From: Clostridiales bacterium VE202-21
GTDB lineage: Bacteria; Bacillota; Clostridia; Lachnospirales; Lachnospiraceae
NCBI GenBank assembly: GCA_000509105.1
Contig: BAIF02000051.1
Location: forward strand, 1 to 64,000
DNA length: 64,000 nt
Reading direction: 5' to 3'
Shown here: positions 1 to 64,000 of the stretch, one piece after another
Layout of the letters: the number at the start of each line of letters is the position of its first letter
Position numbering within the stretch: position 1 is the stretch's first letter
Notes under the pieces: model-generated
What the model was told of the DNA's origin: nothing
Databases searched by the model: none
What the model saw: the letters and a program-made list of their open reading frames with translations, nothing else
Made by a program: the position numbers and the translations under genes

Positions 1-111
1 CACCGGATGAGAAGGCTAAACTCTGCTTCCGAAGCAGAGTTTAAGCCGGCCTGAGCCGCGCAATTCATCAGAATTGCGGGGTGAATGCCGGTGGTGCCTT
101 CTCATCCGGTG
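1..111 (-). repeat. long inverted-repeat element, copy 1 (left part possibly outside window)
   Basis: Bases 1-15 are exactly complementary to 97-111. Inside are two hairpins (18-43 and 59-78) and a five-base stem (CCGGC/GCCGG) that encloses the second. Read on the minus strand the order is five-base stem, hairpin with a TGAT loop, then second hairpin, the same order as in the elements at 57258, 63184 and 63790. The outer arm may continue left of the window. The element is followed at 112-120 by a short T-rich run, so it could also end transcription of an upstream gene. No coding role is seen. Confidence 0.7.
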
Positions 112-221
112 CGGTTTTTATCTAGTGATACTTGGCAAACGGATCGCCGCTAAAAAGGCCTGCAAAGTTTCCCCCTCCGGCACCCCCTACGCTCCTGTCA
201 GGCGCCCCCTTCCCTCATCTT

Positions 222-240
222 TTTGTGTAGACTACACAAA
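222..240. promoter_or_regulatory. 19-bp perfect palindrome, possible operator
   Basis: TTTGTGTAG and CTACACAAA flank a single central A. The TAGACTA core resembles operators of GntR/HutC-type regulators such as NagR, which control amino-sugar genes, and it lies about 135 bp upstream of the fucosidase/PTS/NagA operon. The regulator is not encoded in this operon and no site was tested, so the role is inference. The rest of 112-374 holds no supported gene. Confidence 0.35.
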
Positions 241-320
241 TTTGGGGTATCCTATACTTGCAATTTGCATAAAAAAGTTTCCAAATCGCGAAATTTTACA
301 CGTTAAAAAAATAATCTGTT

Positions 321-326
321 TATAAT
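321..326 (+). promoter_or_regulatory. probable -10 box of the fucosidase/PTS operon
   Basis: A perfect TATAAT lies 48 bp before the fucosidase start. No good -35 is seen at 17-19 bp upstream (ACACGT, TACACG or TTACAC), which would suit an activator-dependent or weak promoter. Confidence 0.45.
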
Positions 327-374
327 TAGGACAATCTATTATGCATAATAAATTTATTTGAAGGGAGACAGAGT

Positions 375-1715
375 GTGGAGATGATTAAGAATTTTGAATG
401 GCCGGATGATTATGGGAATCCTGAATGGTTTATGGAGGACCGTTTCGGGCTGTTCATACACTTTGGATTATTTTCGGCCGCGGCCAGACATGAATGGGTA
501 ATGACACTGGAGCAGATTGGAAAGGACGGATATCAGAAGTATTTTGACAACTTCAATCCAGATCTGCTGGACGCCAGGAAATGGGCAAAGAAGGCAAAGG
601 CAGCGGGTTTTAAATATGCGGTGCTGACAGCAAAACACCATGAAGGGTTTGCTTTGTGGGACACAGCACTCAGCGATTACAAGATTTCCAATACGGCCTA
701 TGGCCGCGATTTGGTGAAAGAATATGTGGAGGCGTTCAGGGCAGAGGGTCTGCAGGTTGGACTGTATTTTTCCCTGATCGACTGGAACCACCCGGATTTC
801 CTGGTAGACGGGTATCATCCGGAGAGGAATAATAAAGAATATATTAAGAATCATCCGGGGGATATGGAGTCCTATACAAAGTTTATGCATGGGCAGGTCA
901 GAGAGCTTCTGACAAATTACGGGAAGATTGATTATCTGTGGTTTGACTTTTCCTATGCAAACAGAGACTGGGGCGATTCCGTCGGAAAAGGCAGGGAAGA
1001 CTGGAAATCCGAGGAGCTGGAGAAAATGATCCTCTCCCTTCAGCCCGATATTATCCTGAACGACCGCCTGGATCTGGGGCGGGGCGTAGGAACTCCGGAA
1101 CAGTACCAGCGCAATGCTAAGATGGAAAACGGCAAAAAGCAGCTTGTCTGGGAGGCATGTCAGACGCTGAACGGGAGCTGGGGCTATGACAGAGATAATC
1201 TGGACTGGAAGACACCGGAGATGGTAACGAAGTTATTGATTGATACTGTTTCCAAGGGCGGTAACATGCTGCTGAACATCGGACCGAACGCCCGCGGCGA
1301 ATGGGATGCGAAGACGGAAGAGATTCTGGGCCGGGTCGGTGAATGGATGCGGCTGCATGGCAGGGCGATATACGGCTGTGGGGCCAGCGAGTTCGATGCT
1401 CCGGCAGATGCGCGCTTTACACAGAATGGGAACCGCCTGTATCTGCACCTTTTCTCATGGCCGTACAGAACGCTGCTGATCGAGAAGCTGGGTGGAAAGG
1501 TTGCTTATGCACAGCTGGTCAATGACAATTCTGAAATAAAATATATTCAGGACGAAGGGCTTTCCGGCAAGAGAAAATCCCATAAAGATCTAAATGCCGA
1601 GGTAACCGAGATTCATATTAAAGATAAGTTTGAAGACAACTCCCTGCTGGTAACCCTGCCGGTGCAGAGACCGGATGTGCTTGTACCGGTCATCGAATTT
1701 ATTCTGAAAGACTAG
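375..1715 (+). CDS. alpha-L-fucosidase, GH29, cytoplasmic
   Basis: 446 residues. Hydrolyses terminal alpha-L-fucose from glycans. The GH29 (beta/alpha)8 barrel begins at once (WFMEDRFGLFIHFGLFS, the family's FG-fIHWG signature) and contains KHHEGFALW and DYLWFDFSYA; the Asp of the latter is the expected nucleophile. There is no signal peptide, so it acts on imported sugar. The GTG at 375 is chosen because AAGGGAG sits 7 bp upstream; the ATG at 381 is an alternative. It is the first gene of an operon with a mannose-family PTS, an SIS protein and NagA, which points to an imported fucosyl-amino-sugar. This layout recalls the Lactobacillus casei alf operon for fucosyl-GlcNAc. The linkage cleaved cannot be read from sequence. 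Confidence 0.92.
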   Translation: MEMIKNFEWPDDYGNPEWFMEDRFGLFIHFGLFSAAARHEWVMTLEQIGKDGYQKYFDNFNPDLLDARKWAKKAKAAGFKYAVLTAKHHEGFALWDTALSDYKISNTAYGRDLVKEYVEAFRAEGLQVGLYFSLIDWNHPDFLVDGYHPERNNKEYIKNHPGDMESYTKFMHGQVRELLTNYGKIDYLWFDFSYANRDWGDSVGKGREDWKSEELEKMILSLQPDIILNDRLDLGRGVGTPEQYQRNAKMENGKKQLVWEACQTLNGSWGYDRDNLDWKTPEMVTKLLIDTVSKGGNMLLNIGPNARGEWDAKTEEILGRVGEWMRLHGRAIYGCGASEFDAPADARFTQNGNRLYLHLFSWPYRTLLIEKLGGKVAYAQLVNDNSEIKYIQDEGLSGKRKSHKDLNAEVTEIHIKDKFEDNSLLVTLPVQRPDVLVPVIEFILKD

Positions 1716-1728
1716 AGGAGGAAGACAT

Positions 1729-2622
1729 ATGTATTATATCCTTGCTTCACACGGAGAATATGCAAAGGCTTGCAAAGCAAGCTGTGAAATGATAACAGGG
1801 GCTGCACCGCAGTTCTTTGTGGTCACATTTACCGAAGACATGACAAAAGAGTCTGTGGAAAAGGCTTACAGGGCAATACTGGCAGAGAACGGGGCTGATC
1901 AGTGTGAGGCCATCATCACGGACGTGCCGGGCGGCACACCGTTCAATGCAGCTGCGCCTGTCATACATGAGTACAGCCGGATCGCGCTGGTATCAGGGCT
2001 GTGCCTGGGAATGCTCATAGCGCTGAATACCGGAGATACTCTGCACAGCGCAATGGAACAGGCAAAGGAAACGATCCTGGGCGAAGGCGTAAAGAACGAC
2101 AGCCAGCCGGAAAAGAAACAGGAGCATAAAGAGCCTGTTGAAAAGAACGGTATTGTAAACTTCAGACTGGATGAGCGTCTGATCCATGGACAGGTGGCAA
2201 CTTACTGGACAAGGACACTGGGAGCAACAAGAATCATGGTGGTCGGCGATGACATCGTAAATGATGAGATCGCTAAAAATGCACTTAGGGCTGCAGTTCC
2301 GGCGGGTATGAAACTTAGCGTGCTGACTGCTGAAAATGCTGCGAAGCGTCTGAATGAAGGGGTTTATGCAGGACAAAGAGTCTTTTTAATTGTGAAAGAC
2401 CCCGCTACGATTGTAAAATTGCTTGAATATGGCGTAAAGGTTAAAGAAGTCAATATAGGAAATATGGGAGTAAAAGAGGGCAGGGAGCAGATTAAAAAGT
2501 CTGTATACTGTACAGCAGAAGAGCTGCAGACAATTCTGTCCATTGAAAAGTCGGGAGTTCCTGTCTATGCACAGATGGTGCCGAACGATGAAAAAAGAAA
2601 ATTTGCATCTTATTTAAAATAG
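1729..2622 (+). CDS. PTS mannose/fructose/sorbose-family EIIA-EIIB fusion
   Basis: 297 residues. Passes phosphate from HPr to the sugar during uptake. The N-terminal IIA domain (about 1-125) has its phospho-His in ILASHGEY; a charged Lys/Glu linker follows (about 125-142). The C-terminal IIB domain starts at NFRLDERLIHGQVATYW, whose His in RLIHGQV is the IIB phosphorylation site. A fused IIAB is known in this family (E. coli ManX). AGGAGG precedes the ATG, 13 bp after the fucosidase stop, so the two are probably co-transcribed. Sugar specificity is inferred only from the neighbours. Confidence 0.93.
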   Translation: MYYILASHGEYAKACKASCEMITGAAPQFFVVTFTEDMTKESVEKAYRAILAENGADQCEAIITDVPGGTPFNAAAPVIHEYSRIALVSGLCLGMLIALNTGDTLHSAMEQAKETILGEGVKNDSQPEKKQEHKEPVEKNGIVNFRLDERLIHGQVATYWTRTLGATRIMVVGDDIVNDEIAKNALRAAVPAGMKLSVLTAENAAKRLNEGVYAGQRVFLIVKDPATIVKLLEYGVKVKEVNIGNMGVKEGREQIKKSVYCTAEELQTILSIEKSGVPVYAQMVPNDEKRKFASYLK

Positions 2623-2640
2623 CAGAGGAGGAAACAAAAA

Positions 2641-3444
2641 ATGGAAATTCAAATGTGGCAGATTATTGCATTGACAGCGCTGGCATTCTTTGCAATTTGT
2701 GAAAACTTATCCACATCAGTCCTGGGAAACCAGCCGGTTATTATAGGTACGATTGCCGGGATCATCATGGGGGACATGAAGATGGGGCTGGCTGTGGGAG
2801 CAACCCTGCAGCTGATGATTCTGGGTGTTGGTACTTACGGCGGTTCTTCCATGCCTGACTACATGACGGGATCAATTATTGGTACGGTGTTTGCAGTAAC
2901 ATCCGGAAAAGGAATGGATTTTGGTATCGGACTTGCGGTTCCGGTGGGACTTTTGATGGTACAGCTGGACGTGCTGGCGAGATTCTGCAATGTGTTCTTT
3001 GCAAAAAGAGTCGAGGCAGCTGTGGACAGAATGGATTTTAAGGCCATTGGCAGAAATACATGGCTGGGCTCTCTGTCCTGGGGATTGTCCAGAGCGCTTC
3101 CCGTATTTTTAATGCTCATTTTCGGACAGAATCTGGTCAACCTGATTGTAGACTACATGCCTGAATGGCTGATGGGCGGACTTACAGTTGCAGGCGGACT
3201 GCTTCCGGCAGTCGGTATCGCGATCCTGCTGAGATACCTTCCGGTGAAGAGTTATATCTCATATCTTCTGGTTGGATTTTTTGCCGCTGCATATTTAAGC
3301 GTTCCTATGGTCGGAGTGGCAATATTAGGTACAGCATTGGCAGTCGTTGCATTTAAACAATTTCTGGAGAAAAGCCAGAAAGTAGTTGCAGTTAACACAG
3401 GATCAGCTCAGGAGGGATTGTTAGATGGAGAATTTGAAGATTAA
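2641..3444 (+). CDS. PTS mannose/sorbose-family EIIC permease
   Basis: 267 residues, highly hydrophobic, with several membrane segments. The N-terminal part (about 1-120) has the IIC pattern: a QPVIIGTIAGIIMGD stretch followed by GATLQLMILG. IIC and IID together form the membrane channel. The start has AGGAGG 9 bp upstream. Its 3' end overlaps the IID gene by 20 bp, suggesting translational coupling and a fixed stoichiometry. Confidence 0.93.
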   Translation: MEIQMWQIIALTALAFFAICENLSTSVLGNQPVIIGTIAGIIMGDMKMGLAVGATLQLMILGVGTYGGSSMPDYMTGSIIGTVFAVTSGKGMDFGIGLAVPVGLLMVQLDVLARFCNVFFAKRVEAAVDRMDFKAIGRNTWLGSLSWGLSRALPVFLMLIFGQNLVNLIVDYMPEWLMGGLTVAGGLLPAVGIAILLRYLPVKSYISYLLVGFFAAAYLSVPMVGVAILGTALAVVAFKQFLEKSQKVVAVNTGSAQEGLLDGEFED

Positions 3445-4237
3445 TCAGGAGAAGATTACAGATCAGGATATTAAAAGGGTCAGCAAAAGATGGATTCTGG
3501 CATCCCAGATTACATGGAATTACGAGAAAATGATGGGTGTCGGCTATCTCTATGCGATTCTGCCTATATTGAGAAAATTATACAAAAAGTCCGAGGACTT
3601 GAAAGAAATGATGAAAAACCACGTGCAGTTTTTTAACACAACACCGCACATGGGAGGTTTTATTCTTGGAATTGACGCCGCAACGGAAGAGTCCGGCGGG
3701 AAAACCGCGAAGGATGCGGCCAGTGGTATCAAGACAGGTCTGATGGGGCCGTTTGCAGGCGTGGGCGACACTATTTTCGGAGTACTGATCCCAACCATTT
3801 TCGGTTCTATCGCGGCTTATATGGGACAAAATGGCAATGTGACAGGTGTTGTGATCTGGCTTCTTGTCAATATTGCAATACTGATTTTCAGATATTTTAC
3901 AACAGGAATTGGTTACCGTGAGGGAACAAAGCTGGTTACCTCTGCAAAGGATAAACTGGATGCCCTGACACATGCGGCGACCCTGCTTGGAATTACGGTT
4001 GTGGGTGCGCTGATCCCTACAGTTGTAAAGGCTAACATAGCGGCAAACTTTAAATCCGGTGATGTAACGCTGGAAGGCCAGGCAATCGTAGATCAGATCA
4101 TGCCAAGCCTCGTGCCGGTACTTGTCGTAGCCGGGATCTACTTCCTGCTGGGCAAGAAAAAAATGACTTCAACAAAAGCAATTTTAATTATTATGGTGGC
4201 ATCTATTGTATTCTATGCGATTGGATTATTAGCATAA
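3425..4237 (+). CDS. PTS mannose/sorbose-family EIID component
   Basis: 270 residues. Cytoplasmic N-terminal half with the IID signature (RWILASQITWNYEKMMGVGY, then FFNTTPHMGGFILGIDAA and GLMGPFAGVGDTIFG), then hydrophobic segments towards the C-terminus. Works with EIIC as the membrane part of the transporter. The start codon lies inside the end of the IIC gene, with an AGGAGG site in that overlap. All four PTS domains are therefore present and intact, so the transporter should be functional. Confidence 0.93.
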   Translation: MENLKINQEKITDQDIKRVSKRWILASQITWNYEKMMGVGYLYAILPILRKLYKKSEDLKEMMKNHVQFFNTTPHMGGFILGIDAATEESGGKTAKDAASGIKTGLMGPFAGVGDTIFGVLIPTIFGSIAAYMGQNGNVTGVVIWLLVNIAILIFRYFTTGIGYREGTKLVTSAKDKLDALTHAATLLGITVVGALIPTVVKANIAANFKSGDVTLEGQAIVDQIMPSLVPVLVVAGIYFLLGKKKMTSTKAILIIMVASIVFYAIGLLA

Positions 4238-4258
4238 TTGACAGACAAGGAGAGCATT

Positions 4259-4963
4259 ATGGGACTGGAATTTTTTGACAAGGCAAAAGAGGTTATGGGA
4301 AAACTGGAAGAGACACAGGCGGAAAATATTCATGCTGCAGCACTTTTGATTTCCGAATCGATACAAAAAGGCGGGATTCTGCAAGCCTTCGGCAGCGGGC
4401 ATTCCTATGCCGGGGCGATTGAGGTGTGCGGAAGAGCCGGGGGCCTGATTCCGAGCAAGGTGATACGTGACCGGGCGGAAGGCATGTATGAAAGCGTGGA
4501 AGGTGTTGCTCCGTTTCTGATGCGGTGTGTAGACATACAGCCAAATGATATTTTTATACTGATCTCCAACTCAGGGAGAAATCCAATGACGATCGAGATG
4601 GCGGATCATATTAAGAAAAAGGGCAACAAGCTGATCGTAGTAACCGCGCTGGAGGTATCCAGCAGTTCTACTTCCAGACATTCTTCCGGAAAGCTGTTAT
4701 ATGAATTTGCCGATGTGGTTCTGGACAACCAGTCCGCATTTGGAGACGCCTCTCTGGACATAGAAGGACTTGACAGCAAGGTGTGCGGTACATCCTCATT
4801 CAGTACATGTCTTCTTCTGCAGCAGACAATATATGAGGCTGTGAAAGACATGACAGAAAAGGGATATGAGGCTCCGGTCTATAAGAGTGCGAATATAGAT
4901 GGCGGCAGGGAGTTTAATAATGTACTGGAACAGAAATATGCGGACAGAATCTGGCATATTTAA
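4259..4963 (+). CDS. SIS-domain sugar-phosphate isomerase-like protein
   Basis: 234 residues. One SIS domain: [19 protein letters not shown] near residue 40 and [19 protein letters not shown] near residue 105, the Ser-rich phosphosugar-binding loops. The ATG at 4259 is preferred to an upstream in-frame TTG at 4238 because AAGGAGAG lies just before it. It resembles stand-alone SIS proteins of the UPF0309 type rather than GlmS or AgaS. Placed between the PTS and NagA, it may isomerise or cleave a phosphorylated amino-sugar product. The exact reaction is not predictable. Confidence 0.8.
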
Positions 4964-4974
4964 AGATCATAAGA

Positions 4975-5004
4975 AAGAGGGCCGTTTTTACGGTTCTTTT
5001 TCTA
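4975..5004 (+). terminator. stem-loop with T-run between SIS gene and nagA
   Basis: GGGCCGT and ACGGTTC pair around a T-rich loop and are followed by TTTTTC. It probably acts as a partial terminator that lowers expression of nagA and cutC relative to the transporter genes. No separate strong promoter is evident before nagA. Confidence 0.5.
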
Positions 5005-5130
5005 TTTGGTGTCTTCCGTGAAACAAAATGGACAGTGATCGCCATCATGTTACTGGGGTTTCATTGTGCTGAAAAGCGGGAACCGGATAATAATAACAAG
5101 GCCGAGGCAAGCGGCAGAATGGAGGATGAA

Positions 5131-6261
5131 ATGAAGTTAATTAAAGATAAGAAAATATACACCGGAAAGGAAGTAATTTACCGGGGGTATATCCGTTTTG
5201 ACCAGAAAATTACAGAAGTGGGAGATATGGAAAACTTTACGGAAAAGACCGGTGACGAGGAGATTGTGACGGAAGGGGATATACTGATTCCGGGTTTTAT
5301 TGATGTTCACAGCCACGGTGGATATGGGAAAGACAATATGGATGCACTGCCGGGGGAAATCAGCAGTATGGTGGATAAAATGGCTGCAGAGGAAGGGATT
5401 ACCTCCTATTTCTGTACAACCATGACACAGACATATGATAAGATAGCAGAAGCAATGAAAAATATCGGCAGTGCGGCAGAAATGAACCCCATCATACAGG
5501 GAATCCATGTAGAAGGACCGTTTATTTCTGAAAAGTTTAAAGGTGCGCAGGATGCCTCCTATATTAAAAAACCGGATGAGAAAGTACTGGAGGAATGGAA
5601 TAAGATCAGCGGCGGACTGATCCGGCTTGTGACATATGCTCCCGAGGAAGCAGACGCACAGTTTGAGGCTTGGTGTGAGGAGCATAAGGTAGTCTTAAGT
5701 GCCGGGCATTCGAATGCACTTTATGCAGGGCTTGGACGCAGCCGTGCGAGTCATATTACCCATCTTTACAATGCACAGAGAGGCTTAAATCACAGAGAGC
5801 CGGGAGTGACCGGATACGGCCTTTTGACGCCGGGGGTGAAGGCAGAGATTATCTGTGACGGAATTCATATCGTGCCGGAGATGGTGCGGCTTGCGTATGA
5901 GATAAAAGGAAGCGGCGGGATTGAGCTGATCACGGATTCCATGAGAGCCAAGGGGATGCCGGAAGGCTTAAGTGAGCTGGGCGGACAGAAGGTGTATGTT
6001 AAGGACGGTACAGCCAGGCTGGAAGACGGTACGATAGCAGGAAGTATTCTGACCTTTATTCAGGCATTCCGCAATATGATGGACTTCACGGGGGCTTCCC
6101 TGGAAGATGCTGTGCAGATGAGTTCTGTAAACCAGGCAGAAGAGTTCGGGCTGGAGCACAAAGGGATACTGTCTGTGGGAAAGGATGCGGATATCCTTGT
6201 GCTGGACGGTGAATTTCATTTGAAGAACACATTCAGCTGTGGTAAATTAATATGTGGCTGA
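5131..6261 (+). CDS. nagA: N-acetylglucosamine-6-phosphate deacetylase
   Basis: 376 residues. Removes acetate from GlcNAc-6-phosphate to give glucosamine-6-phosphate. Amidohydrolase-fold signatures are complete: FIDVHSHGGYG (metal-binding HxH), GIHVEGPFIS with the catalytic metal-binding Glu, AGHSNALYAG, ITHLYNAQRGLNHREPG, ICDGIHI and LITDSMRAKG with the catalytic Asp. The ATG at 5131 is chosen over the longer frame from 5035 because GGAGG lies 5 bp before it and the protein then starts like other NagA. No nagB is seen in the window, so deamination must use a gene elsewhere. Its presence behind the fucosidase/PTS supports a GlcNAc-containing substrate. Confidence 0.93.
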   Translation: MKLIKDKKIYTGKEVIYRGYIRFDQKITEVGDMENFTEKTGDEEIVTEGDILIPGFIDVHSHGGYGKDNMDALPGEISSMVDKMAAEEGITSYFCTTMTQTYDKIAEAMKNIGSAAEMNPIIQGIHVEGPFISEKFKGAQDASYIKKPDEKVLEEWNKISGGLIRLVTYAPEEADAQFEAWCEEHKVVLSAGHSNALYAGLGRSRASHITHLYNAQRGLNHREPGVTGYGLLTPGVKAEIICDGIHIVPEMVRLAYEIKGSGGIELITDSMRAKGMPEGLSELGGQKVYVKDGTARLEDGTIAGSILTFIQAFRNMMDFTGASLEDAVQMSSVNQAEEFGLEHKGILSVGKDADILVLDGEFHLKNTFSCGKLICG

Positions 6262-6334
6262 ATTGCGCGGGCAGAAAGGAATAATTAATACGGATATTCA
6301 TTTTAAGTCAGAAGAGGGCATGAAAGGAGAAAAA

Positions 6335-7087
6335 ATGGGAAAGTATGTACTGGAAGTATGTGCGGACTGCGTAGAGTCCGCAATAGCAGCGGAAAAAGGA
6401 GGCGCAGACCGAATCGAACTGTGCAGTAATCTGGTGATTGGGGGTGTGACGCCGGGGCAGGCATTATTCAAGCTGGTGCGCAAATATACAGATATTCGTG
6501 TACGCGTGCTGCTGCGCCCCAGATATGGGGATTATTGCTATAATGATTATGAGTTTGAACAATTGAAAGAAGAAGTGCAGATGTACCGGGAACTGGGGGC
6601 TTCCGGGGTGGTTGTCGGCATGTTAAATCCGGACGGCACTCTGGATACCGGGAGAATGTTGGAACTGGTGAAGGCGGCAGGAAATATGGACGTTGCACTG
6701 CACAGATGCTTTGATGTATGTGCGGATCCGTATAAAGCGCTGGAAGAGGCGGTATCAATGGGGATGAAGACCATTTTGACCAGCGGGCAGAAAGCGACCG
6801 GCTGGGATGGCCGGGATCTTCTGGCCAGGCTGCAGGAGAAGAGCGCAGGCAGAATCGAGATCCTGGCGGCCGGCGGGATACAGGCCGGGGTGATCGAGAG
6901 GCTTGTACCGTCTTCAGGGATAACCTCCTACCATATGTCTGGAAAACAGGAGGTAGAAAGCGCCATGCAATTCCGGATGGAAGGTGCCAGCATGGGCCTG
7001 CCGGAGAGAAATGAGTATGTACTTTGGAAGACTTCTGAGGAGGCTGTCAGACAGGCTGCTGCGGTGCTGCATAATCTGTGTGGTTAG
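6335..7087 (+). CDS. cutC: CutC family protein
   Basis: 250 residues, a TIM-barrel CutC protein. Visible signatures: LEVCADCVESAIAAEKGGADRIELC at the N-terminus (split here only for description), VRVLLRPRYGDYCY, GVVVGMLNPDGTLD, LHRCFDV and LTSGQ. The family was named for copper homeostasis, but its molecular role is unsettled and it often sits in sugar operons, as here. The start at 6335 follows AAAGGAGA; longer in-frame versions overlap nagA and lack a ribosome site. Probably the last gene of the operon. Confidence 0.88.
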   Translation: MGKYVLEVCADCVESAIAAEKGGADRIELCSNLVIGGVTPGQALFKLVRKYTDIRVRVLLRPRYGDYCYNDYEFEQLKEEVQMYRELGASGVVVGMLNPDGTLDTGRMLELVKAAGNMDVALHRCFDVCADPYKALEEAVSMGMKTILTSGQKATGWDGRDLLARLQEKSAGRIEILAAGGIQAGVIERLVPSSGITSYHMSGKQEVESAMQFRMEGASMGLPERNEYVLWKTSEEAVRQAAAVLHNLCG

Positions 7088-7191
7088 CAGCCAATATCGG
7101 ACCGGCAGGAGGCGATATTGGCGCAGGATGCGATAAAGCGAAAAAGTGATAAATCCTGCTTTGCAATATAGTATGTTACAGGCAGGCCTGC

Positions 7192-7455
7192 TTATGGTTT
7201 CGGGGAACCATTTCCGGAACCGGACAGGCCTGGTTCAGTGAGACGGATATTTCTGTTTACTAGTGCATCCAGACTTATCTGAAATGTATCTGCAATCGAT
7301 ATCAGAATAAATATATCGGGGAGCCGTTTGCCTCGCTCGTAGGAGCACAAAGTGGCCCGGTGGAGATGAAGCTTTTCTGCTAGATGTAACTGTGTCATAT
7401 TACGCTCTTTTCTCAGGCGCTGTATATTCTGGCCGATTGAATCATTAGTAATCAT
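7192..7455 (-). CDS. small XRE-family DNA-binding regulator
   Basis: 87 residues: IGQNIQRLRKERNMTQLHLAEKLHLHRATLCSYERGKRLP is a classic Cro/C1 helix-turn-helix (described in pieces; helix 2 is MTQLHLAEKL). The C-terminal third is short and Gly/Ser/Pro-rich with no effector domain. Encoded opposite to its neighbours and alone. Its target is unknown. Bases 7456-7700 to its left-hand promoter side hold no other supported gene. Confidence 0.8.
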   Translation of the reverse strand: MITNDSIGQNIQRLRKERNMTQLHLAEKLHLHRATLCSYERGKRLPDIFILISIADTFQISLDALVNRNIRLTEPGLSGSGNGSPKP

Positions 7456-7707
7456 CGCATTTACCCAATCTAATTTGAAAATTTATAACCGTTCCGGGGG
7501 GACTCTTTCGGACGTGCCCATGAACGATCTGCAGATATTTTAATAAAAGACGCAATGTGTCTATTTTATATTACGGTATATAGAAATACAAATGGAAAAC
7601 ACTGGTATATCCTCGCGCTTTGGAGAAAGAAACAAAGCAGCCGGTTAGGGCAGACTGAAGCAAGTCTGCAGAAAAAATAAAAAAGTTAAAAAAGTTTGAA
7701 AAAATTG

Positions 7708-7736
7708 TTGACAATACGGACTGCATATAGTATAGT
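7708..7736 (+). promoter_or_regulatory. sigma-70-type promoter of tRNA-Gly
   Basis: TTGACA (7708-7713), 17-bp spacer, TATAGT (7731-7736). The predicted start is about 27 bp before the mature tRNA. Confidence 0.85.
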
Positions 7737-7770
7737 AATTATTGTTCCGGTCAGGGAACACACAAGATAC

Positions 7771-7843
7771 GCGATAGTGGCTCAGTTGGTAGAGTACGAC
7801 CTTGCCAAGGTCGGGGTCGCGGGTTCGAATCCCGTCTATCGCT
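7771..7843 (+). tRNA. tRNA-Gly(GCC)
   Basis: All four arms fold: acceptor GCGATAG/CTATCGC, D arm around GCTCAGTTGGTAGAGT, anticodon stem CGACC/GGTCG with loop TTGCCAA (anticodon GCC), and T arm GCGGG-TTCGAAT-CCCGT. Discriminator T. No CCA is encoded. It reads GGC and GGU. Confidence 0.95.
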
Positions 7844-7870
7844 CTAAGTTATCCTTTGAAGGATGCATGG

Positions 7871-7927
7871 ATGGGTATTAAAATAGTTGTCTAAGTAAAT
7901 TAGGTGATTATTTTAATGCCCATTTTA
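7871..7927 (+). terminator. terminator after tRNA-Gly
   Basis: ATGGGTATTAAAATA (7871-7885) pairs with TATTTTAATGCCCAT (7909-7923), one G-T wobble, followed by TTTTAG. It lies 28 bp after the tRNA. Confidence 0.7.
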
Positions 7928-8042
7928 GTATATCAGATTCTTTACATAAATCTATTTATTTCTGTCGTTCAGGCATCGAATTTTCAGCTGATTTCCATAG
8001 GGATGCACCTTGATAATTTAATAGACTTTATACCGGGGCATG

Positions 8043-8051
8043 TGTTATAAT
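8043..8051 (+). promoter_or_regulatory. extended -10 promoter of the repeat-protein gene
   Basis: TGTTATAAT fits an extended -10 (TGnTATAAT) with no clear -35, 28 bp before the start codon. Confidence 0.55.
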
Positions 8052-8078
8052 GTCCACACAAAAGGTGAGGTGGTAAGC

Positions 8079-8591
8079 ATGTTTATATCAGAAGAACAGT
8101 TTTTGCAGGCAATTTCCAATATGATGGATAAAAAACTGGATGCAAGACTGTGTGAGATGCCGACGAAAGCGGAATTGGACGCAAGGCTGTCGGAGATGCC
8201 GACAAAAGCAGAATTGGACGCAAGGCTGTCGGAGATGCCGACAAAAGCAGAACTGGACGCAAGGCTGTCGGAGATGCCGACAAAAGCAGAACTGGACGCA
8301 AGGCTGTCGGAAGTACCGACAAAAGCAGAACTGGATGCAAGACTGTCGAAGATGCCGTCGAAAAAAGAAATGGCGGATAGTCTGTATAGACTTGAAAATA
8401 ATCTTCTGGAGGAACTTGATATCGTGCAGGAGAAAGCTAACAGACGTTTTGAAAGGCTTGAGAACCGGATGGTTTCTCTTGAGTCAGCGGTAAATGCAAT
8501 CAGGATTGAAAGCAGCACGATTAATCTGCTGGCGGAAAAGTATTCAGATTTAGAGACAAGAGTAAAAGGATTGGAACAGAAAATATCATAA
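8079..8591 (+). CDS. coiled-coil protein with six 13-residue tandem repeats
   Basis: 170 residues; no enzyme domain recognised. Residues about 21-98 are six copies of a DARLSEMPTKAEL unit, then a long charged helix rich in Leu heptads (residues about 98-170). No signal peptide or membrane segment. The ATG at 8079 is preferred (GGTGAGGTGG upstream) to an earlier in-frame ATG at 8040. The whole protein is predicted alpha-helical and likely oligomeric. Function is unknown; it might be a cytoplasmic scaffold or binding protein. It stands alone between the tRNA and homoserine dehydrogenase. Confidence 0.75.
   Translation: MFISEEQFLQAISNMMDKKLDARLCEMPTKAELDARLSEMPTKAELDARLSEMPTKAELDARLSEMPTKAELDARLSEVPTKAELDARLSKMPSKKEMADSLYRLENNLLEELDIVQEKANRRFERLENRMVSLESAVNAIRIESSTINLLAEKYSDLETRVKGLEQKIS
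8139..8372 (+). repeat. 39-bp in-frame tandem repeat, six copies
   Basis: Exactly 6 x 39 bp with no length change. The three central copies are nearly identical at DNA level and the outer copies are more diverged (Cys for Ser in copy 1, Val for Met in copy 5, Lys/Ser/Met changes in copy 6). This pattern is expected for repeats that expand and contract by recombination from the middle. Confidence 0.95.
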
Positions 8592-8594
8592 CTG

Positions 8595-8617
8595 CAGGAC
8601 ACTGATTTCGTGTCCTG
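8595..8617 (+). terminator. stem-loop after the repeat-protein gene
   Basis: CAGGACAC and GTGTCCTG pair perfectly around a 7-nt loop, 3 bp after the stop codon. No T-run follows, so termination efficiency is uncertain. Confidence 0.45.
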
Positions 8618-8747
8618 AGGCATATATTTATATGGATGACATAGTACATGCGAAGGTGTAAAGCCTGTTAAGTTATTAAGTAAATGAAGCAGGATCGGTG
8701 TTTCTTTGGCAGGCTGCTCATTTCCGCAGCATAAACGGGGTGTTATA

Positions 8748-10031
8748 ATGAAAGGACAAAAGATGAAGGCAGCGCTGCTTGGACTGGGAACGGTGGGGAC
8801 GGGTGTTTATAAACTGATTCAGAGAAGATCAGATATAATGGAGCGCACGATAGGTGCGGAACTGGAGATATCACGGATACTCGTCCATGATATGAGCAAG
8901 AAAAGGGAAGGAATCGATCCTTCACTTCTGACTGATAACTGGCCGGAGATACTTGCGGATAATGATATCACAATTGTGATCGAAGTGATGGGGGGAATCG
9001 AGCCGGCCAGGACTATGATTTTGGAGGCTCTTCAAGCAGGCAGGCATGTAGTAACGGCCAACAAGGATCTGGTGGCAGAGTATGGCCGGGAACTACTGGA
9101 CGCCGCGGAGGAGAATCAGTGCGACTTTTTATTTGAGGCAGCTGTTGCAGGCGGAATTCCGATCATCCGTCCGCTGAAGCAGTGTCTGGCAGGAAATGAT
9201 ATTTCCGAGGTGATCGGGATTGTAAACGGGACTACCAACTATATTCTAACGAAGATGTTTGAAGAGAATATGAGTTTTGAGTCAGCGCTGGCGAAGGCAA
9301 CGGAACTTGGATATGCCGAGGCCGATCCAACAGCGGATGTGGAGGGGCTTGATGCGGGAAGAAAGGTAGCGATCATGGCGTCGATAGCATTTCATTCCAG
9401 GGTGGTATTTAAAGATGTTTATACAGAGGGAATCACGAGAATATCTTCGGAAGATATTGCGTATGCGAAAGAATTTGACAGTGTTATTAAGCTGCTTGGT
9501 GTAGCGCATAATACGGAAACCGGGATCGAGGTGGGGGTATATCCCATGCTGCTGAACAAAGAACATCCGCTTGCATCCGTGCGGGATTCATTTAATGCTG
9601 TATTTGTTCATGGCGATGCGGTAGATGACGCGATGTTTTATGGAAGAGGAGCAGGTGAACTGCCGACAGCCAGTGCGGTTGTTGGCGATATCATTGATGT
9701 GGCAAGAGACCTGCAGTATGGCTGTATGGGCAGAATCAGCTGTACATGTTACAGGGAGCTGCCGGTAAAAGATTTTAGTGAGGTCAGGAATAAGTTTTTT
9801 CTGAGGATGCAGGTGAAAAATCAGCCAGGCGTACTGGCGCGTATCGCACAGGTTTTCGGAGATCATAAGGTAAGCATTGCAAGGGTAGTCCAGAAGCATG
9901 TAAAGGAGAACCAGGCGGAACTTGTTATAGTGACAGAAAAGGTAAAAGAGTATCATTTACAGGATGCTCTGACAGGACTAAAGGAAATGGAGAGTATACT
10001 GGAAATCAGTAGTATTATCCGCGAGTACTAG
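8748..10031 (+). CDS. hom: homoserine dehydrogenase
   Basis: 427 residues. Reduces aspartate-semialdehyde to homoserine in threonine and methionine synthesis. N-terminal Rossmann fold (AALLGLGTVGTGVY), then VTANKDLVAEYG, the substrate-binding region (FEAAVAGGIPIIRPL, GIVNGTTNYILTKM, GYAEADPTADVEGLDAGRK) and a C-terminal ACT domain (FFLRMQVKNQPGVLARIAQVF) that usually gives threonine feedback. The start at 8748 is tentative. ATG 8763, preceded by AAAGGA, would remove five residues; the longer frame from 8706 adds a non-homologous-looking leader. Monofunctional, without an aspartokinase domain. Confidence 0.95.
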   Translation: MKGQKMKAALLGLGTVGTGVYKLIQRRSDIMERTIGAELEISRILVHDMSKKREGIDPSLLTDNWPEILADNDITIVIEVMGGIEPARTMILEALQAGRHVVTANKDLVAEYGRELLDAAEENQCDFLFEAAVAGGIPIIRPLKQCLAGNDISEVIGIVNGTTNYILTKMFEENMSFESALAKATELGYAEADPTADVEGLDAGRKVAIMASIAFHSRVVFKDVYTEGITRISSEDIAYAKEFDSVIKLLGVAHNTETGIEVGVYPMLLNKEHPLASVRDSFNAVFVHGDAVDDAMFYGRGAGELPTASAVVGDIIDVARDLQYGCMGRISCTCYRELPVKDFSEVRNKFFLRMQVKNQPGVLARIAQVFGDHKVSIARVVQKHVKENQAELVIVTEKVKEYHLQDALTGLKEMESILEISSIIREY

Positions 10032-10060
10032 TACTCTATCCGGCAATACAGGACTTTCAT

Positions 10061-10094
10061 AAAAGGGGTGTGATGAAGTTGACACACCTCTTTT
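10061..10094 (+). terminator. terminator of hom, overlapping the marR promoter
   Basis: AAAAGGGGTGTG (10061-10072) pairs with CACACCTCTTTT (10083-10094) with one mismatch; the 3' strand supplies the T-run. The marR -35 lies in the loop and 3' strand. Confidence 0.6.
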
Positions 10095-10107
10095 ATAATG
10101 GTATAAC
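10079..10107 (+). promoter_or_regulatory. promoter of the MarR gene
   Basis: TTGACA (10079-10084), 17-bp spacer, TATAAC (10102-10107). The spacer is formed from the terminator stem of hom. Confidence 0.75.
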
Positions 10108-10111
10108 AGTG

Positions 10112-10125
10112 TATAGCAAGCTATA
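10112..10125. promoter_or_regulatory. palindrome at the marR transcription start, possible autoregulatory operator
   Basis: TATAGC-AA-GCTATA is a perfect 6+2+6 palindrome lying across the predicted start site. That is where many MarR proteins bind to repress their own gene. Inference from position and symmetry only. Confidence 0.5.
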
Positions 10126-10152
10126 TATTGCCAGTACGGAAAGGAGAAAACC

Positions 10153-10587
10153 ATGGAGCGAAGAAACCAGCCGATTGGATTTACTATAAAACAAATCAAC
10201 AACGTTTTTGAGAAAGACTTGAATGGAAAGCTTAAAACTATTGGAATTACAGCTTCTCAATGTGCCGTGCTGGATTATCTGTTTCATACGAACAAAGAAG
10301 AAGTGAACCAGAGGGATGTCGAACGTCATCTGAGTTTGAAAAATCCGACAGTAACCGGGCTTTTAAAAAGGCTGGATGAAAAAGGTTTTATTCTCTGTGT
10401 CCCCAACGCGGCTGACAAACGGAGAAAGAACATTTATCTGACAGAAAAGGCATATGATATTCAGCGCAGGATGGAAGCTGACCGCAGAAAGATGGACAGA
10501 GAGATGACCAGAGGGATGACAAAAAAAGAGATTGCGGCATTAAACAGAGGTCTGGAGAAGATGCTTTATAACATCTCAGACCCATAA
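10153..10587 (+). CDS. MarR-family transcriptional regulator
   Basis: 144 residues. Winged helix-turn-helix with ITASQCAVLDYLFH, then NQRDVERHLSLKNPTVTGLLKRLDEKGFI as recognition helix and wing start, and NAADKRRKNIYLTEKA as the wing. The C-terminal helix (EIAALNRGLEKMLYNI) gives dimerisation. Start preceded by AAAGGAGAAAA. No transporter or detoxification gene lies next to it; the following genes are thyA and folA after a 74-bp gap, so its regulon is unknown. Confidence 0.88.
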   Translation: MERRNQPIGFTIKQINNVFEKDLNGKLKTIGITASQCAVLDYLFHTNKEEVNQRDVERHLSLKNPTVTGLLKRLDEKGFILCVPNAADKRRKNIYLTEKAYDIQRRMEADRRKMDREMTRGMTKKEIAALNRGLEKMLYNISDP

Positions 10588-10627
10588 AAATAGATAATAA
10601 TTTTCAGAATATTCAGAATATGGTGGG

Positions 10628-10648
10628 CAAAGGGGTCAGACCCCTTTG
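10628..10648. repeat. 21-bp perfect palindromic repeat, copy A
   Basis: CAAAGGGGTC and GACCCCTTTG flank one central base. The same 21-mer, in the opposite orientation, lies inside the GH38 gene at 28672-28692. Here it sits just before the thyA ribosome site and could fold as a hairpin in the leader. Confidence 0.85.
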
Positions 10649-10661
10649 AGGAAGGAGCGAC

Positions 10662-11510
10662 ATGAGTTACGCAGATAAGGTTTTTATTGGAATGTGCCGT
10701 GATATTATTGATCATGGTACCAGTACGGAGGGGGAAAAGGTGCGTCCCGTGTGGGAGGATGGCGCGCCGGCTTATACGGTAAAACGATTTGGGGTTGTGA
10801 ACCGGTATGATCTGAGGAAGGAGTTTCCGGCGCTTACGCTGCGCAGGACGGGGATTAAGAGCTGTGTGGACGAGCTGCTTTGGATCTGGCAGAAGAAGTC
10901 GAATAATATTAATGAGCTGAACAGCCATATTTGGGACAGCTGGGCTGACGAGGAAGGTTCGATTGGGAAGGCTTACGGGTATCAGATGGGCGTGAAGCAC
11001 CAGTACCGGGAGGGGATGATGGATCAGGTGGACCGGGTGATTTACGATCTGAAGAATAATCCCTACAGCCGCAGGATTATGACGAATATTTATGTACATC
11101 AGGACCTGCATGAGATGAATCTGTATCCCTGTGCTTACAGTATGACGTTTAATGTAACAAAGGAAAACGGCAGCGATAAGCTGACGCTGAACGCGATCCT
11201 GAATCAGCGGTCTCAGGATGTGCTGGCGGCTAATAACTGGAATGTGTGCCAGTATGCGGTGCTTGTCCATATGCTGGCGCAGGTTTGCGATATGCAGGCG
11301 GGGGAATTTGTTCATGTGATTGCGGATGCCCATATTTATGACAGGCATATACCGCTGATTGAAGAGCTGATTTCCAGGGAGCCGCTTCCGGCGCCACAGT
11401 TTTGGCTGAACCCGGAAGTGAAGGATTTCTATGCCTTTACGACGGATGATGTGAGGCTGGATCATTATGAGACACATCCTCAGATTAAAAATATTCCGAT
11501 TGCAGTATAG
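10662..11510 (+). CDS. thyA: thymidylate synthase
   Basis: 282 residues. Makes dTMP from dUMP with methylene-tetrahydrofolate. Visible: RRTGIKSCVDELLWIWQKKSN, HIWDSWADEEGSIGKAYGYQ, catalytic Cys in NLYPCAYSMTF, LNQRSQDVLAANNWN, and HVIADAHIYDRH for nucleotide binding. Start preceded by GGAAGGAG. Followed after 110 bp by dihydrofolate reductase, which regenerates the folate this enzyme oxidises. Confidence 0.96.
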   Translation: MSYADKVFIGMCRDIIDHGTSTEGEKVRPVWEDGAPAYTVKRFGVVNRYDLRKEFPALTLRRTGIKSCVDELLWIWQKKSNNINELNSHIWDSWADEEGSIGKAYGYQMGVKHQYREGMMDQVDRVIYDLKNNPYSRRIMTNIYVHQDLHEMNLYPCAYSMTFNVTKENGSDKLTLNAILNQRSQDVLAANNWNVCQYAVLVHMLAQVCDMQAGEFVHVIADAHIYDRHIPLIEELISREPLPAPQFWLNPEVKDFYAFTTDDVRLDHYETHPQIKNIPIAV

Positions 11511-11620
11511 AGGGGCAGCAAAAACTAGCAGAAGCAGAAATGGAAGGATTTTACAAAGATACTGGTTTACTGCCGTCAAATAAGGCATTAGAAAATGTTG
11601 GATAAACAGGAGGATAATAT

Positions 11621-12112
11621 ATGAAATTAATAGCTTCAGCAGATAAGAACTGGGGAATTGGCTTTAAAAATAAATTGTTGGTGAGTATTCCGACGGATAT
11701 GAAGTTTTTCCGTCAGACGACAACAGGGAAGGTTGTAGTGATGGGGCGTAAGACTTTGGAAAGTTTTCCAAACGGGCTGCCTTTAAAAAACAGAACTAAT
11801 ATTGTATTGACGGGCAACAAAGATTACCGTGTAAAAGACGCGGTTATTGTCCATACTCTAGAGGAGCTGCAGGAAGAACTGAAACGTTACCAATCGGATG
11901 ACATCTATGTGATCGGGGGAGAAAGAATTTACCGCCAGCTTCTTCCCCTTTGCGATACCGCTTATATTACCCGGATTGACCACGCGTTTCAGGCGGACAC
12001 ATTTTTGCCGAATCTGGATGAACTGGAAGATTGGAAGATGACAGAGGAAGGGGAGGAGCAGACCTGCTTTGACCTGGAATTCAGATTTACTAAATACGAG
12101 AGACGGGCATAA
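11621..12112 (+). CDS. folA: dihydrofolate reductase
   Basis: 163 residues. Reduces dihydrofolate with NADPH. Motifs: LIASADKNWGIGFKNKLLVSIPTDMKFFRQTT, described as WGIG...N-L.....D...F (Asp substrate contact), VVMGRKTLESFP for NADPH, and IYVIGGERIYRQLLP. AGGAGG precedes the start. Pairs functionally with thyA just upstream. The 110-bp gap between them encodes no supported gene. Confidence 0.95.
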   Translation: MKLIASADKNWGIGFKNKLLVSIPTDMKFFRQTTTGKVVVMGRKTLESFPNGLPLKNRTNIVLTGNKDYRVKDAVIVHTLEELQEELKRYQSDDIYVIGGERIYRQLLPLCDTAYITRIDHAFQADTFLPNLDELEDWKMTEEGEEQTCFDLEFRFTKYERRA

Positions 12113-12155
12113 GAATACAGCAGTTATATTGCTGGGAAAAAGGAAGTGGTGTTAC

Positions 12156-13178
12156 ATGGCCGGCATTTACAATGGAAATGGAAAAAGAACAGAAGCTGTT
12201 TGCCGGAAAATGGCAGCCGTTTTGCTGATGTGTCTGTTATTCGGAATGTCTTGCCTTTTGTCAGGCTGCTCAAAAGCAAAGCAGCAGGAAGGGACAAGCA
12301 CGGATGACGACAGGATCAAAGTGGTTACAACCATATTTCCCCAGTATGATTTTGTCAGACAGATAGCAGGCGGCAGGGCAGACCTGAAGATGCTTCTGAA
12401 GCCCGGGGAGGAGAGCCATTCTTATGAGCCTACTCCTCAGGATATCATAGCCATCCAGAACTGTGATCTTTTTATCTATGTGGGCGGGGAAAATGACGAA
12501 TGGGTGGAGGATATCCTGTCCTCAATGGACACAGGCAGGATGGCAACACTACGCCTGGTAGACTGTGTTGATACCGTGGAGGAAGAACATGTTGAAGGGA
12601 TGAAGGAAAATCACCGGGAAGAGGAGGAAAACCAGGGGGAATATGATGAACATGTGTGGACATCTCCTAAAAATGCGGTGAAGATTGTGGATAACATCAC
12701 GCAACTGCTGTGCAGGGCAGATGCTGAAAATGCGGATGCCTATAAGCGGGATGCAGAAACCTATATACACAAACTTGAGGATCTGGATGCGCAGTTCAGG
12801 CAAGTGGTGGAGGAATCTGACCGGGATACTATTCTGTTTGGGGACAGGTTTCCGTTCCGCTATTTTGCGGATGAGTACGGACTTAGGTATTATGCCGCAT
12901 TTCCCGGATGCGCCTCGGATACGGAACCCAGCGCGGCCACCATGGCTTTTTTAATTAACAAAGTGAAGGAAGAAAAAATACCGGTTGTTCTAAAAATGGA
13001 ACTGAGCAGTGATCATATTTCCCGGGCCATTGCAGAGGCAACAGGGGCGGAAGTAAAAGTGTTTTACAGCTGTCATAATATTAGCGCAAAACAATTTCAG
13101 AATGGCGAAACCTATGTGAGTTTGATGGAAAAAAATGTAGAGACATTAAGGGAGGCATTGTCAGATGGCACTGATTAA
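12156..13178 (+). CDS. zinc/manganese ABC transporter substrate-binding lipoprotein
   Basis: 340 residues. Lipoprotein signal: a basic start, hydrophobic AAVLLMCLLFGMSCLLSGC and a lipidated Cys near residue 38. ZnuA/TroA fold: VVTTIFPQYDFVRQIAG, EESHSYEPTPQDI (His ligand), a short Glu/His-rich loop (about residues 145-165), then DEHVWTSPKNA (second His), and a third likely ligand at SSDHISRAIAEATGA. The start at 12156 is chosen because the longer frame from 12069 lies inside folA. First of three genes forming a complete importer; its 3' end overlaps the ATPase gene by 14 bp. Metal choice is not certain. Confidence 0.9.
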   Translation: MAGIYNGNGKRTEAVCRKMAAVLLMCLLFGMSCLLSGCSKAKQQEGTSTDDDRIKVVTTIFPQYDFVRQIAGGRADLKMLLKPGEESHSYEPTPQDIIAIQNCDLFIYVGGENDEWVEDILSSMDTGRMATLRLVDCVDTVEEEHVEGMKENHREEEENQGEYDEHVWTSPKNAVKIVDNITQLLCRADAENADAYKRDAETYIHKLEDLDAQFRQVVEESDRDTILFGDRFPFRYFADEYGLRYYAAFPGCASDTEPSAATMAFLINKVKEEKIPVVLKMELSSDHISRAIAEATGAEVKVFYSCHNISAKQFQNGETYVSLMEKNVETLREALSDGTD

Positions 13179-13878
13179 ATGTGAAAACATTTCAATTGCA
13201 TACGAAGGCCAGACGGTTGTGCATGACCTGTCTTTTCAGGTGAGTGAAGATGACTATCTTTGCATTGTCGGGGAAAATGGTTCCGGCAAGAGTACTCTGG
13301 TGAAAAGCATTCTGGGGCTGAAGAACCCGGTAAAGGGGAAGATTATTCTGGGAGACGGCCTTTCCCAGAATGAGATCGGGTATCTGCCGCAGCAGACGGA
13401 TGTACAAAAAGATTTTCCGGCAAGTGTCTATGAAGTGGTACTGTCGGGGCGGCTGAACGGCAGGGGGATGCGTCCCTTTTATACCGCGGCGGACAAGCGC
13501 AGTGCAAGAGAGAATATGGAACTGCTGGGTATCCGGGAACTGGAAAGACAGTGTTTCCGGGATTTGTCCGGCGGACAGAAGCAGAGGGTTCTGCTTGCCA
13601 GGGCTTTGTGTGCTACCAGGAAATTACTGCTCCTGGATGAGCCTGTAACCGGCCTGGACCCGATTGTGACCCAGGAGTTTTATCAGCTGATTAAACAGAT
13701 CAACAGAGATTCCCGGATTGCAGTGGTTATGGTATCCCACGACATTGAAAGTACCATGGAATATGCCAGCCACATACTGCATCTCCAGGAGACCGTCCTG
13801 TTCTTCGGGACGGCAGAAGAATACAGGAACAGCGAGATTGGAAAGGCATTTCTGGGAGGTGGACAGCGTGTTAGATAA
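13165..13878 (+). CDS. metal ABC transporter ATP-binding protein
   Basis: 237 residues. Walker A GENGSGKSTLVK, Q-loop YLPQQTDVQ, signature LSGGQKQRVLLARAL, Walker B KLLLLDEPVTGLDP and H-loop VMVSHD are all intact. Belongs to the ZnuC/TroB type by length and by neighbours. Energises uptake through the permease that follows. Confidence 0.93.
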   Translation: MALIKCENISIAYEGQTVVHDLSFQVSEDDYLCIVGENGSGKSTLVKSILGLKNPVKGKIILGDGLSQNEIGYLPQQTDVQKDFPASVYEVVLSGRLNGRGMRPFYTAADKRSARENMELLGIRELERQCFRDLSGGQKQRVLLARALCATRKLLLLDEPVTGLDPIVTQEFYQLIKQINRDSRIAVVMVSHDIESTMEYASHILHLQETVLFFGTAEEYRNSEIGKAFLGGGQRVR

Positions 13879-14695
13879 ACTAATTGAAATGTTCTCCTAT
13901 CCGTTTATGGTAAGGGCCATACTGGTGGGGACGATGGTATCGCTTTGCTCTGCCCTTCTGGGAGTTAGTCTTGTGCTGAAGCGGTATTCCATGATTGGGG
14001 ACGGCTTGTCCCATGTGGGGTTCGGCGCCCTGGCCATTGCAGCCGCAGCCAATGCGGCACCGCTTGCAGTGGCTATTCCGGTGGTGGTTCTGGCAGCGGT
14101 TCTTCTGCTGCGGATCAGCGGCAGCAGCAAAATCAAAGGGGATGCGGCTATTGCACTGATTTCAACGAGCGCTCTCGCGGTGGGAGTCATGGTGATATCA
14201 ATGACCACAGGCATGAATACAGATGTCTATAATTATATGTTTGGGAGCATTCTGGCCATGAGCAGCGGGGATGTCAGAATGAGTGTCCTCCTTTCTGCGG
14301 CAGTACTGATTCTATATATTCTGTTTTACCATAAGATTTTTGCGATCACATTCGACGAGACTTTTGCCCAGGCTACGGGGGTAAAAGCCAATCTCTACAA
14401 TACATTGATCGCCGTTCTCACAGCGGTTACCATTGTTCTGGGAATGCGCATGATGGGGGCGCTGTTGATTTCAAGCCTTATTATATTCCCGGCTCTGACT
14501 TCCATGAGGGTGTGCAGGACATTTAAAAGTGTGGTTATAAATTCGGCGGTCATATCCGTCGTATGTCTGTTTATCGGTATTACCGTCTCCTACGTATGGG
14601 CAACACCGGCGGGTGCAAGTGTGGTTATTGTAAATATCGCTGCGCTGTTGATCTATACGATTGCGGGGGCAGTAAAGAATAAAACCTTTCAGTAA
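13868..14695 (+). CDS. metal ABC transporter permease (ZnuB/TroC family)
   Basis: 275 residues with about eight membrane segments. Begins LDKLIEMFSYPFMVRAILVG after a GTG start; GGGAGGTGG lies just upstream and the start overlaps the ATPase stop by 11 bp. Family features include LKRYSMIGDGLSHVGFGALA and MMGALLISSLIIFPALTSM. Completes the SBP-ATPase-permease set. Confidence 0.92.
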   Translation: MLDKLIEMFSYPFMVRAILVGTMVSLCSALLGVSLVLKRYSMIGDGLSHVGFGALAIAAAANAAPLAVAIPVVVLAAVLLLRISGSSKIKGDAAIALISTSALAVGVMVISMTTGMNTDVYNYMFGSILAMSSGDVRMSVLLSAAVLILYILFYHKIFAITFDETFAQATGVKANLYNTLIAVLTAVTIVLGMRMMGALLISSLIIFPALTSMRVCRTFKSVVINSAVISVVCLFIGITVSYVWATPAGASVVIVNIAALLIYTIAGAVKNKTFQ

Positions 14696-14716
14696 ACGAA
14701 TGAAAATGGAGGACGT

Positions 14717-15346
14717 ATGTTAGGAACGGCGGCAATATTCATGACAGTCTTCGGTCTGGTATATTTTTTCTGGAAAGACAGCGGCAGCAGAAAACCACTT
14801 ATATTTAAGGCACTGGCTACGTTCATGCCCGTACTGCTGGCGCTTTCTGCTGCCGTGTCTTCACAGACTCCTCTGGCTTGGTGGACCTTTGCCGGGATCG
14901 TCTGCTATATGGCAGCGGACGTACTTCTGGAAATATGGTTTCTGGCAGGCGTTGCCTCTTTCGGAGCGGGACACATCTGCCTGATAACCGGTATCCTGCT
15001 GGATGGGCGGGGCTGGCGGAGCGCAGTCATTTCGTTTGTAATTCTGTATGGTTTTATGTTTTTGATTCTCAGGCCTCACCTGGATAGACTGGAAAGACGG
15101 CTGCTGGTCCCGGGGTTTGTCTATGCGGCACTGCTTTGTATCATGGCCGCTATGATGGCGTCCTGGGGGATACATGCCGGCAGTATACAAGGGATCATCG
15201 GGGGAGCCGGGGGGATCTTTTTTGTTATATCGGATACGATTCTGGGGTGGAGCCATTTGAGCGGGAAAAGAACCCGCTGGCACAGCGCCGTACTTCTGAC
15301 ACTTTATTATCTGGCTGTATATTTTCTGGCGGTCAGTCTGTACTGA
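14717..15346 (+). CDS. YhhN/TMEM86-family membrane protein
   Basis: 209 residues with seven to eight hydrophobic segments. The pattern (KPLIFKALATFMPVLLAL near the start, CYMAADVLLE, ASFGAGHICLI, VISDTILGWSHL) matches the YhhN family, which includes eukaryotic lysoplasmalogenase TMEM86B. Bacterial substrate is less well defined, though plasmalogens occur in many anaerobic Firmicutes. Follows the metal importer after 21 bp and may be co-transcribed. Confidence 0.8.
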   Translation: MLGTAAIFMTVFGLVYFFWKDSGSRKPLIFKALATFMPVLLALSAAVSSQTPLAWWTFAGIVCYMAADVLLEIWFLAGVASFGAGHICLITGILLDGRGWRSAVISFVILYGFMFLILRPHLDRLERRLLVPGFVYAALLCIMAAMMASWGIHAGSIQGIIGGAGGIFFVISDTILGWSHLSGKRTRWHSAVLLTLYYLAVYFLAVSLY

Positions 15347-15511
15347 AGAGGGCTTTTATATCTTCGGATAAGGTGGAAGGACAGTGGCGTATATGTTTCA
15401 ATAGGACAGACACTTTCTCCACTTCCACTATCTTCCGGTTTATGGTAAGCGTTCTCTTCGTCCGCTCCCGGAGCAAAAGCTCGTGATTCGAATCCCGATT
15501 ATATTTTATCA

Positions 15512-15540
15512 TTGACAAAGTGAAAAGCAGACACTATAAT
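15512..15540 (+). promoter_or_regulatory. promoter of the ilvB T-box leader
   Basis: TTGACA (15512-15517), exact 17-bp spacer, TATAAT (15535-15540). A consensus promoter, 400 bp before the ilvB start. The stretch 15347-15511 holds no supported gene. Confidence 0.92.
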
Positions 15541-15906
15541 AAGTATAACTTTTAGCAATTTAAAGCCTACCCAAATGGGACCGCGTAACAGAGGCCCTGC
15601 AGGCTGGTCTGCAGCATTGCTGCAGGTTAATGTATGTGAAATGCAGTGATAAGGAGGAGTACATAATTACCGGAAGCTAAGAGAGAAGGCGGCAGGTGCG
15701 AGTCTTCGTGAAGGAATTATGGAAGTAGCCTTTGAGCAGTGGACCGAACAGGTGAATGCCCCAGTAAGCTCCAACGTGATTCCTACGTTACAGGGAAGCA
15801 GTATCGGACAGCGGTTCCCGTACTGACAGAGTGCAGAGAAGATTTCTCTGAATTTAGGTGGTAACACGGATTGGATATTCGCCCTAAGCTAGTAATAGCT
15901 TAGGGC
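15541..15906 (+). promoter_or_regulatory. T-box riboswitch with terminator, controlling ilvB
   Basis: Landmarks in order: GGAGGAGTACATA (AG-bulge region of stem I, near 15654), AAGAGAGAAGGCG (K-turn, near 15679), the T-box sequence TAGGTGGTAACACGG near 15855, and an intrinsic terminator GCCCTAAGCTA/TAGCTTAGGGC with TTTCTT (15881-15910). Uncharged tRNA should stabilise the antiterminator and allow ilvB transcription. The specifier codon is not settled by eye; GAA-GTA-GCC near 15720 would give valine, but Leu or Ile readings are not excluded. Confidence 0.85.
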
Positions 15907-15942
15907 TTTCTTATGATTTAGGAAATTCAAGGAGGTATATGT

Positions 15943-17661
15943 ATGAGACAGATTTCAGGAAACAAATTATTGGTTAAGGCGCTGAAGGAAGAGGGGGTAG
16001 ACACCCTGTTTGGCTATCCGGGGGCATGTACGATTGACCTGAGCGATGAACTTTACAGACAGGATGATATCAGAGTGATCCTCCCGCGGCATGAGCAGGC
16101 CCTTGTGCACGAGGCGGATGCTTATGCCAGGACAACGGGAAAAGTCGGCGTATGCCTGGTTACAAGCGGGCCTGGGGCAACCAACCTGGTAACAGGCCTG
16201 GCGACGGCCAACTATGACAGTGTGCCGCTTGTATGCTTTACGGGGCAGGTAGCCAGACATCTGATTGGAAACGACGCATTCCAGGAGGTTGATATCGTAG
16301 GCATTACCAGAAGCATTACAAAATATGGGGTGACAGTCCGCAATAGAGAGGACTTGGGCCGGATCATTAAAGAAGCCTTTTACATAGCCAGTACAGGAAA
16401 GCCTGGGCCGGTGCTCATTGATCTGCCGAAAGACGTGATGGCAGAACTGGGCAGCCCGGAATATCCTTCCGATGTCAACATCCGGGGGTACAAACCGAAT
16501 ACTAATGTACACATCGGGCAGCTGAAGAAGGCGATTAAGATGCTGAACAAGGCAAAGAAACCACTCTTTCTTGCAGGAGGCGGAGTCAATATCGCCAGAG
16601 CAAACAGCATTTTTACGGAAGTTGCTGAGAAGACGAATGTACCCGTAATAACAACGGTCATGGGGCGAGGCGCGATTCCGACAAATCATCCGCTGTACAT
16701 TGGCAATCTGGGCATGCATGGCGCGTATGCAGCAAATATGGCAGTCAGTGAGTGCGACCTGCTGTTCTCCATAGGAACCAGATTCAATGACCGTATTACG
16801 GGCAAGCTTCATGCATTTGCCCCGAAAGCGCAGATAGTACATATCGATATCGACACGGCAGCCATTTCCAGGAACATTCATGTAGATATCCCGATTGTAG
16901 CTGATGCTAAGGAAGCGATCTTGAAAATGCAGGAGTACGTTGAGCCATGCAACACAACGAAATGGCTGGGGCAGATTAGCGAATGGAAGACGAACCACCC
17001 ATTGGATATGAAGAAGCACGCCGAGATGGGGCCGAAAGATATTATAGAGGAGATCAACCGGCAGTTTGATGAAGCTATTATTGTAACTGACGTGGGACAG
17101 CATCAGATGTTTGCTGCACAGTATGCGGAGATCACCGAGAAGAAACGGATCATCATGTCCGGTGGACTTGGTACCATGGGATATGGTTTTCCAGGAGCAG
17201 TCGGCGCCAAGCTGGGCAATCCGGATACGCCGGTCATCGCTATTTCCGGGGACGGGGGCATGCAGATGAATATCCAGGAGTTCGCAACTGCGGTGCTGGA
17301 AGAATTGCCGGTGATCCTCTGCGTATTCAATAATGCGTATCTCGGCATGGTACGGCAGTGGCAGAAGCTGTTCTACGGGAAGCGATACGGCATGACAAAC
17401 CTGCGCTCCGGTGCGCTTTTCCGCAGGACCGATGGAAAAGAGATGCCCGAATACACACCGGATTTCATAAAACTGGCAGAGAGCTACGGGGCAAAGGGCA
17501 TCAGAGTCACCAAAACGGAAGAAATCTCTGCTGCCTTTGAAGAGGCAAAGAAGAACACGAAAACACCGACCCTGATAGAATTTATCATTGATCAGGAAGA
17601 GATGGTATTCCCGATGATCCAGCCGGGAGGGACTCTGGAAGAGATGATTGTGGACTGCTAG
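15943..17661 (+). CDS. ilvB: acetolactate synthase large subunit
   Basis: 572 residues. Condenses pyruvate with pyruvate or 2-oxobutyrate in valine, leucine and isoleucine synthesis. Three-domain thiamine-diphosphate enzyme: catalytic Glu in LPRHEQALVHEADAYA, FAD/activation region in the middle (TVMGRGAIPTNHPLYIGNLG), and the ThDP-Mg motif GDGGMQMNIQEFATA with FNNAYLGMVRQW. Start preceded by AAGGAGG. Regulated by the T-box upstream. Partner small subunit lies 172 bp downstream. Confidence 0.97.
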   Translation: MRQISGNKLLVKALKEEGVDTLFGYPGACTIDLSDELYRQDDIRVILPRHEQALVHEADAYARTTGKVGVCLVTSGPGATNLVTGLATANYDSVPLVCFTGQVARHLIGNDAFQEVDIVGITRSITKYGVTVRNREDLGRIIKEAFYIASTGKPGPVLIDLPKDVMAELGSPEYPSDVNIRGYKPNTNVHIGQLKKAIKMLNKAKKPLFLAGGGVNIARANSIFTEVAEKTNVPVITTVMGRGAIPTNHPLYIGNLGMHGAYAANMAVSECDLLFSIGTRFNDRITGKLHAFAPKAQIVHIDIDTAAISRNIHVDIPIVADAKEAILKMQEYVEPCNTTKWLGQISEWKTNHPLDMKKHAEMGPKDIIEEINRQFDEAIIVTDVGQHQMFAAQYAEITEKKRIIMSGGLGTMGYGFPGAVGAKLGNPDTPVIAISGDGGMQMNIQEFATAVLEELPVILCVFNNAYLGMVRQWQKLFYGKRYGMTNLRSGALFRRTDGKEMPEYTPDFIKLAESYGAKGIRVTKTEEISAAFEEAKKNTKTPTLIEFIIDQEEMVFPMIQPGGTLEEMIVDC

Positions 17662-17663
17662 AG

Positions 17664-17808
17664 TGTGTTTGTTAATTTATTGCCGCAATATGCCGTCCCA
17701 CTTCACGGTTTATTTACTGCCAAATCCAGTTAACGCAGCCCGCTACGCCTCCTGTATTTGACAGTAAATACCCCGCAAATTGGTACGACAAGCAATTTTC
17801 AAACACAC
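17664..17808. repeat. imperfect inverted repeat filling the ilvB-ilvN gap
   Basis: GTGTGTTTG (17664-17672) pairs with CAAACACAC (17800-17808), and TATTTACTG (17711-17719) with CAGTAAATA (17762-17770), giving a nested hairpin of about 145 nt. No open frame. It may be a decayed small repeat element or an mRNA processing structure between two subunits of one enzyme. Confidence 0.6.
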
Positions 17809-17833
17809 GCCAGCATCGAAAGGAGAGAAGCAT

Positions 17834-18343
17834 ATGGAGAACAATACAAAAAAAAGATGGATCTCATTATTCGTAGAAAACCAGGTGGGTGTCCTGTCAA
17901 AAATATCCGGTTTATTTTCCGGTAAATCCTATAACCTGGACAGTCTTACAGTGGGGACTACAGAGGATCCGACCATTTCAAGGATGACGATAGCAACTGT
18001 CAGCGATGATGAGACATTCGAGCAGATTAAGAAACAGCTGAACCGGCTTGTGGAGGTAATCAAGGTCATAGATTTTACGGATATTTTTGTGAGAATGAAG
18101 GAAATCCTGTATGTAAAGGTCAGAAAATGCACACCGGAAGATAAGGTGCAGCTTTTTCAGATAGCAGAAACATTTAAGGCGAGAGTTATCGACTATGGAA
18201 AAGACAGCCTCCTGCTGGAATTCGTTCAGACAGCTACAAAAAATGATGCGGTCATTAAGCTCATGAAGGAAGAGTTTAAGAACATTGAAGTTGTACGCGG
18301 GGGCAGCGTCGGCATCGAATCTATTAGTATGATGGAGCGTTAA
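17834..18343 (+). CDS. ilvN: acetolactate synthase small (regulatory) subunit
   Basis: 169 residues. N-terminal ACT domain (KRWISLFVENQVGVLSKISGLFSGKSYNLDSLTVG in pieces: VENQVGVLSKISGLF is the effector site) gives valine feedback; the C-terminal domain binds the large subunit. The ATG at 17834 has AGGAGAG upstream; the longer frame from 17780 reads through the inverted repeat. Length and order match the family. Confidence 0.94.
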   Translation: MENNTKKRWISLFVENQVGVLSKISGLFSGKSYNLDSLTVGTTEDPTISRMTIATVSDDETFEQIKKQLNRLVEVIKVIDFTDIFVRMKEILYVKVRKCTPEDKVQLFQIAETFKARVIDYGKDSLLLEFVQTATKNDAVIKLMKEEFKNIEVVRGGSVGIESISMMER

Positions 18344-18449
18344 AGCGTGTGTGAAGCCGGGCAAATGGACGAGTGCAATGGATTATCAAATATGCCTTGA
18401 GGCGTGTTACCGAATACGCGCTGTCAGGTCAAATAGAAGTTACCAGAGG

Positions 18450-18479
18450 GTAACAATTCTGGCCTGCCCGAACTGTTAC
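18450..18479. repeat. hairpin of the GTAACAGTTC family
   Basis: GTAACAATTC and GAACTGTTAC flank a 10-nt loop, one mismatch. Related to the hairpin at 38641 (same GTAACAGTTC arm). It follows ilvN and may be its 3' structure. Confidence 0.5.
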
Positions 18480-18520
18480 ACCAGTGGGAGAGCGGATTAA
18501 CAAAAAAACAGAGCGCGCTC

Positions 18521-18549
18521 TTGAATTTTAATAAGAGAAGTATTATAAT
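18521..18549 (+). promoter_or_regulatory. promoter of ilvE
   Basis: TTGAAT (18521-18526), 17-bp spacer, TATAAT (18544-18549), 55 bp before the start codon. Confidence 0.8.
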
Positions 18550-18603
18550 TGGCTCATAAACAGTGATTTGCAGAATGAAAGCAGAGGATCGGAGGAGTTA
18601 CAG

Positions 18604-19627
18604 ATGGATAAGAAAAACATTGACTGGGAGAACCTGGGGTTTGCCTATATTGAAACGGACAAAAGATATGTGGCTGACTTTAAGGATGGCAAATGGAACG
18701 AAGGCGGCTGATAGACGACCCTAATATTACGATGAACGAGTGTGCGGGCGTCCTGCAGTATGCGCAGACAATCTTTGAGGGGCTCAAAGCATACACAACG
18801 GAGGATGGGCATATCGTGGCGTTCCGCCCTGACTTAAATGCACAGCGCATGGTGGACTCCGCGAAAAGACTGGAGATGCCTGTATTTCCGGCTGAGCGTT
18901 TCGTAGAGGCGGTCGTGCAGACTGTAAAGGCAAACGCCGCCTATGTTCCTCCCTATGGGTCAGGAGCAACCCTGTATGTCAGACCTTACATGTTTGGAAT
19001 CAACCCGGTGATCGGTGTAAAACCGGCTGATGAGTTTCAGTTCCGCGTATTCACTACACCGGTAGGCCCTTATTTTAAGGGGGGAGTAAAGCCTCTTACC
19101 CTGTGTGTATCTGACTTTGACCGTGCGGCTCCATGCGGAACCGGGCATATTAAGGCCGGATTGAATTATGCCATGAGCTTCATGCAATCGTGACGGCACA
19201 TGCAAACGGATTTGACGAGAACATGTATCTGGATTCCGCAACCAGAACAAAGGTGGAGGAGACCGGCGGAGCGAACTTTATCTTTATTACGAAAGACAAC
19301 AAGGTCGTGACACCCCATTCAGATACGATCCTTCCTTCTATAACAAGACGTTCCCTGCTCTATGTGGCAGAGCACTATCTCGGCCTGGAAGTGCAGGAGA
19401 GGGACGTTTATCTGGAGGAGGTAAAAGACTTTGCAGAATGCGGACTCTGCGGGACTGCTGCTGTTATCTCGCCGGTTGGAAAGATTGTTGACCACGGGAA
19501 TGAGATCTGCTTCCCAAGCGGAATGGAGAAGATGGGACCGACAATCCAGAAACTGTACGACACACTGACCGGTATCCAGATGGGACAGATCGAGGCGCCA
19601 AAGGGGTGGATTCAGGTAATTGTATAG
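18604..19627 (+). pseudogene. ilvE: branched-chain amino acid aminotransferase, broken by two frameshifts
   Basis: Full-length homology to a PLP-dependent class IV aminotransferase, but in three frames. Frame 1 (18604-18711) encodes KNIDWENLGFAYIETD and stops at TGA 18709. Frame 2 (18693-19193) encodes MNECAGVLQYAQTIFEGLKA through GTGHIKAGLNYAMS. Frame 3 (19190-19627) encodes TKVEETGGANFIFITKD, SITRRSLLYVAEHYLGLEV and ECGLCGTAAVISPVG. Each join needs one added base, near 18708 and near 19180. Nothing else is lost, the catalytic region is intact and a good promoter and AGGAGG site remain. Recent decay or sequencing error are both possible; the gene order (ilvB-ilvN-ilvE) is normal. Confidence 0.9.
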
Positions 19628-19651
19628 TTAAAAGAATTGCGATATTATAAT

Positions 19652-19699
19652 AAAAAGCAATCCCGACAGGCTGTTGACAGCGTATAGGGATTGCTTTTT
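19652..19699. terminator. bidirectional terminator between ilvE and the LacI gene
   Basis: AAAAAGCAATCCC (19652-19664) pairs with GGGATTGCTTTTT (19687-19699), giving A-runs and T-runs on both strands, so it can end ilvE and the leftward LacI operon. Confidence 0.85.
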
Positions 19700-19728
19700 G
19701 TATCTTATTACTTATTATTCGATATACA

Positions 19729-19787
19729 AGATGCCGCGATGTGACCGCCGCAGGCGCGAGTTTCGCAAGCGAAACTCTATTTTATAG
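19729..19787 (+). repeat. dispersed GC-rich repeat RPT-A, copy 1
   Basis: About 57 bp, including GTGACCGCCGCAGGCGCGAG and a GAGTTTCGC...GCGAAACTC hairpin. An almost identical copy in reverse orientation is at 40229-40285 and a diverged one at 34885-34935. It overlaps the last codons of the LacI gene. Confidence 0.8.
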
Positions 19788-20861
19788 AATATCTCTCGGA
19801 GAGCCTGTTACGAACAGCTCTGTCTGAAGTGTCTCATTCATGTAGTATTTTGCATTGGAAGCCATGACAACCTCTAGTTTGTTATACATCAGGGAACTGG
19901 ACGGGTGAACCTTTTTCAGAAGATAACGGTGAAGAATTTTCACGGCAAAGTATCCCTGGTTAAAAGGTTCATGACAGATAGTAGCGGTGATATATTTATT
20001 TTTTAGCCGTTCAAATATATTTTCATTTAAATCATAGCCGACAATCACGGGAGCAGGATCCAGCTTGAGGGCCTGCACGGCATCGGCAGTCTGTACAAGT
20101 GCGTCAAAACTGACATAGATACCCTGGAAATCCGGGGATTCCTTCAGGAGATCCAGCAGTACCTCATATACGCGGGAACCGTCACGGTTGAACCGTTCAA
20201 TGCGTTTGATATTCAGGTGCTCATGCTTAGAGAGTTCCTTGCGGAAACCGGTGATCCTCTGTTCAATTGCATAAACCGAATCTTTCAGGGTCAGCACGAG
20301 CAGATCCGAGCGGTCCGGAAGAAACCGGGAAAATAATTCCCCTGCAAGGATGCCTGATTGAATATAGTCACAACCGATATAGCAAAGCTGATTGGCTGTG
20401 GGGATCTCCACGTTGATGATGACAACCGGGAATCCGCCGCTGGAAAGCCGGTCGATCTCGCTTGCCAGCAGCTGGGGATTATTCGGAGCAACGGCTATCC
20501 CGTCGTACCCTTTCTGAGGGAGAGTGCGGATCAGTTCCAGCTGCTCTTCTGGTTTCATCATATCGGTTACAAAATAATCCACAATAACGCCCTGGGATGC
20601 CAGATCGTTCTGGGCAGTGCTGACTCCGCTCTGAACCTGTGCCCAGAAAAATGCCGGCTGGGAGAAGACAATGACTGCAATGTGGAATTCCTTTTGCATC
20701 ACCAGTGAGCGGGCGGTTTCATTCGGAATATAATTCAGTTCTTTGAGCGCTTCCAGTACCCTCTTACGTGTCTCGGGTTTTACATTGGGGTGGTTGTTGA
20801 GCACACGGCTCACAGTTCCCCGGGAAATTCCTAATTTTTTTGCTATTTCTGAGGTTGTCAT
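19782..20861 (-). CDS. LacI-family transcriptional regulator
   Basis: 359 residues. N-terminal helix-turn-helix TTSEIAKKLGISRGTVSRVLNNHPNVKPETR, here quoted as AKKLGISRGTVSRVLNNHP for the recognition region, then a periplasmic-binding-protein-like sensor domain (HIAVIVFSQPAFFWAQVQSG to the C-terminus). Last gene of the leftward GH35/GalM operon, so it probably controls this operon and the divergent ABC/GH38 operon. A LacI-type palindrome lies at 24696. The natural inducer is unknown, likely the imported sugar. Confidence 0.9.
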   Translation of the reverse strand: MTTSEIAKKLGISRGTVSRVLNNHPNVKPETRKRVLEALKELNYIPNETARSLVMQKEFHIAVIVFSQPAFFWAQVQSGVSTAQNDLASQGVIVDYFVTDMMKPEEQLELIRTLPQKGYDGIAVAPNNPQLLASEIDRLSSGGFPVVIINVEIPTANQLCYIGCDYIQSGILAGELFSRFLPDRSDLLVLTLKDSVYAIEQRITGFRKELSKHEHLNIKRIERFNRDGSRVYEVLLDLLKESPDFQGIYVSFDALVQTADAVQALKLDPAPVIVGYDLNENIFERLKNKYITATICHEPFNQGYFAVKILHRYLLKKVHPSSSLMYNKLEVVMASNAKYYMNETLQTELFVTGSPRDIL

Positions 20862-20897
20862 TCTAAACTCCTTTACTTATTGCTTTTTTACAAACAT

Positions 20898-21773
20898 CTA
20901 CCGGATGGTGATGCTCCATGATTTTTCACATGTACAGCCCAAAGGCAGTGAAATCAGATTTTTCTGCTGTTCCAGATCTTCGATAACTCCTTTTCGGGAA
21001 GGAAGGGAGCACCAGGGTTCGATACAAATATAGCCGGCTTCGGTTCTCGGGCAGTGCCAGAGGCCCAGATAAGGAAAGCCGGCGAACTGTACGCTCACAG
21101 AATGAGGTGATTTATCTGAAGCAAGGGTGATCTCTGAACCGGCATTTTGAAGTATGAGTGCATCTCGGTCAAATAAACTGTGTCTCAGCGCAAGCCTGCC
21201 ATCTGCGGCAAGCTTAAATTCCTCTACCGCATCAGTTACGAAACAATCTTCTGTAAAAATCAGCTGCTCCGGACGGCAGCCGGACTCAAACTGCAGAACA
21301 TAGTCTTCGAAGCACAGCGTCTGATCCAGAGGAACGAGAAATCCGGGATGCCCTCCCAGGCCAAAGTACATGGTTTCATCGCTGTGATTTTCGATGTGGT
21401 AGGTGATATGAAGTGTCTGTCCTTTCAATTCGTAGCAGATAGAAAAACGGAAGGAAAAAGGGTATTGCCTGATTGTTTCTTCCGTATCCTCGAAGTATAG
21501 TACAAGCCGGTTGTCGCTGTGGCTTTCGCATAACATCTCGGAATCTTTTAAAAATCCATGAATATCCAGGCTATAAGTTTTACTTCGGTAAGTATATTTT
21601 CCGTCCGTCAATCTTGCAACATAAGGAAAAATATTAGGCGCGCGGTCCGCCCAGTATTCCGGATCACCCTGCCAGAGGTATTGTGTTTTATCTGGCGTGC
21701 AGATGGATTGCAGTTCACCGCCGTGTGATGAGACATTAACATTTAAAAATGGATTGCAGATCGTATAGTTCAT
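20898..21773 (-). CDS. aldose 1-epimerase family protein (GalM/YihR-like)
   Basis: 291 residues. Interconverts alpha and beta anomers of aldoses. Features: NVNVSSHGGELQSICTPD, YLWQGDPEYWADRAPNIFPY, GFLKDSEM and YFGLGGHPGFLVPL (catalytic His), WCSLPSRKGVIEDLE near the end. The start at 21773 follows AAGGAGG; the longer frame from 21857 lies in the previous gene. It matches the family variant often called aldose 1-epimerase family protein, not classical GalM. Likely prepares sugar released by the neighbouring GH35-like enzyme. Confidence 0.85.
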   Translation of the reverse strand: MNYTICNPFLNVNVSSHGGELQSICTPDKTQYLWQGDPEYWADRAPNIFPYVARLTDGKYTYRSKTYSLDIHGFLKDSEMLCESHSDNRLVLYFEDTEETIRQYPFSFRFSICYELKGQTLHITYHIENHSDETMYFGLGGHPGFLVPLDQTLCFEDYVLQFESGCRPEQLIFTEDCFVTDAVEEFKLAADGRLALRHSLFDRDALILQNAGSEITLASDKSPHSVSVQFAGFPYLGLWHCPRTEAGYICIEPWCSLPSRKGVIEDLEQQKNLISLPLGCTCEKSWSITIR

Positions 21774-21801
21774 GTATAGAATCCTCCTTGTTTGATGGAC
21801 T

Positions 21802-22506
21802 TCAGACACAATAATTTTCCCAGAACGCTGTGAGTAAAGGCAGCGCCTCGTGCTCATAGTGAATGATTCTGACCGGACGGCTGAACTTTTCTGTGAGCTT
21901 TAGGGCAGCTTCGTCGAGAGCAGGACAGGGAGAAGTATACCATGCTTCACTCTTCAGTGTGTCTAAAGTTCTAATTTCCGTTATTGTACCATTTTCTACC
22001 AATAAAACAACATCAAACCAGATAAATTCTGCTTTTGTTACAACAAAAAATACAATTTGCCTGTCCTTTAAAAATTTTCCGGCATAATCCAGAGCTTTCC
22101 GGTAAAATGTGCCGGAACACTTTCTGCGGGAATAAATGTCTATCCCTTTATGGCAACTGTAATAATCTGTAATGAAGTCCAGATATTGCATTGTATTTTT
22201 CTCTTCCAGGCTGATACTCTGCACCGAGGTGTAGTAGTGGACAAGGGCAGCGTATTCAAGCACATGGATTTCGTCGATATCAGGATACAGCTCGAAAAGC
22301 CGGCAGGAAGGAAATTCTTCAGACTGATATTTGGAAAAAGGAAGAACGCAGGCCTTATTATCAGAATCTGCAGCTTTACAAATAATTCCCTGATCATGCA
22401 GGATATACAAAGTTTTGCGGCGTGGATTCAGAAACTCCATCAGTTCACCAAGATGCCGCCAGGTGTAAGGATAAATGTCTAAATATTTACAATTAGGATG
22501 AATCAT
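21802..22506 (-). CDS. uncharacterised 234-residue protein
   Basis: Not recognised. No signal peptide, membrane segment or catalytic motif can be named. It is rich in Tyr, His and Cys, with a YLDIYPYTWRHLGELMEFL start and an alternating hydrophobic pattern that suggests an alpha/beta fold. The ATG overlaps the stop of the GH35-like gene in an ATGA arrangement, so translation is coupled and the two products probably act together, for example as subunit or accessory protein. The frame is supported by that coupling and by its place in the operon. Confidence 0.7.
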   Translation of the reverse strand: MIHPNCKYLDIYPYTWRHLGELMEFLNPRRKTLYILHDQGIICKAADSDNKACVLPFSKYQSEEFPSCRLFELYPDIDEIHVLEYAALVHYYTSVQSISLEEKNTMQYLDFITDYYSCHKGIDIYSRRKCSGTFYRKALDYAGKFLKDRQIVFFVVTKAEFIWFDVVLLVENGTITEIRTLDTLKSEAWYTSPCPALDEAALKLTEKFSRPVRIIHYEHEALPLLTAFWENYCV

Positions 22507-24491
22507 GGCAGTACCTCCCATATGCTGATAGAGTAGGCAGGCATACATAGAAAAATGGCATCGGTGCCCTCTTTGCAGCCGGCATTGTATTTGGGTTTAA
22601 AGGTTCTCTTTCCCGAGAATTCTATGGTGCATTCCTGTGTGCGGCCGAGTGTATTTGCAGCCCAAAGGAAAACCGTCTCTTCCCGGTAATGGCAGCTAAG
22701 TTCAATGCCTTCGTCCTGGGTTTTGAATGGAATGGGAATATCGAGTTTATTTAAAAGTTGGGAATCCACCTTGGTACAGAGCCGGACATTGTCGAGCCCT
22801 GCGGCCTTTTCCAAAATGTTACAGGGGAACATTTCCATGTTTAAATAAGGAAGTCCCGGCCCCAGAATCAGTGTTTTTCCGGAGTGTGCATATGAAGCGA
22901 GTGCATGCTGTGCATCTTCGGACATGAAGTCGTAGGAGGATGCAAAAATATAGTCATACGAAAGCATTTTTTGGACAGGAAGGTGCGTGTCGCTGATGTT
23001 GAAATCGATCTGCAGGCGCGAAAGTTCCCGGATTGTATTTTCGATCCAGTATTCGGAAGCCCAGTGCGAGTTATCTTCATCAAAGTGTTCGAAACCAAAT
23101 ATATTTCCGATGGAAAACAGTTCCGAAGGAAGGTTGAATCCGGGAGCGAAGGTATTCACATCCAGGGGGGCAAAGTCCATGGAGGATAAAACGGCTTTTA
23201 TCCGGGCACAGTCATAATTCTTCAATACAAGTACTTTTGGTTTTCTAAAGAATTCCCAGTACCTGTTCTCGTATAAGAAATTCTGGAAGCGACTGTAGAA
23301 TTCGAAGTAACCGCGGCGTATCCGGTTGTCTCTTGTAATGGGACTGCCCTGCCACCGGTCCCTCTCCACCAGCATATAGTAGTTAATCGCTTTCAGTCCG
23401 TTCATAAATGCATAGCATGTGGTAAATTCCTCCTCTTCCGGCAGAAATGTTGCGGGAAATTCAAACCAGCCCCCGCTTCCGTATTCCGGCACAAAGGGCA
23501 GTATACTGCTTCCGCTCATATAGCGTATCTTTTCCCTGATTGGTTTTAGGGCGGTACGGTTTGGATACATGTCGATCCCGCAGATATCTACACATTCGCG
23601 TTCGATACGTATGTTATCAACAGGCGTGTAGTAATGGTACCCAGTATTCTGATAAAAAGGCAGGCAGACCCCTCTTTCCCTCCACATATCTGCGAAACGG
23701 CGCAGACACATGCATATCTGAAATTCTTTGTATTCTGCCCAGTCCAGATAATAAGGAAGATCCTCTCTGCAGGAACCAGAGAAGCCATGTGGCGGCTCGA
23801 TCTCACTGAATTCCTTCCAGGAACTTCTGTATACCCTGTTCAGAGTCTCGATGGAAGTGTATTTGTCCTTCAGCATTGTGCGGTAAAGCGCCACAGAGTC
23901 AGGGTGGTAATCGGAAACATAAGGCCGCTCCCTGAAAAAATAGCAGGTTTCATTATCAGACTGTAGTGCAATTATATTTCCGTTTGGATAGGCATGTTTT
24001 CTTATAATCGGAGCGAGCGCATCGAAATACACTTCAACTTCCCGGTAAAAGGCCTCGCTGGCATAACTGGGGACCGGGATCACCTTGGGCGAGTGAGGGA
24101 GGTTTACCGGCGTATGATAAGGGGAACGGGCCTGAATGGCTGTATCGTACACGATTCGTTTCGGGTAGCCAAAATAAGTCATCTCCGAGTTAATGTGGGG
24201 ACCCGGGCGGACGTGAACGAAAAGATCGAGCTCTTCGCACAGCGTAAGAAACGCATCCAGATCCTTTCTTTTATCAATCCTTCCGAAATCAAACTCCCCG
24301 CGGGAGATTTCGTGTACTGACCAGGGAATGTAAGTTTCTATAATATGAAAACCCATTTTCTTCACGTTTTCCAGAATATCCTTCCATAACGTGCGGTCCA
24401 GCCTCCAGTAATGCACGGCGCCGGAGTAGAGTGGTAGCAGTTCGCCATCCAGCGAAATGCCTTGAGGTGTAACTTCTGCTCTTTTTTTCAT
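22503..24491 (-). CDS. GH35-like beta-galactosidase family protein
   Basis: 662 residues, cytoplasmic (no signal peptide). N-terminal GH35/GH42-type barrel: YSGAVHYWRLDRTLWKDIL, GFHIIETYIPWSVHE and FVHVRPGPHINSE. The probable acid/base Glu is in IIALQSDNETCYFF, and the probable nucleophile Glu in LPFVPEYGSGGWFEF. A middle domain with a trimerisation-like YDYIFASSYDFMS follows, then a small C-terminal beta domain. Likely releases a terminal beta-galactose or related sugar. First gene of the leftward operon, divergent from the ABC transporter. Substrate cannot be fixed by sequence. Confidence 0.8.
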   Translation of the reverse strand: MKKRAEVTPQGISLDGELLPLYSGAVHYWRLDRTLWKDILENVKKMGFHIIETYIPWSVHEISRGEFDFGRIDKRKDLDAFLTLCEELDLFVHVRPGPHINSEMTYFGYPKRIVYDTAIQARSPYHTPVNLPHSPKVIPVPSYASEAFYREVEVYFDALAPIIRKHAYPNGNIIALQSDNETCYFFRERPYVSDYHPDSVALYRTMLKDKYTSIETLNRVYRSSWKEFSEIEPPHGFSGSCREDLPYYLDWAEYKEFQICMCLRRFADMWRERGVCLPFYQNTGYHYYTPVDNIRIERECVDICGIDMYPNRTALKPIREKIRYMSGSSILPFVPEYGSGGWFEFPATFLPEEEEFTTCYAFMNGLKAINYYMLVERDRWQGSPITRDNRIRRGYFEFYSRFQNFLYENRYWEFFRKPKVLVLKNYDCARIKAVLSSMDFAPLDVNTFAPGFNLPSELFSIGNIFGFEHFDEDNSHWASEYWIENTIRELSRLQIDFNISDTHLPVQKMLSYDYIFASSYDFMSEDAQHALASYAHSGKTLILGPGLPYLNMEMFPCNILEKAAGLDNVRLCTKVDSQLLNKLDIPIPFKTQDEGIELSCHYREETVFLWAANTLGRTQECTIEFSGKRTFKPKYNAGCKEGTDAIFLCMPAYSISIWEVLP

Positions 24492-24549
24492 GATGCGTAC
24501 TCCTTTTTAAAAAACTGAATGTTACAAAAATAAGGATTGGTACAATGAT

Positions 24550-24578
24550 ATTATAACATTTGTAATATTAAGAATCAA
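24550..24578 (-). promoter_or_regulatory. promoter of the leftward GH35-like operon
   Basis: On the minus strand TTGATT (24578-24573), 17-bp spacer and TATAAT (24555-24550), 59 bp before the start codon. Confidence 0.75.
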
Positions 24579-24652
24579 TATTCAAAAGCTTAATTTGCTA
24601 TTTTGACGAAAAAAACAATAATAAATTAGCATATTTGCACATAAAAAATTAA

Positions 24653-24681
24653 TTGACATGACTGTAAATGTACGATATGAT
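24653..24681 (+). promoter_or_regulatory. promoter of the rightward ABC/GH38 operon
   Basis: TTGACA (24653-24658), 17-bp spacer, TATGAT (24676-24681). It lies 80 bp from the divergent leftward promoter, so one regulator could act on both. Confidence 0.85.
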
Positions 24682-24695
24682 AAATAAAACAATAT

Positions 24696-24705
24696 TACAC
24701 GTGTA
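24696..24705. promoter_or_regulatory. likely LacI-type operator
   Basis: TACACGTGTA, a perfect 10-bp palindrome with central CG, sits about 8-17 bp after the predicted transcription start. The central CG and the position are typical of LacI repressor sites. The presumed partner is the regulator at 19782-20861. Confidence 0.55.
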
Positions 24706-24729
24706 CAAAACAAAAGTGGAGGAGAAACA

Positions 24730-26068
24730 ATGAAGAAAAAGAGAATGATTGCGGTTATGTTAACCGCAGCAATGGCAGCAACCATGTTTACAGGCTGTAA
24801 AACAAAAGCTCCCGAATCAGAGAGCACGGAAAGCAAGACAGACAGCGGAAAAAAAAGTTCTGACATTTAATACGAACTCCTGGGCTGCGCCGCAGAACGT
24901 TCCAGGTCTGCAGGAGCTATTTGACCAGTGGGAAGAAGAGAATAATGCAGAGCTTGAAATCACGATAGGAACGGATGATTACCTTCCAAAGCTTCTGCAG
25001 GATATTAATGCAGACAATGTGGCCGATATTTGTATGGTAGACGGCTCAAATCTGGCGGAAGTCGACAAAACCGGCGCAATGGTATCTCTGGATCAGTGGT
25101 TTACCGAAGAGAAACGGGCGGAACATTATCCGTACGCTGCAGAAGGAAGCATGGTAGATGGAGAAGCAAAAGCAGTCTGGTTCCACGGCGGTCTCTGGAA
25201 TCTATATTACAGAGAAGACATTTTAAAAGAGGCGGGATATGACGCGCCTCCGAAAGATTGGGACGAGCTGCTGGAAATGGGGAAAAAGCTGACGGTTGAC
25301 GAAGACGGTGACGGCGTAATTGACCAGTATGGGCTTGGAATTCCTGCGTTTCCGGATGCCGTTACCTCTTGTACACTTCTGCCGTGGTTCTGGGGGCATG
25401 GTGAAGGCGCTGAGCTGACAGATGGAAAAGAAAAAGTGATATTCGGTGAAGGTAAGAGTTTTGACGCAATGCTTGATACCATGCAGTTCATTCAGAAACT
25501 GATTGATGAGAAGATCGTGGCTGAGGATATTGCATCTGTGAAGTTTACGGACGTAGAAGCGAACTTTGTAGGCGGTCAGACTGCTATGGCTATTCTTGGA
25601 AACTGGCATTATCCTCTGATGAAAGATTCTGGCGGCGAAGAGTTTATCTCTAAGGTTGGCATTGCAGATATTCCTGCAGTTCCAGGGCAGGAGCCGTGCA
25701 CAACAGCCGGAGGATGGACACTTGCTATGTTTACCGATGACCCGGAGCAGCAGGAGCTTGCCTGGAACTTCATGGACTTCTACAGGAGTGTGGAGGTACA
25801 GACACTTTTCACCAGAATCGGACAGATGTCAAGTCTGTTGGAAGTATATGAGCAGGATGAATTCAAGAATGACCCTGTTTGGCAGGCGTATTCTCAGGGT
25901 CTCTATGCGGCTAAGCCAAGAGATGCAGTAGCATTTTACAGTGCTGCAGACGAATCTTTTAAAGAGATTGTACAGAGTGCGGCTACAGGAGAGACTGATC
26001 TGGAGGGCGTTATCAAAGAAGAGGCAGAGAAAGCACAGAAATCTGCTGATGAGATTATGAAGCAGTAG
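24730..26068 (+). pseudogene. CUT1 sugar ABC transporter substrate-binding lipoprotein, frameshifted in an A8 tract
   Basis: Frame 1 encodes the lipoprotein signal (MIAVMLTAAMAATMFTGC, lipidated Cys near residue 23) and a Ser/Glu linker, then stops at 24868. Frame 2 (in register from about 24857) continues with LTFNTNSWAAPQNVPG, PKLLQDINADNVADICMVDG, AVWFHGGLWNLYYREDILKE and TTAGGWTLAMFTDDPEQQEL, a typical family 1 solute-binding protein. One extra A in the run at 24849-24856 causes the shift; A7 would restore it. Transcription slippage on A8 could still make active protein. The two permeases follow. No ATPase is encoded here, as is usual when a shared MsmK-type ATPase serves several importers. 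Confidence 0.88.
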
Positions 26069-26085
26069 AAAGTGAACGTACGTGG

Positions 26086-26153
26086 AAATGGCTCATTTCA
26101 AATTTGCAAATGAGCCATTTTTCGGAAAGGTTCAGACAGGTCTGAACCTTTCC
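26086..26153 (+). terminator. two consecutive stem-loops between the binding protein and permeases
   Basis: First: AAATGGCTCATTT/AAATGAGCCATTT (26086-26120), followed by TTC. Second: GGAAAGGTTCAGAC/GTCTGAACCTTTCC (26124-26153), a perfect 14-bp stem with two central bases. Such structures usually protect the binding-protein mRNA and reduce permease expression, giving excess binding protein. Confidence 0.7.
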
Positions 26154-26180
26154 CATTTTCCAATAATAGCGAGGTGCAAA

Positions 26181-27044
26181 ATGGGAAAATTTATTAGGAA
26201 GCATATATACTTGGTTTTCATATTACCTGCATTGATATGGATTGGTGTTTTTACTATTTATCCATTTTTCTATTCCTTCTATATCAGTGTTACAGATTTG
26301 AATTTACTTCGGATGGGGACTGAGGAAATCATCGGCATGAAGAACTATGCGGAACTGTTCCAGAACAAAGATTTCATACACAGCTGTGTTGTATCGCTGA
26401 AGTTCTCGGCAGTTGTAGTTGTGGGGCAGTTTACCCTTGGGTTTGCCCTAGCCTTTCTTTTCCAGAAAAAGAGACCTTTTTCTGGTATCGGGAGAACAAG
26501 TGTCATACTGCCGTGGGTCGTACCGCCGGTGGCTCTTGGCCTTATGTGGAAATGGATCCTAAGAAGCGGGAAAATGGGGCTTTTGATCCAGCTCGGCGGC
26601 AGTCCCAAAGACTGGCTCGGCAGCAATATGGCCCTGACTACCTTAATGTTTGTCACAGTCTGGATCGGAGTTCCGTTTACCTTTATGCTTGAGATGGCGG
26701 GGCTGCAGAAGATCCCGGGAGAGCTTTATGAAGCTGGCGCCATAGACGGCGCAAACGGGTTTCAGAAATTTATATACTTAACAATACCTATGATGAAGAG
26801 TACATTTTTAATTAATCTGATTATGATCACAATCGGTACCATCGGGTACTTTGATATTATATATGCCCTGACAGGGGGCGGACCTAAAAATGCCACAGAA
26901 GTGCTGCCGCTGTACATGTATAATTCGGCATTCAAGTTCCACCAGCTTGGGCAGGGAGCGGCTATGGCTGTCATCATGCTCCTCATAAGCCTGATACTTA
27001 CCGTTGTATATATGTTTGTATTTAAGGGGGAAAGTGAAGAATGA
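26181..27044 (+). CDS. CUT1 sugar ABC transporter permease (first)
   Basis: 287 residues with six membrane segments. Starts MGKFIRKHIYLVFILPALIW after GAGGTG. The EAA loop that contacts the ATPase is visible as ELYEAGAIDGANGFQKFIYLTIP. The longer frame from 26082 runs through the hairpins and is not used. Forms the channel with the next gene, to which it is translationally coupled (ATGA). Confidence 0.92.
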   Translation: MGKFIRKHIYLVFILPALIWIGVFTIYPFFYSFYISVTDLNLLRMGTEEIIGMKNYAELFQNKDFIHSCVVSLKFSAVVVVGQFTLGFALAFLFQKKRPFSGIGRTSVILPWVVPPVALGLMWKWILRSGKMGLLIQLGGSPKDWLGSNMALTTLMFVTVWIGVPFTFMLEMAGLQKIPGELYEAGAIDGANGFQKFIYLTIPMMKSTFLINLIMITIGTIGYFDIIYALTGGGPKNATEVLPLYMYNSAFKFHQLGQGAAMAVIMLLISLILTVVYMFVFKGESEE

Positions 27045-27877
27045 GAAAATGGAAAAAGAAGGCCAGGCCGATCGGAGTTTACATATTGTATATCCTTGTA
27101 ATATTAGCTTTTCTGACACCAATATACTGGGTAATCATCACGTCCTTCAAACAGCCCGGAGATATGTTTGCTTATCCCCCTCAGTGGTATGTGTCTAACG
27201 GAACCCTTGCCCATTATAAAAAGGTGCTGCTTGAAACCATGATGCCGATCGGATTTCGGAATTCCTTTATTATCAGTTCTGCGACTGTTTTGATTGCGGG
27301 GGTTTTGTCTATACTGGCAGCGTATGGGTTTTCCAGATATAAGTTTAAGGCAAATAAACCGCTGATGCTCCTGCTTCTGGTAACGAAGATGCTTCCAGCG
27401 AGTGTATTGATTGTTCCGCTGTACGTCATGATGAACAATATGAGGCTTCTGGATACATTTCCGGGGATTATAGCCGTATATGTATCCATAAATATTCCGT
27501 TCTCGGTCTGGATCCTCAAGTCGTTTTACGATTCCATACCAAGAGAATTGGACGAGGCGGCGTTGATTGACGGCTGCTCTACGTTCGGAACATTTACGAA
27601 AATATTATTACCGCTAACTATGCCGGGAGTTATCGCAACTTCGGTCATTACATTTTTTACCTGCTGGAATGAATTTGTCATTGCCATGACTCTGACCTCC
27701 AGCACAAAGATCCAGCCGATGTCAATCGGACTGTATACATTTATGACAGAACAGGGCGTAAAATGGGGCCCGATAACCTGTGCGACAGCGATTGCGATTT
27801 TTATACCTGCAGTGCTGTTTATCATCTTCCAGAAGCATTTTATTTCAGGCATGACAAGCGGAGCAGTGAAAGGATAG
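27041..27877 (+). CDS. CUT1 sugar ABC transporter permease (second)
   Basis: 278 residues, six membrane segments, begins with a basic cytoplasmic stretch. EAA loop: ELDEAALIDGCSTFGTFTKILLPL in the usual place about 90 residues from the end. Its ATG overlaps the stop of the first permease by 4 bp. The alpha-mannosidase gene follows after 4 bp, so import and hydrolysis are co-expressed. Confidence 0.93.
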   Translation: MRKWKKKARPIGVYILYILVILAFLTPIYWVIITSFKQPGDMFAYPPQWYVSNGTLAHYKKVLLETMMPIGFRNSFIISSATVLIAGVLSILAAYGFSRYKFKANKPLMLLLLVTKMLPASVLIVPLYVMMNNMRLLDTFPGIIAVYVSINIPFSVWILKSFYDSIPRELDEAALIDGCSTFGTFTKILLPLTMPGVIATSVITFFTCWNEFVIAMTLTSSTKIQPMSIGLYTFMTEQGVKWGPITCATAIAIFIPAVLFIIFQKHFISGMTSGAVKG

Positions 27878-27881
27878 AACT

Positions 27882-30587
27882 ATGAAAAAATTAAAGGCAC
27901 ACATGATTTGCCATACCCATTGGGACAGGGAGTGGTATCTGACACGGGAACAATTCAGGACAAAACTGGTCAGGCTCATAGACGGGCTTCTGGATTTGGT
28001 TGAAGAGGTTCCGGAATATGTCTCGTTTATGCTAGATGGACAGACAATAGCGATTGAAGATTATCTGGAGATAAAACCGTATTGCAGAGAACGTCTCTTC
28101 AACGCGCTGAAGACGGGAAAAATTATCTGTGGACCGTGGTATGTTCTGCCGGATGAACTTTTAATCAGCGGGGAGTCTCATATAAGGAATTATTTGAAAG
28201 GTGCACAGGTAACGGCGGAAGCTGGGCATAAAATGGAGACGGCCTACCTGCCGGACTCCTTCGGGCACCCGGCACAGATGCCCCAGATAGCGGTGGGGCT
28301 GGGGATGCATACGATGGTATTCTGGCGGGGCGCTTCCAGAGAAATGGATAAGACAGAATTTTACTGGGAATCTCCTTTTCCGGACTCGCGTGTCCTTTGT
28401 ATCCATATGCCACATGGCTATGGCAACAGCGGGAATCTGAGCAGTGACATGGATATTACCGTGCCAAGGGTGAAAGAATTGATTGAAAGCCTGGGGGCAA
28501 AATCAACAACAGATGTGGTCCTTCTGATGAACGGCTCGGATCATATCATAGGGCAGAAGGATATCTGTGAGGTGGTCAGACAGCTGAATGAGCAGATACC
28601 GGAGTGTTATATTGAACTGTCCACTATGGAAAATTACCTGAATGAACTTCGGGAACAGTTAGAGAAACGTACAAAGGGGTCTGACCCCTTTGCACTATCA
28701 GCCTTCCGTGGTGAGATTCGTTCGGGCGAGTGTTCTATGCTGCTTGGAGGCACTCTGTCAAGCAGAATGTATTTGAAGCAGAGAAATGATATTGTACAGA
28801 ATAAAGCGGAGCGCTATCTGGAACCCCTGCTTGCGCTTGAAAAGCTGAGCGGACGGGAATTCGACAGCTGCGGGTATTTGGACTATATCTGGAAGAAGAT
28901 TCTGGAAAACCATCCCCATGACAGCATCTGCGGATGCAGTATTGACGAGGTGCACCGGGAAATGATGACACGCTACGCCTGTGTGGAACAGCTGGAAGAT
29001 ACGCTGATGCACGACACTGTAGTGAGAAATGAAACGAAGGGGCAGCGGGCAGACAAGAGAGCGGCAGAAATCGCTCTGTTTGAACCGTGCGTTAAAGAAC
29101 AGCCGGCCTATGCGGAACTGGAGATCTGTATGGATGAGACGCTTGTACAGTCTGTTGACTATACGAAGTCTGTAATTGTAGATTGTGAGAATAGCATCTG
29201 CCATCCGGATATCCCGGCGGGAATCAGAATTACGGATGAGGCGGGAAGGAAGATACCACATGTTATTCTGGAGGCAAAGAAGGATTACAATACGTTGTAC
29301 CAGGATCATACCATGCCGGAGATTTATAAGGTAAATAAGTTCCGCGTGGGTGTGATGCTTCCCGGCTTTACATATGGCTGCCACCAGCTGACAGCAGCGC
29401 CGTCTGATGAGCCATCTGATTGGGCAGTCAGGACAGAGGGCAGTGCCATAGAGAATGAGTTCTACCGTCTGAGTGCAGGGGAAAAAGGGCTTATCCTGCT
29501 GGATAAAAGGACACAGGCGGAACATGAAGGATTTGCCAGAATGATTGATAAGGGGGATGCTGGTGATGAATATACATATTCATGGCCGGAAGAGGATCGT
29601 GAATGTACAATAGACGGTTCTGCACTGGAGGTTGAGAAAGAAATTCAGGAGGGTATCTGCCAGGCTCTGATACTCCGCGGAAATATGATACTTCCGGAAG
29701 CACTCAGTGAAGACCGCAGGTCAAGGAAAAAGGCGATGACCAAATGTTCTTTTGCTATGAAAATCACCTTATACAGCGGGATAAATCGGATTGACTGTCA
29801 TCTGGACTTTGAAAACAATGCTAGAGATCACAGGCTCCAGGTACAGTTTCCATCAGGAATACGGACGAAAACCAGTGAGTCTTACCAGATATTTGATATA
29901 ACAGAGCGTCCAGTTGAAGTTGAAGTTCCTGAAAAATGGATGGAATATCCACAGTCCACACATCCTAATCACGGTTACGTTGGTATTCATGACAATTGTG
30001 AGGCGATGAGTGTGGGAACAACAGGGCTTCCGGAATATGAAGCAGTACAGACAGAAGCGGGAACAGCCGTAAATTTGACACTTCTCCGGTGTGTGGGGTG
30101 GCTTTCCAGAACGGATTTGCTGACACGGCATGGAAACGGCGGCTGGACAATTGAGACGGAGGAAGCGCAGTGTATCGGAAACCACAGCTTTGATTTTTGT
30201 GTGGTATATCATCCGAACCGCACGGCCGAAGCTTTTGATGTGATTGAGAGATTCCGCTGCCCGGTCTACACGCAGTCTTTAAAAAACGGGTGCAGGAGTC
30301 TCCTGGCTGAAGAACATGCGGGAAATTTTATGAATAAGCTGCCGGAAGGCGTCCAGCTTTCAGCTTTGAAGATTTCGGAAAGGCAGGATGGCGTTATCCT
30401 GAGGATCTACAGCATTCTGGACGACAGGCAGGAAGTGGTTTTGCCGGTGCAGCCCGGAATGGATAAGGTATACATGGCGAACCTTGCGGAGGAAAAGCAG
30501 AAGAAACTGGAAGTGCGAAACGGAGAAATAAGATTTGAAATCAAAACCGGACAGATTATAACGTTATATATCGAGACCAAACCTTAG
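27882..30587 (+). CDS. alpha-mannosidase, GH38, cytoplasmic
   Basis: 901 residues, no signal peptide. Cleaves alpha-linked mannose from imported oligosaccharides. N-terminal catalytic domain: ICHTHWDREWYLTREQF (Zn-binding His and Asp), YLPDSFGHPAQMPQI with the expected nucleophile Asp, VLLMNGSDH and NHPHDSICGCSIDEVHREM (metal ligands). The three-helix and beta-sandwich domains follow (about 340-900). Around residues 264-270 a TKGSDPF segment is encoded by a 21-bp palindromic repeat also found at 10628; it lies between helices and probably does not break the fold. Supplies mannose that the LyxE-like isomerase at 34960 could convert to fructose. Confidence 0.93.
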   Translation: MKKLKAHMICHTHWDREWYLTREQFRTKLVRLIDGLLDLVEEVPEYVSFMLDGQTIAIEDYLEIKPYCRERLFNALKTGKIICGPWYVLPDELLISGESHIRNYLKGAQVTAEAGHKMETAYLPDSFGHPAQMPQIAVGLGMHTMVFWRGASREMDKTEFYWESPFPDSRVLCIHMPHGYGNSGNLSSDMDITVPRVKELIESLGAKSTTDVVLLMNGSDHIIGQKDICEVVRQLNEQIPECYIELSTMENYLNELREQLEKRTKGSDPFALSAFRGEIRSGECSMLLGGTLSSRMYLKQRNDIVQNKAERYLEPLLALEKLSGREFDSCGYLDYIWKKILENHPHDSICGCSIDEVHREMMTRYACVEQLEDTLMHDTVVRNETKGQRADKRAAEIALFEPCVKEQPAYAELEICMDETLVQSVDYTKSVIVDCENSICHPDIPAGIRITDEAGRKIPHVILEAKKDYNTLYQDHTMPEIYKVNKFRVGVMLPGFTYGCHQLTAAPSDEPSDWAVRTEGSAIENEFYRLSAGEKGLILLDKRTQAEHEGFARMIDKGDAGDEYTYSWPEEDRECTIDGSALEVEKEIQEGICQALILRGNMILPEALSEDRRSRKKAMTKCSFAMKITLYSGINRIDCHLDFENNARDHRLQVQFPSGIRTKTSESYQIFDITERPVEVEVPEKWMEYPQSTHPNHGYVGIHDNCEAMSVGTTGLPEYEAVQTEAGTAVNLTLLRCVGWLSRTDLLTRHGNGGWTIETEEAQCIGNHSFDFCVVYHPNRTAEAFDVIERFRCPVYTQSLKNGCRSLLAEEHAGNFMNKLPEGVQLSALKISERQDGVILRIYSILDDRQEVVLPVQPGMDKVYMANLAEEKQKKLEVRNGEIRFEIKTGQIITLYIETKP
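28672..28692. repeat. 21-bp palindromic repeat, copy B, inside the GH38 gene
   Basis: Exact reverse complement of the 21-mer at 10628-10648 (arms CAAAGGGGTC/GACCCCTTTG). It is read in frame as Lys-Gly-Ser-Asp-Pro-Phe, so the insertion has been tolerated in a catalytic gene. Confidence 0.9.
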
Positions 30588-30596
30588 GAGGCGGCA

Positions 30597-31676
30597 ATGA
30601 GATTCAAAGAGGACATTGATATAGTAAGAAAAAGACTGTATGCATTCTGGGACAGAGAGATGATAGACAGGGTACTGATATCAGTGACAGCCCCGAAAGA
30701 AAAGGGAAAAAATATTTCCATGTTCCATAATTCCCAAGATCTTACCGGAAAGCCCGAAGAGCTTCGGAAATACTGGGAAGATCCGGAGACAATATACCAA
30801 AATAACATGGAAAGACTTGAAAATACTTTCTTAGGGGGCGAAACTCTCCCCATTATCTTCCAGAATTACGGAACCAGCGGGCACTGTAATTATTACGGGG
30901 CTGTCCCTGCTTATGGGAACGACACGATCTGGTTTGACCCGGTTTGGGAGGGTTTATCTGAAGCAGAGGGCAGTTATACGGAAAAACGCCTGAAAAAACA
31001 TCTTGAAATTACACGCTGTCTGACAGAACGCGCCAAAGACAGCTACTTTATAGGGATGCCGGACAGCAGCGGAACGGTGGATGCACTTGGGCACCTCTAC
31101 GGGACGGAAAACGTTCTGATGGATATGCTCTCCCAGCCGGAAGAAGTAAAGAAAGCAGTCCGGATTCTGAATGAAGGATGGATAAAAACAAATGAAATGT
31201 TTTATCGGATAACCGAGCAGCTCAATGGGGGCGGGGCGCATGCCTGGATGCATCTTCTTGCTCCGGGGAGACTGGCGCATATGCAGTGCGATATGTCGGT
31301 GATGTTCTCGAAAGAGATGTACAGAGAATTTATTGTGGATGAACTGGAACAACAGATGGAATGGCTGGAATACCCCGTGTACCATTTTGACGGTGTTGAA
31401 CAGGAACAGCATCTGGATTACATACTGGGCCTGAAAAAATTGAAAGCAATTCAATGGACTCATGTCGCAGGACAGCCCCCGGCCTCCCATTACCTGCATA
31501 TTCTGAAGCGCATGCAGGGGGCTGGGAAAGCCCTGATTATCATGGCGCCTCCGTCCGATGTTCCTATCCTGCTTGAACATCTTTCCGGGAAGGGGTTGTA
31601 TATCCATACAGAGACGGAGGAGATGGAGTCCGCAAAAGAGATCATAAAATATGTAGAGAAACACGGAAAGGAATAG
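30597..31676 (+). CDS. URO-D-superfamily protein, diverged (first of four in locus)
   Basis: 359 residues, cytoplasmic. Overall pattern of the uroporphyrinogen decarboxylase / corrinoid-methyltransferase fold: an FHNSQDLTGKPEELRKYW start region, SGTVDALGHLYGTENVLMDM in the middle, EYPVYHFDGVEQEQHLDYIL where the zinc-ligand His strand is expected, and IHTETEEMESAKEIIKYVEK at the end. The Cys zinc ligands of MtaA-type methyltransferases are missing, so the activity may differ. It lies between GH38 and GH31 genes with 10-bp and 2-bp gaps, so it belongs to the sugar operon. True haem-pathway decarboxylation is unlikely: no haem genes are nearby and four paralogues are present. Confidence 0.7.
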   Translation: MRFKEDIDIVRKRLYAFWDREMIDRVLISVTAPKEKGKNISMFHNSQDLTGKPEELRKYWEDPETIYQNNMERLENTFLGGETLPIIFQNYGTSGHCNYYGAVPAYGNDTIWFDPVWEGLSEAEGSYTEKRLKKHLEITRCLTERAKDSYFIGMPDSSGTVDALGHLYGTENVLMDMLSQPEEVKKAVRILNEGWIKTNEMFYRITEQLNGGGAHAWMHLLAPGRLAHMQCDMSVMFSKEMYREFIVDELEQQMEWLEYPVYHFDGVEQEQHLDYILGLKKLKAIQWTHVAGQPPASHYLHILKRMQGAGKALIIMAPPSDVPILLEHLSGKGLYIHTETEEMESAKEIIKYVEKHGKE

Positions 31677-31678
31677 AT

Positions 31679-33730
31679 ATGGAAAAAAGATACAAAGAAT
31701 ATCAGCATCATTTTCCGGCAGTTCTGAAGGGGGTGGAGATGGAAGGCGGAAACTTCAGAATCAAAGCGCTGGATAATTTCGGAGAATCAATCAACCTCTG
31801 TCTTTGTGCATATCAGTCGGGTATCATACGGATAAGAATTGCCAAGGGAGAATTCACACCGGTGAAGTATCCGGTGGTTAGAAGAGAGTTTCTACAGGAG
31901 GCATCTGTAAAAACAGCAGAGACAGAGGAAATGTATTGCATCACTACGGAAGAATACCGGATAGAAATAAGAAAATCCCCTTTTGCCTTCCGGATCTATC
32001 ATGCAGACGGAAGGATTGCCTGCCGGGAGAGCCAAAACGATGTGGATTCTGTGGGGGACGGATATAACCAGATACCACCGGCAGGATACAGCATGGATGG
32101 GGACGAATTAAAGGGAATGAATCTGGGGTTTTTGCTTCACTATGATGAAAGTATCTATGGACTGGGCGAGCATTTTACACAGTTCGATAAGCGGGGGCAG
32201 ACAGTGTCCATGCGGAACTTTGACACCCTGGGATGCAGGGATGAAACGGCATATAAGAACATTCCATTCTATATGAGCAGCTATGGCTATGGACTTTTTG
32301 TGCATCATCACGGAATCTTTGACTTTCATATTGGGAGTGAATCAGCGGCTACACTCAGTGCACATATTCCGGACAGCTCGCTGGAATACTATCTGATTGT
32401 CAGACCATCTCCAAAGGAGGTGCTTTCTGCCTTTGTAAATCTGACGGGGCCGGCTGTACTGCCTCCGAAATGGTCCTTTGGGCTGTGGTACTCAACGGGG
32501 TTTAAAGGGAATTCTGAAAAGAATGTGGAGGAGGATGCAAGGCGTTTCCGGTTGGAAAAGATTCCATGTGATGTCATGCATTTTGACTGTTACTGGCTCA
32601 GAGAAGATAAATGGTGTGATTTTGTGTGGGATGAAGCCCAGTATCCGGACCGCAGCAAAATGATAGCCGGGCTAAGGGGAAAAGGCTACAAAATCAGCCT
32701 GTGGATCAATCCCTATGTGACAATTACCACGGAGATGTATCAGGAAGGAAAAGAAAAGGGTTACTTTGCAAAGAACAAAGAGGGAGAACCTTATGAGGCG
32801 GACTTATGGCACGGACTTCTGTCGCCCTGCGTCCTTCTGGATTTTACCAATGAGGAGGCGGCTGCATGGTTTAAAGCAAAATTGAAAACTGTGCTGGAGG
32901 AAGGCGTGGATGTCCTGAAGACTGATTTTGGCGAAGACATTCCTTATGATGCGCTGTTTTCTAACGGGATGACAGGAAAAGAACTGAGGAATGTATATTC
33001 CAGGCTTTATAATCAGGCGGTATTTGAGGTTTCACAGGAATGTAAGGGGGCGGGAAATGCTCTTGTCTGGGCCAGAAGCGGCTGTGCGGGCATGCAGCAG
33101 TTTCCGGTCTGCTGGTCCGGAGATCCTCATTCCAGCTACGAAGGGATGGCCGCAACACTGCGTGCAGGCCTGTCTATAGCGATGTCAGGTGTCCTCTTCT
33201 GGAGTCATGACATGGGAGGATTTTATGGTGACGTAACGAAAGAAATCTTTATCCGCTGGTCGCAGTTCGGACTGTTCACATCACACAGCCGCCTGCATGG
33301 CACAACCACAAGGCAGCCATGGGCTTACGACGAGGAGACGACTGACATTCTCAGACAATTTATCAGTCTGCGTTACCGGCTGATGCCGTATATCTGGAAA
33401 ACCGCATCCGAGTGTGCAGGAAGCGGACTTCCGTTCATCCGCCCCATGGTATTGGAATATCCCAAGGACAGAAATGTAAGAGGAATGTATGACCAGTATT
33501 TCTTCGGAAAAGATATCCTCGTGGCCCCTGTTTTCGGCGGCAGAGATGCTGTCAGGCAGGTATACCTGCCTGAGGGAGTCTGGGTGGAGATGCTGGGGGA
33601 AAAACGGACTTATATGGGTGGAAAGTGGTATTCTTTCACGTGCCCGCTGGATTATATGCCGGTTTTTGTAAACAAGGAAGCTGTCGTTGAAACAGAAGAT
33701 GTTAAAATGTATGTGGAGGATGAAAGATGA
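31679..33730 (+). CDS. alpha-xylosidase/alpha-glucosidase, GH31
   Basis: 683 residues, cytoplasmic. N-terminal beta domain, then a (beta/alpha)8 barrel: LKTDFGEDIPYDALF carries the catalytic nucleophile Asp, and FWSHDMGGFYGD carries the acid/base Asp. The KTDFGE form and WARSGCAGMQQFPVCWSGD are characteristic of the YicI-like alpha-xylosidase branch, so alpha-xylose or alpha-glucose release is expected. Its stop overlaps the start of the next gene (ATGA). Together with GH38 and GH35-like enzymes it suggests a mixed, branched glycan substrate. Confidence 0.9.
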   Translation: MEKRYKEYQHHFPAVLKGVEMEGGNFRIKALDNFGESINLCLCAYQSGIIRIRIAKGEFTPVKYPVVRREFLQEASVKTAETEEMYCITTEEYRIEIRKSPFAFRIYHADGRIACRESQNDVDSVGDGYNQIPPAGYSMDGDELKGMNLGFLLHYDESIYGLGEHFTQFDKRGQTVSMRNFDTLGCRDETAYKNIPFYMSSYGYGLFVHHHGIFDFHIGSESAATLSAHIPDSSLEYYLIVRPSPKEVLSAFVNLTGPAVLPPKWSFGLWYSTGFKGNSEKNVEEDARRFRLEKIPCDVMHFDCYWLREDKWCDFVWDEAQYPDRSKMIAGLRGKGYKISLWINPYVTITTEMYQEGKEKGYFAKNKEGEPYEADLWHGLLSPCVLLDFTNEEAAAWFKAKLKTVLEEGVDVLKTDFGEDIPYDALFSNGMTGKELRNVYSRLYNQAVFEVSQECKGAGNALVWARSGCAGMQQFPVCWSGDPHSSYEGMAATLRAGLSIAMSGVLFWSHDMGGFYGDVTKEIFIRWSQFGLFTSHSRLHGTTTRQPWAYDEETTDILRQFISLRYRLMPYIWKTASECAGSGLPFIRPMVLEYPKDRNVRGMYDQYFFGKDILVAPVFGGRDAVRQVYLPEGVWVEMLGEKRTYMGGKWYSFTCPLDYMPVFVNKEAVVETEDVKMYVEDER

Positions 33731-34821
33731 CATCAAAAGAAAGAATGCTCTGTGCAATCGAAGGGCGAATCCCTGACAGACTGCCGGTGACGGTTCATCA
33801 GTGGCAGCCGTATCATTTAAAAACGTATATGAACGGAATGAGTGATATTGAGGCAAATAAAGCGTGTGGTCTGGATGCTTCGATCAATGTATTTTCTGTG
33901 TCAGGCGAAGAAAGCGATACGTGGAAAGTGAGCAGTACACGGGAGCAGAGGGAAGGCTTTTATGTGAAACACTACACGATTGAGACACCGGATGGAATAC
34001 TAACGGCCTCAGAAGGCATCAGTCCCATGACTAGCTGGGTGATGGAACATTTGATAAAAAAGGAGGAGGATATCCATCTTCTCAGGAGATACCGGCCCGT
34101 TCCCAAACTGGATAGAAAACTAGTTGCGCAGACTTATGATGCATTGGGAGAGGATGGTATATTAAGAACCTTCATATGGGGGAAACAGGGCGGCTGCTGG
34201 CAGGACGCCTGTGAACTGTATGGTGTCGAGAACCTGATACTTATGACCTATGACGATCCGGAGTGGGTACACGAGCTGCTTCAGATTTTATTAGGGCAAA
34301 AGCTGGCTTATATTGAGGAAAATCTGCCGGGGATGCCCTTCGACCTTGTGGAGACCGGAGGCGGAGCTTCCAGCAACACGGTGATCTCACCCGATATCCA
34401 CGAAGAATTCTGCCTTCCTTACGATATAAAAATGCATGACGCCCTGAAAAAGCACGGGTTTCGTTCCGTCTATCATACATGCGGGGGCATGACACGGATT
34501 GCAGATCTGATAGCAAAAAATCACTGCAGCGTATCGGAGACACTTTCTCCTTCGGCGGTTGGCGGGGACATCGGTGACAGGGAGGATGAGCAGAAAGTCT
34601 ACAATGCGCTTCATCCGTTTGTGGGACTGATCGGGGGGATGGACCAGTTCCATATTCTGGAGACGGGTACAAAAGAAGAGATCGAAACAGAGGTAAGACG
34701 GCTCTATGAAAGTTTTGGCCTGGACGGAGGATACATTCTGTCTGCCTGTGATCATTTTTTTGAAGTGCCGCCTCAAAACCTGCGCTATTTTTCCGATGCA
34801 GCTAAAAATATTTTTTATTAA
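33727..34821 (+). CDS. URO-D-superfamily methyltransferase-like protein (second of four)
   Basis: 364 residues. Opens with SKERMLCAIEGRIPDRLPVT, the typical N-terminus of MtaA/CmuA-type proteins. It is the only one of the four with the full zinc pattern: His-x-Cys in VYHTCGGMTRIADLI and a Cys about 80 residues later in ILSACDHFFEVPPQNLRYF. In MtaA/MtbA this pattern activates a thiol that receives a methyl group from a corrinoid protein. No corrinoid protein or activase is encoded in the window, so a methyl-transfer role would need partners elsewhere. Translation is coupled to the GH31 gene by a 4-bp overlap. Confidence 0.78.
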   Translation: MTSKERMLCAIEGRIPDRLPVTVHQWQPYHLKTYMNGMSDIEANKACGLDASINVFSVSGEESDTWKVSSTREQREGFYVKHYTIETPDGILTASEGISPMTSWVMEHLIKKEEDIHLLRRYRPVPKLDRKLVAQTYDALGEDGILRTFIWGKQGGCWQDACELYGVENLILMTYDDPEWVHELLQILLGQKLAYIEENLPGMPFDLVETGGGASSNTVISPDIHEEFCLPYDIKMHDALKKHGFRSVYHTCGGMTRIADLIAKNHCSVSETLSPSAVGGDIGDREDEQKVYNALHPFVGLIGGMDQFHILETGTKEEIETEVRRLYESFGLDGGYILSACDHFFEVPPQNLRYFSDAAKNIFY

Positions 34822-34884
34822 ATTCCATATATAAATTGAATACATTTCTTAGGGGATGCGCACTGCGGCGTAAGAGGCGGCTGC

Positions 34885-34935
34885 TGCAATGCGGCCGCCG
34901 AAGGCACGGGTTTCGCGGGAGAAACTCTATTTGAT
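34885..34935 (+). repeat. diverged copy of repeat RPT-A
   Basis: GGCCGCCGAAGGCACGGG followed by TTTCGCGGGAGAAACTCTATTTGAT aligns with the repeat at 19729 over about 45 bp with scattered changes. Lies between the second URO-D gene and the isomerase gene. Confidence 0.6.
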
Positions 34936-34959
34936 TAAAGGAAAATAAAGGAGGTATCT

Positions 34960-35517
34960 ATGATAGCGAGAGAACAGTATGAAGAATATAAAGCGGCTAC
35001 GCTTTCTGCACTTGAGAAGGCAGGCATTGCCCTTACTGAAGAAGAAAAGAATCAGGTTGAAGTTGCTGATTTCGGGTTGAACCGGCTGGATGAAATCGGG
35101 CTGCAGGTTATTACATATGTAAATACGCAGAGGTGCTGCGCGAAGGAACTGGTTCTGATGCCTTACCAGATCTGTCCGGAGCACAGACATCCGGAAATTG
35201 ACGGTTTGAAAGGGAAGGAAGAGACATTCCGCTGCCGCAGGGGAACGGTCTTTCTGTATGTGGGCGGATTTGCAGACAGCGGACAAAAAGAAGGGATTGC
35301 CGGGAAGATTCCAAAAGATATGGAAGAATACTTTACTGTTTTTCATGAGATCTGTCTGCATCCGGGAGAACAATACACACTTGCGGAAGACACACTGCAC
35401 TGGTTTCAGGCAGGAGAAGAAGGGTGTATTGTCTCAGAATTTTCGACCAGAAGTGTAGATGAGGCCGATATTTTTACAGATATTCACATAAACCGCATGC
35501 CGCAGGTCGGAGAATAG
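34960..35517 (+). CDS. D-lyxose/D-mannose isomerase-like cupin
   Basis: 185 residues, a single cupin of the D-lyxose ketol-isomerase family. Metal-binding pattern: ICPEHRHPEIDG (His, His), KEETFRC (Glu) and LHPGEQYTLAEDTLHWFQAG (His). Enzymes of this family convert D-lyxose to D-xylulose and D-mannose to D-fructose. With a GH38 in the same operon, mannose to fructose is the likely job here. Start preceded by AAAGGAGG. Confidence 0.85.
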   Translation: MIAREQYEEYKAATLSALEKAGIALTEEEKNQVEVADFGLNRLDEIGLQVITYVNTQRCCAKELVLMPYQICPEHRHPEIDGLKGKEETFRCRRGTVFLYVGGFADSGQKEGIAGKIPKDMEEYFTVFHEICLHPGEQYTLAEDTLHWFQAGEEGCIVSEFSTRSVDEADIFTDIHINRMPQVGE

Positions 35518-35528
35518 GAGGCGGAAGT

Positions 35529-36791
35529 ATGCAGGATTACAGCAGTCAGGCAGCCTATATTAGAGAACTTGCCAAAAAGCTTGCAGAACTGCCTGATACA
35601 CAAGAGAACATCAGTAAGCGGAAACGCTGGGCAGATCATAACGATCTGATATCCCCTCAGCAGCCATTAATCTGGGTCTGTCCGGATGATGACGGTGGTT
35701 GGCTGGAACTTGTTCCAGAGTCTTCCCTGCAGTGTGAAGACCCCCTTCTGAGGGATATGGAGAATAAAATCAAAAAGTACCTTTACCAGGCCCAATACCT
35801 GAAAGATGATTTTGTATTTGAAAAGCGTCTCTATTTTTCTTATCCAGGCGTTTATACAGGGTATCTCTATGGAAATACCAGACAGGAGACGGCGTGGGGG
35901 ATTTCCATAGTAAAACCGGAGATTGGAGCGAATGCATATCACCTTGATAATTTCCTGAAAACAGAAAAAGACTATGAAATCCTTTTGAATCATGAAGTGG
36001 ATTTCCTTCCTGATAAAGAGACAAAGAACGCGATGCAGGAGAAAGCCGGAGACGTACTGGATGGGATTCTGGATTTTGAGTTTCAGATTCCCTACAGTGT
36101 TCTTGTACAGAGCCATCTGATAGAAATGGTACATTTAAGAGGCCTGGAAAATCTGATGTATGACCTGTATGATGAGCCGGAACTTCTGAACAGTGTGTTC
36201 AGACATATGGGAGAGAGTAAGGCAAGGCTTTTGAAACGTCTGGAAGAGAAGCGGCTTTTATTTGATAACCGGATTAATATCTATACAGGTTCCGGGAGTC
36301 TGGGCTACACGAATGCTCCCTGGAAAGAGCCTGAAGACGTGAAGCTGAAGGATATGTGGGGATTTGCAGATGCCCAGGAATTCAGTAATGTTTCCCCGGA
36401 GATGTTCGAAACATTCGCAATTGCCAACCAGAAGATTGGGCTGAATTTATTTGGAAGGGGATGCTATGGCTGCTGTGAGCCTCTCGACCACAAGTATGAG
36501 GCTATATACAGACATATCACAAACATAAGACGTCTGAGCGTCAGTCCATGGTCGGATATAGAGGAAGCCGCAGAACAGATAGGCCAAAAAGCAATCTTTT
36601 CGTGGAAACCGGATCCGTCCAAAATATGCACGGGATTTGATGAAAGTGAAATGCGGAAGTATCTGAAAGAAGTTGCTATAAAGACAAAGGACTGCTATAT
36701 GGAAGTGATCTTAAAGGATATACGGACATGCGGACATACAAACAGGCATCTTGTAAAGTTTATTGAACTGGCCAGGGAGGCGTTTTCATGA
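35529..36791 (+). CDS. URO-D-superfamily-like protein, large and diverged (third of four)
   Basis: 420 residues, 60 longer than its relatives. The C-terminal half shows the URO-D/methionine-synthase barrel pattern, with a distinctive GRGCYGCCEPLDHKYEAI stretch where zinc ligands would sit and a further Cys in DIRTCGHTNRHLVKFIELA near the end. The N-terminal part (WADHNDLISPQQPLIWVCPDDDGGWLE, in pieces) resembles proteins annotated as uroporphyrinogen decarboxylase-like of unknown function. Three Cys and a His suggest metal binding different from the 33727 protein. Follows the isomerase by 11 bp. Confidence 0.65.
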   Translation: MQDYSSQAAYIRELAKKLAELPDTQENISKRKRWADHNDLISPQQPLIWVCPDDDGGWLELVPESSLQCEDPLLRDMENKIKKYLYQAQYLKDDFVFEKRLYFSYPGVYTGYLYGNTRQETAWGISIVKPEIGANAYHLDNFLKTEKDYEILLNHEVDFLPDKETKNAMQEKAGDVLDGILDFEFQIPYSVLVQSHLIEMVHLRGLENLMYDLYDEPELLNSVFRHMGESKARLLKRLEEKRLLFDNRINIYTGSGSLGYTNAPWKEPEDVKLKDMWGFADAQEFSNVSPEMFETFAIANQKIGLNLFGRGCYGCCEPLDHKYEAIYRHITNIRRLSVSPWSDIEEAAEQIGQKAIFSWKPDPSKICTGFDESEMRKYLKEVAIKTKDCYMEVILKDIRTCGHTNRHLVKFIELAREAFS

Positions 36792-36896
36792 TATGGGAAA
36801 TTCCTTTGGAATTTCTTATATCAATAAATCCTCAGGGAGAATGCACACGCCGCGATCAAATATATTACTGCAAAGCGGCATTGCAAAAGTGTGCAT
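36790..36896. repeat. two intercistronic hairpins
   Basis: GATAT...GAAATTCC-TTT-GGAATTTC...ATATC (36790-36822) starts on the stop codon of the preceding gene. ATGCACAC (36841) pairs with GTGTGCAT (36889), with an inner GCCGC/GCGGC stem. They probably separate or stabilise operon mRNA segments. Confidence 0.55.
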
Positions 36897-36938
36897 CCAT
36901 ACGATAACCAAAGGGGATATCGAAAGAAGGATGTCAGT

Positions 36939-37967
36939 ATGACAAAAAAAGAGAGGGTATCAGCAGCAATCCGGCATCAAGAAACGGACCGGGTTCCAAA
37001 AGGCGAACTGCATATTGACGGGGAACTTGCAAACCGGCTCCTGGGCAGGGAATATCCGCTGGCCTATGAGTGTTTTGAGCGGGAGAAGGCGATTCGTGAA
37101 CTTTTGCGGATGGATCTGGTTAATGTAGGCGAATGGCCGGAGTGGGAGCTTTCGCCAGGACAAAATGGGAGGCATCTGATACAGACTGTTTACGGCCAGA
37201 TTTACGAGATGGGGTCTGGAAGCCGGCGGCTTGTCAGAGCGGCTGTAGAAGAAATAGAGAATGCAGAGGCATATAAAAAGCCCGATAGTTCAAAGGTAAC
37301 GGGAGAGATTGTAAAGCGTTTTGCACAGGAGACGGATTTTTTTGTGTTTGCTCAGATTGGCGGACCTGTCACACAGCTTGATGAAATGTTTAGTATGGAA
37401 GATTTTATGGTTTACAGTATGACCAATACAGACGATATGCATAAGATTGCGGTAAAAGTGATGGATTATGAGATTGAGAAAGCCAAGATCTTTCTTGACA
37501 ACGGGGCTGACGGGATCGTAATCGGGGACGATGTGGCCTTTAATACCGGCGTATTTCTCCCGCCGCATATTATGGAACAGAATGTTTATCCATTTTGGAA
37601 TCAAGCTGTAAAAGAGATTAAAGCTTATAAAAATGTCCCTGTATTTCTGCATAGTGACGGAAATGTGAATGCTGTTTTGGAAAAAGTAACAGAAGCGGGA
37701 TTTGATGGGATACAGTCGCTTCAGCCATCTGCGGGGATGGATATCGGCGAGGTGAAAAAGAAATACGGTAACAGGCTGTGTCTGTGGGGGAATATCGATT
37801 TAGACTACATAATGTGCCATGCATCACCTGATGAAGTCAGAGCTTCCGTGAAAGAAACAATCAAAAAAGCAGGAGCAGATGGGGGATATATTTTGTCAAC
37901 ATGTAACACTTTGATTTCTTCAATTCCTCAGGAGAATATTTATGCAATGATTGAAGCGGCAGAATAA
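36939..37967 (+). CDS. URO-D-superfamily protein (fourth of four)
   Basis: 342 residues. Starts MTKKERVSAAIRHQETDRVP, the family N-terminus; ATG 36939 is 8 bp after AGAAGG and is preferred to the upstream frame from 36891. The barrel includes FAQIGGPVTQLDEMFSMEDF, IGDDVAFNTGVFLPPHIM, FLHSDGNVNAVLEKVTEAGF (His then Asp instead of His-x-Cys) and GGYILSTCNTLISSIPQENI near the end. So it keeps only part of the methyltransferase zinc pattern. Probably a paralogue acting on a different small molecule from the 33727 protein. Confidence 0.75.
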   Translation: MTKKERVSAAIRHQETDRVPKGELHIDGELANRLLGREYPLAYECFEREKAIRELLRMDLVNVGEWPEWELSPGQNGRHLIQTVYGQIYEMGSGSRRLVRAAVEEIENAEAYKKPDSSKVTGEIVKRFAQETDFFVFAQIGGPVTQLDEMFSMEDFMVYSMTNTDDMHKIAVKVMDYEIEKAKIFLDNGADGIVIGDDVAFNTGVFLPPHIMEQNVYPFWNQAVKEIKAYKNVPVFLHSDGNVNAVLEKVTEAGFDGIQSLQPSAGMDIGEVKKKYGNRLCLWGNIDLDYIMCHASPDEVRASVKETIKKAGADGGYILSTCNTLISSIPQENIYAMIEAAE

Positions 37968-38034
37968 GGATACCCAAAGGGCGCCCCGTAGTACATGCCC
38001 CTTCGGGTATAGGATAAAAGGAGGATCAGGAAGT

Positions 38035-38442
38035 ATGAAAAAATCAGGAATTCTAAATAGCGATATCTCAAGAGTACTCTCGTATATGGGGCATACAGAT
38101 ACCATAGCCGTTGGAGACTGTGGGCTGCCTGTGCCGGAAGAGACAGAAAGGATTGACCTGGCTTTAAGAGAGGGGCAGCCCTCCTTTATGGACGTGCTGG
38201 AGACAGTTTCGGCTGATATGAACATTGAGAAAATCGTTCTGGCTGAGGAGATCAGAGCTGACAATCCGGTAGTTCTGGAACGAATCCTTGCACTATGTGA
38301 AAAGCTTCCTAAGCAGTGCCAGGTGGAATACATTTCCCATGAAGAATTAAAGCTTCAGCTTAAAACATGCAGGGCGGTGATCCGTACCGGGGAAGCAACC
38401 CCTTATTCAAATATCATTCTGCAGTCCGGATGCAGGTTTTAA
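38035..38442 (+). CDS. rbsD: D-ribose pyranase
   Basis: 135 residues. Interconverts pyranose and furanose forms of ribose and related sugars. Very clear family match: KKSGILNSDISRVLSYMGHT, VGDCGLPVPEETERIDLAL and VIRTGEATPYSNIILQSG. AGGAGG precedes ATG 38035; the longer frame from 37951 overlaps the previous gene. No ribokinase or ribose importer is present, so here it may act on another sugar released by the locus hydrolases. A hairpin ATACCC...GGGTAT sits in the 67-bp gap before it. Confidence 0.92.
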   Translation: MKKSGILNSDISRVLSYMGHTDTIAVGDCGLPVPEETERIDLALREGQPSFMDVLETVSADMNIEKIVLAEEIRADNPVVLERILALCEKLPKQCQVEYISHEELKLQLKTCRAVIRTGEATPYSNIILQSGCRF

Positions 38443-38463
38443 AGATTGTTTTCGGAATGCTAA

Positions 38464-38631
38464 AATGTAGAAAAACAAGGAATTGAGCAAGGACGTGTAT
38501 TGGGAATTAAGGCATTTATTATGGACTATCGTGAAGAAGGCTTCAGTGAAGAGAAGATAAGAACAAAGCTGGTAAAACGCTTTTTAATAACCCCGGATCA
38601 AGTTCTGGATTATTGCAAAATGATTGTTTAG
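38464..38631 (+). pseudogene. C-terminal remnant of an Rpn/PD-(D/E)XK transposase-like protein
   Basis: A short frame without a start reads EKQGIEQGRVLGIKAF, then MDYREEGFSEEKIRTKLVKR and a short tail to TAG 38629. This EQGRxxGxxxxI...EEGxSxEKI pattern is the usual tail of recombination-promoting nuclease / putative transposase proteins. Nothing of the nuclease domain is found upstream, where rbsD ends, so it is a decayed fragment. Confidence 0.6.
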
Positions 38632-38640
38632 ACAGAAAGG

Positions 38641-38672
38641 TGTAACAGTTCAGATAAGTCTGAACTGTTACA
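38641..38672. repeat. perfect hairpin, GTAACAGTTC family
   Basis: TGTAACAGTTCAGA and TCTGAACTGTTACA pair fully (14 bp) around TAAG. Related arms occur at 18450, and GTTCAGA/TCTGAAC also at 26124. It lies in the convergent gap between the glycan operon and mgtE; no T-run follows. Confidence 0.8.
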
Positions 38673-38801
38673 TAAAGGATATATTTCTTTCGATACATGC
38701 TCAAAAATACGTTAGTTTAATCGCCTCTTATATAGTTTCATCACTATTTTATCCAAAAGGTACATTGTAATTCTTACCCTTAGGTTTAGAAAAAAGCAAT
38801 G

Positions 38802-40136
38802 TCATAAGTTAAATACCCTGGTTGCAATACTGAAGTATACCAGTATAGAGCAGGTGTCTACCATAGTAGTAATAAGCGGTGAAGCCATAATCGCCGGATC
38901 CAGGTTCACTTTTCTGGCCAGCAGCGGCAGGATACACCCGATCAGCTTGGACAGGATGATCGTGATAACAAGGGAACACCCGATAACCAGGGCCAGCATC
39001 GTATCATGGTACATAATCAGGATCCGGATTCCGTTGGCCACTGCCAGCGCAACCCCGACGATGAGGGAAACCCGGAATTCCTTAAATATTACTTTGAAAA
39101 TATCCCGGAACTGAATCTCATTCAGCGCAATTCCCCGAATAATCAGTGTAGCACTCTGGGATCCGCAGTTTCCGCCGGTATCCATCAGCATAGGTATAAA
39201 AGAAACGAGCAGAGGGATAGCAGCAAACGCATCCTCATACTTTGTAATAATAGTCCCCGTGATTGTCGCAGAGAACATCAGGATTAGAAGCCATGCGATA
39301 CGGTGCTTTGCATGGCTGAACACAGAGGTCTCGAAGTAGGACTGTTCGCTTGGGCTCATAGCTGCCATCTTTGTGATATCCTCGGTAGCCTCCTCCACCA
39401 TGACATCCATTGCATCATCGAATGTGACGATTCCCACCATCAGTCCCTCGGCATCCAGTACCGGGAGTGCAAGCAGGTCATATCTGCGGAAGAGCTGAGC
39501 CACTTCCTCCTTGTCGGTGTGTGTGGAGACAGAGATGATTTCTGTTTCCATCAAATCCCGGATCAGCAGGTTGTCATCCGAGGTCATCAGTTCCTTGGCT
39601 GTCACAATGCCGATCAGTTTTCTCTTATCAGTTACATAACAGGTGTAGATCGTCTCTTTGTGAATTCCTGTTCTTTTAATATGGGCCATGGATTCCTCCA
39701 CAGTCATTGACTGGCGAAGCCCCACATATTCCGTCGTCATGATACTTCCTGCGCTGTCATCCGGGTAATTCAGGAGAAGATTGATCATGTTTCTCTCTGA
39801 CTGGCTTACTGTATCCAGAATCCTGGTAACGAGATTAGCCGGAAGCTCCTCCAGCAGATCCACAGTATCATCCATATATAAGTCATCTAACAACTCTTTT
39901 AATTCTTTTTCCGTAAACATTTCCACCAGATATGTCTGCAAGGAATTGTTCATATTGGCAAATACTTCTGCCGCTTTGTCCTTGGGAATCAGGCGGAAAG
40001 CGAGGGCCAGTTCCCTGTCATCTAAGTCCGAAAGAAGGGAGGCTATGTCCACTTCGTTCATGACATCCAAAATGCTCCTTACAGCTTTGTAGTGGTGCTG
40101 CGTAAGGAGTTCTACAAATATAACTTTGTCCATCAT
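38802..40136 (-). CDS. mgtE: magnesium transporter MgtE
   Basis: 444 residues. N-terminal superhelical domain (DRELALAFRLIPKDKAAEVF, ELLDDLYMDDTVDLLEELPA), two CBS domains (TIYTCYVTDKRKLIGIVTAK; LALPVLDAEGLMVGIVTFDD), a plug helix, then five membrane segments with FIPMLMDTGGNCGSQSATLI, the MgtE pore signature. Magnesium binding to the CBS region closes the channel. The leader carries an M-box riboswitch, giving a second level of magnesium control. Confidence 0.96.
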   Translation of the reverse strand: MMDKVIFVELLTQHHYKAVRSILDVMNEVDIASLLSDLDDRELALAFRLIPKDKAAEVFANMNNSLQTYLVEMFTEKELKELLDDLYMDDTVDLLEELPANLVTRILDTVSQSERNMINLLLNYPDDSAGSIMTTEYVGLRQSMTVEESMAHIKRTGIHKETIYTCYVTDKRKLIGIVTAKELMTSDDNLLIRDLMETEIISVSTHTDKEEVAQLFRRYDLLALPVLDAEGLMVGIVTFDDAMDVMVEEATEDITKMAAMSPSEQSYFETSVFSHAKHRIAWLLILMFSATITGTIITKYEDAFAAIPLLVSFIPMLMDTGGNCGSQSATLIIRGIALNEIQFRDIFKVIFKEFRVSLIVGVALAVANGIRILIMYHDTMLALVIGCSLVITIILSKLIGCILPLLARKVNLDPAIMASPLITTMVDTCSILVYFSIATRVFNL

Positions 40137-40228
40137 AATAACATCTCCAATCTGTATTCAATTCTAGTTTGTTACACGAATGATAACTGGCACCAGCGTC
40201 CATAACCTCACCACCTTTCTGAGATAGA

Positions 40229-40285
40229 TATAAAACAGAGTTTCGTTTGGAAACTCGCGCCTGCGGCGGTCACATCGCGACATCT
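40229..40285 (-). repeat. repeat RPT-A, copy 2
   Basis: Reverse-complement copy of 19729-19787, differing at about five positions. It lies in the mgtE leader between the riboswitch terminator and the gene. Confidence 0.85.
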
Positions 40286-40318
40286 GCTTCTTGCGCGCAG
40301 TGCGCTTCCCGCCGGGAT

Positions 40319-40362
40319 GGTTTTTTATCTTACAGGTGAGCTTTCCTATAAGATAAAAAACC
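40319..40362. repeat. 14-bp inverted repeat after the M-box terminator
   Basis: GGTTTTTTATCTTA (40319-40332) and TAAGATAAAAAACC (40349-40362) are perfectly complementary. One arm contains the T-run of the riboswitch terminator, so the two structures compete in the RNA. Confidence 0.75.
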
Positions 40363-40384
40363 GTCACTGCCTGAACAGTGACGG
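40361..40384 (-). terminator. intrinsic terminator of the M-box riboswitch
   Basis: On the minus strand CCGTCACTG and CAGTGACGG pair around a 6-nt loop, followed by TTTTTTATCTT. High magnesium should favour this hairpin and stop mgtE transcription. Confidence 0.85.
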
Positions 40385-40399
40385 AAACATAGCATACCC

Positions 40400-40572
40400 G
40401 TACATAAGAATCCACCGTTCAAGCTTTAGCATCACAGGGCATATCAATTGCATTAGGTTATGCCTTCACGACATAGCCTGCTAACCAGCTCGTTGTGTCT
40501 CCACAATCTCGCGGCAGCAATCTCAGGAAAATCCAAATCCCTGTGGTAGCCTCACCTACCGAAATGTTTTAT
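40400..40572 (-). promoter_or_regulatory. M-box (ykoK) magnesium riboswitch
   Basis: Minus-strand landmarks match the class: GGTAGGTGAGGCTACC at the 5' end (40572 side), TTGCTGCCGCGAG, and GTGATGCTAAAGCTTGAACG near the 3' end, corresponding to the conserved GTTAGGTGAGGCTCC, GCTGCTGCC and GTGCTAAAGCTC segments. It is directly upstream of the magnesium transporter. Confidence 0.9.
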
Positions 40573-40660
40573 TTAATTATCCTTACCCATTGTAGAACAA
40601 CAAAAGAGATGTGTCAAGAGGTTTGTGACGGGCTATTAGACTTGTCAACGGATGCGCCCA

Positions 40661-40740
40661 GCGAAATGAAGGGATTGCTGAAAGCCGCCCAACGGCATAT
40701 GTGCATTTGGGCGGCTTTCGGCAATCCCTTTATTTCGTGC
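40661..40740. repeat. palindromic repeat of the GCGAAATGAAGGGAT family, copy A
   Basis: GCGAAATGAAGGGATTGC with an AAGCCGCCCAA inner stem pairs with the opposite arm ending ATCCCTTTATTTCGTGC. The same outer arms occur at 57871-57920. It lies 15 bp beyond the gdhA stop and may serve as that gene's terminator. The flank TTAGACTTG..ACGGATG is also shared with the other copy. Confidence 0.8.
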
Positions 40741-40755
40741 CCTCTCTCTTATATC

Positions 40756-42018
40756 CTAAGGCCAGATTCCACGCATATTTTTGGCGTCAATGACGCGCTT
40801 AACCGAGATTAGATATGCCCCTGTACGCAGGGAGACTTTCTTTTCTCTGGCGATATCCCATACGGACTGGAATGCCTGATCCATAATCTGCTTCAGCTGC
40901 TCGTTTACATGCTCCTCGCTCCATGAAATGGACTGGATATTCTGTACCCACTCGAAGTAAGAGACGACAACGCCGCCTGCATTGGAGAGGATATCGGGAA
41001 CAACGGCGATTCCTTTTTTATCAAGTATTTCATCGGCATCAATGGTTGTGGGGCCGTTGGCTGCTTCTACGATAACCCGGGCCTGTATTTTATCGGCGTT
41101 GGAGGTGTTGATCTGGTTTTCAAGTGCGGCAGGGATCAGTACGTCTACGTTGAGTTCCAGTAATTCTGCGTTAGTAAGATGGATGGTATTTCCGTTGTGA
41201 TATCCTTCCAGAAGGTTGCCCCGCTTCTGAGAAAGGTATTCCAGGATGGAAGGAATATCTAGTCCGTCCGGGTTGTACAGGGCGCAGGATACGTCGCTGA
41301 CAGCGACGATTTTTAAGCCTTTTTCAGAGAGAAGCTTTGCGGACACACTGCCTACATTTCCCATGCCTTGAATGGCGGCTTTTGTATTTTCCGGATTCAT
41401 CCCCAGAGCCTTTAGAATGTTCAGGGTTGTAATCATGACGCCGCGTCCTGTTGCCTCGTTTCTTCCCAGTGCGCCGCCGAGTTCAATTGGTTTTCCAGTG
41501 ACAACACCGGGGACGCAGTGGCCTTTCAGCATGCTGTACGTATCCATGATCCAGCCCATGACATTCGCATTTGTGCCGACATCAGGCGCGGGGATATCCT
41601 GGTCTGGCCCTATGATGGGGGCAATCATAGCCGTGAAGCGCCTTGTCAGGCTTCGAAGCTCGCTTTCCGAGAGCTTTGTGGGATCGCAGATGATACCGCC
41701 TTTTCCGCCGCCGTAAGGGATATTAACGACGGCACACTTGAAGGTCATCCATGCTGCCAGTGCCTTGACTTCGTCGAGATCAACATTCTGGTGATAACGG
41801 ATGCCGCCCTTTGCGGGACCGCGGGATGTTGAGTGCTGGACGCGGAACCCTTCAAATACTTTCACGCTGCCGTCGTCCATCCGAACCGGTATGGCAACCT
41901 TCAGTTCTCGTTCCGGGTATTTCACGGCCTCATAGTCGCTGGGGGTATAGCCGAGTATTTCGGCTGCATTGCTTACAACAGAGAGCATGTTTTCGTAGGG
42001 GTTATATTTTGCTTCCAT
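40756..42018 (-). CDS. gdhA: glutamate dehydrogenase (Glu/Leu/Phe/Val family)
   Basis: 420 residues. Interconverts glutamate and 2-oxoglutarate plus ammonia. PARGGIRYH-type region (GPAKGGIRYHQNVDLDEVKA), MTFKCAVVNIPYGGGKGG with catalytic Lys, PAPDVGTNANVMGWIMDTY with catalytic Asp, and Rossmann AAIQGMGNVGSVSAKLL. AAGGAG precedes the start. The short, roughly 420-residue form is typical of catabolic NAD enzymes of clostridia, but cofactor choice is inferred. Confidence 0.95.
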   Translation of the reverse strand: MEAKYNPYENMLSVVSNAAEILGYTPSDYEAVKYPERELKVAIPVRMDDGSVKVFEGFRVQHSTSRGPAKGGIRYHQNVDLDEVKALAAWMTFKCAVVNIPYGGGKGGIICDPTKLSESELRSLTRRFTAMIAPIIGPDQDIPAPDVGTNANVMGWIMDTYSMLKGHCVPGVVTGKPIELGGALGRNEATGRGVMITTLNILKALGMNPENTKAAIQGMGNVGSVSAKLLSEKGLKIVAVSDVSCALYNPDGLDIPSILEYLSQKRGNLLEGYHNGNTIHLTNAELLELNVDVLIPAALENQINTSNADKIQARVIVEAANGPTTIDADEILDKKGIAVVPDILSNAGGVVVSYFEWVQNIQSISWSEEHVNEQLKQIMDQAFQSVWDIAREKKVSLRTGAYLISVKRVIDAKNMRGIWP

Positions 42019-42043
42019 TTTAATTATCTCCTTTCTGTTTGCT

Positions 42044-43318
42044 TTAAAATTTCAGCAGGGACGAGATGTCTGCAAGCTGGCATCCGGGGTTCAAATCACA
42101 TGCACGCATCAGGAAGTTCAGCTTATCGATCCGTTCACCGGAGCGGGGGGCGCCGTTTTTGATGAAGCCAACCTGAAGTCCTACGGCGAAATCCATCACT
42201 ACATCTCCGATGACGCCTCCGGCTCTGCCGGAAGGAATGGCAAGCAGATCGTGTTCCTTTGCAAAGTTATAGGCATTCATAGCCTCTGTGATGGTGCCGA
42301 CCTGATTTGGTTTCAGGATAAAACCGTCCAGAGCGTTCAGTTCATAAGCTCTCTTCAAACGATCTAAGTTTGTTACAATAAAATCATCTCCGATGATATT
42401 CGTCCTGGTAATTTCCTTATGTGCTTTTGGATAGGATTCCCAATCTTCTTCGTCCAGCAGATCTTCAATAAATACAAAATTGAATTTCTGGGTCAGCATC
42501 TTTACATAATCGATCAGGGCATCGGCAGTCACGCGCTCTCCCTTTAAAAGGTATGTATTGTTTTTACGGTCGTACATTTCACTGGAGGCACAATCGAAGG
42601 CAAAGCCGATTTTTCCTGTGTAACCGCATTTTTCTACTGCTTCAGAGATCAGATTCAAATTCACTTCCGGATCGGCTGACGGTGATGCATATCCATAGGA
42701 AGGTGCGACCTCTGGTTTATGTCCCAAATGCTTTGCAATTACTTTTTCCAGCTCTTGGAACGTATTGATGCCCATTTCAACTGCTTCGTAAATATCCGAT
42801 GCACCGTATGGCATGATGATAAACTCATTGAATGGCTGTGTTAAGTCTGCATAATGACCGCCATTTATTACATTAAAGCTCGGAACCGGCACTGTTTGGA
42901 TGGTATCACCGGCGATATACTGATATAAAGTCTGGCGGGATGCCTTGGCGGCAGCACGAAATACAGCGATGGAAGTGGAGTAAATTGCGTTTCCGCCCAG
43001 ACTCTTTTTTTCTGGCGTGCCGTCCAGATCGATCATGATCTGATCGATTTCCTTTTGCCTGGTGACATCCATACCGCATAATGCAGGAGCAATCAGATTG
43101 TTCACATTGTCAACCGCTTTATGTACACTCAAACCATGGTATTCGTCAGGATTGTTATCCCGCAGAACATAGGATTCAGACATGCCTACCGAAGAACCGG
43201 TGGGGGCGCACCCTCTGCCGAGATATCCGTCCTCAGTTACTACATCCACTTCCACCATGGGTCTGCACTTACAATCTACAATTTGCCGGGCATGGATTGA
43301 TTTAATTTTTGAATTCAT
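42044..43318 (-). CDS. diverged enolase-superfamily protein
   Basis: 424 residues, alignable with enolase end to end. Kept: metal ligands in AFDCASSEMYD, FIEDLLDEEDW and IGDDFIVTN, the Lys in FILKPNQVGTITE, and FIKNGAPRSGER. Changed: the GDEGGFAP loop with the catalytic Glu reads APSYGYASPS, and the SHRSG motif that holds the phosphate reads IPSGRAGG. The N-terminal DSRGNPT reads DCKCRPM. A normal 2-phosphoglycerate dehydratase activity is therefore doubtful. The start at 43318 is used because the longer frame overlaps the glycerate kinase; the gap is 4 bp, so the two are co-expressed. A housekeeping enolase is expected elsewhere. Confidence 0.85.
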   Translation of the reverse strand: MNSKIKSIHARQIVDCKCRPMVEVDVVTEDGYLGRGCAPTGSSVGMSESYVLRDNNPDEYHGLSVHKAVDNVNNLIAPALCGMDVTRQKEIDQIMIDLDGTPEKKSLGGNAIYSTSIAVFRAAAKASRQTLYQYIAGDTIQTVPVPSFNVINGGHYADLTQPFNEFIIMPYGASDIYEAVEMGINTFQELEKVIAKHLGHKPEVAPSYGYASPSADPEVNLNLISEAVEKCGYTGKIGFAFDCASSEMYDRKNNTYLLKGERVTADALIDYVKMLTQKFNFVFIEDLLDEEDWESYPKAHKEITRTNIIGDDFIVTNLDRLKRAYELNALDGFILKPNQVGTITEAMNAYNFAKEHDLLAIPSGRAGGVIGDVVMDFAVGLQVGFIKNGAPRSGERIDKLNFLMRACDLNPGCQLADISSLLKF

Positions 43319-43322
43319 AGCC

Positions 43323-44726
43323 TTAACCCTCAACTTTCGGAATATATAGTACGTTAAAGTCACAGAGATTTGTTCCTGTATTTCCGGTAAATACAGTATC
43401 CCCTATTGCTTCTAATGCCTCATAGCAGGCATGGCCCCGAAGGGCGGCATATACATCGATATCTTTATCAAGCGCCTGCTGATAGCTGCTGGAGTCACAA
43501 ATACCTCCGGCTACAGGAGTAGTTCCGTCTGTTCCTTCGGAATCGATGGACAGCATGCAGGCACCTTTTGTTTTTGCTGCAAGAATAGAAAAACTTAAAG
43601 TCAGTTCCTGTCCCGGACCACCATGTCCAGTGATTGTACTGTTGTCCAGAATTTGTGTTGTAGTTTCGCCGGAACTTAAAATGACACAAGGCGGTTTGAT
43701 CGGATTACCATATGCCTGTGCTTCTCTGGCGATGGAGGCGAAGAAGGAACCGGCGTCTTTACTTTCTCCTTCTAAAAAGGAAGAAAGTATGATAGCTGGT
43801 ATACCCATCTCTTCTGCGATCTCCTTTGCATAAATGCAGGAATCTGGCAGTGTGTTCAGCAGAAAATAGGTATTGTCCGGAAAAGCTTTTGGTGTTTCTC
43901 CTTCTGGTCCGACGTTCATGAGATAATCTACGACATTTTTAGGAAGACGTTCGGCAACGTCGTAGTCCCGTATGACTCTCCTGGCATCTTCTAAAGTGGT
44001 CTTGTCAGGTCCCATTGGAGTACTTGCATACTTTTCGTAGGGCACGCCGATATCACCGGTTGCTGGATTACCCACAGCATCGCTGATACCAAAGCCGATC
44101 AGGTCAGCCCCGACAGACTGGATCCGTTTTGCGAGCATCCCGCCGTTCATGGCAGAAATATGACGCCGGATGGCATTGATCTCATAGATTCCCGCACCGG
44201 ATTTCAGCATGACATCCGTAGTTTTGATCTCGTCTTCCAAAGTGATTCCCTCGATAGGACAGCTCATAAGGGCAGAACTGCCGCCGCTGATTACAACGAT
44301 AAATAAGTCATCCGGTCCGGCATGATCTACCAGATCTAGGATTTTTAGGCAGGCTTTGTATCCGGCTTGATTTGGCAATGGATGGCCGCCTACATATACA
44401 TCTGTGTTTTGAAAATGGTCTGTTTTTTCCGCAACTTTTACAATAGCGATCCCTTTGGTCAATTTGTCACCAAGAACTTCATCTACAGCCATTGCCATAT
44501 GATTGCAGGCTTTCCCTGCCCCGAGCAGATAAATATGTTTCTTTTTAGATAAGTCCCATGACTTGGTTCCGATATGCAATATATCGCCATCAAGCTTCAT
44601 AATGCTTTTTATGCGGTGATACGCATCAAGACGCTGTAATGTCTTATCTGTGATTTCGAGGACCACCTTCCTCGACTCCACATCCCCATGGTCAATCAGT
44701 TTGTCGTAATTCTTGATTTTTTTCAT
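43323..44726 (-). CDS. glycerate 2-kinase, MOFRL/GckA family
   Basis: 467 residues. Phosphorylates D-glycerate to 2-phosphoglycerate. DUF4147 N-terminal domain (LLGAGKACNHMAMAVDEVLG, VYVGGHPLPNQAG, VVISGGSSALM) and MOFRL C-terminal domain (VILSSGETTTQIL, TGHGGPGQELTLSF, IDSEGTDGTTPVAGG) are complete. ATG 44726 has AAAGGAG upstream and is preferred to 44753. First gene of the leftward pair with the enolase-like protein. Transcribed from the promoter at 44825-44853. Confidence 0.9.
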   Translation of the reverse strand: MKKIKNYDKLIDHGDVESRKVVLEITDKTLQRLDAYHRIKSIMKLDGDILHIGTKSWDLSKKKHIYLLGAGKACNHMAMAVDEVLGDKLTKGIAIVKVAEKTDHFQNTDVYVGGHPLPNQAGYKACLKILDLVDHAGPDDLFIVVISGGSSALMSCPIEGITLEDEIKTTDVMLKSGAGIYEINAIRRHISAMNGGMLAKRIQSVGADLIGFGISDAVGNPATGDIGVPYEKYASTPMGPDKTTLEDARRVIRDYDVAERLPKNVVDYLMNVGPEGETPKAFPDNTYFLLNTLPDSCIYAKEIAEEMGIPAIILSSFLEGESKDAGSFFASIAREAQAYGNPIKPPCVILSSGETTTQILDNSTITGHGGPGQELTLSFSILAAKTKGACMLSIDSEGTDGTTPVAGGICDSSSYQQALDKDIDVYAALRGHACYEALEAIGDTVFTGNTGTNLCDFNVLYIPKVEG

Positions 44727-44824
44727 AGATAGAATCTCCTTTAAATCTAACAACTAGCTGGTTAAAATATTAAATAAAACAAAAAATAAGATAAAAATGA
44801 AAGAATGTATTAAATTGTACTTAA

Positions 44825-44853
44825 AGTATATTTCGATATATCGAATATGTCAA
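44825..44853 (-). promoter_or_regulatory. leftward promoter with palindromic operator in its spacer
   Basis: Minus strand: TTGACA (44853-44848), 17-bp spacer, TATACT (44830-44825). The spacer contains TTCGATATATCGAA (44832-44845), a perfect 14-bp palindrome, so a bound repressor would block RNA polymerase directly. Confidence 0.8.
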
Positions 44854-44954
44854 TGTTAATTCTGGAAAATAAAATCATATTGGTGTTAATGCATAAAAAA
44901 TGAGCAAAGAATTTGGTAAAAATAGAAAAGTGAACAAAAAACAAGATAATTAGA

Positions 44955-44983
44955 TTGACATATGCAATATATCAATATAAAAT
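44955..44983 (+). promoter_or_regulatory. rightward promoter with a related spacer motif
   Basis: TTGACA (44955-44960), 17-bp spacer, TAAAAT (44978-44983). The spacer starts TATGCAATATATCAAT, matching the leftward one at most positions (TATTCGATATATCGAA). The two promoters of the locus therefore seem to share one regulator. The rest of 44727-45056 is very A/T-rich with no gene. Confidence 0.75.
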
Positions 44984-45056
44984 GAATGTATTAAATAAAA
45001 CATTTTAAGGGAACGAAATGAAAGACAAATTGTTTTAGAATGGAAGGAGAAAAAAC

Positions 45057-46178
45057 ATGGCACACAAAACAGAATTTCTATATTTATCAGAGAGCGACAC
45101 TATCGCGGCAGGGGTTCTTGATGCGGAAAAATGTATCGACAATGCAGAGGAGGTCTTTACTTTATTAAGTCAAGGGGACTATTTAATGGGAGGCAGTAAT
45201 CATAATAGTCACGGATTGGGTATTGTATTTCCGAAAGAAACTCCATTCCCGAATATGCCGGTTGCGGGGCCGGACAGAAGATTTGTAGCGATGCCTGCTT
45301 ATCTGGGCGGACGTTTTGATGTATGTGGAAATAAATGGTATGGATCGAATGCCGAGAATCCAAAGAAGGGGCTGCCGAGATCTGTTTTGACTGTAACCCT
45401 TAATGATAAGGATACAGGCGAGCCGCTTTCTTTTATGTCAGCCAATCTCTTAAGTGCCGCCAGAACGGGAGCTGTTCCTGGTGTGGCTGCAAGGCATCTG
45501 GCGAGGAAAGATTCAGAAGTGATAACGGTACTCGGATGTGGCCAGATCAACCGCTCATGCTTACGTTCGATCTTAACACAGCTTCCTAATGTTAAGAAAG
45601 TTGTGTGTTTTGACATTTTTGAAGCTGCGGCGCAGAAGTTCCTGGAGTGGGAGAAGGAAGAGTTGGGAGTTGACGGTGTTGTGGAACTGGATTTGGAAGC
45701 AGCATTGAAAGATGCAGATGTGATCACAGTCGCTGCCTCAAGGCTAAAACCATTGTATGTGAAAGACGAGTGGATGAAAGATGGTGTTACATTGCTGATC
45801 ACAGGTCCAATGCAGACAGATGATTCTTATTGGATCAATACAAAACTGATCTATGATAATGTAAGACTTCACGAGGCTTACGTGCAGGAAGCAATCGAAT
45901 CCGGGGATAAAGCAGGTTATTATAAAGGGGTGATAGGAGGTCCTATTTATACTTTGATTGACGACGGCAAGATGCCGCCGCTTGAGGAGTCTGCCAGTAT
46001 CGGAGAAGTGATCATGGGAAGCAAGCCAGGCAGAACGGATGAGAAAGAAAGAATTACATTTGTTGCTTGTGGCATGGCTACATTTGATGTAGGTCTGGGG
46101 TATGATCTATATCAGACTGCATTGAAGGAAGGCATTGGAACGAAATTAACCTTATGGGATGATCCGTATCAAAAATAA
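45057..46178 (+). CDS. ornithine cyclodeaminase/mu-crystallin family protein
   Basis: 373 residues. NAD(P)-binding Rossmann fold with VITVLGCGQINRSCLRSIL and SANLLSAARTGAVPGVAARHL. Members include ornithine cyclodeaminase, ketimine reductases and alanine dehydrogenase; related sequences are sometimes labelled tyramine oxidase subunit B. The true substrate is not evident. It is the first gene of the TRAP operon, so it probably acts on the imported acid or its amino/imino derivative. GGAAGGAG precedes the start. Confidence 0.8.
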   Translation: MAHKTEFLYLSESDTIAAGVLDAEKCIDNAEEVFTLLSQGDYLMGGSNHNSHGLGIVFPKETPFPNMPVAGPDRRFVAMPAYLGGRFDVCGNKWYGSNAENPKKGLPRSVLTVTLNDKDTGEPLSFMSANLLSAARTGAVPGVAARHLARKDSEVITVLGCGQINRSCLRSILTQLPNVKKVVCFDIFEAAAQKFLEWEKEELGVDGVVELDLEAALKDADVITVAASRLKPLYVKDEWMKDGVTLLITGPMQTDDSYWINTKLIYDNVRLHEAYVQEAIESGDKAGYYKGVIGGPIYTLIDDGKMPPLEESASIGEVIMGSKPGRTDEKERITFVACGMATFDVGLGYDLYQTALKEGIGTKLTLWDDPYQK

Positions 46179-46200
46179 TGTGCGAAGGGAGTAATGAAAA

Positions 46201-47487
46201 GTGTCTTTATCTTTACTTATTATGATCATATGCTTTTTACTGCTAATGGTAATTGGCCTGCCCATCGCATATAATCTGATCGTCACAACACTGGTTTATA
46301 CAATGGTCGCGGGATTTGATCCAATCCAGATGGCGATCAAAATGTATGGAGGAATGAACAGCTTTTCGTTTTTGGCGGTTCCGTTTTTTGTATTGACAGG
46401 ACAGCTCATGCTGAGGGGCGGATTGCTGGAGCGGCTGATTAAGTTTGTAAATGCATGGTTCGGACGGTTTAAAGGGGCGATTGCGATCGTTACGATCGGG
46501 GCATCTCTGCTGATGGGATCAATCGTGGGGCTTGCAGTGGCATCGGCAGCATCTTTAGGAGCATTTTTGATTCCGATGATGAAAAAAGAAGGGTATTCAG
46601 CACCGTTTTCAGCAGCTGTCATGTCTTCGGCTTCTTTGCTCGGACCAATCATGCCCCCAAGTGTTTTGATGATCCTATATTGTACGGCAGTGGGAAAGAC
46701 CTCCATTACTGGTATTTTTATGGCCGCCGTAACACCAGCTATACTGATTGCTCTGCTGCAATGTATGGTGGCGCATCGTGTTGCTAAGAAAAGGAATTAT
46801 GCGTCTTATGGTAAGACGACCTTGTCGGAGAAAATGCATGCCACAAAGTCAGCAATTCCGGCATTGGTTCTGCCAGTGATTATTCTGGGCGGTATATTTA
46901 GCGGTATTTTTTCTATCACTGAGGCATCTGGCGTAGCAGTTGTCTATAGTGCTATTCTTGCATTCTTTGTGAACAAGAGCGTGAAGTTAAAAGATATACC
47001 GGATATGATTATCGAAGCGGCTTCAACATCCGGCCTGGTATTGATCTTGGCAGGAGCTGGAACTGCAATGGCATGGGGAATTGCCAATGAACGGGTGATG
47101 GATATGCTGATCGGCCCAATGTCAGCCCTTCCGCCGTGGGTGTTCTTGCTGATAGTGAATATAGTGATGCTGATCTGCGGGATGTTCATGGATGATTATG
47201 CATCTACGGTCATACTTGCACCTATTATTGGACCGATTGCATGGGCCCTTGGAATCAATCCGCTGCATATCGGAGTAGTATTTTGTGTCAATCTGGTCGT
47301 GGGACTAGCGACTCCGCCATTTGGAATCACTTTATTCGTTACAAGCCCTGTAGCAGGGGTAAAATTGGAAGAAACGGTCAGAGAGTCCCTGCCATTTTGG
47401 GCAGTGACGATCGGAGTATTGCTGTTAATCACGTTTGTGCCTCAGGTGGCACTTTGGCTGCCGAGTCTGATGGGATATACAGGATAA
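46201..47487 (+). CDS. dctM: TRAP transporter large permease (DctM)
   Basis: 428 residues, about twelve membrane segments. GTG start with AAGGGAG upstream. Family motifs: FLAVPFFVLTGQLMLRGGL, GLAVASAASLGAFLIPMM, SASLLGPIMPPSVLMILY and GMFMDDYASTVILAPI. Drives sodium-coupled uptake of an organic acid. The gene order M-P-Q, with the large permease first, is less common than P-Q-M. Confidence 0.93.
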   Translation: MSLSLLIMIICFLLLMVIGLPIAYNLIVTTLVYTMVAGFDPIQMAIKMYGGMNSFSFLAVPFFVLTGQLMLRGGLLERLIKFVNAWFGRFKGAIAIVTIGASLLMGSIVGLAVASAASLGAFLIPMMKKEGYSAPFSAAVMSSASLLGPIMPPSVLMILYCTAVGKTSITGIFMAAVTPAILIALLQCMVAHRVAKKRNYASYGKTTLSEKMHATKSAIPALVLPVIILGGIFSGIFSITEASGVAVVYSAILAFFVNKSVKLKDIPDMIIEAASTSGLVLILAGAGTAMAWGIANERVMDMLIGPMSALPPWVFLLIVNIVMLICGMFMDDYASTVILAPIIGPIAWALGINPLHIGVVFCVNLVVGLATPPFGITLFVTSPVAGVKLEETVRESLPFWAVTIGVLLLITFVPQVALWLPSLMGYTG

Positions 47488-47514
47488 GAATAGAATATTA
47501 AGGAGAGAAAGATT

Positions 47515-48600
47515 ATGAAGAAAAATATGAAACGATTTTTAGCAACAGCTCTTGTCCTCTGTTTTAGTGTTTCAGCAGCGGGGTGCCAGATGAAGACCAC
47601 GAACAGCTCCGGCGGCTCATCGGGCGGAGGGGCTGCAGAGGAGGATGTTTCCGGAAATTACGTGATCCGTATCGCATGTGAGAACTCAGAAACCTATCCT
47701 GCGACTCTTGGACTTGAGGTAATGAAGGAATATATTGAAAAAGAGACAGATGGTAATGTTGAGGTAAATATTTATGCAAGCGGCCAGCTGGGAGGAGAGG
47801 AAGAAACTCTGGAGCAGGTGGCTCAGGGCTCGTTGGAAATGGCAGTTGCATCTTTTGCTCCTGTGGTGACCTATGATCCGGAATTTGAAGTCATGGACCT
47901 TCCGTTTGTTTATAATACATATGAGGAGGCGTGGATGGTATTAGACAGCCATATTGGTACAGATATGCTGAATTCTTTAAAAGAATGTGACATGATCGGC
48001 CTTGCATTTATGGAGAATGGTTTCAGACAAGTGACGAGCAGTAAGGCTCCGATTACCGGCATCGCTGATCTGAACAGTCTGAAGATTCGTACGATGCAGA
48101 ATAATAACCACATGGAATTCTTTGCAGCGCTAGGCGCAAACCCGACTCCGGTAGCTTTTTCTGAACTTTATATGGCACTCTCTCAAAATACGGTAGATGC
48201 TCAGGAGAACCCGATCGCAAACGTCACAGATAAGAAACTTTATGAGGTACAGAAGTATTTATCACTGACAAAACATATCTATGACGCAATGCCGTTAGTC
48301 TGCAATCTTAAGTTTTTTGAAAGCCTGCCTGGAAAATATCAGGGCATCGTGAAAACAGGGGCCGTACTTGGTATGGAATACAGCCGGTTCTGTAACGCAG
48401 AGAGAGAAGAATTAATCTTAGATGAAGTGACCAACCTCGGGATGAAAGTAAATGAGCTGGATGATGCGGCACGCGAAGAGATGAAAGCTGTTGCACAGCC
48501 AGCGGCAATGAAATCAGTTGCAAAGGATATCGGCCAGGATAAGGTAGATGCATATCTTGCTGATGTTGAGAAGGTACTTAATGAAATTAGCGATTATTAA
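47515..48600 (+). CDS. dctP: TRAP transporter solute-binding lipoprotein (DctP)
   Basis: 361 residues. Lipoprotein signal with lipidated Cys in VSAAGCQMKT, Gly/Ser linker, then the DctP fold: EKETDGNVEVNIYASGQLGGEEETLEQVAQG, cited as ASGQLGGEEETLEQVAQGSL, and GFRQVTSSKAPI, LKIRTMQNNNHMEFFAALGA with the Arg that usually binds the substrate carboxylate. AAGGAGAG precedes the start. Supports an acidic ligand, consistent with a hydroxyacid. Confidence 0.92.
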   Translation: MKKNMKRFLATALVLCFSVSAAGCQMKTTNSSGGSSGGGAAEEDVSGNYVIRIACENSETYPATLGLEVMKEYIEKETDGNVEVNIYASGQLGGEEETLEQVAQGSLEMAVASFAPVVTYDPEFEVMDLPFVYNTYEEAWMVLDSHIGTDMLNSLKECDMIGLAFMENGFRQVTSSKAPITGIADLNSLKIRTMQNNNHMEFFAALGANPTPVAFSELYMALSQNTVDAQENPIANVTDKKLYEVQKYLSLTKHIYDAMPLVCNLKFFESLPGKYQGIVKTGAVLGMEYSRFCNAEREELILDEVTNLGMKVNELDDAAREEMKAVAQPAAMKSVAKDIGQDKVDAYLADVEKVLNEISDY

Positions 48601-48617
48601 TCGGGAGAGGTTTAGAA

Positions 48618-49160
48618 ATGATGGAAGCATTTGACAAAGTAATAACGGTTCTTTATAAAATTATAAAGGTGATTTTATGTGTTGTCCTGCTTACAATGGT
48701 TGGTGTATTGATGGCTCATATTATTTTCCGTTATGTCCTAAACAGTTCTCTGACCTGGTCAGAGGAACTGTTAAAAATCCTGCTTGTATGGTTCGGGATG
48801 ATGAGTGTGGCGATCTTAGCGGTTCGCAGAGAGCATGTATCGATCGTGATTTTTAAAGAGCATATGCCGAAGAAAATGTCTGCAGCTCTTACAAAGCTGA
48901 CACAGATTATTACAGTTGTGATCTGTCTGATCGTCATCTACGTTGGTATACAATATGTACTCGCGGCCGGACATCGTCCCACACCTGCACTTCGTCTGCC
49001 ATATGGATATGCATATGCATCAATTCCAGTATCTTTTGTCTTTGTAACGATTTTCGAACTTCGTAATCTGATCGTAGATCTAACCGGCAAAGGTAATTAT
49101 GCCGTAATTGAAAAAAAAGAAGAAGATTTGACGGGCGGCAGTGATATGAAGCTGGATTAA
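48618..49160 (+). CDS. dctQ: TRAP transporter small permease (DctQ)
   Basis: 180 residues with four membrane segments and the SLTWSEELLKILLVWFGMM motif typical of DctQ. Follows dctP by 17 bp. The long charged C-terminal tail is cytoplasmic. Completes the three-part transporter. Confidence 0.9.
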   Translation: MMEAFDKVITVLYKIIKVILCVVLLTMVGVLMAHIIFRYVLNSSLTWSEELLKILLVWFGMMSVAILAVRREHVSIVIFKEHMPKKMSAALTKLTQIITVVICLIVIYVGIQYVLAAGHRPTPALRLPYGYAYASIPVSFVFVTIFELRNLIVDLTGKGNYAVIEKKEEDLTGGSDMKLD

Positions 49161-49252
49161 ACAGAAGCGGATTCTTATGTTGCTGGTACAGCGGTTTTTA
49201 TGCGGATAGCAGAGAAACGCTGTGCCAGTTTTTGTATGGAGGGATGTGGAAG

Positions 49253-50539
49253 ATGTATCATTTAGAAAAAAAAGAGAAGTGGATTTATACAGATCGGGAA
49301 CTTGATATGAAGGTCACAGTACCCCCAGGATGGAAAGCGGTCAAATTGGAGACGCCCAGGCTGCCTGCACTGCCAGATAAGGAAGACGTGAAGAAGGCGA
49401 TCAAATGTCCTGTCTATGGGAAATCGATAAAAAATCTGGTTGTTGAAAAAAATGCAAAATCTGCATGTGTTTTAGTATCGGATGCGACGAGAGCGGTTCC
49501 CACCGCGCAAATAATGAAATATGTGGCAGAAGATCTGGTCAGCGCGGGCATTCCTTATGATCGGATTTACGTTTTTGTGGCAATTGGTGTCCATAGGGAA
49601 GCAACGGAAATGGAGATGAGAAGTTTTCTTGGAGATCTTTATGGGAGGTTATCCATAGAAAATCATACGCCTTTTGACGCTTCTAATTTGATCTATTTAG
49701 GCGAGACAAGTCACGGTACACCTATCTGGGTAAACAGGAAAGCATATAATTGTGATCTGCATATTCAGATCGGAAAGGTGGAGCCCCATGAATTTGCGGG
49801 ATTTTCAGGTGGGCGAAAATCTGTTTTACCGGGCGTCAGTGCCGAAGAAACAATCGTGATTAATCACAGGCCGAAAATGATCCTATCGGAAAATGCGGCC
49901 ATAGGGGTGCTGGAAGGAAATCCGGTTCATGAGGATATGGTGGAAAGTGCGGAAAAATTCAGGATTGACTTCGGAGTTAACTGTATCATCAACAATCGGC
50001 TGGAACTTTCCGCGGTTTTTGCAGGGGATATGACGAGGTGCCATTTGGCGGCAATAGAATATATCAAAGAATATCTTGGTGTCAAAATGAAGGCTCCGGA
50101 TATTTTGGTAACGACACCGGGGCAGCCGTTGGATATTGATTTTTATCAAGCAGTAAAGGCACTGATCGCTCTTACGGAAGTTCTTGATAAAAAAACGAAA
50201 GTGGTATTATACTGCGGCTGTCCGGAAGGAGTGAATTCGGAGGATATGTTGAGAGCTTTTAGAAGTGGCGAACGCCTTGAACAAGTAATTTCTTATACGA
50301 AAGAAAATTATAAAATTCAAATGGATCATGTCTTGCTGCTTTCAAAGGTTTTGAAGAAAAATGTTGATATTTTTGTTTGTTGTAAAAATGTTTCAGATAA
50401 AGAAATCAGGGAGATGTTCATGACTCCTTGTAAGACGCTCCAAGATGCGGTTGACGAAGCGGTCAAGCTTACAGAGAAAGAGGAAGGCGAGATTCTGTTT
50501 TATCCGAGACCTCAGACCGGATTGCCGGTTTTGGAATAG
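49253..50539 (+). CDS. LarA-family nickel-pincer racemase/epimerase
   Basis: 428 residues. LarA racemises 2-hydroxyacids with a nickel-pincer nucleotide. Active-site set is complete by alignment to Lactiplantibacillus LarA: Asp and Arg in SDATRAVP, His in AIGVHREATE, His in EPHEFAGFSGG, pincer-binding Lys in GGRKSVLPG, nickel-binding His in INHRPKM, and Gln/Lys in FYQAVKAL. The cofactor genes larB, larC and larE are not in the window. ATG 49253 is chosen, 9 bp after GGAGGG. Homologues act on lactate, malate, gluconate or other acids; with the glycerate kinase nearby, glycerate is one candidate. Confidence 0.87.
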   Translation: MYHLEKKEKWIYTDRELDMKVTVPPGWKAVKLETPRLPALPDKEDVKKAIKCPVYGKSIKNLVVEKNAKSACVLVSDATRAVPTAQIMKYVAEDLVSAGIPYDRIYVFVAIGVHREATEMEMRSFLGDLYGRLSIENHTPFDASNLIYLGETSHGTPIWVNRKAYNCDLHIQIGKVEPHEFAGFSGGRKSVLPGVSAEETIVINHRPKMILSENAAIGVLEGNPVHEDMVESAEKFRIDFGVNCIINNRLELSAVFAGDMTRCHLAAIEYIKEYLGVKMKAPDILVTTPGQPLDIDFYQAVKALIALTEVLDKKTKVVLYCGCPEGVNSEDMLRAFRSGERLEQVISYTKENYKIQMDHVLLLSKVLKKNVDIFVCCKNVSDKEIREMFMTPCKTLQDAVDEAVKLTEKEEGEILFYPRPQTGLPVLE

Positions 50540-50555
50540 GGATTCATTCTATTTT

Positions 50556-50605
50556 AAACGCTGCAGTGCTTGGAATAAAAATATTCCAGGCACTGCAGCG
50601 TTTTT
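50556..50605. terminator. strong bidirectional terminator
   Basis: AAACGCTGCAGTGC...GGAATA pairs with TATTCC...GCACTGCAGCGTTT, about 20 bp of stem, with T-runs on both sides. It ends the larA-like operon and the leftward RpiR gene. Confidence 0.88.
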
Positions 50606-51449
50606 ATAGCCCCAGATAAAAGCCTTGGTTTAGAATAGCTTCTGTCCGTTCAAGAACTCTTTGAGACTCCGCATAGTTCTTCTGAGCGATAGCCGCAATG
50701 AGATAATTGGAAAGGCTCATAGGCGCCGCGTAAGAATTTTTGTAGGAAAGGCTGGAAATGGAACAAGGCAGGATGACATCGCCATATCCCTTGACAGCGC
50801 TATAGTTTTGACTGGTAAAAAGTATGATTGTGACCCCCTCGTTTTTCAGCCATGAAAGAACGGTGGTGCTTAGCTTTGAGTATCGGGGAAATAGATAAGC
50901 AACGCAGACATCTCCTGGCTTTGCACTTACGATTTCTTCCGGATATAACATTCCTACTGATTGGATCAGATGAATATTTTCCCGAATCTCGCTTAAACGG
51001 GAAGCTGTGTAGTAGGATATGGAGAAGGAACTTCTCATTCCCAAAACATACACAGTAGGTGCGGTAGAGATCAGATCGATCGCCTTTTGCAGATCTTCTA
51101 CGTTCTGTGCCTCCAGTGTAGACTGAATGTTCTGGATATCGTTTTGGAAAGAGTCAGCCAATAACGTGTTCGACGGATAGTCCTTATGCAGTGATAATCG
51201 TTCAGGAAGGCTGACTTTTGTCTGGAATCCGTTTTGAATATCCTTTTGCATTTCTGAGTAACCAGTGTATCCAAGCGCTCTTGAAAAACGTATGATGGTC
51301 GTAGTGCTGACGCCAATGCGGTCTGCAAGTTCTTCTAACGTACAGAATGCAATGGAGCTTAGGTTATTGGATAAATAATCTGCGATCACTTTTTGAGAGC
51401 GTGTAAAATCATGATAGTTATTATTTAAGGCTTGTAAAAAATTTGACAT
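50604..51449 (-). CDS. RpiR-family regulator
   Basis: 281 residues. N-terminal HTH_6 domain (FTRSQKVIADYLSNNLSSIA, TLEELADRIGVSTTTIIRFSRALGY) and C-terminal SIS sugar-phosphate-binding domain (TVYVLGMRSSFSISYYTASRL, GDVCVAYLFPRYSKLSTTVL). Convergent with the LarA-like gene and a good candidate to bind the TTCGATATATCGAA site at 44832. The effector is likely a phosphorylated intermediate. Confidence 0.9.
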   Translation of the reverse strand: MSNFLQALNNNYHDFTRSQKVIADYLSNNLSSIAFCTLEELADRIGVSTTTIIRFSRALGYTGYSEMQKDIQNGFQTKVSLPERLSLHKDYPSNTLLADSFQNDIQNIQSTLEAQNVEDLQKAIDLISTAPTVYVLGMRSSFSISYYTASRLSEIRENIHLIQSVGMLYPEEIVSAKPGDVCVAYLFPRYSKLSTTVLSWLKNEGVTIILFTSQNYSAVKGYGDVILPCSISSLSYKNSYAAPMSLSNYLIAAIAQKNYAESQRVLERTEAILNQGFYLGL

Positions 51450-51482
51450 ACCATATCCCCTGCCTATGTGTAATATATGTAG

Positions 51483-51511
51483 ATTCTATCATTTGTTGAA
51501 AGGGGTGTCAA
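51483..51511 (-). promoter_or_regulatory. promoter of the RpiR gene
   Basis: Minus strand: TTGACA (51511-51506), 17-bp spacer, TAGAAT (51488-51483). Confidence 0.8.
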
Positions 51512-51660
51512 CGAATGAAGTGAAAACGTCTTGCTGCTGTTTACGCCTGAAGCGTGTGAACTGTAACAGCGTTATTCCTGCGTTGTGAGGAAATAATATA
51601 AAAATCTGGAATGTGGAATTGATTTCTGGTATGATTGAAAAAGAAAGAGAGGTGCTGTGT

Positions 51661-52332
51661 ATGCCATTGCCAAACAAAGAGTTAGCGTTTGAAAGGACAT
51701 CAGCGAAACAGAGGGTATACGAGACCGTAAAAGACTGGATTATTGAAGGGCAGTTTAAACCTGGGGAAAAGGTTTCGGATATTGAGATTGCAGATTATTT
51801 TAAAGTCAGCAGAACTCCGGTACGTGAGGCGCTGCAGCTTTTGGAAGCGCAGAAATTGGTGAAATCTTATCCGGGGAAAGCGACAATTGTAACAGAATTA
51901 GAGAAAGACGATATTGAGAAATGGTATCTGCCGATGGCCATGCTGCAACAGCTGGCTATCACACTTGCTGTAGAGAAGATTACGCCGGCCCATATAAACC
52001 ATCTCAAAAAGCTGAGTGAGGTGTTCAAAGAGTGCATTAAAGAACAGGAAAAGCCCATGCCGATATTAAAAGCGGATAAAGCGTTCCATAGCTGTATATT
52101 GGAGGCAGCCAGGAATGAATACATTACGGATTTTTGCGATGTGCTGTGGATACATATTCAGAGATTGGAATACAGTTTCTTTCGGGACACACCACTGGAA
52201 GCATCTGTGGAGGAGCATGAGAGGATGATCAAGGTGCTGGAAATGAAAGACAGTTATCTTGCTTCTGTACTTGCAAAGGAACATTGGGACAGGACGGCTT
52301 TGTCGATCCGTGAGTTGAATAAAAATGCGTAG
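51661..52332 (+). CDS. GntR-family regulator (FadR/FCD type)
   Basis: 223 residues. Winged helix (AKQRVYETVKDWIIEGQFKPG, SDIEIADYFKVSRTPVREAL) followed by an all-helical FCD ligand domain with likely metal ligands (DKAFHSCILEAARN, EEHERMI). FCD regulators commonly sense organic acids and control hydroxyacid catabolism (LldR, GlcC), so it may regulate the neighbouring TRAP/LarA locus. ATG 51661 is used (GAGAGGTG upstream) rather than the longer frame from 51613. An extended -10, TGGTATGAT, is at 51627-51635. Confidence 0.87.
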   Translation: MPLPNKELAFERTSAKQRVYETVKDWIIEGQFKPGEKVSDIEIADYFKVSRTPVREALQLLEAQKLVKSYPGKATIVTELEKDDIEKWYLPMAMLQQLAITLAVEKITPAHINHLKKLSEVFKECIKEQEKPMPILKADKAFHSCILEAARNEYITDFCDVLWIHIQRLEYSFFRDTPLEASVEEHERMIKVLEMKDSYLASVLAKEHWDRTALSIRELNKNA

Positions 52333-52445
52333 GGGATTTGGCGCAGAGGAACGGATCTGTTTTATTTGCCCCGATGCCGTGCAGCGAGGTGCACGGCACG
52401 GTCTGAACAGTAACGAATACTCCACACTGAAGACAGGGGAAACAG

Positions 52446-52475
52446 TTGTCTTGTGCCGAATGTTTATGATATACT
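52446..52475 (+). promoter_or_regulatory. promoter of the methyltransferase/hslO genes
   Basis: TTGTCT, 18-bp spacer, TATACT (52470-52475), 50 bp before the start codon. Confidence 0.55.
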
Positions 52476-52524
52476 ATTTAAGTTATGACAAGAGGATTTT
52501 TCTAAAATATCGGGAGGCTTACAG

Positions 52525-53304
52525 GTGGAGGCTTATACGAGTTTTGCGTCCGTGTACGATACATTTATGGACGATGTGCCCTATGAGGAATGGGGGGAAT
52601 ATCTGCACGGACTTTTAAAAGAATATGGGATCAATGACGGCCTGGTGCTGGATCTGGGCTGCGGGACGGGTACGATGACGGAGCTGCTGGCGGATCTGGG
52701 ATATGATATGATCGGAGTGGACAACTCTGCGGATATGCTGGAGATTGCTTTGGAGAAGAAGGTGGAGTCCGGGCACGATATCCTGTATCTGCAGCAGGAT
52801 ATGCGGGAATTTGAACTCTATGGGACGGTTCGCGCGATTATCAGTATCTGTGATTCAGTGAATTATATTACGGAGCCGGACGAGCTGCGCCGCGTGTTCT
52901 TTTGGGTGAATAATTATCTGGACACGGACGGGGTTTTTATTTTTGATTTTAACACAGAATATAAATACCGGGTGGTACTGGGTGATACCACCATTGCAGA
53001 GAACCGGGAAGAGTGCAGCTTTATCTGGGATAATTATTATTATGAAGCGGAGCAGGTCAACGAATATGAGCTGAGCCTGTTTATAAAGGATCAGGAATCC
53101 TCAACGGGTGGTGCTGAGATCTACCGGAGATACCAGGAGACGCATTTCCAGCGGGGCTATACCCTGGAGGAGATGCTGGAGCTTGTGAAGACGTCCGGGC
53201 TTCAGTTTTTAGCAGTGTATGACGCATTTACCAAGGAGGCTCCGAACGCTGAGAGCGAGAGAATTTATGTGATTGCAGGAAAAGGACAAAGAACAGGAGA
53301 ATAG
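52525..53304 (+). CDS. class I SAM-dependent methyltransferase
   Basis: 259 residues. Begins EAYTSFASVYDTFMDDVPYE, then motif I VLDLGCGTGTMTELLADLG, motif II GVDNSADMLEIA and QQDMREFELYG. This is the small-molecule methyltransferase fold; substrate unknown. GTG start with GGGAGG upstream. Two bases separate it from hslO, so they are co-expressed, an arrangement often kept in Lachnospiraceae. Confidence 0.87.
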   Translation: MEAYTSFASVYDTFMDDVPYEEWGEYLHGLLKEYGINDGLVLDLGCGTGTMTELLADLGYDMIGVDNSADMLEIALEKKVESGHDILYLQQDMREFELYGTVRAIISICDSVNYITEPDELRRVFFWVNNYLDTDGVFIFDFNTEYKYRVVLGDTTIAENREECSFIWDNYYYEAEQVNEYELSLFIKDQESSTGGAEIYRRYQETHFQRGYTLEEMLELVKTSGLQFLAVYDAFTKEAPNAESERIYVIAGKGQRTGE

Positions 53305-53306
53305 AA

Positions 53307-54182
53307 ATGGAAGATTATATTGTAAGAGCAACAGCTGCGAACGCGCAGATCCGTGCTTTTGCCGCATCAACAACAGAATTGGTGGAGCAGGCAAGACAGC
53401 GCCACAATACAAGTCCGGTGGCGAGTGCGGCGCTGGGACGGCTTCTGACGGGAGGCGTGATGATGGGGAGCATGATGAAGAACCCCACCGATATCCTGAC
53501 GCTGCAGGTGAAGTGCGGGGGACCCATAGGCGGACTTACCGTGACAGCAGACAGTCAGGGGAAAGTAAAAGGATATGTAAATAATCCGGATGTGCTTCTG
53601 CCCCCAAAAAACGGGAAACTGGACGTCGGAGGAGCTCTGGGGGCAGGTTTTTTAAATGTAATCAAAGATATGGGGCTGAAAGAGCCATATTCCGGGCAGA
53701 CTGTACTTCAGACAGGGGAAATTGCGGAGGATCTGACCTATTATTTTGCAACTTCTGAACAAGTGCCCTCATCCGTGGGGCTGGGAGTCCTGATGGAAAA
53801 GGACAATACCGTCAAATGTGCGGGAGGATTTATCGTGCAGGTAATGCCGTTTATTGAGGATGAGGTTCTGGAACGTCTGGAAAAGAATATTCAGAATATC
53901 CAGTCCGTTACAGCAATGCTGGATAACGGGCATACGCCTGAGGACATGCTGGCACAGGTTCTGGAGGGACTGGAGCTGGAGATTGTAGATACACTTCCGG
54001 CACATTTTTCCTGCAATTGTTCCAAAGAGCGGATTGAGAAAGCGATTATCAGCATCGGGAAAAAGGATATTCAGTCCATGATTGATGACGGTAAGGATAT
54101 CGAGGTAAAATGCCATTTCTGCAATACCGCTTATAATTATACGGTGGATGAATTGAAGGAGCTGCTTAAGAAGAGCAGATAG
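53307..54182 (+). CDS. hslO: redox-regulated chaperone Hsp33
   Basis: 291 residues. N-terminal HSP33 domain (DYIVRATAANAQIRAFAAST, ASAALGRLLTGGVMMG) and a C-terminal zinc switch with four Cys: FSCNCSKERIEKA and VKCHFCNTAYNY. Oxidation releases zinc and activates the holdase, protecting an anaerobe from oxidative unfolding. Confidence 0.95.
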   Translation: MEDYIVRATAANAQIRAFAASTTELVEQARQRHNTSPVASAALGRLLTGGVMMGSMMKNPTDILTLQVKCGGPIGGLTVTADSQGKVKGYVNNPDVLLPPKNGKLDVGGALGAGFLNVIKDMGLKEPYSGQTVLQTGEIAEDLTYYFATSEQVPSSVGLGVLMEKDNTVKCAGGFIVQVMPFIEDEVLERLEKNIQNIQSVTAMLDNGHTPEDMLAQVLEGLELEIVDTLPAHFSCNCSKERIEKAIISIGKKDIQSMIDDGKDIEVKCHFCNTAYNYTVDELKELLKKSR

Positions 54183-54226
54183 AGACGCGGTGAATGAGCA
54201 CTCTGAATTAAAAAAGGAGGAAGTCA

Positions 54227-56155
54227 ATGAAACAAGGATTTGTGAAGGTTGCAGCAGCAACACCGGATATCAGGGTTGCAGATGTGCCATATAATATGAA
54301 GAAAATCTGTGAGGCAATCGAGGAAGCGGTGCAGGAACGGGCTAAGATCCTGGTATTTCCGGAGCTGTGCATCACCGGATATACATGCGGGGATTTATTT
54401 ACCCAGGAAGTGCTGCTGCGGGACGCGAAAGCTGCACTTTTGAAAATCGCAGCATTTACGGCAGATAAAGATATTCTGGTCTTTGTGGGTCTTCCTCTTT
54501 GTGTGGACGGAAAGCTTTACAATGTAGCAGCAGCGCTGAACCGAGGCGAAGTGCTGGGGCTGACGACTAAGATGTTCCTGCCGAATTACGGTGAATTCTA
54601 TGAGATGCGCCAGTTTACTCCCGGTCCGGATACTGCCAGAGAAATCCTGTTTGACGGGAGCCTCGTTCCCTTTGGCCCTCAGATTCTATTTCAGGCAACA
54701 ACTATGGAGGAACTGATCGTATCTGCTGAGATCTGCGAGGATGTATGGTCCCCGATTCCGCCGAGCATTCGGGCGGCTATGGAGGGAGCTGTGGTGATCG
54801 TGAACTGTTCCGCCAGCGATGAGACAATCGGAAAGGGACGCTACCGCAGAGAACTGATCCAGGGACAGTCAGCCAGGCTGATCGCGGGCTATATCTATGC
54901 CAATGCAGGGGAGGGAGAATCCACCACAGACCTTGTATTCGGGGGACACAATCTGATTGCTGAGAACGGGGCTGTTTTAAAAGAGGCGAAGCGTTACTGC
55001 AATGATATTATTTATTCTGAGCTGGATATTCACCGGCTGACAGGAGAACGGAGAAAGAATACTACATTTAAGACAAACAGTGAGCGCAGCCTTATCCGGG
55101 TGCCGTTCTATATGGAGATAGAGAAAACGGCTCTCACCAGGCGTTTCCCGAAGCAGCCCTTTGTTCCTTCTAATGAGAAGGAGCGGGCAAGAAGGTGCGA
55201 CGAGATTCTGACGATTCAGTCCATGGGTCTGAAGAAGCGGCTGGCACATACCCATGCGAAATGTGCTGTCGTGGGAATTTCCGGCGGGCTGGATTCTACG
55301 CTTGCGCTGCTTGTAACTGCACGGGCATTTGAAATGCTGGGAAGAGACAAAAAGGAGATCATCGCCGTGACAATGCCGTGCTATGGAACCACGGACAGAA
55401 CCTATCAGAATGCCTGTAAGATGGCGGTTCAGCTGGGGGCCAGGCTTCAGGAGGTACGGATTGCCGATGCGGTTAGCGTTCATTTCCGGGATATCGGGCA
55501 CGATCCGGAGGATCACAGCGTAACATATGAAAATGCGCAGGCCAGGGAGCGGACCCAGGTGTTGATGGATCTTGCAAATGAGATGGGCGGTATGGTCATT
55601 GGAACCGGCGATATGTCGGAACTGGCGCTGGGATGGGCGACTTATAACGGAGACCATATGTCCATGTATGGAGTTAATGCGTCCGTGCCGAAGACGCTGG
55701 TGCGCCATCTTGTGAAATACGCAGCAGACGTGACCAGGGACGGTCAGCTAAGGGAAGTGTTATATGATGTTCTCGATACGCCTGTGAGCCCGGAACTTCT
55801 TCCGCCGAAGGACGGGGATATCGCGCAGAAGACGGAGGATCTGGTAGGGCCCTATGAACTTCATGATTTCTTCCTGTATTATTTTGTGCGTTTTGGCTAT
55901 GAGCCGAGCAAGATCTTCCGCCTGGCTGTGGAAACTTTTGAGGATAGCTACGACAATGTTACGATATTGAAGTGGCTGGAGACATTCTGCAAAAGATTTT
56001 TCTCCCAACAGTTCAAGCGGTCCTGTCTGCCGGACGGACCGAAGGTGGGAACCGTGGCTCTTTCCCCGCGGGGAGACTGGCGGATGCCAAGCGACGCGTG
56101 CGTGGCTGTGTGGCTGAAGGATCTGGAAAATATTTCGCTGATGGATTCACTTTAG
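54227..56155 (+). CDS. nadE: glutamine-dependent NAD+ synthetase
   Basis: 642 residues. N-terminal nitrilase-type glutaminase (catalytic Glu in LVFPELCITGYTCGDLF, Lys in LTTKMFLPNYGEFYE, Cys in VIVNCSASDETIG) feeds ammonia to the C-terminal synthetase with P-loop VGISGGLDSTLALLV and GTGDMSELALGWATYNGD. Amidates nicotinate adenine dinucleotide to NAD+. AAAGGAGG precedes the start. Confidence 0.96.
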   Translation: MKQGFVKVAAATPDIRVADVPYNMKKICEAIEEAVQERAKILVFPELCITGYTCGDLFTQEVLLRDAKAALLKIAAFTADKDILVFVGLPLCVDGKLYNVAAALNRGEVLGLTTKMFLPNYGEFYEMRQFTPGPDTAREILFDGSLVPFGPQILFQATTMEELIVSAEICEDVWSPIPPSIRAAMEGAVVIVNCSASDETIGKGRYRRELIQGQSARLIAGYIYANAGEGESTTDLVFGGHNLIAENGAVLKEAKRYCNDIIYSELDIHRLTGERRKNTTFKTNSERSLIRVPFYMEIEKTALTRRFPKQPFVPSNEKERARRCDEILTIQSMGLKKRLAHTHAKCAVVGISGGLDSTLALLVTARAFEMLGRDKKEIIAVTMPCYGTTDRTYQNACKMAVQLGARLQEVRIADAVSVHFRDIGHDPEDHSVTYENAQARERTQVLMDLANEMGGMVIGTGDMSELALGWATYNGDHMSMYGVNASVPKTLVRHLVKYAADVTRDGQLREVLYDVLDTPVSPELLPPKDGDIAQKTEDLVGPYELHDFFLYYFVRFGYEPSKIFRLAVETFEDSYDNVTILKWLETFCKRFFSQQFKRSCLPDGPKVGTVALSPRGDWRMPSDACVAVWLKDLENISLMDSL

Positions 56156-56194
56156 AAATAAAAAGTACGGTTAGGCATAAGGAGGAATTGCAGG

Positions 56195-57211
56195 ATGAAG
56201 CTGATCAGAACAGAAGAGGCAGAGGGATGTGTGCTGTGCCATGATATCACACAGATTATCCCTGGAGTTACAAAAGATGCGGTATTTCGGAAAGGGCATA
56301 TCGTGACCAAGGAGGATATTCCGGTGCTGCTGTCCGTGGGCAAGGAGAATCTGTTTGTCTGGGAAAAACAGGAGGGAATGCTTCATGAGAACGATGCCGC
56401 CGAGATCCTGCGCCAGGTATGCCAGGGCTGCTATATGGAACCCTCGGAGGTAAAGGAAGGAAAAATTGAGCTGACAGCTGCCTGTGACGGTCTTCTGAAA
56501 GTGGATCGTGATAAATTGAACCGGATCAACGGAATGGGGCAGATCGTGGTGGCTTCCCGGCACGGAAATTTTCCGGTCAGAAAAGGGGATAAGATAGCCG
56601 GCATGCGCGTTGTGCCTCTGGTGATTGAGGAAGAGAAGATGGAGCAGGTGAGGCGGGCGTGCGGAGATGAACCCATTTTCCAGATCCTGCCTTTCCGGAA
56701 GATGAAAGCGGGAATCGTGACTACGGGAAGTGAAGTGTACTACGGGAGAATCCAGGATAAGTTTACTCCTGTGGTGATTGAAAAGCTTGAGGAGTACGGG
56801 GTTGAGGTTCTTGGAAACACCGTATGTAATGATGATTCGGAGATGGTGGCCGAAGCCGTCAGGGAGTGGCTCGTGCAGGAGGCGGACATGGTGGTCTGCA
56901 CCGGCGGCATGAGCGTGGATCCGGACGACAGGACCCCGCTTTCTATCCGCAATGCAGCGGATGAAGTCATCACATATGGGGCGCCGGTTCTGCCGGGAGC
57001 GATGTTCATGCTTGCCTATGCCGGGGAAGTGCCCGTGATGGGGCTGCCGGGCTGCGTTATGTATGCGAAACGAACAATCTTTGATTTGGTTCTGCCGCGG
57101 ATCGTGGCAGGAGAAAGGCTGGCGGAAGAAGACTTTACGGTGCTGGGGCAGGGCGGGCTGTGCCTGTCATGCCCGCAGTGTACATTTCCGAACTGCGGGT
57201 TTGGGAAATAG
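56195..57211 (+). CDS. molybdopterin-binding protein (MoeA-like)
   Basis: 338 residues. Central MoCF-binding domain: AGIVTTGSEVYYGRI, DMVVCTGGMSVDPDDRTPLSI and LPGAMFMLAY, VMGLPGCVMYAKR. It lacks the full four-domain length of MoeA (about 400), so it may be a specialised molybdenum-insertion or maturation factor. A short Cys-rich tail, CLSCPQCTFPNCGFGK, resembles a metal-binding site. It lies 940 bp before the guanine deaminase / xanthine dehydrogenase cluster, a molybdoenzyme that needs this cofactor. Confidence 0.85.
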   Translation: MKLIRTEEAEGCVLCHDITQIIPGVTKDAVFRKGHIVTKEDIPVLLSVGKENLFVWEKQEGMLHENDAAEILRQVCQGCYMEPSEVKEGKIELTAACDGLLKVDRDKLNRINGMGQIVVASRHGNFPVRKGDKIAGMRVVPLVIEEEKMEQVRRACGDEPIFQILPFRKMKAGIVTTGSEVYYGRIQDKFTPVVIEKLEEYGVEVLGNTVCNDDSEMVAEAVREWLVQEADMVVCTGGMSVDPDDRTPLSIRNAADEVITYGAPVLPGAMFMLAYAGEVPVMGLPGCVMYAKRTIFDLVLPRIVAGERLAEEDFTVLGQGGLCLSCPQCTFPNCGFGK

Positions 57212-57257
57212 AGATCAGTTCGTAAGCTTTAGTCTTGCGATGGATGGGGACGCGGAC

Positions 57258-57550
57258 GCTGAAAAACCGGGAAGCCTGCCCCATGCCGGGAGCATCTATG
57301 CCATTTTAAAAATCCGCTCCGTTTACGCAAGAGGCCCTAAAGGAAAAAACACAGAAAATGGCGGTCCAGCGGCATGCAGCCCGAAATTTGATAATTTCGG
57401 GCCTTAGGCCGCTTCAGAATTTGACATGAGACGTCAAATTCTGCCCACCATTTTCTGTGTTTTTTCCTTAAGGGCCTCTAACGTAAACTCTAGGACTTTT
57501 AAAATGGCATAGATGCTCCCGGCATGGGGCAGGCTTCCCGGTTTTTCAGC
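57258..57550 (+). repeat. long inverted-repeat element, copy 2 (complete)
   Basis: Outer arms of 54 bp are perfect (57258-57311 and 57497-57550). A small interior loop follows, with TTTACG/CGTAAA pairing, then inner arms of 31 bp with one mismatch (57331-57361 and 57448-57478). The core holds stem GCGGC/GCCGC (57369-57373, 57408-57412) enclosing hairpin CCCGAAATT-TGAT-AATTTCGGG, then hairpin CAGAATTTGAC/GTCAAATTCTG (57415-57443). No open frame and no transposase. It follows the MoeA-like gene by 46 bp. Confidence 0.9.
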
Positions 57551-57583
57551 TGGTACATCCGGTCGCTGGGAAAAACTTGCCCA

Positions 57584-57835
57584 CAGGGAGGGGCTCTAAA
57601 ACGGGGGCAGCGTATTAATTCTTTTGGTGGAACGTGTAAGTCCCAGTACGTTATTGGTGATTATAGTACCGTTTTAATCGCTGCTGCTGGAGAGAGTGTG
57701 TGTATATACCATTACAGTGCAAGATTATCATGTAAATTCTACTATCTATAGAAGATGCTATCCTCTTTATTTACTGGAGCTATTTTATACCACCAAACGA
57801 ATCAATACGCTGCCCCCGTTACGGAGCCTCCCCCC
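57584..57835. repeat. second inverted-repeat type with CAGCGTATT arms, copy 1
   Basis: Arms 57603-57630 and 57790-57817 (28 bp, two mismatches) share the core GGGGGCAGCGTATT/AATACGCTGCCCCC, and outer GGAGGGGCTC/GAGCCTCC extend it. The loop of about 160 bp has no open frame of note. A shorter relative lies at 63534-63718, again just after a long inverted-repeat element. Confidence 0.75.
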
Positions 57836-57870
57836 AGTAGACTCGCTTTACTCCCGATTGGATGAACCTA

Positions 57871-57920
57871 GCGAAATGAAGGGATCGCCGCAGGCCTGTG
57901 GCGATCCCTTTATTTCGCGC
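57871..57920. repeat. palindromic repeat of the GCGAAATGAAGGGAT family, copy B
   Basis: GCGAAATGAAGGGATCGCC pairs with GGCGATCCCTTTATTTCGCGC. It matches the outer arms of the repeat at 40661-40740, and a non-palindromic flank (ACGGATG...TTAGACTTG in reverse) is also shared, so the repeated unit is longer than the hairpin. Confidence 0.8.
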
Positions 57921-57968
57921 CCCCCCATCCGTCGCCAAGTCTAAAGCTTGTCAACTAAAAGATTTGTA

Positions 57969-57997
57969 TTGACAGTAAATTTGAGAGGTGTTAGGAT
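57969..57997 (+). promoter_or_regulatory. promoter of the purine catabolic operon
   Basis: TTGACA (57969-57974), 17-bp spacer, TAGGAT (57992-57997), placing the start about 20 bp before the riboswitch. Confidence 0.7.
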
Positions 57998-58024
57998 TAT
58001 ATATATAGAATAATAAAATTAAAG

Positions 58025-58093
58025 AATACTTATATAGGTTCATAATCGGATGGACGTTTCTACCAACTACCGGAATAGTTGACTATAAGTATC
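58025..58093 (+). promoter_or_regulatory. purine-class riboswitch aptamer
   Basis: P1 ATACTTATA/TATAAGTAT, conserved J2/3 GTTTCTACC, P3 AACTA/TAGTT with loop CCGGAA, and J3/1 GACTAT. The C in GACTAT corresponds to C74, which reads guanine-type ligands rather than adenine. J1/2 (TATAGG instead of TATAAT) and the short P2 are unusual. A 13-bp downstream hairpin (58087-58118) uses part of the P1 3' strand, so the two are mutually exclusive. No U-run follows it, so the output mechanism is unclear. Confidence 0.82.
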
Positions 58094-58152
58094 TGCGGAG
58101 GTATCTCTGTAGTTACTTGTGCGGCAGGGATGCGGGAAGGAGGCGTCAGCAG

Positions 58153-59433
58153 ATGAATGAACCTATTTTTATATTAAAAGGAAATATTGTATACAGCAGG
58201 AGTGCAGAGGAACTGGAGATATGCGAACACGGCTATCTGGTCTGTGAAAACGGACGGGTGAAGGGGGTGTACCAGACTCTGCCCTTTGTGTATGGAGGAA
58301 TCCCTATTACCGATTATGAGGACCGGCTGATTATACCGGGGCTGGTGGATCTGCATGTGCATGCACCGCAGTATTCGTACCGGGGACTGGGGATGGACAT
58401 GGAGCTTCTGGAGTGGCTGGAGACAAATACATTTCCGGAGGAGGCGAAGTTTCAGGAGACGGAGTACGCGAAGAAGGCATACCGAATTTTCGTGGATCGT
58501 ATGCGCAGAAGCGCTACCACCAGAGCATGTATCTTTGCCACCGTGCACAGAGAGGCAACCCTTCTTTTGATGGATATGCTGGAGGAAGCTGGGTTAAATA
58601 CGATGGTCGGCAAGGTGAATATGGACAGGAATTGTCCGGATTACCTGCGGGAAGAGTCGGCGGAGGCCTCTGCTTCGGAGACTGTGGAATGGATCAAGGA
58701 TGTGCTGCATAAGAAATATAAGCATACAAGGCCAATCCTGACTCCCCGTTTTACGCCGAGCTGTACGGATGACCTGATGGAGCGGCTGAAAATGATCCAG
58801 ATGCGCTATGAACTTCCCCTGCAGTCACATTTATCGGAGAATCCGGGGGAGATTTCCTGGGTGAAGGAGCTCTGCCCATGGTCGGAGTTCTATGGGGATG
58901 CTTATGATAAGTTTGGCCTCTTTGGTTCGGACTGCCCGACGATCATGGCACACTGCGTATATTCGGATGAGAAAGAAATAGCCAGGATGAAGGAGAACGG
59001 TGTATATATCGCGCACTGTCCGGAATCCAATATGAACATTGCCTCCGGTGTGGCTCCCGTGAGAAGGTTCCTGGCTGAGGGACTTCATGTGGGGATGGGA
59101 AGCGATGTGGCCGGAGGCTCTACGGAGAGCATTTTTACGGCTATGGCCCACGCCATCCAGGCATCCAAGCTCCGCTGGCGGCTGCTGGACGGTTCCTTAA
59201 AGCCGCTGACTGTGGAGGAGGCATTTTATATGGCCACAAAAGGCGGAGGAGAGTTCTTCGGCAGGGTTGGAAGCTTCGAAGAAGGCTATGAGATGGACGC
59301 GGTTGTGCTGGATGATATAAGGCTTGAACATCCCCAGCCGCTGGACGTGAAAAAACGTCTGGAGCGGATGATTTATTTCTCGGATGACAGAGAGATCTAT
59401 GCAAAATATGTAGAAGGCAGCAGGCTGTTTTAA
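58153..59433 (+). CDS. guaD: guanine deaminase
   Basis: 426 residues. Deaminates guanine to xanthine. Amidohydrolase motifs: IPGLVDLHVHAPQYSYRGLG (HxH and the guanine-binding Gln), LPLQSHLSENPGEI, TIMAHCVYSDEKEI, AHCPESNMNIASG and GMGSDVAGGS with the metal-binding Asp. Start 58153 follows AAGGAGG by 9 bp; the longer frame from 58117 overlaps the leader. First gene of the purine operon. Confidence 0.93.
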   Translation: MNEPIFILKGNIVYSRSAEELEICEHGYLVCENGRVKGVYQTLPFVYGGIPITDYEDRLIIPGLVDLHVHAPQYSYRGLGMDMELLEWLETNTFPEEAKFQETEYAKKAYRIFVDRMRRSATTRACIFATVHREATLLLMDMLEEAGLNTMVGKVNMDRNCPDYLREESAEASASETVEWIKDVLHKKYKHTRPILTPRFTPSCTDDLMERLKMIQMRYELPLQSHLSENPGEISWVKELCPWSEFYGDAYDKFGLFGSDCPTIMAHCVYSDEKEIARMKENGVYIAHCPESNMNIASGVAPVRRFLAEGLHVGMGSDVAGGSTESIFTAMAHAIQASKLRWRLLDGSLKPLTVEEAFYMATKGGGEFFGRVGSFEEGYEMDAVVLDDIRLEHPQPLDVKKRLERMIYFSDDREIYAKYVEGSRLF

Positions 59434-59481
59434 CGCAGGTAACAGTCTGTCAAGCGAATGATCTGATGCGGAGGTGGAAAT

Positions 59482-61779
59482 ATGGAGGATAGGGAACACA
59501 TTGTAGGGAAAAGTGTTAAGCGGGTGGATGCCTTTGAGAAGGTGACGGGACGCGCCAAGTACACGGATGACCTGTGCGATAAGGGCGCTTATGTGGCTAA
59601 GATTCTGCATTCAGCAGTTGCCCACGGTATTGTGAAATCCGTTGACACAAAAGAGGCGGAGCAGATTCCGGGTGTCGTGAAGATTGTGACATGTTTTGAC
59701 GTTCCAAAGAATTATTTTCCAACGGCAGGGCATCCGTGGTCCACAGACCCTGCACACCAGGACGTACAGGATCGTCTGATCCTGACGGACCATGTGCGGT
59801 TTTACGGGGATGATGTGGCGGCTGTGGTGGCTGAGAACGAAGTGGCCGCGGCGAAGGCCGTGCGTGCGATCAAGGTAGAATACGAGGAACTGCCGTTTGT
59901 GCTGGATGTCCAGAAGGCGATGGAGGCGGATGCCCCGCTGATCCACGAGGAATATCCGGGGAATATTCTGAAGCACACGGCGATCAAAAACGGCAATTAT
60001 GAGGAAGCGAAGAAAGAGCCGGGTCTGATCCGGGTGGAGGGCTGGTACAATACACCTACGGTACAGCACTGCCACATTGAGAATTTTATCTGCTATGCCT
60101 ATATGGAACAGGGGAGGATTGTGATCGTCTCCTCCACACAGATCCCGCATATCTGCCGCAGAGTCGTAGGGCAGGCGCTGGGGATCCCCTGGGGGCAGGT
60201 GAGAGTGATCAAGCCATACATAGGCGGCGGGTTCGGCAATAAGCAGGATATCTTATATGAACCGCTCTGTGCGTATCTGAGTACGGTCGTTGGAGGTCGT
60301 CTTGTAAAGTTGGACGTATCCAGGGAGGAGACGTTTGTATCCAACCGGGTACGGCACGCCATACGCACCCATATCATTTCCTATGTGAGGCCCGACGGCA
60401 GTTTTGCGGCCCGGAAGATCGAGTGTTTCTCAGACCAGGGGGCCTATGCTTCCCACGGGCACAGCATTGCGGCGAAGGGGCTGGGGGCATTTCCGCAGCT
60501 TTATCCCTGTCCGAATGTGGAGGGGGACGCTTACACAGTATTTACGAATAAGCCGGTGTCCGGGGCTATGAGAGGTTACGGCATCCCGCAGGCAATGTTT
60601 GCGGTGGAGAGCCATACGGATGATGTGGCAAAGGCGCTGGGAATCCCCCCCTATGAATTTCGGTGGAAATATCTGATGCCAAAAGGATTTACGGATGGAT
60701 TTTCTAAAAATAAGAACTATTATGATACCTTCCATCAGTGTATGGAAAAGGGAAAAGCATACATAGACTATGACAGGAAGCTTCAAGAATACAACGGACA
60801 GACAGGAGAGATCAGAAAAGGCATCGGTGTGGCGGCATTCTGGTATAATACGGGCGTGTGGCCCATCTCCCTGGAGACCTCTTCATGCCGGATGGTGCTC
60901 AACCAGGACGGTTCCATACAGGTACAGGTCGGGGAGACGGAGATTGGCCAGGGGGCAGATACGGCATTCGGTCAGATGGCGGCGGAGACGCTGGGAATTC
61001 CGTTCGAACAAGTCCATGTCATGACCGTGCAGGATACGGATATCACTCCGTTCGGAACCGGTGCATATGCATCCAGGCAGACCTATATGGCCGGATTCTC
61101 AATCAACCAGACGGCAGCACTTTTGAAGAGCCATATTCTGGATACGGCCCAGGAACTGACCCGGCATACAAAAGAAAGCCTTGACCTTATAGACGGCAAT
61201 ATTGTCCGGAAGGGAGACGGGGAGATTCTCATGAGCCTGGCGGAGCTGGCCACAGAAAAGCTGTACAGCCTGACGAACAACGGGCATCTGACCGCGGAGA
61301 GTACCTATCAGGCGAAGACAAATGCGTATTCCTTCGGATGTACATTTGCGGAGGTTGAAGTAGATATCCCGGCATGCAGGGCGGTACTGACAAATATCGT
61401 CAACGTGCATGACTGCGGGAAGCTGATCAATCCGGCCCTGGCCGAGGCCCAGGTGCACGGGGGCATGAGCATGGGGATCGGTTACGGGTTATCGGAAAGG
61501 CTGATTTTTGACGAAAAAACAGGAAAACCGCTGAATAATAACCTCCTGGACTACAAGTTATCTACCTTTATGGATCATCCGCACCTGGAAGGCCATTTTG
61601 TAGAAAATTACGAGCCCACCAGTGCATATGGTACGAAAGCGCTTGGAGAGCCGCCGGTCTGTTCCGTTGCTCCGGCAATCCGAAATGCCGTGCTGCAGGC
61701 GACGGGTGTGGCTATAGATGAGATTCCGCTGACACCGCATATACTTTTCAGGCGGTTTAAAGAAGAAGGACTGATATAG
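59482..61779 (+). CDS. xdhA: xanthine dehydrogenase-type molybdenum-binding subunit
   Basis: 765 residues. Hydroxylates purines at the molybdenum centre. EHIVGKSVKRVDAFEKVTGR at the start is the a/b hammerhead domain; cofactor-binding regions include IGGGFGNKQDILYEP, GAMRGYGIPQAMFAVESH and VGETEIGQGADTAFGQMAAE; the catalytic Glu is expected in KALGEPPVCSVAPAI. Follows guanine deaminase by 48 bp, so its likely substrate is xanthine, giving urate, though related enzymes oxidise other purines. Confidence 0.93.
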   Translation: MEDREHIVGKSVKRVDAFEKVTGRAKYTDDLCDKGAYVAKILHSAVAHGIVKSVDTKEAEQIPGVVKIVTCFDVPKNYFPTAGHPWSTDPAHQDVQDRLILTDHVRFYGDDVAAVVAENEVAAAKAVRAIKVEYEELPFVLDVQKAMEADAPLIHEEYPGNILKHTAIKNGNYEEAKKEPGLIRVEGWYNTPTVQHCHIENFICYAYMEQGRIVIVSSTQIPHICRRVVGQALGIPWGQVRVIKPYIGGGFGNKQDILYEPLCAYLSTVVGGRLVKLDVSREETFVSNRVRHAIRTHIISYVRPDGSFAARKIECFSDQGAYASHGHSIAAKGLGAFPQLYPCPNVEGDAYTVFTNKPVSGAMRGYGIPQAMFAVESHTDDVAKALGIPPYEFRWKYLMPKGFTDGFSKNKNYYDTFHQCMEKGKAYIDYDRKLQEYNGQTGEIRKGIGVAAFWYNTGVWPISLETSSCRMVLNQDGSIQVQVGETEIGQGADTAFGQMAAETLGIPFEQVHVMTVQDTDITPFGTGAYASRQTYMAGFSINQTAALLKSHILDTAQELTRHTKESLDLIDGNIVRKGDGEILMSLAELATEKLYSLTNNGHLTAESTYQAKTNAYSFGCTFAEVEVDIPACRAVLTNIVNVHDCGKLINPALAEAQVHGGMSMGIGYGLSERLIFDEKTGKPLNNNLLDYKLSTFMDHPHLEGHFVENYEPTSAYGTKALGEPPVCSVAPAIRNAVLQATGVAIDEIPLTPHILFRRFKEEGLI

Positions 61780-61824
61780 ACCGGAGCATAGTCCACTGTT
61801 GTTAGTGAAGGGAGGATACGAGAT

Positions 61825-62712
61825 ATGTATGATATGAAAGCGCTGTACGAGGCAGAGAGCGTGACCCATGCCATTGCACTGCTTCAGGAGCATCCGCAGG
61901 CCCAGATCATTGCCGGTGGAAGCGACGTTCTGGTACAGATGAGAGAGGGCAAGCGCGCAGGAGCAGAGCTGGTAAGTCTGTTTGGCCTGGATGAACTGCG
62001 CGGGGTAAAACTGGAGGAGAACGGGACCATCCGCATCGGTTCCCTGACCAGCTTTTCCCATATAACAAAAGATCCGGTTATACAAAAATATATCAATGTA
62101 CTGGGGGAGGCCGTAGACAAGGTAGGAGGCCCTCAGATTCGCAATATCGGTACCATAGGAGGCAATACCTGCAACGGAGTTACCTCAGCAGACTCTGCGT
62201 CCACACTTTTTGCATGGGATGCAATCGTCGAACTGACCGGCCCGGAAGGGATCCGGAAGCTGCCGATCCGGGAATTCTACATCAAAGCAGGAAAAGTCGA
62301 TTTAAGGCCGGCAGAGATACAGACAGGTATCCTCATCCCCCGTAAGTCGTACGTGGGATACTGCGGGCATTACATTAAGTACGCCATGCGGGGAGCCATG
62401 GACATAGCAACCCTCGGCTGTTCGGTTAACGTAAAGCTTTCCGAAGACAAAAAGCAAATAGAAGATGTAAGGATCGCCTACGGTGTAGCCGGCCCGATTC
62501 CCATGCGTGCCGTCCACGCAGAACAGGCGGGCAAAGGCCGGCAGATCGAAGATTCTACTATAGAATTAATCGGTGACACTGTATTGGAAGACGTAACCCC
62601 AAGAGACAGCTGGAGAGCCAGCAAGGCCTTCCGGGAACACATCTCAAAGGTCCTGTGCAAACGGGCCCTGAAAGAGTCAATCCGTCTGGCAGGAGGTGTT
62701 TATCATGAGTGA
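61825..62712 (+). CDS. xdhB: xanthine dehydrogenase-type FAD-binding subunit
   Basis: 295 residues. Passes electrons from the iron-sulfur subunit to NAD+ through FAD. FAD-binding motifs IIAGGSDVLVQMREG and IGTIGGNTCNGVTSADSAS are clear. Ends with the usual CO-dehydrogenase flavoprotein C-terminal domain. Overlaps the next start by 8 bp, so the two subunits are translationally coupled. Confidence 0.93.
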   Translation: MYDMKALYEAESVTHAIALLQEHPQAQIIAGGSDVLVQMREGKRAGAELVSLFGLDELRGVKLEENGTIRIGSLTSFSHITKDPVIQKYINVLGEAVDKVGGPQIRNIGTIGGNTCNGVTSADSASTLFAWDAIVELTGPEGIRKLPIREFYIKAGKVDLRPAEIQTGILIPRKSYVGYCGHYIKYAMRGAMDIATLGCSVNVKLSEDKKQIEDVRIAYGVAGPIPMRAVHAEQAGKGRQIEDSTIELIGDTVLEDVTPRDSWRASKAFREHISKVLCKRALKESIRLAGGVYHE

Positions 62713-63193
62713 AAAGCAATATAAGCTCGTAACATGCACAATCAACGGAGAAAAGCGCGAAACCATGGTAGATGTAAGGGCATCTCTGACAGACATGCTC
62801 CGTAACGACTACCGTCTGACCAGCGTAAAAAAAGGCTGTGAAGTAGGAGAATGCGGAGCCTGCAACGTCATCATAGACGGAGAATGCTACAACTCCTGCA
62901 TCTACCTGGCTGTATGGGCCGATGGAAAAGAAATCCGAACACTGGAAGGCCTCATGGGCCCCGGAGGAGAACTCTCCGATATCCAGCAGGCCTTCATAGA
63001 CGAAGCAGCAGTACAATGCGGCTTCTGCACCCCCGGAATCATCATGAGCGCAGTAGAGATCCTCGAGTCCGGAAAACAATACACAAGAGAAGAACTAAGG
63101 AAATTACTGTCCGGCCATTTATGCAGATGCACCGGCTACGAAAACATCCTCAACGCGGTAGAGAAAACAATGCAGGGGAGGTCGCCTGTCTGA
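62705..63193 (+). CDS. xdhC: xanthine dehydrogenase-type [2Fe-2S] subunit
   Basis: 162 residues. N-terminal ferredoxin-like cluster: CEVGECGACNVIIDGECYNSC; C-terminal cluster: QCGFCTPGIIMSA and GHLCRCTGYENIL. All eight Cys are present. AGGAGG precedes the ATG. The last codons run into the long inverted-repeat element that starts at 63184, which may end the operon. Confidence 0.95.
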   Translation: MSEKQYKLVTCTINGEKRETMVDVRASLTDMLRNDYRLTSVKKGCEVGECGACNVIIDGECYNSCIYLAVWADGKEIRTLEGLMGPGGELSDIQQAFIDEAAVQCGFCTPGIIMSAVEILESGKQYTREELRKLLSGHLCRCTGYENILNAVEKTMQGRSPV

Positions 63194-63482
63194 AACGGGG
63201 AGCGTGCTGCCGCCGGGATAAAAGGGTATGGAGGCTGGGAGTAACCCACTTATGGAGAAGTACTAACATAAAAGACGCCGCCCACGAGGGCACATCCAAC
63301 ATGCAGCCAGAAAGCCTGATGCTTTCTGGCTTTAGTTGGAATGGGAAATGATTTTGGAAAATCATTTCCCATCCCTCGTGGGCGGCATCTTTTACGTAAG
63401 TACTTCTAAACCATGTGTTCTAAACTCCCAGCCCCCATACCCTTTTATCCCGGCGGCAGCACGCTCCCCGTTTCAGACAGGC
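63184..63482 (+). repeat. long inverted-repeat element, copy 3
   Basis: Outer arms of 59 bp with one mismatch (63184-63242 and 63424-63482), inner arms GAAGTACTAACATAAAAGAC.../...TCTTTTACGTAAGTACTTC and CCGCCCACGAGGG/CCCTCGTGGGCGG. Core: stem CCAAC/GTTGG enclosing hairpin CCAGAAAGC-CTGAT-GCTTTCTGG, then hairpin GGGAAATGATTTT/AAAATCATTTCCC. Same order and similar size as copy 2, but with almost no sequence shared in the stems. Confidence 0.9.
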
Positions 63483-63533
63483 TGGGTGCCTCCAATCGGG
63501 AGTCCGGCAGCCAGAAGGAGCCGCCAAACGGAA

Positions 63534-63718
63534 CCAGCGTATTAAACCGCCTAACCGATACATAAAAACTCCCCAGCAATTCATCCAACCGCGAGAGCGG
63601 GCACTGTAAGCTGCCCGAACACGAGCCTGCCAAACAGTCCCCCTTTGCATATCCTCCATATTTCCAACCTAAACCTACTGGATCGAACACGAGCCGTTTT
63701 ACCATTTCTATACGCTGG
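63534..63718. repeat. second inverted-repeat type with CAGCGTATT arms, short copy 2
   Basis: CCAGCGTAT (63534-63542) pairs with ATACGCTGG (63710-63718), with a loop of about 165 bp, close to the loop size of the copy at 57584. Only the core arm is conserved. No supported gene lies in 63483-63790. Confidence 0.45.
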
Positions 63719-63789
63719 CCCCGTCACACCGCCATTCTTAAGCGGCTTCCCAATTGCTGTCCGGTGCGGACGAAGCTAAGTAAAAGGCG

Positions 63790-64000
63790 AGGCAGACTCC
63801 GGGGGAGCTGTCCATGCCATTTCAAAGTCCATAGAGAGCGCGGTTAGAATCCGTTAGAGAAAAAACAGGGAACTTGGAGGGCAGAATTTGTTTTACCAAA
63901 CAAATTCTGTTGCCGCCGGCGGCGCGAATGCATCGGCATTCGGGCCAACTGCGGCAAGCACCCTCCAAGTTCCCTGGTTTTCTCTTACGGATTCTCCGCA
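63790..64000 (-). repeat. long inverted-repeat element, copy 4, cut by the window end
   Basis: Inner arms GAATCCGTTAGAG...GGGAACTTGGAGGG (63848-63881) and CCCTCCAAGTTCCC...CTCTTACGGATTC (63961-63995) pair. The core read on the minus strand gives stem GCCGC/GCGGC enclosing hairpin CGAATGC-CGAT-GCATTCG, then hairpin CAGAATTTGTTTGG/...CAAATTCTG. The upstream CATGCCATTTCAAAGTCC looks like the outer arm of copy 2 and would pair with sequence beyond 64000. Confidence 0.75.

Follow-up and report, generated by a model that had tools for sequence, protein, structure and literature searches.

Four long inverted repeats lie in a window of 64,000 nucleotides (the whole stretch of Clostridiales bacterium VE202-21 DNA analysed here), and they raise the question of whether a fold that is kept while its letters change belongs to a structured RNA or to a hairpin-based mobile element that uses a helper enzyme. 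These were the two options posed by an initial annotation, which described four hairpin elements, copies 1 and 4 on the minus strand and copies 2 and 3 on the plus strand. All four were present, on the same strands in matches to a covariance model (R1). The copy that had been placed at 63790-64000 exists, but its true extent is 63775-64064 and it is cut by the window end; the copy at 1-111 is likewise real, but it begins at base 1 of contig C93 and its outer arms were probably lost there, cut by the assembly at the contig edge. The five-base stems had been described correctly but listed out of coordinate order, and ATGCAG is indeed common to copies 2 and 3. Beyond these four elements, we found over 100 additional copies, a foot (GGAC) in front of the hairpin and a tail of ~75-100 nt behind it, units paired tail to tail, and a second, short-hairpin unit at 57780-57949 (Table 1). 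At a probability of about one half, we read these units as a family of giant DNA hairpins dispersed over the genome, which behave like REP/REPIN elements but are some seven to fifteen times larger.

Table 1. Repeat units and their parts in the 64,000-nt window.
Feature	Position	Strand	Basis or remark
Copy 1, tip and inner stem	1-111	-	R1 match C93:1-110:- at E 2.7e-22; contig C93 starts at base 1
Short palindrome, 76 nt	40662-40737	-	unit-like flanks; arm sequence like 57871-57918; without three-way tip
Left-end sequence AAGCTTTAGTCTTGCGATGGATGGGG + ACGC	57224-57253	+	inverted copy at 57923-57949; similar sequence at other places in the genome
GGAC foot	57254-57257	+	start of similarity to 6/7 other close copies
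Giant hairpin H, 293 nt	57258-57550	+	palindrome detection; folding as DNA
Three-way tip: hp1 (loop TGAT) in a stem with internal loop ATGCAG/CTTAG, followed by hp2	57351-57464	+	R1 match E 3.8e-26; alignment A2
Conserved tail of the unit	57551-57648	+	DNA similarity searches
Tail of second, inverted unit	57780-57870	-	DNA similarity searches
Short hairpin of second unit	57871-57918	-	self-match 57871-57918
Left end of second unit	57923-57949	-	inverted copy of 57224-57249
Foot GGTC of third unit	63180-63183	+	flank columns
Giant hairpin H of third unit, 299 nt	63184-63482	+	palindrome detection and R1 match
Tail of third unit, diverged	63483-63560	+	by eye; tail DNA search matches only 63481-63503
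Tail of fourth unit	63700-63774	-	by eye
Giant hairpin H of fourth unit	63775-64000, on to 64064 outside the window	-	R1 match 63861-63975:-

The hairpins were compared with chance in three ways. Folded as single-stranded DNA, 57258-57550 had z = -27.6, with 0/200 shuffles as good (z = -25.5 for the other strand). A 299 kb contig held six palindromes, against none after base shuffling, and across 39 copies 393 cells carried double changes versus 109 in shuffles, a count that 0/500 shuffles reached.

Each unit is a GGAC foot, a palindrome of ~290 nt with a fixed interior plan, and a tail of ~75-100 nt. Hairpin size in the host genome had a median of 293 nt (quartiles 282-305, n=75, the contig-edge copy C93:1-110 omitted from this set as from the stop-codon count below), and was wider in 32 units from other genera (241-433 nt as measured); the loci added to the size and stop-codon sets were no random sample, having been picked for their score or as pairs. 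Three units of genome G015 (L173, L182 and L191) had longer hairpins, for which 421, 409 and 390 nt were measured under a flank limit of 250 nt. In the host's flank columns, GGGGAC stands before the hairpin (49-77% at each position) and TGG after it (64-77% each), followed in many copies by GTGCATCC, the register of which is not constant. Similarity among the dispersed close copies begins at the GGAC foot in six of seven and ten bases earlier in one, and it ends in the tail, at 57624-57648. Read inward, the hairpin consists of an outer stem of ~53 bp, an asymmetric internal loop, a stem of ~25 bp with two mismatches, and a three-way tip, in which hp1 (loop mostly TGAT) sits within a short stem bearing a conserved internal loop and is accompanied by hp2. 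There are at least three tip sequence types (ATGCAG/CTTAG, ACATCAC/GCGCTGG and ATTCAC/GCTCAG). The outer arms are 58 nt long at 57258-57550 and 59 nt at 63184-63482, each 98% complementary; of 40 host outer stems one was free of mismatches, so the arms are near-perfect, not perfect.

Mismatches in the host units were A.A 142, A.C 141, C.T 140, G.T 124, A.G 76 and T.T 40. The A.A mismatches occupy CTAAG/CTAA contexts and were paired 8-11 bp apart in 49 of 85 units (absent in 36/85), 10 bp being the commonest distance (47 pairs). Among 14 hand-picked units from other genera there was no A.A excess (A.A 18 vs T.T 16); so far, the A.A excess is a feature of the host, where C.T is as common as A.A. 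Units are often arranged tail to tail, as in 13 pairs that were cut out, and selected, as pairs (nine from the host and four from genome G172), and some have a short hairpin or none. Pairing of the left end with the tail was rejected, the left end being present in some copies only. Flip-flop of the tip was rejected as a rule, since tip and unit orientation agree in the copies compared by eye; an exception, also seen by eye, is the second hairpin at pnp, in which the tip is inverted relative to the arms in one genome.

The repeats are numerous in the host genome. With 57215-57965 as query, DNA similarity yielded 89 matches there, including seven further copies of the hairpin at 82-92% identity, and the 96-base tail gave 45. 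Eight contigs (1,235,390 bases) contained 48 palindromes scoring at least 22, 30 of which span 225-354 nt. The initial annotation had suggested a covariance model and a search of the host and its relatives; R1, built from 39 tips, returned 139 host matches at E<=0.1 (125 at E<=1e-10), 150 of the 1069 candidates having been scored and both strands counted for two places or more; 35 of the 139 fall in the eight contigs (1.235 of 5.307 Mb) used for the counts. Matches were also found in 11 of 150 genomes of the host's bacterial family, in four of 392 genomes drawn from its order (three of them new, all in the host's family) and, among 391 genomes drawn from the class, in the host only. This makes 14 carrier genomes in 13 genera and one bacterial family, with no carrier outside that family among the order and class genomes drawn; these large searches ran with stricter filters, so that weak carriers may be missed. 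A DNA search with the tail in 61 genomes matched the host only. The exact tail pattern had four matches in GTDB contigs, from which the host's own records were possibly left out, with surroundings unlike a unit, and none in viral contigs. We found no report of repetitive extragenic palindromic hairpins in Lachnospiraceae in the open-access library searched. On the basis of a draft assembly of one host species, these repeats would make up a large, apparently undescribed family located 3' of ordinary genes.

The single plan, covarying stems and dispersal that had been read from four copies recur as real covariation in many more; the opposite outcome, no further covarying copies, is not what was found. 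RNAalifold on alignment A2, which leaves out C111_11373, gave 36 tip pairs, 34 of them with both sides changed in some copy. Pairing occurred in 91.2% of cells versus 62.1% with the 3' letters shuffled, and the covariation score was 0.736 versus 0.198 (0/500 shuffles reach it); slid partners scored 0.111-0.226, in a control that is biased in favour of the structure because the structure was derived from the same alignment. In the outer stem of eight close copies, 36 double changes stood against six single ones. Between two genera at tgt, we counted 20 double changes, seven G.T/A.C and three others (19, 7 and 9 if the reference is the other genome), and at pnp, where the alignment is poor, 28, 8 and 32 (24, 11 and 25 with the reference reversed). 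The close copies thus look corrected arm to arm, and the cross-genus counts are compatible with this, the doubles having no clear win. Mutations that extend identity between the arms of quasipalindromes are among those described in yeast (PMC3820800). As arm-to-arm correction can itself produce compensatory change, covariation is by itself no proof of selection on every pair. The initial annotation had taken compensatory change to mean that the fold is selected; what looks selected is the size, the loops and the places of the mismatches.

An excess of double over single changes is what arm conversion alone would yield, and it would fit a reading of the repeats as inert palindromic debris (MITE remnants), kept symmetrical by replication errors only and with neither function nor present mobility. 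The shortened and hairpin-less copies and the inverted tip at pnp would suit such remnants too. Conversion alone, however, should erase loops and mismatches, yet these recur, in the host at fixed places, which suggests selection on them; the size is held as well, and two genera have kept units at the same places. We regard decay without function as distinctly improbable.

The position of the units relative to genes was one-sided. A sense reading frame of at least 100 codons ended within 60 nt before the hairpin in 49/72 host and 16/24 other-genus units, whereas on the far side an antisense stop was found in 4/72 and 2/24, and at random places in 178/2400. A second count, in the eight contigs, gave a stop within 80 nt in 21/35, on the far side in 1/35 and at random intergenic places in 996/6400. 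In the window, the hairpin of the third unit overlaps the stop of the upstream 2Fe-2S gene (gene end 63193). The genes ahead of units look ordinary; from their translations, some are presumably asd or leuD. Behind pnp and tgt, two genera have units at matching places with their neighbours kept (gene names by NCBIfam), and at a purB locus flanking genes and units are also shared. Such a sense position behind stop codons, together with the persistence at pnp and tgt and the fixed, covarying plan, would also fit a structured RNA at message 3' ends, whether a terminator, a stability element or a processing element selected as RNA.

This alternative was weighed against the kind of pairing present, in that an RNA helix tolerates G.U and not A.C. 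Nine tRNA genes from the same contigs, a small control, gave 189 Watson-Crick pairs, 21 G.T and 0 A.C. By contrast, the outer stems of 40 host copies had 1965 Watson-Crick pairs, 16 G.T, 35 A.C and 42 others, the host tips 1245, 34, 41 and 83, and the whole arms of 72 host units 6017, 124, 141 and 473, respectively. For 24 units of other genera the counts were 2378, 71, 63 and 239; units with an arm score below 40 had been removed from both whole-arm sets (75 to 72 in the host, 32 to 24 in other genera), and C93_57600, a tail pair and not H, was dropped from the strand, wobble and tip sets. Host pairing is not RNA-like: with G.T no commoner than A.C, and with doubles far exceeding singles between close copies, the host data favour a DNA hairpin with mutually corrected arms. 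The antisense strand folded better by RNA energies in 34/40 copies, which counts against full symmetry of the strands.

Other comparisons with RNA pointed both ways. Many hp2 loops contain TTCG or TTTG, recalling RNA tetraloops, and in the 14 hand-picked other-genus units G.T outnumbered A.C by 32 to 16, both in keeping with selection as RNA; set beside the 71 and 63 of the 24 units, this leaves the wobble count of other genera less clear than that of the host. At gathering score, the only Rfam families in the window were T-box, M-box, tRNA and purine riboswitch, none of them at hairpin H, and below threshold the hairpins matched only long miRNA models and one archaeal sRNA. Terminator scans yielded three sites versus 1.1 expected and one versus 1.0; two of the first scan's three sites and the last scan's single one lie inside hairpins, the remaining site in the riboswitch region. 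We consider it possible, though rather unlikely, that the family is an RNA of message 3' ends. Of the two options posed at the outset, the host data thus favour the hairpin-based mobile element, although its helper was sought and not established.

The closest known elements are REPs, and the family is filed as REP-like in behaviour, not as REP. According to PMC3733652, REPs lie next to the 3' ends of genes, often as inverted dimers, measure 20-40 bp and have GTAG or CGTC feet; its main text makes no mention of Firmicutes, Clostridi- or Lachnospir-. The likeness to REPs, REPINs and BIMEs as portrayed there extends to high copy number, extragenic position 3' of genes and inverted pairs, and further to an unpaired foot at one end and variable stem and loop sequences. 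The units differ from REPs in size (~290 nt, with a three-way tip and an internal loop) and in having a GGAC foot and a TGG tail, not GTAG/CGTC; the complement GTCC resembles CGTC only partly. Organelle repetitive hairpin elements are likewise scattered over intergenic regions and divergent in structure and sequence, but those set out in PMC2800124 belong to mitochondrial genomes. In integrons, attC sites keep their structure while their sequence varies, and they sit behind a gene's stop codon. Unlike integron cassettes, the units at tgt and pnp have gene order kept on both sides. To our knowledge, no large constant architecture of this sort exists among organelle hairpin elements.

A helper gene was sought among the neighbours of the units: the 139 loci, a few of which were retrieved more than once, yielded 520 ORFs but no gene common to them, and the largest clusters, of 11 and 9 ORFs, cover eight and nine loci. 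That a hairpin nuclease had been lost was rejected as a cause, SbcD being present in 27/28 genomes including the host. Were the units REP elements proper, they would be moved by a RAYT (REP-associated tyrosine transposase), and several of these genomes encode one. Y1 transposases of 235-310 aa occurred in 7/11 carriers versus 1/11 others, and REP_Tyr_transpos matches of at least 65 bits, a threshold of our own, in 8/14 carriers versus 5/24 others, where four of the 24 (G024, G025, G028 and G032) count as non-carriers in the sense that they were not among the matches listed in the 150-genome search. The host has a 262-aa Y1 protein with 73.4 bits to REP_Tyr_transpos (cut-off 80), and the placement and inverted pairing of the units resemble those given for REPs in PMC3733652. 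On the other hand, six of the 14 carriers have no 65-bit match, and in G172, which carries at least 25 units, the sole match is a 31-bit fragment containing a stop. Unlike REPs, the units were not seen to flank a RAYT gene: R1 had 0 matches at the 13 loci taken from around Y1 genes, of which 12 are long Y1. A 281-nt palindrome flanked by GTCTC, ~2.5 kb away from the Y1 gene in G015 (L228), is in favour of the RAYT reading, yet it too has no R1 match. Several Y1 genes adjoin small hairpins of their own, as judged by eye. The hairpin, moreover, measures 293 nt and not 20-40. The link between RAYTs and the units is weak, and that these are REPs proper is quite improbable.

RAYT-like genes of this bacterial family have small hairpins next to them. 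These too form in DNA, many with a foot or stem end of the GGGGAC type (by eye), but they are far shorter (73 and 75 nt at L237), have no three-way tip and gave no R1 match at those loci. At L237, in genome G004 and without an R1 match, hairpins at 2511-2585 and 3671-3743 flank a RAYT-like gene, and their foot CTAGGGGACT recalls the GGGGAC foot of the giant units. Short Y1 genes of the IS200 type lie within 5 kb of units, by coordinates, in two genomes (2.3 kb in G036, contig C85, and 4.3 kb in G026, contig C89).

The giant DNA-hairpin reading would account for the host data as follows. The working form would be folded single-stranded DNA or a cruciform, and the arms would be near-perfect because one is re-copied from the other, by template switching at the quasipalindrome or by repair within the hairpin. 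The loops, and in the host the two A.A mismatches about one B-DNA turn apart, would be kept by selection, presumably because a protein binds them, and spread to new sites would have needed a helper in trans. The G.T and A.C counts of the other genera and the restriction of the A.A excess to the host stand against this reading, as do the 36/85 units without the A.A pair, the near-perfect but not perfect stems, the doubles' want of a clear lead between genera, and the sense position and hp2 loops already noted. A helper was looked for and not found, and no empty site or target site duplication could be read. Carried further, it would make the family a new class of mobile element, a self-correcting giant DNA hairpin recognised by its shape (the three-way tip, the internal loop and, in the host, the two A.A mismatches one helical turn apart) and moved behind stop codons by an enzyme acting in trans; this extension is speculative and, on balance, unlikely.

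A functional RNA is usually proved by covariation. In this family the covariation is extreme, but the host's G.T versus A.C count points to DNA. If the DNA reading holds, that count would offer a ready test separating RNA folds from DNA palindromes in genome scans. With over 100 copies in a single genome, the spread and near-perfection of bacterial palindromic repeats also become testable.

Several other features of the window were recorded. A purine riboswitch (58010-58105) stands ahead of an amidohydrolase gene (58117-59433), after which xanthine-dehydrogenase-type genes follow at 59482-63193 (Pfam). A tandem repeat with 39-nt spacing occupies 8095-8406; its 117-nt copies, six in all, overlap, and those other than the reference resemble it at 66-93%. 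A dispersed repeat of ~54 nt (GATGTGACCGCCGCAGGCGCGAGTTTCGC...) occurs at 19729-19785, 34882-34935 and 40250-40285. Small inverted repeats around AAAGGGGTCAGACCCCTTT lie at both 10627-10648 and 28672-28693, and they resemble the hairpins beside the Y1 (RAYT-like) gene in L235.
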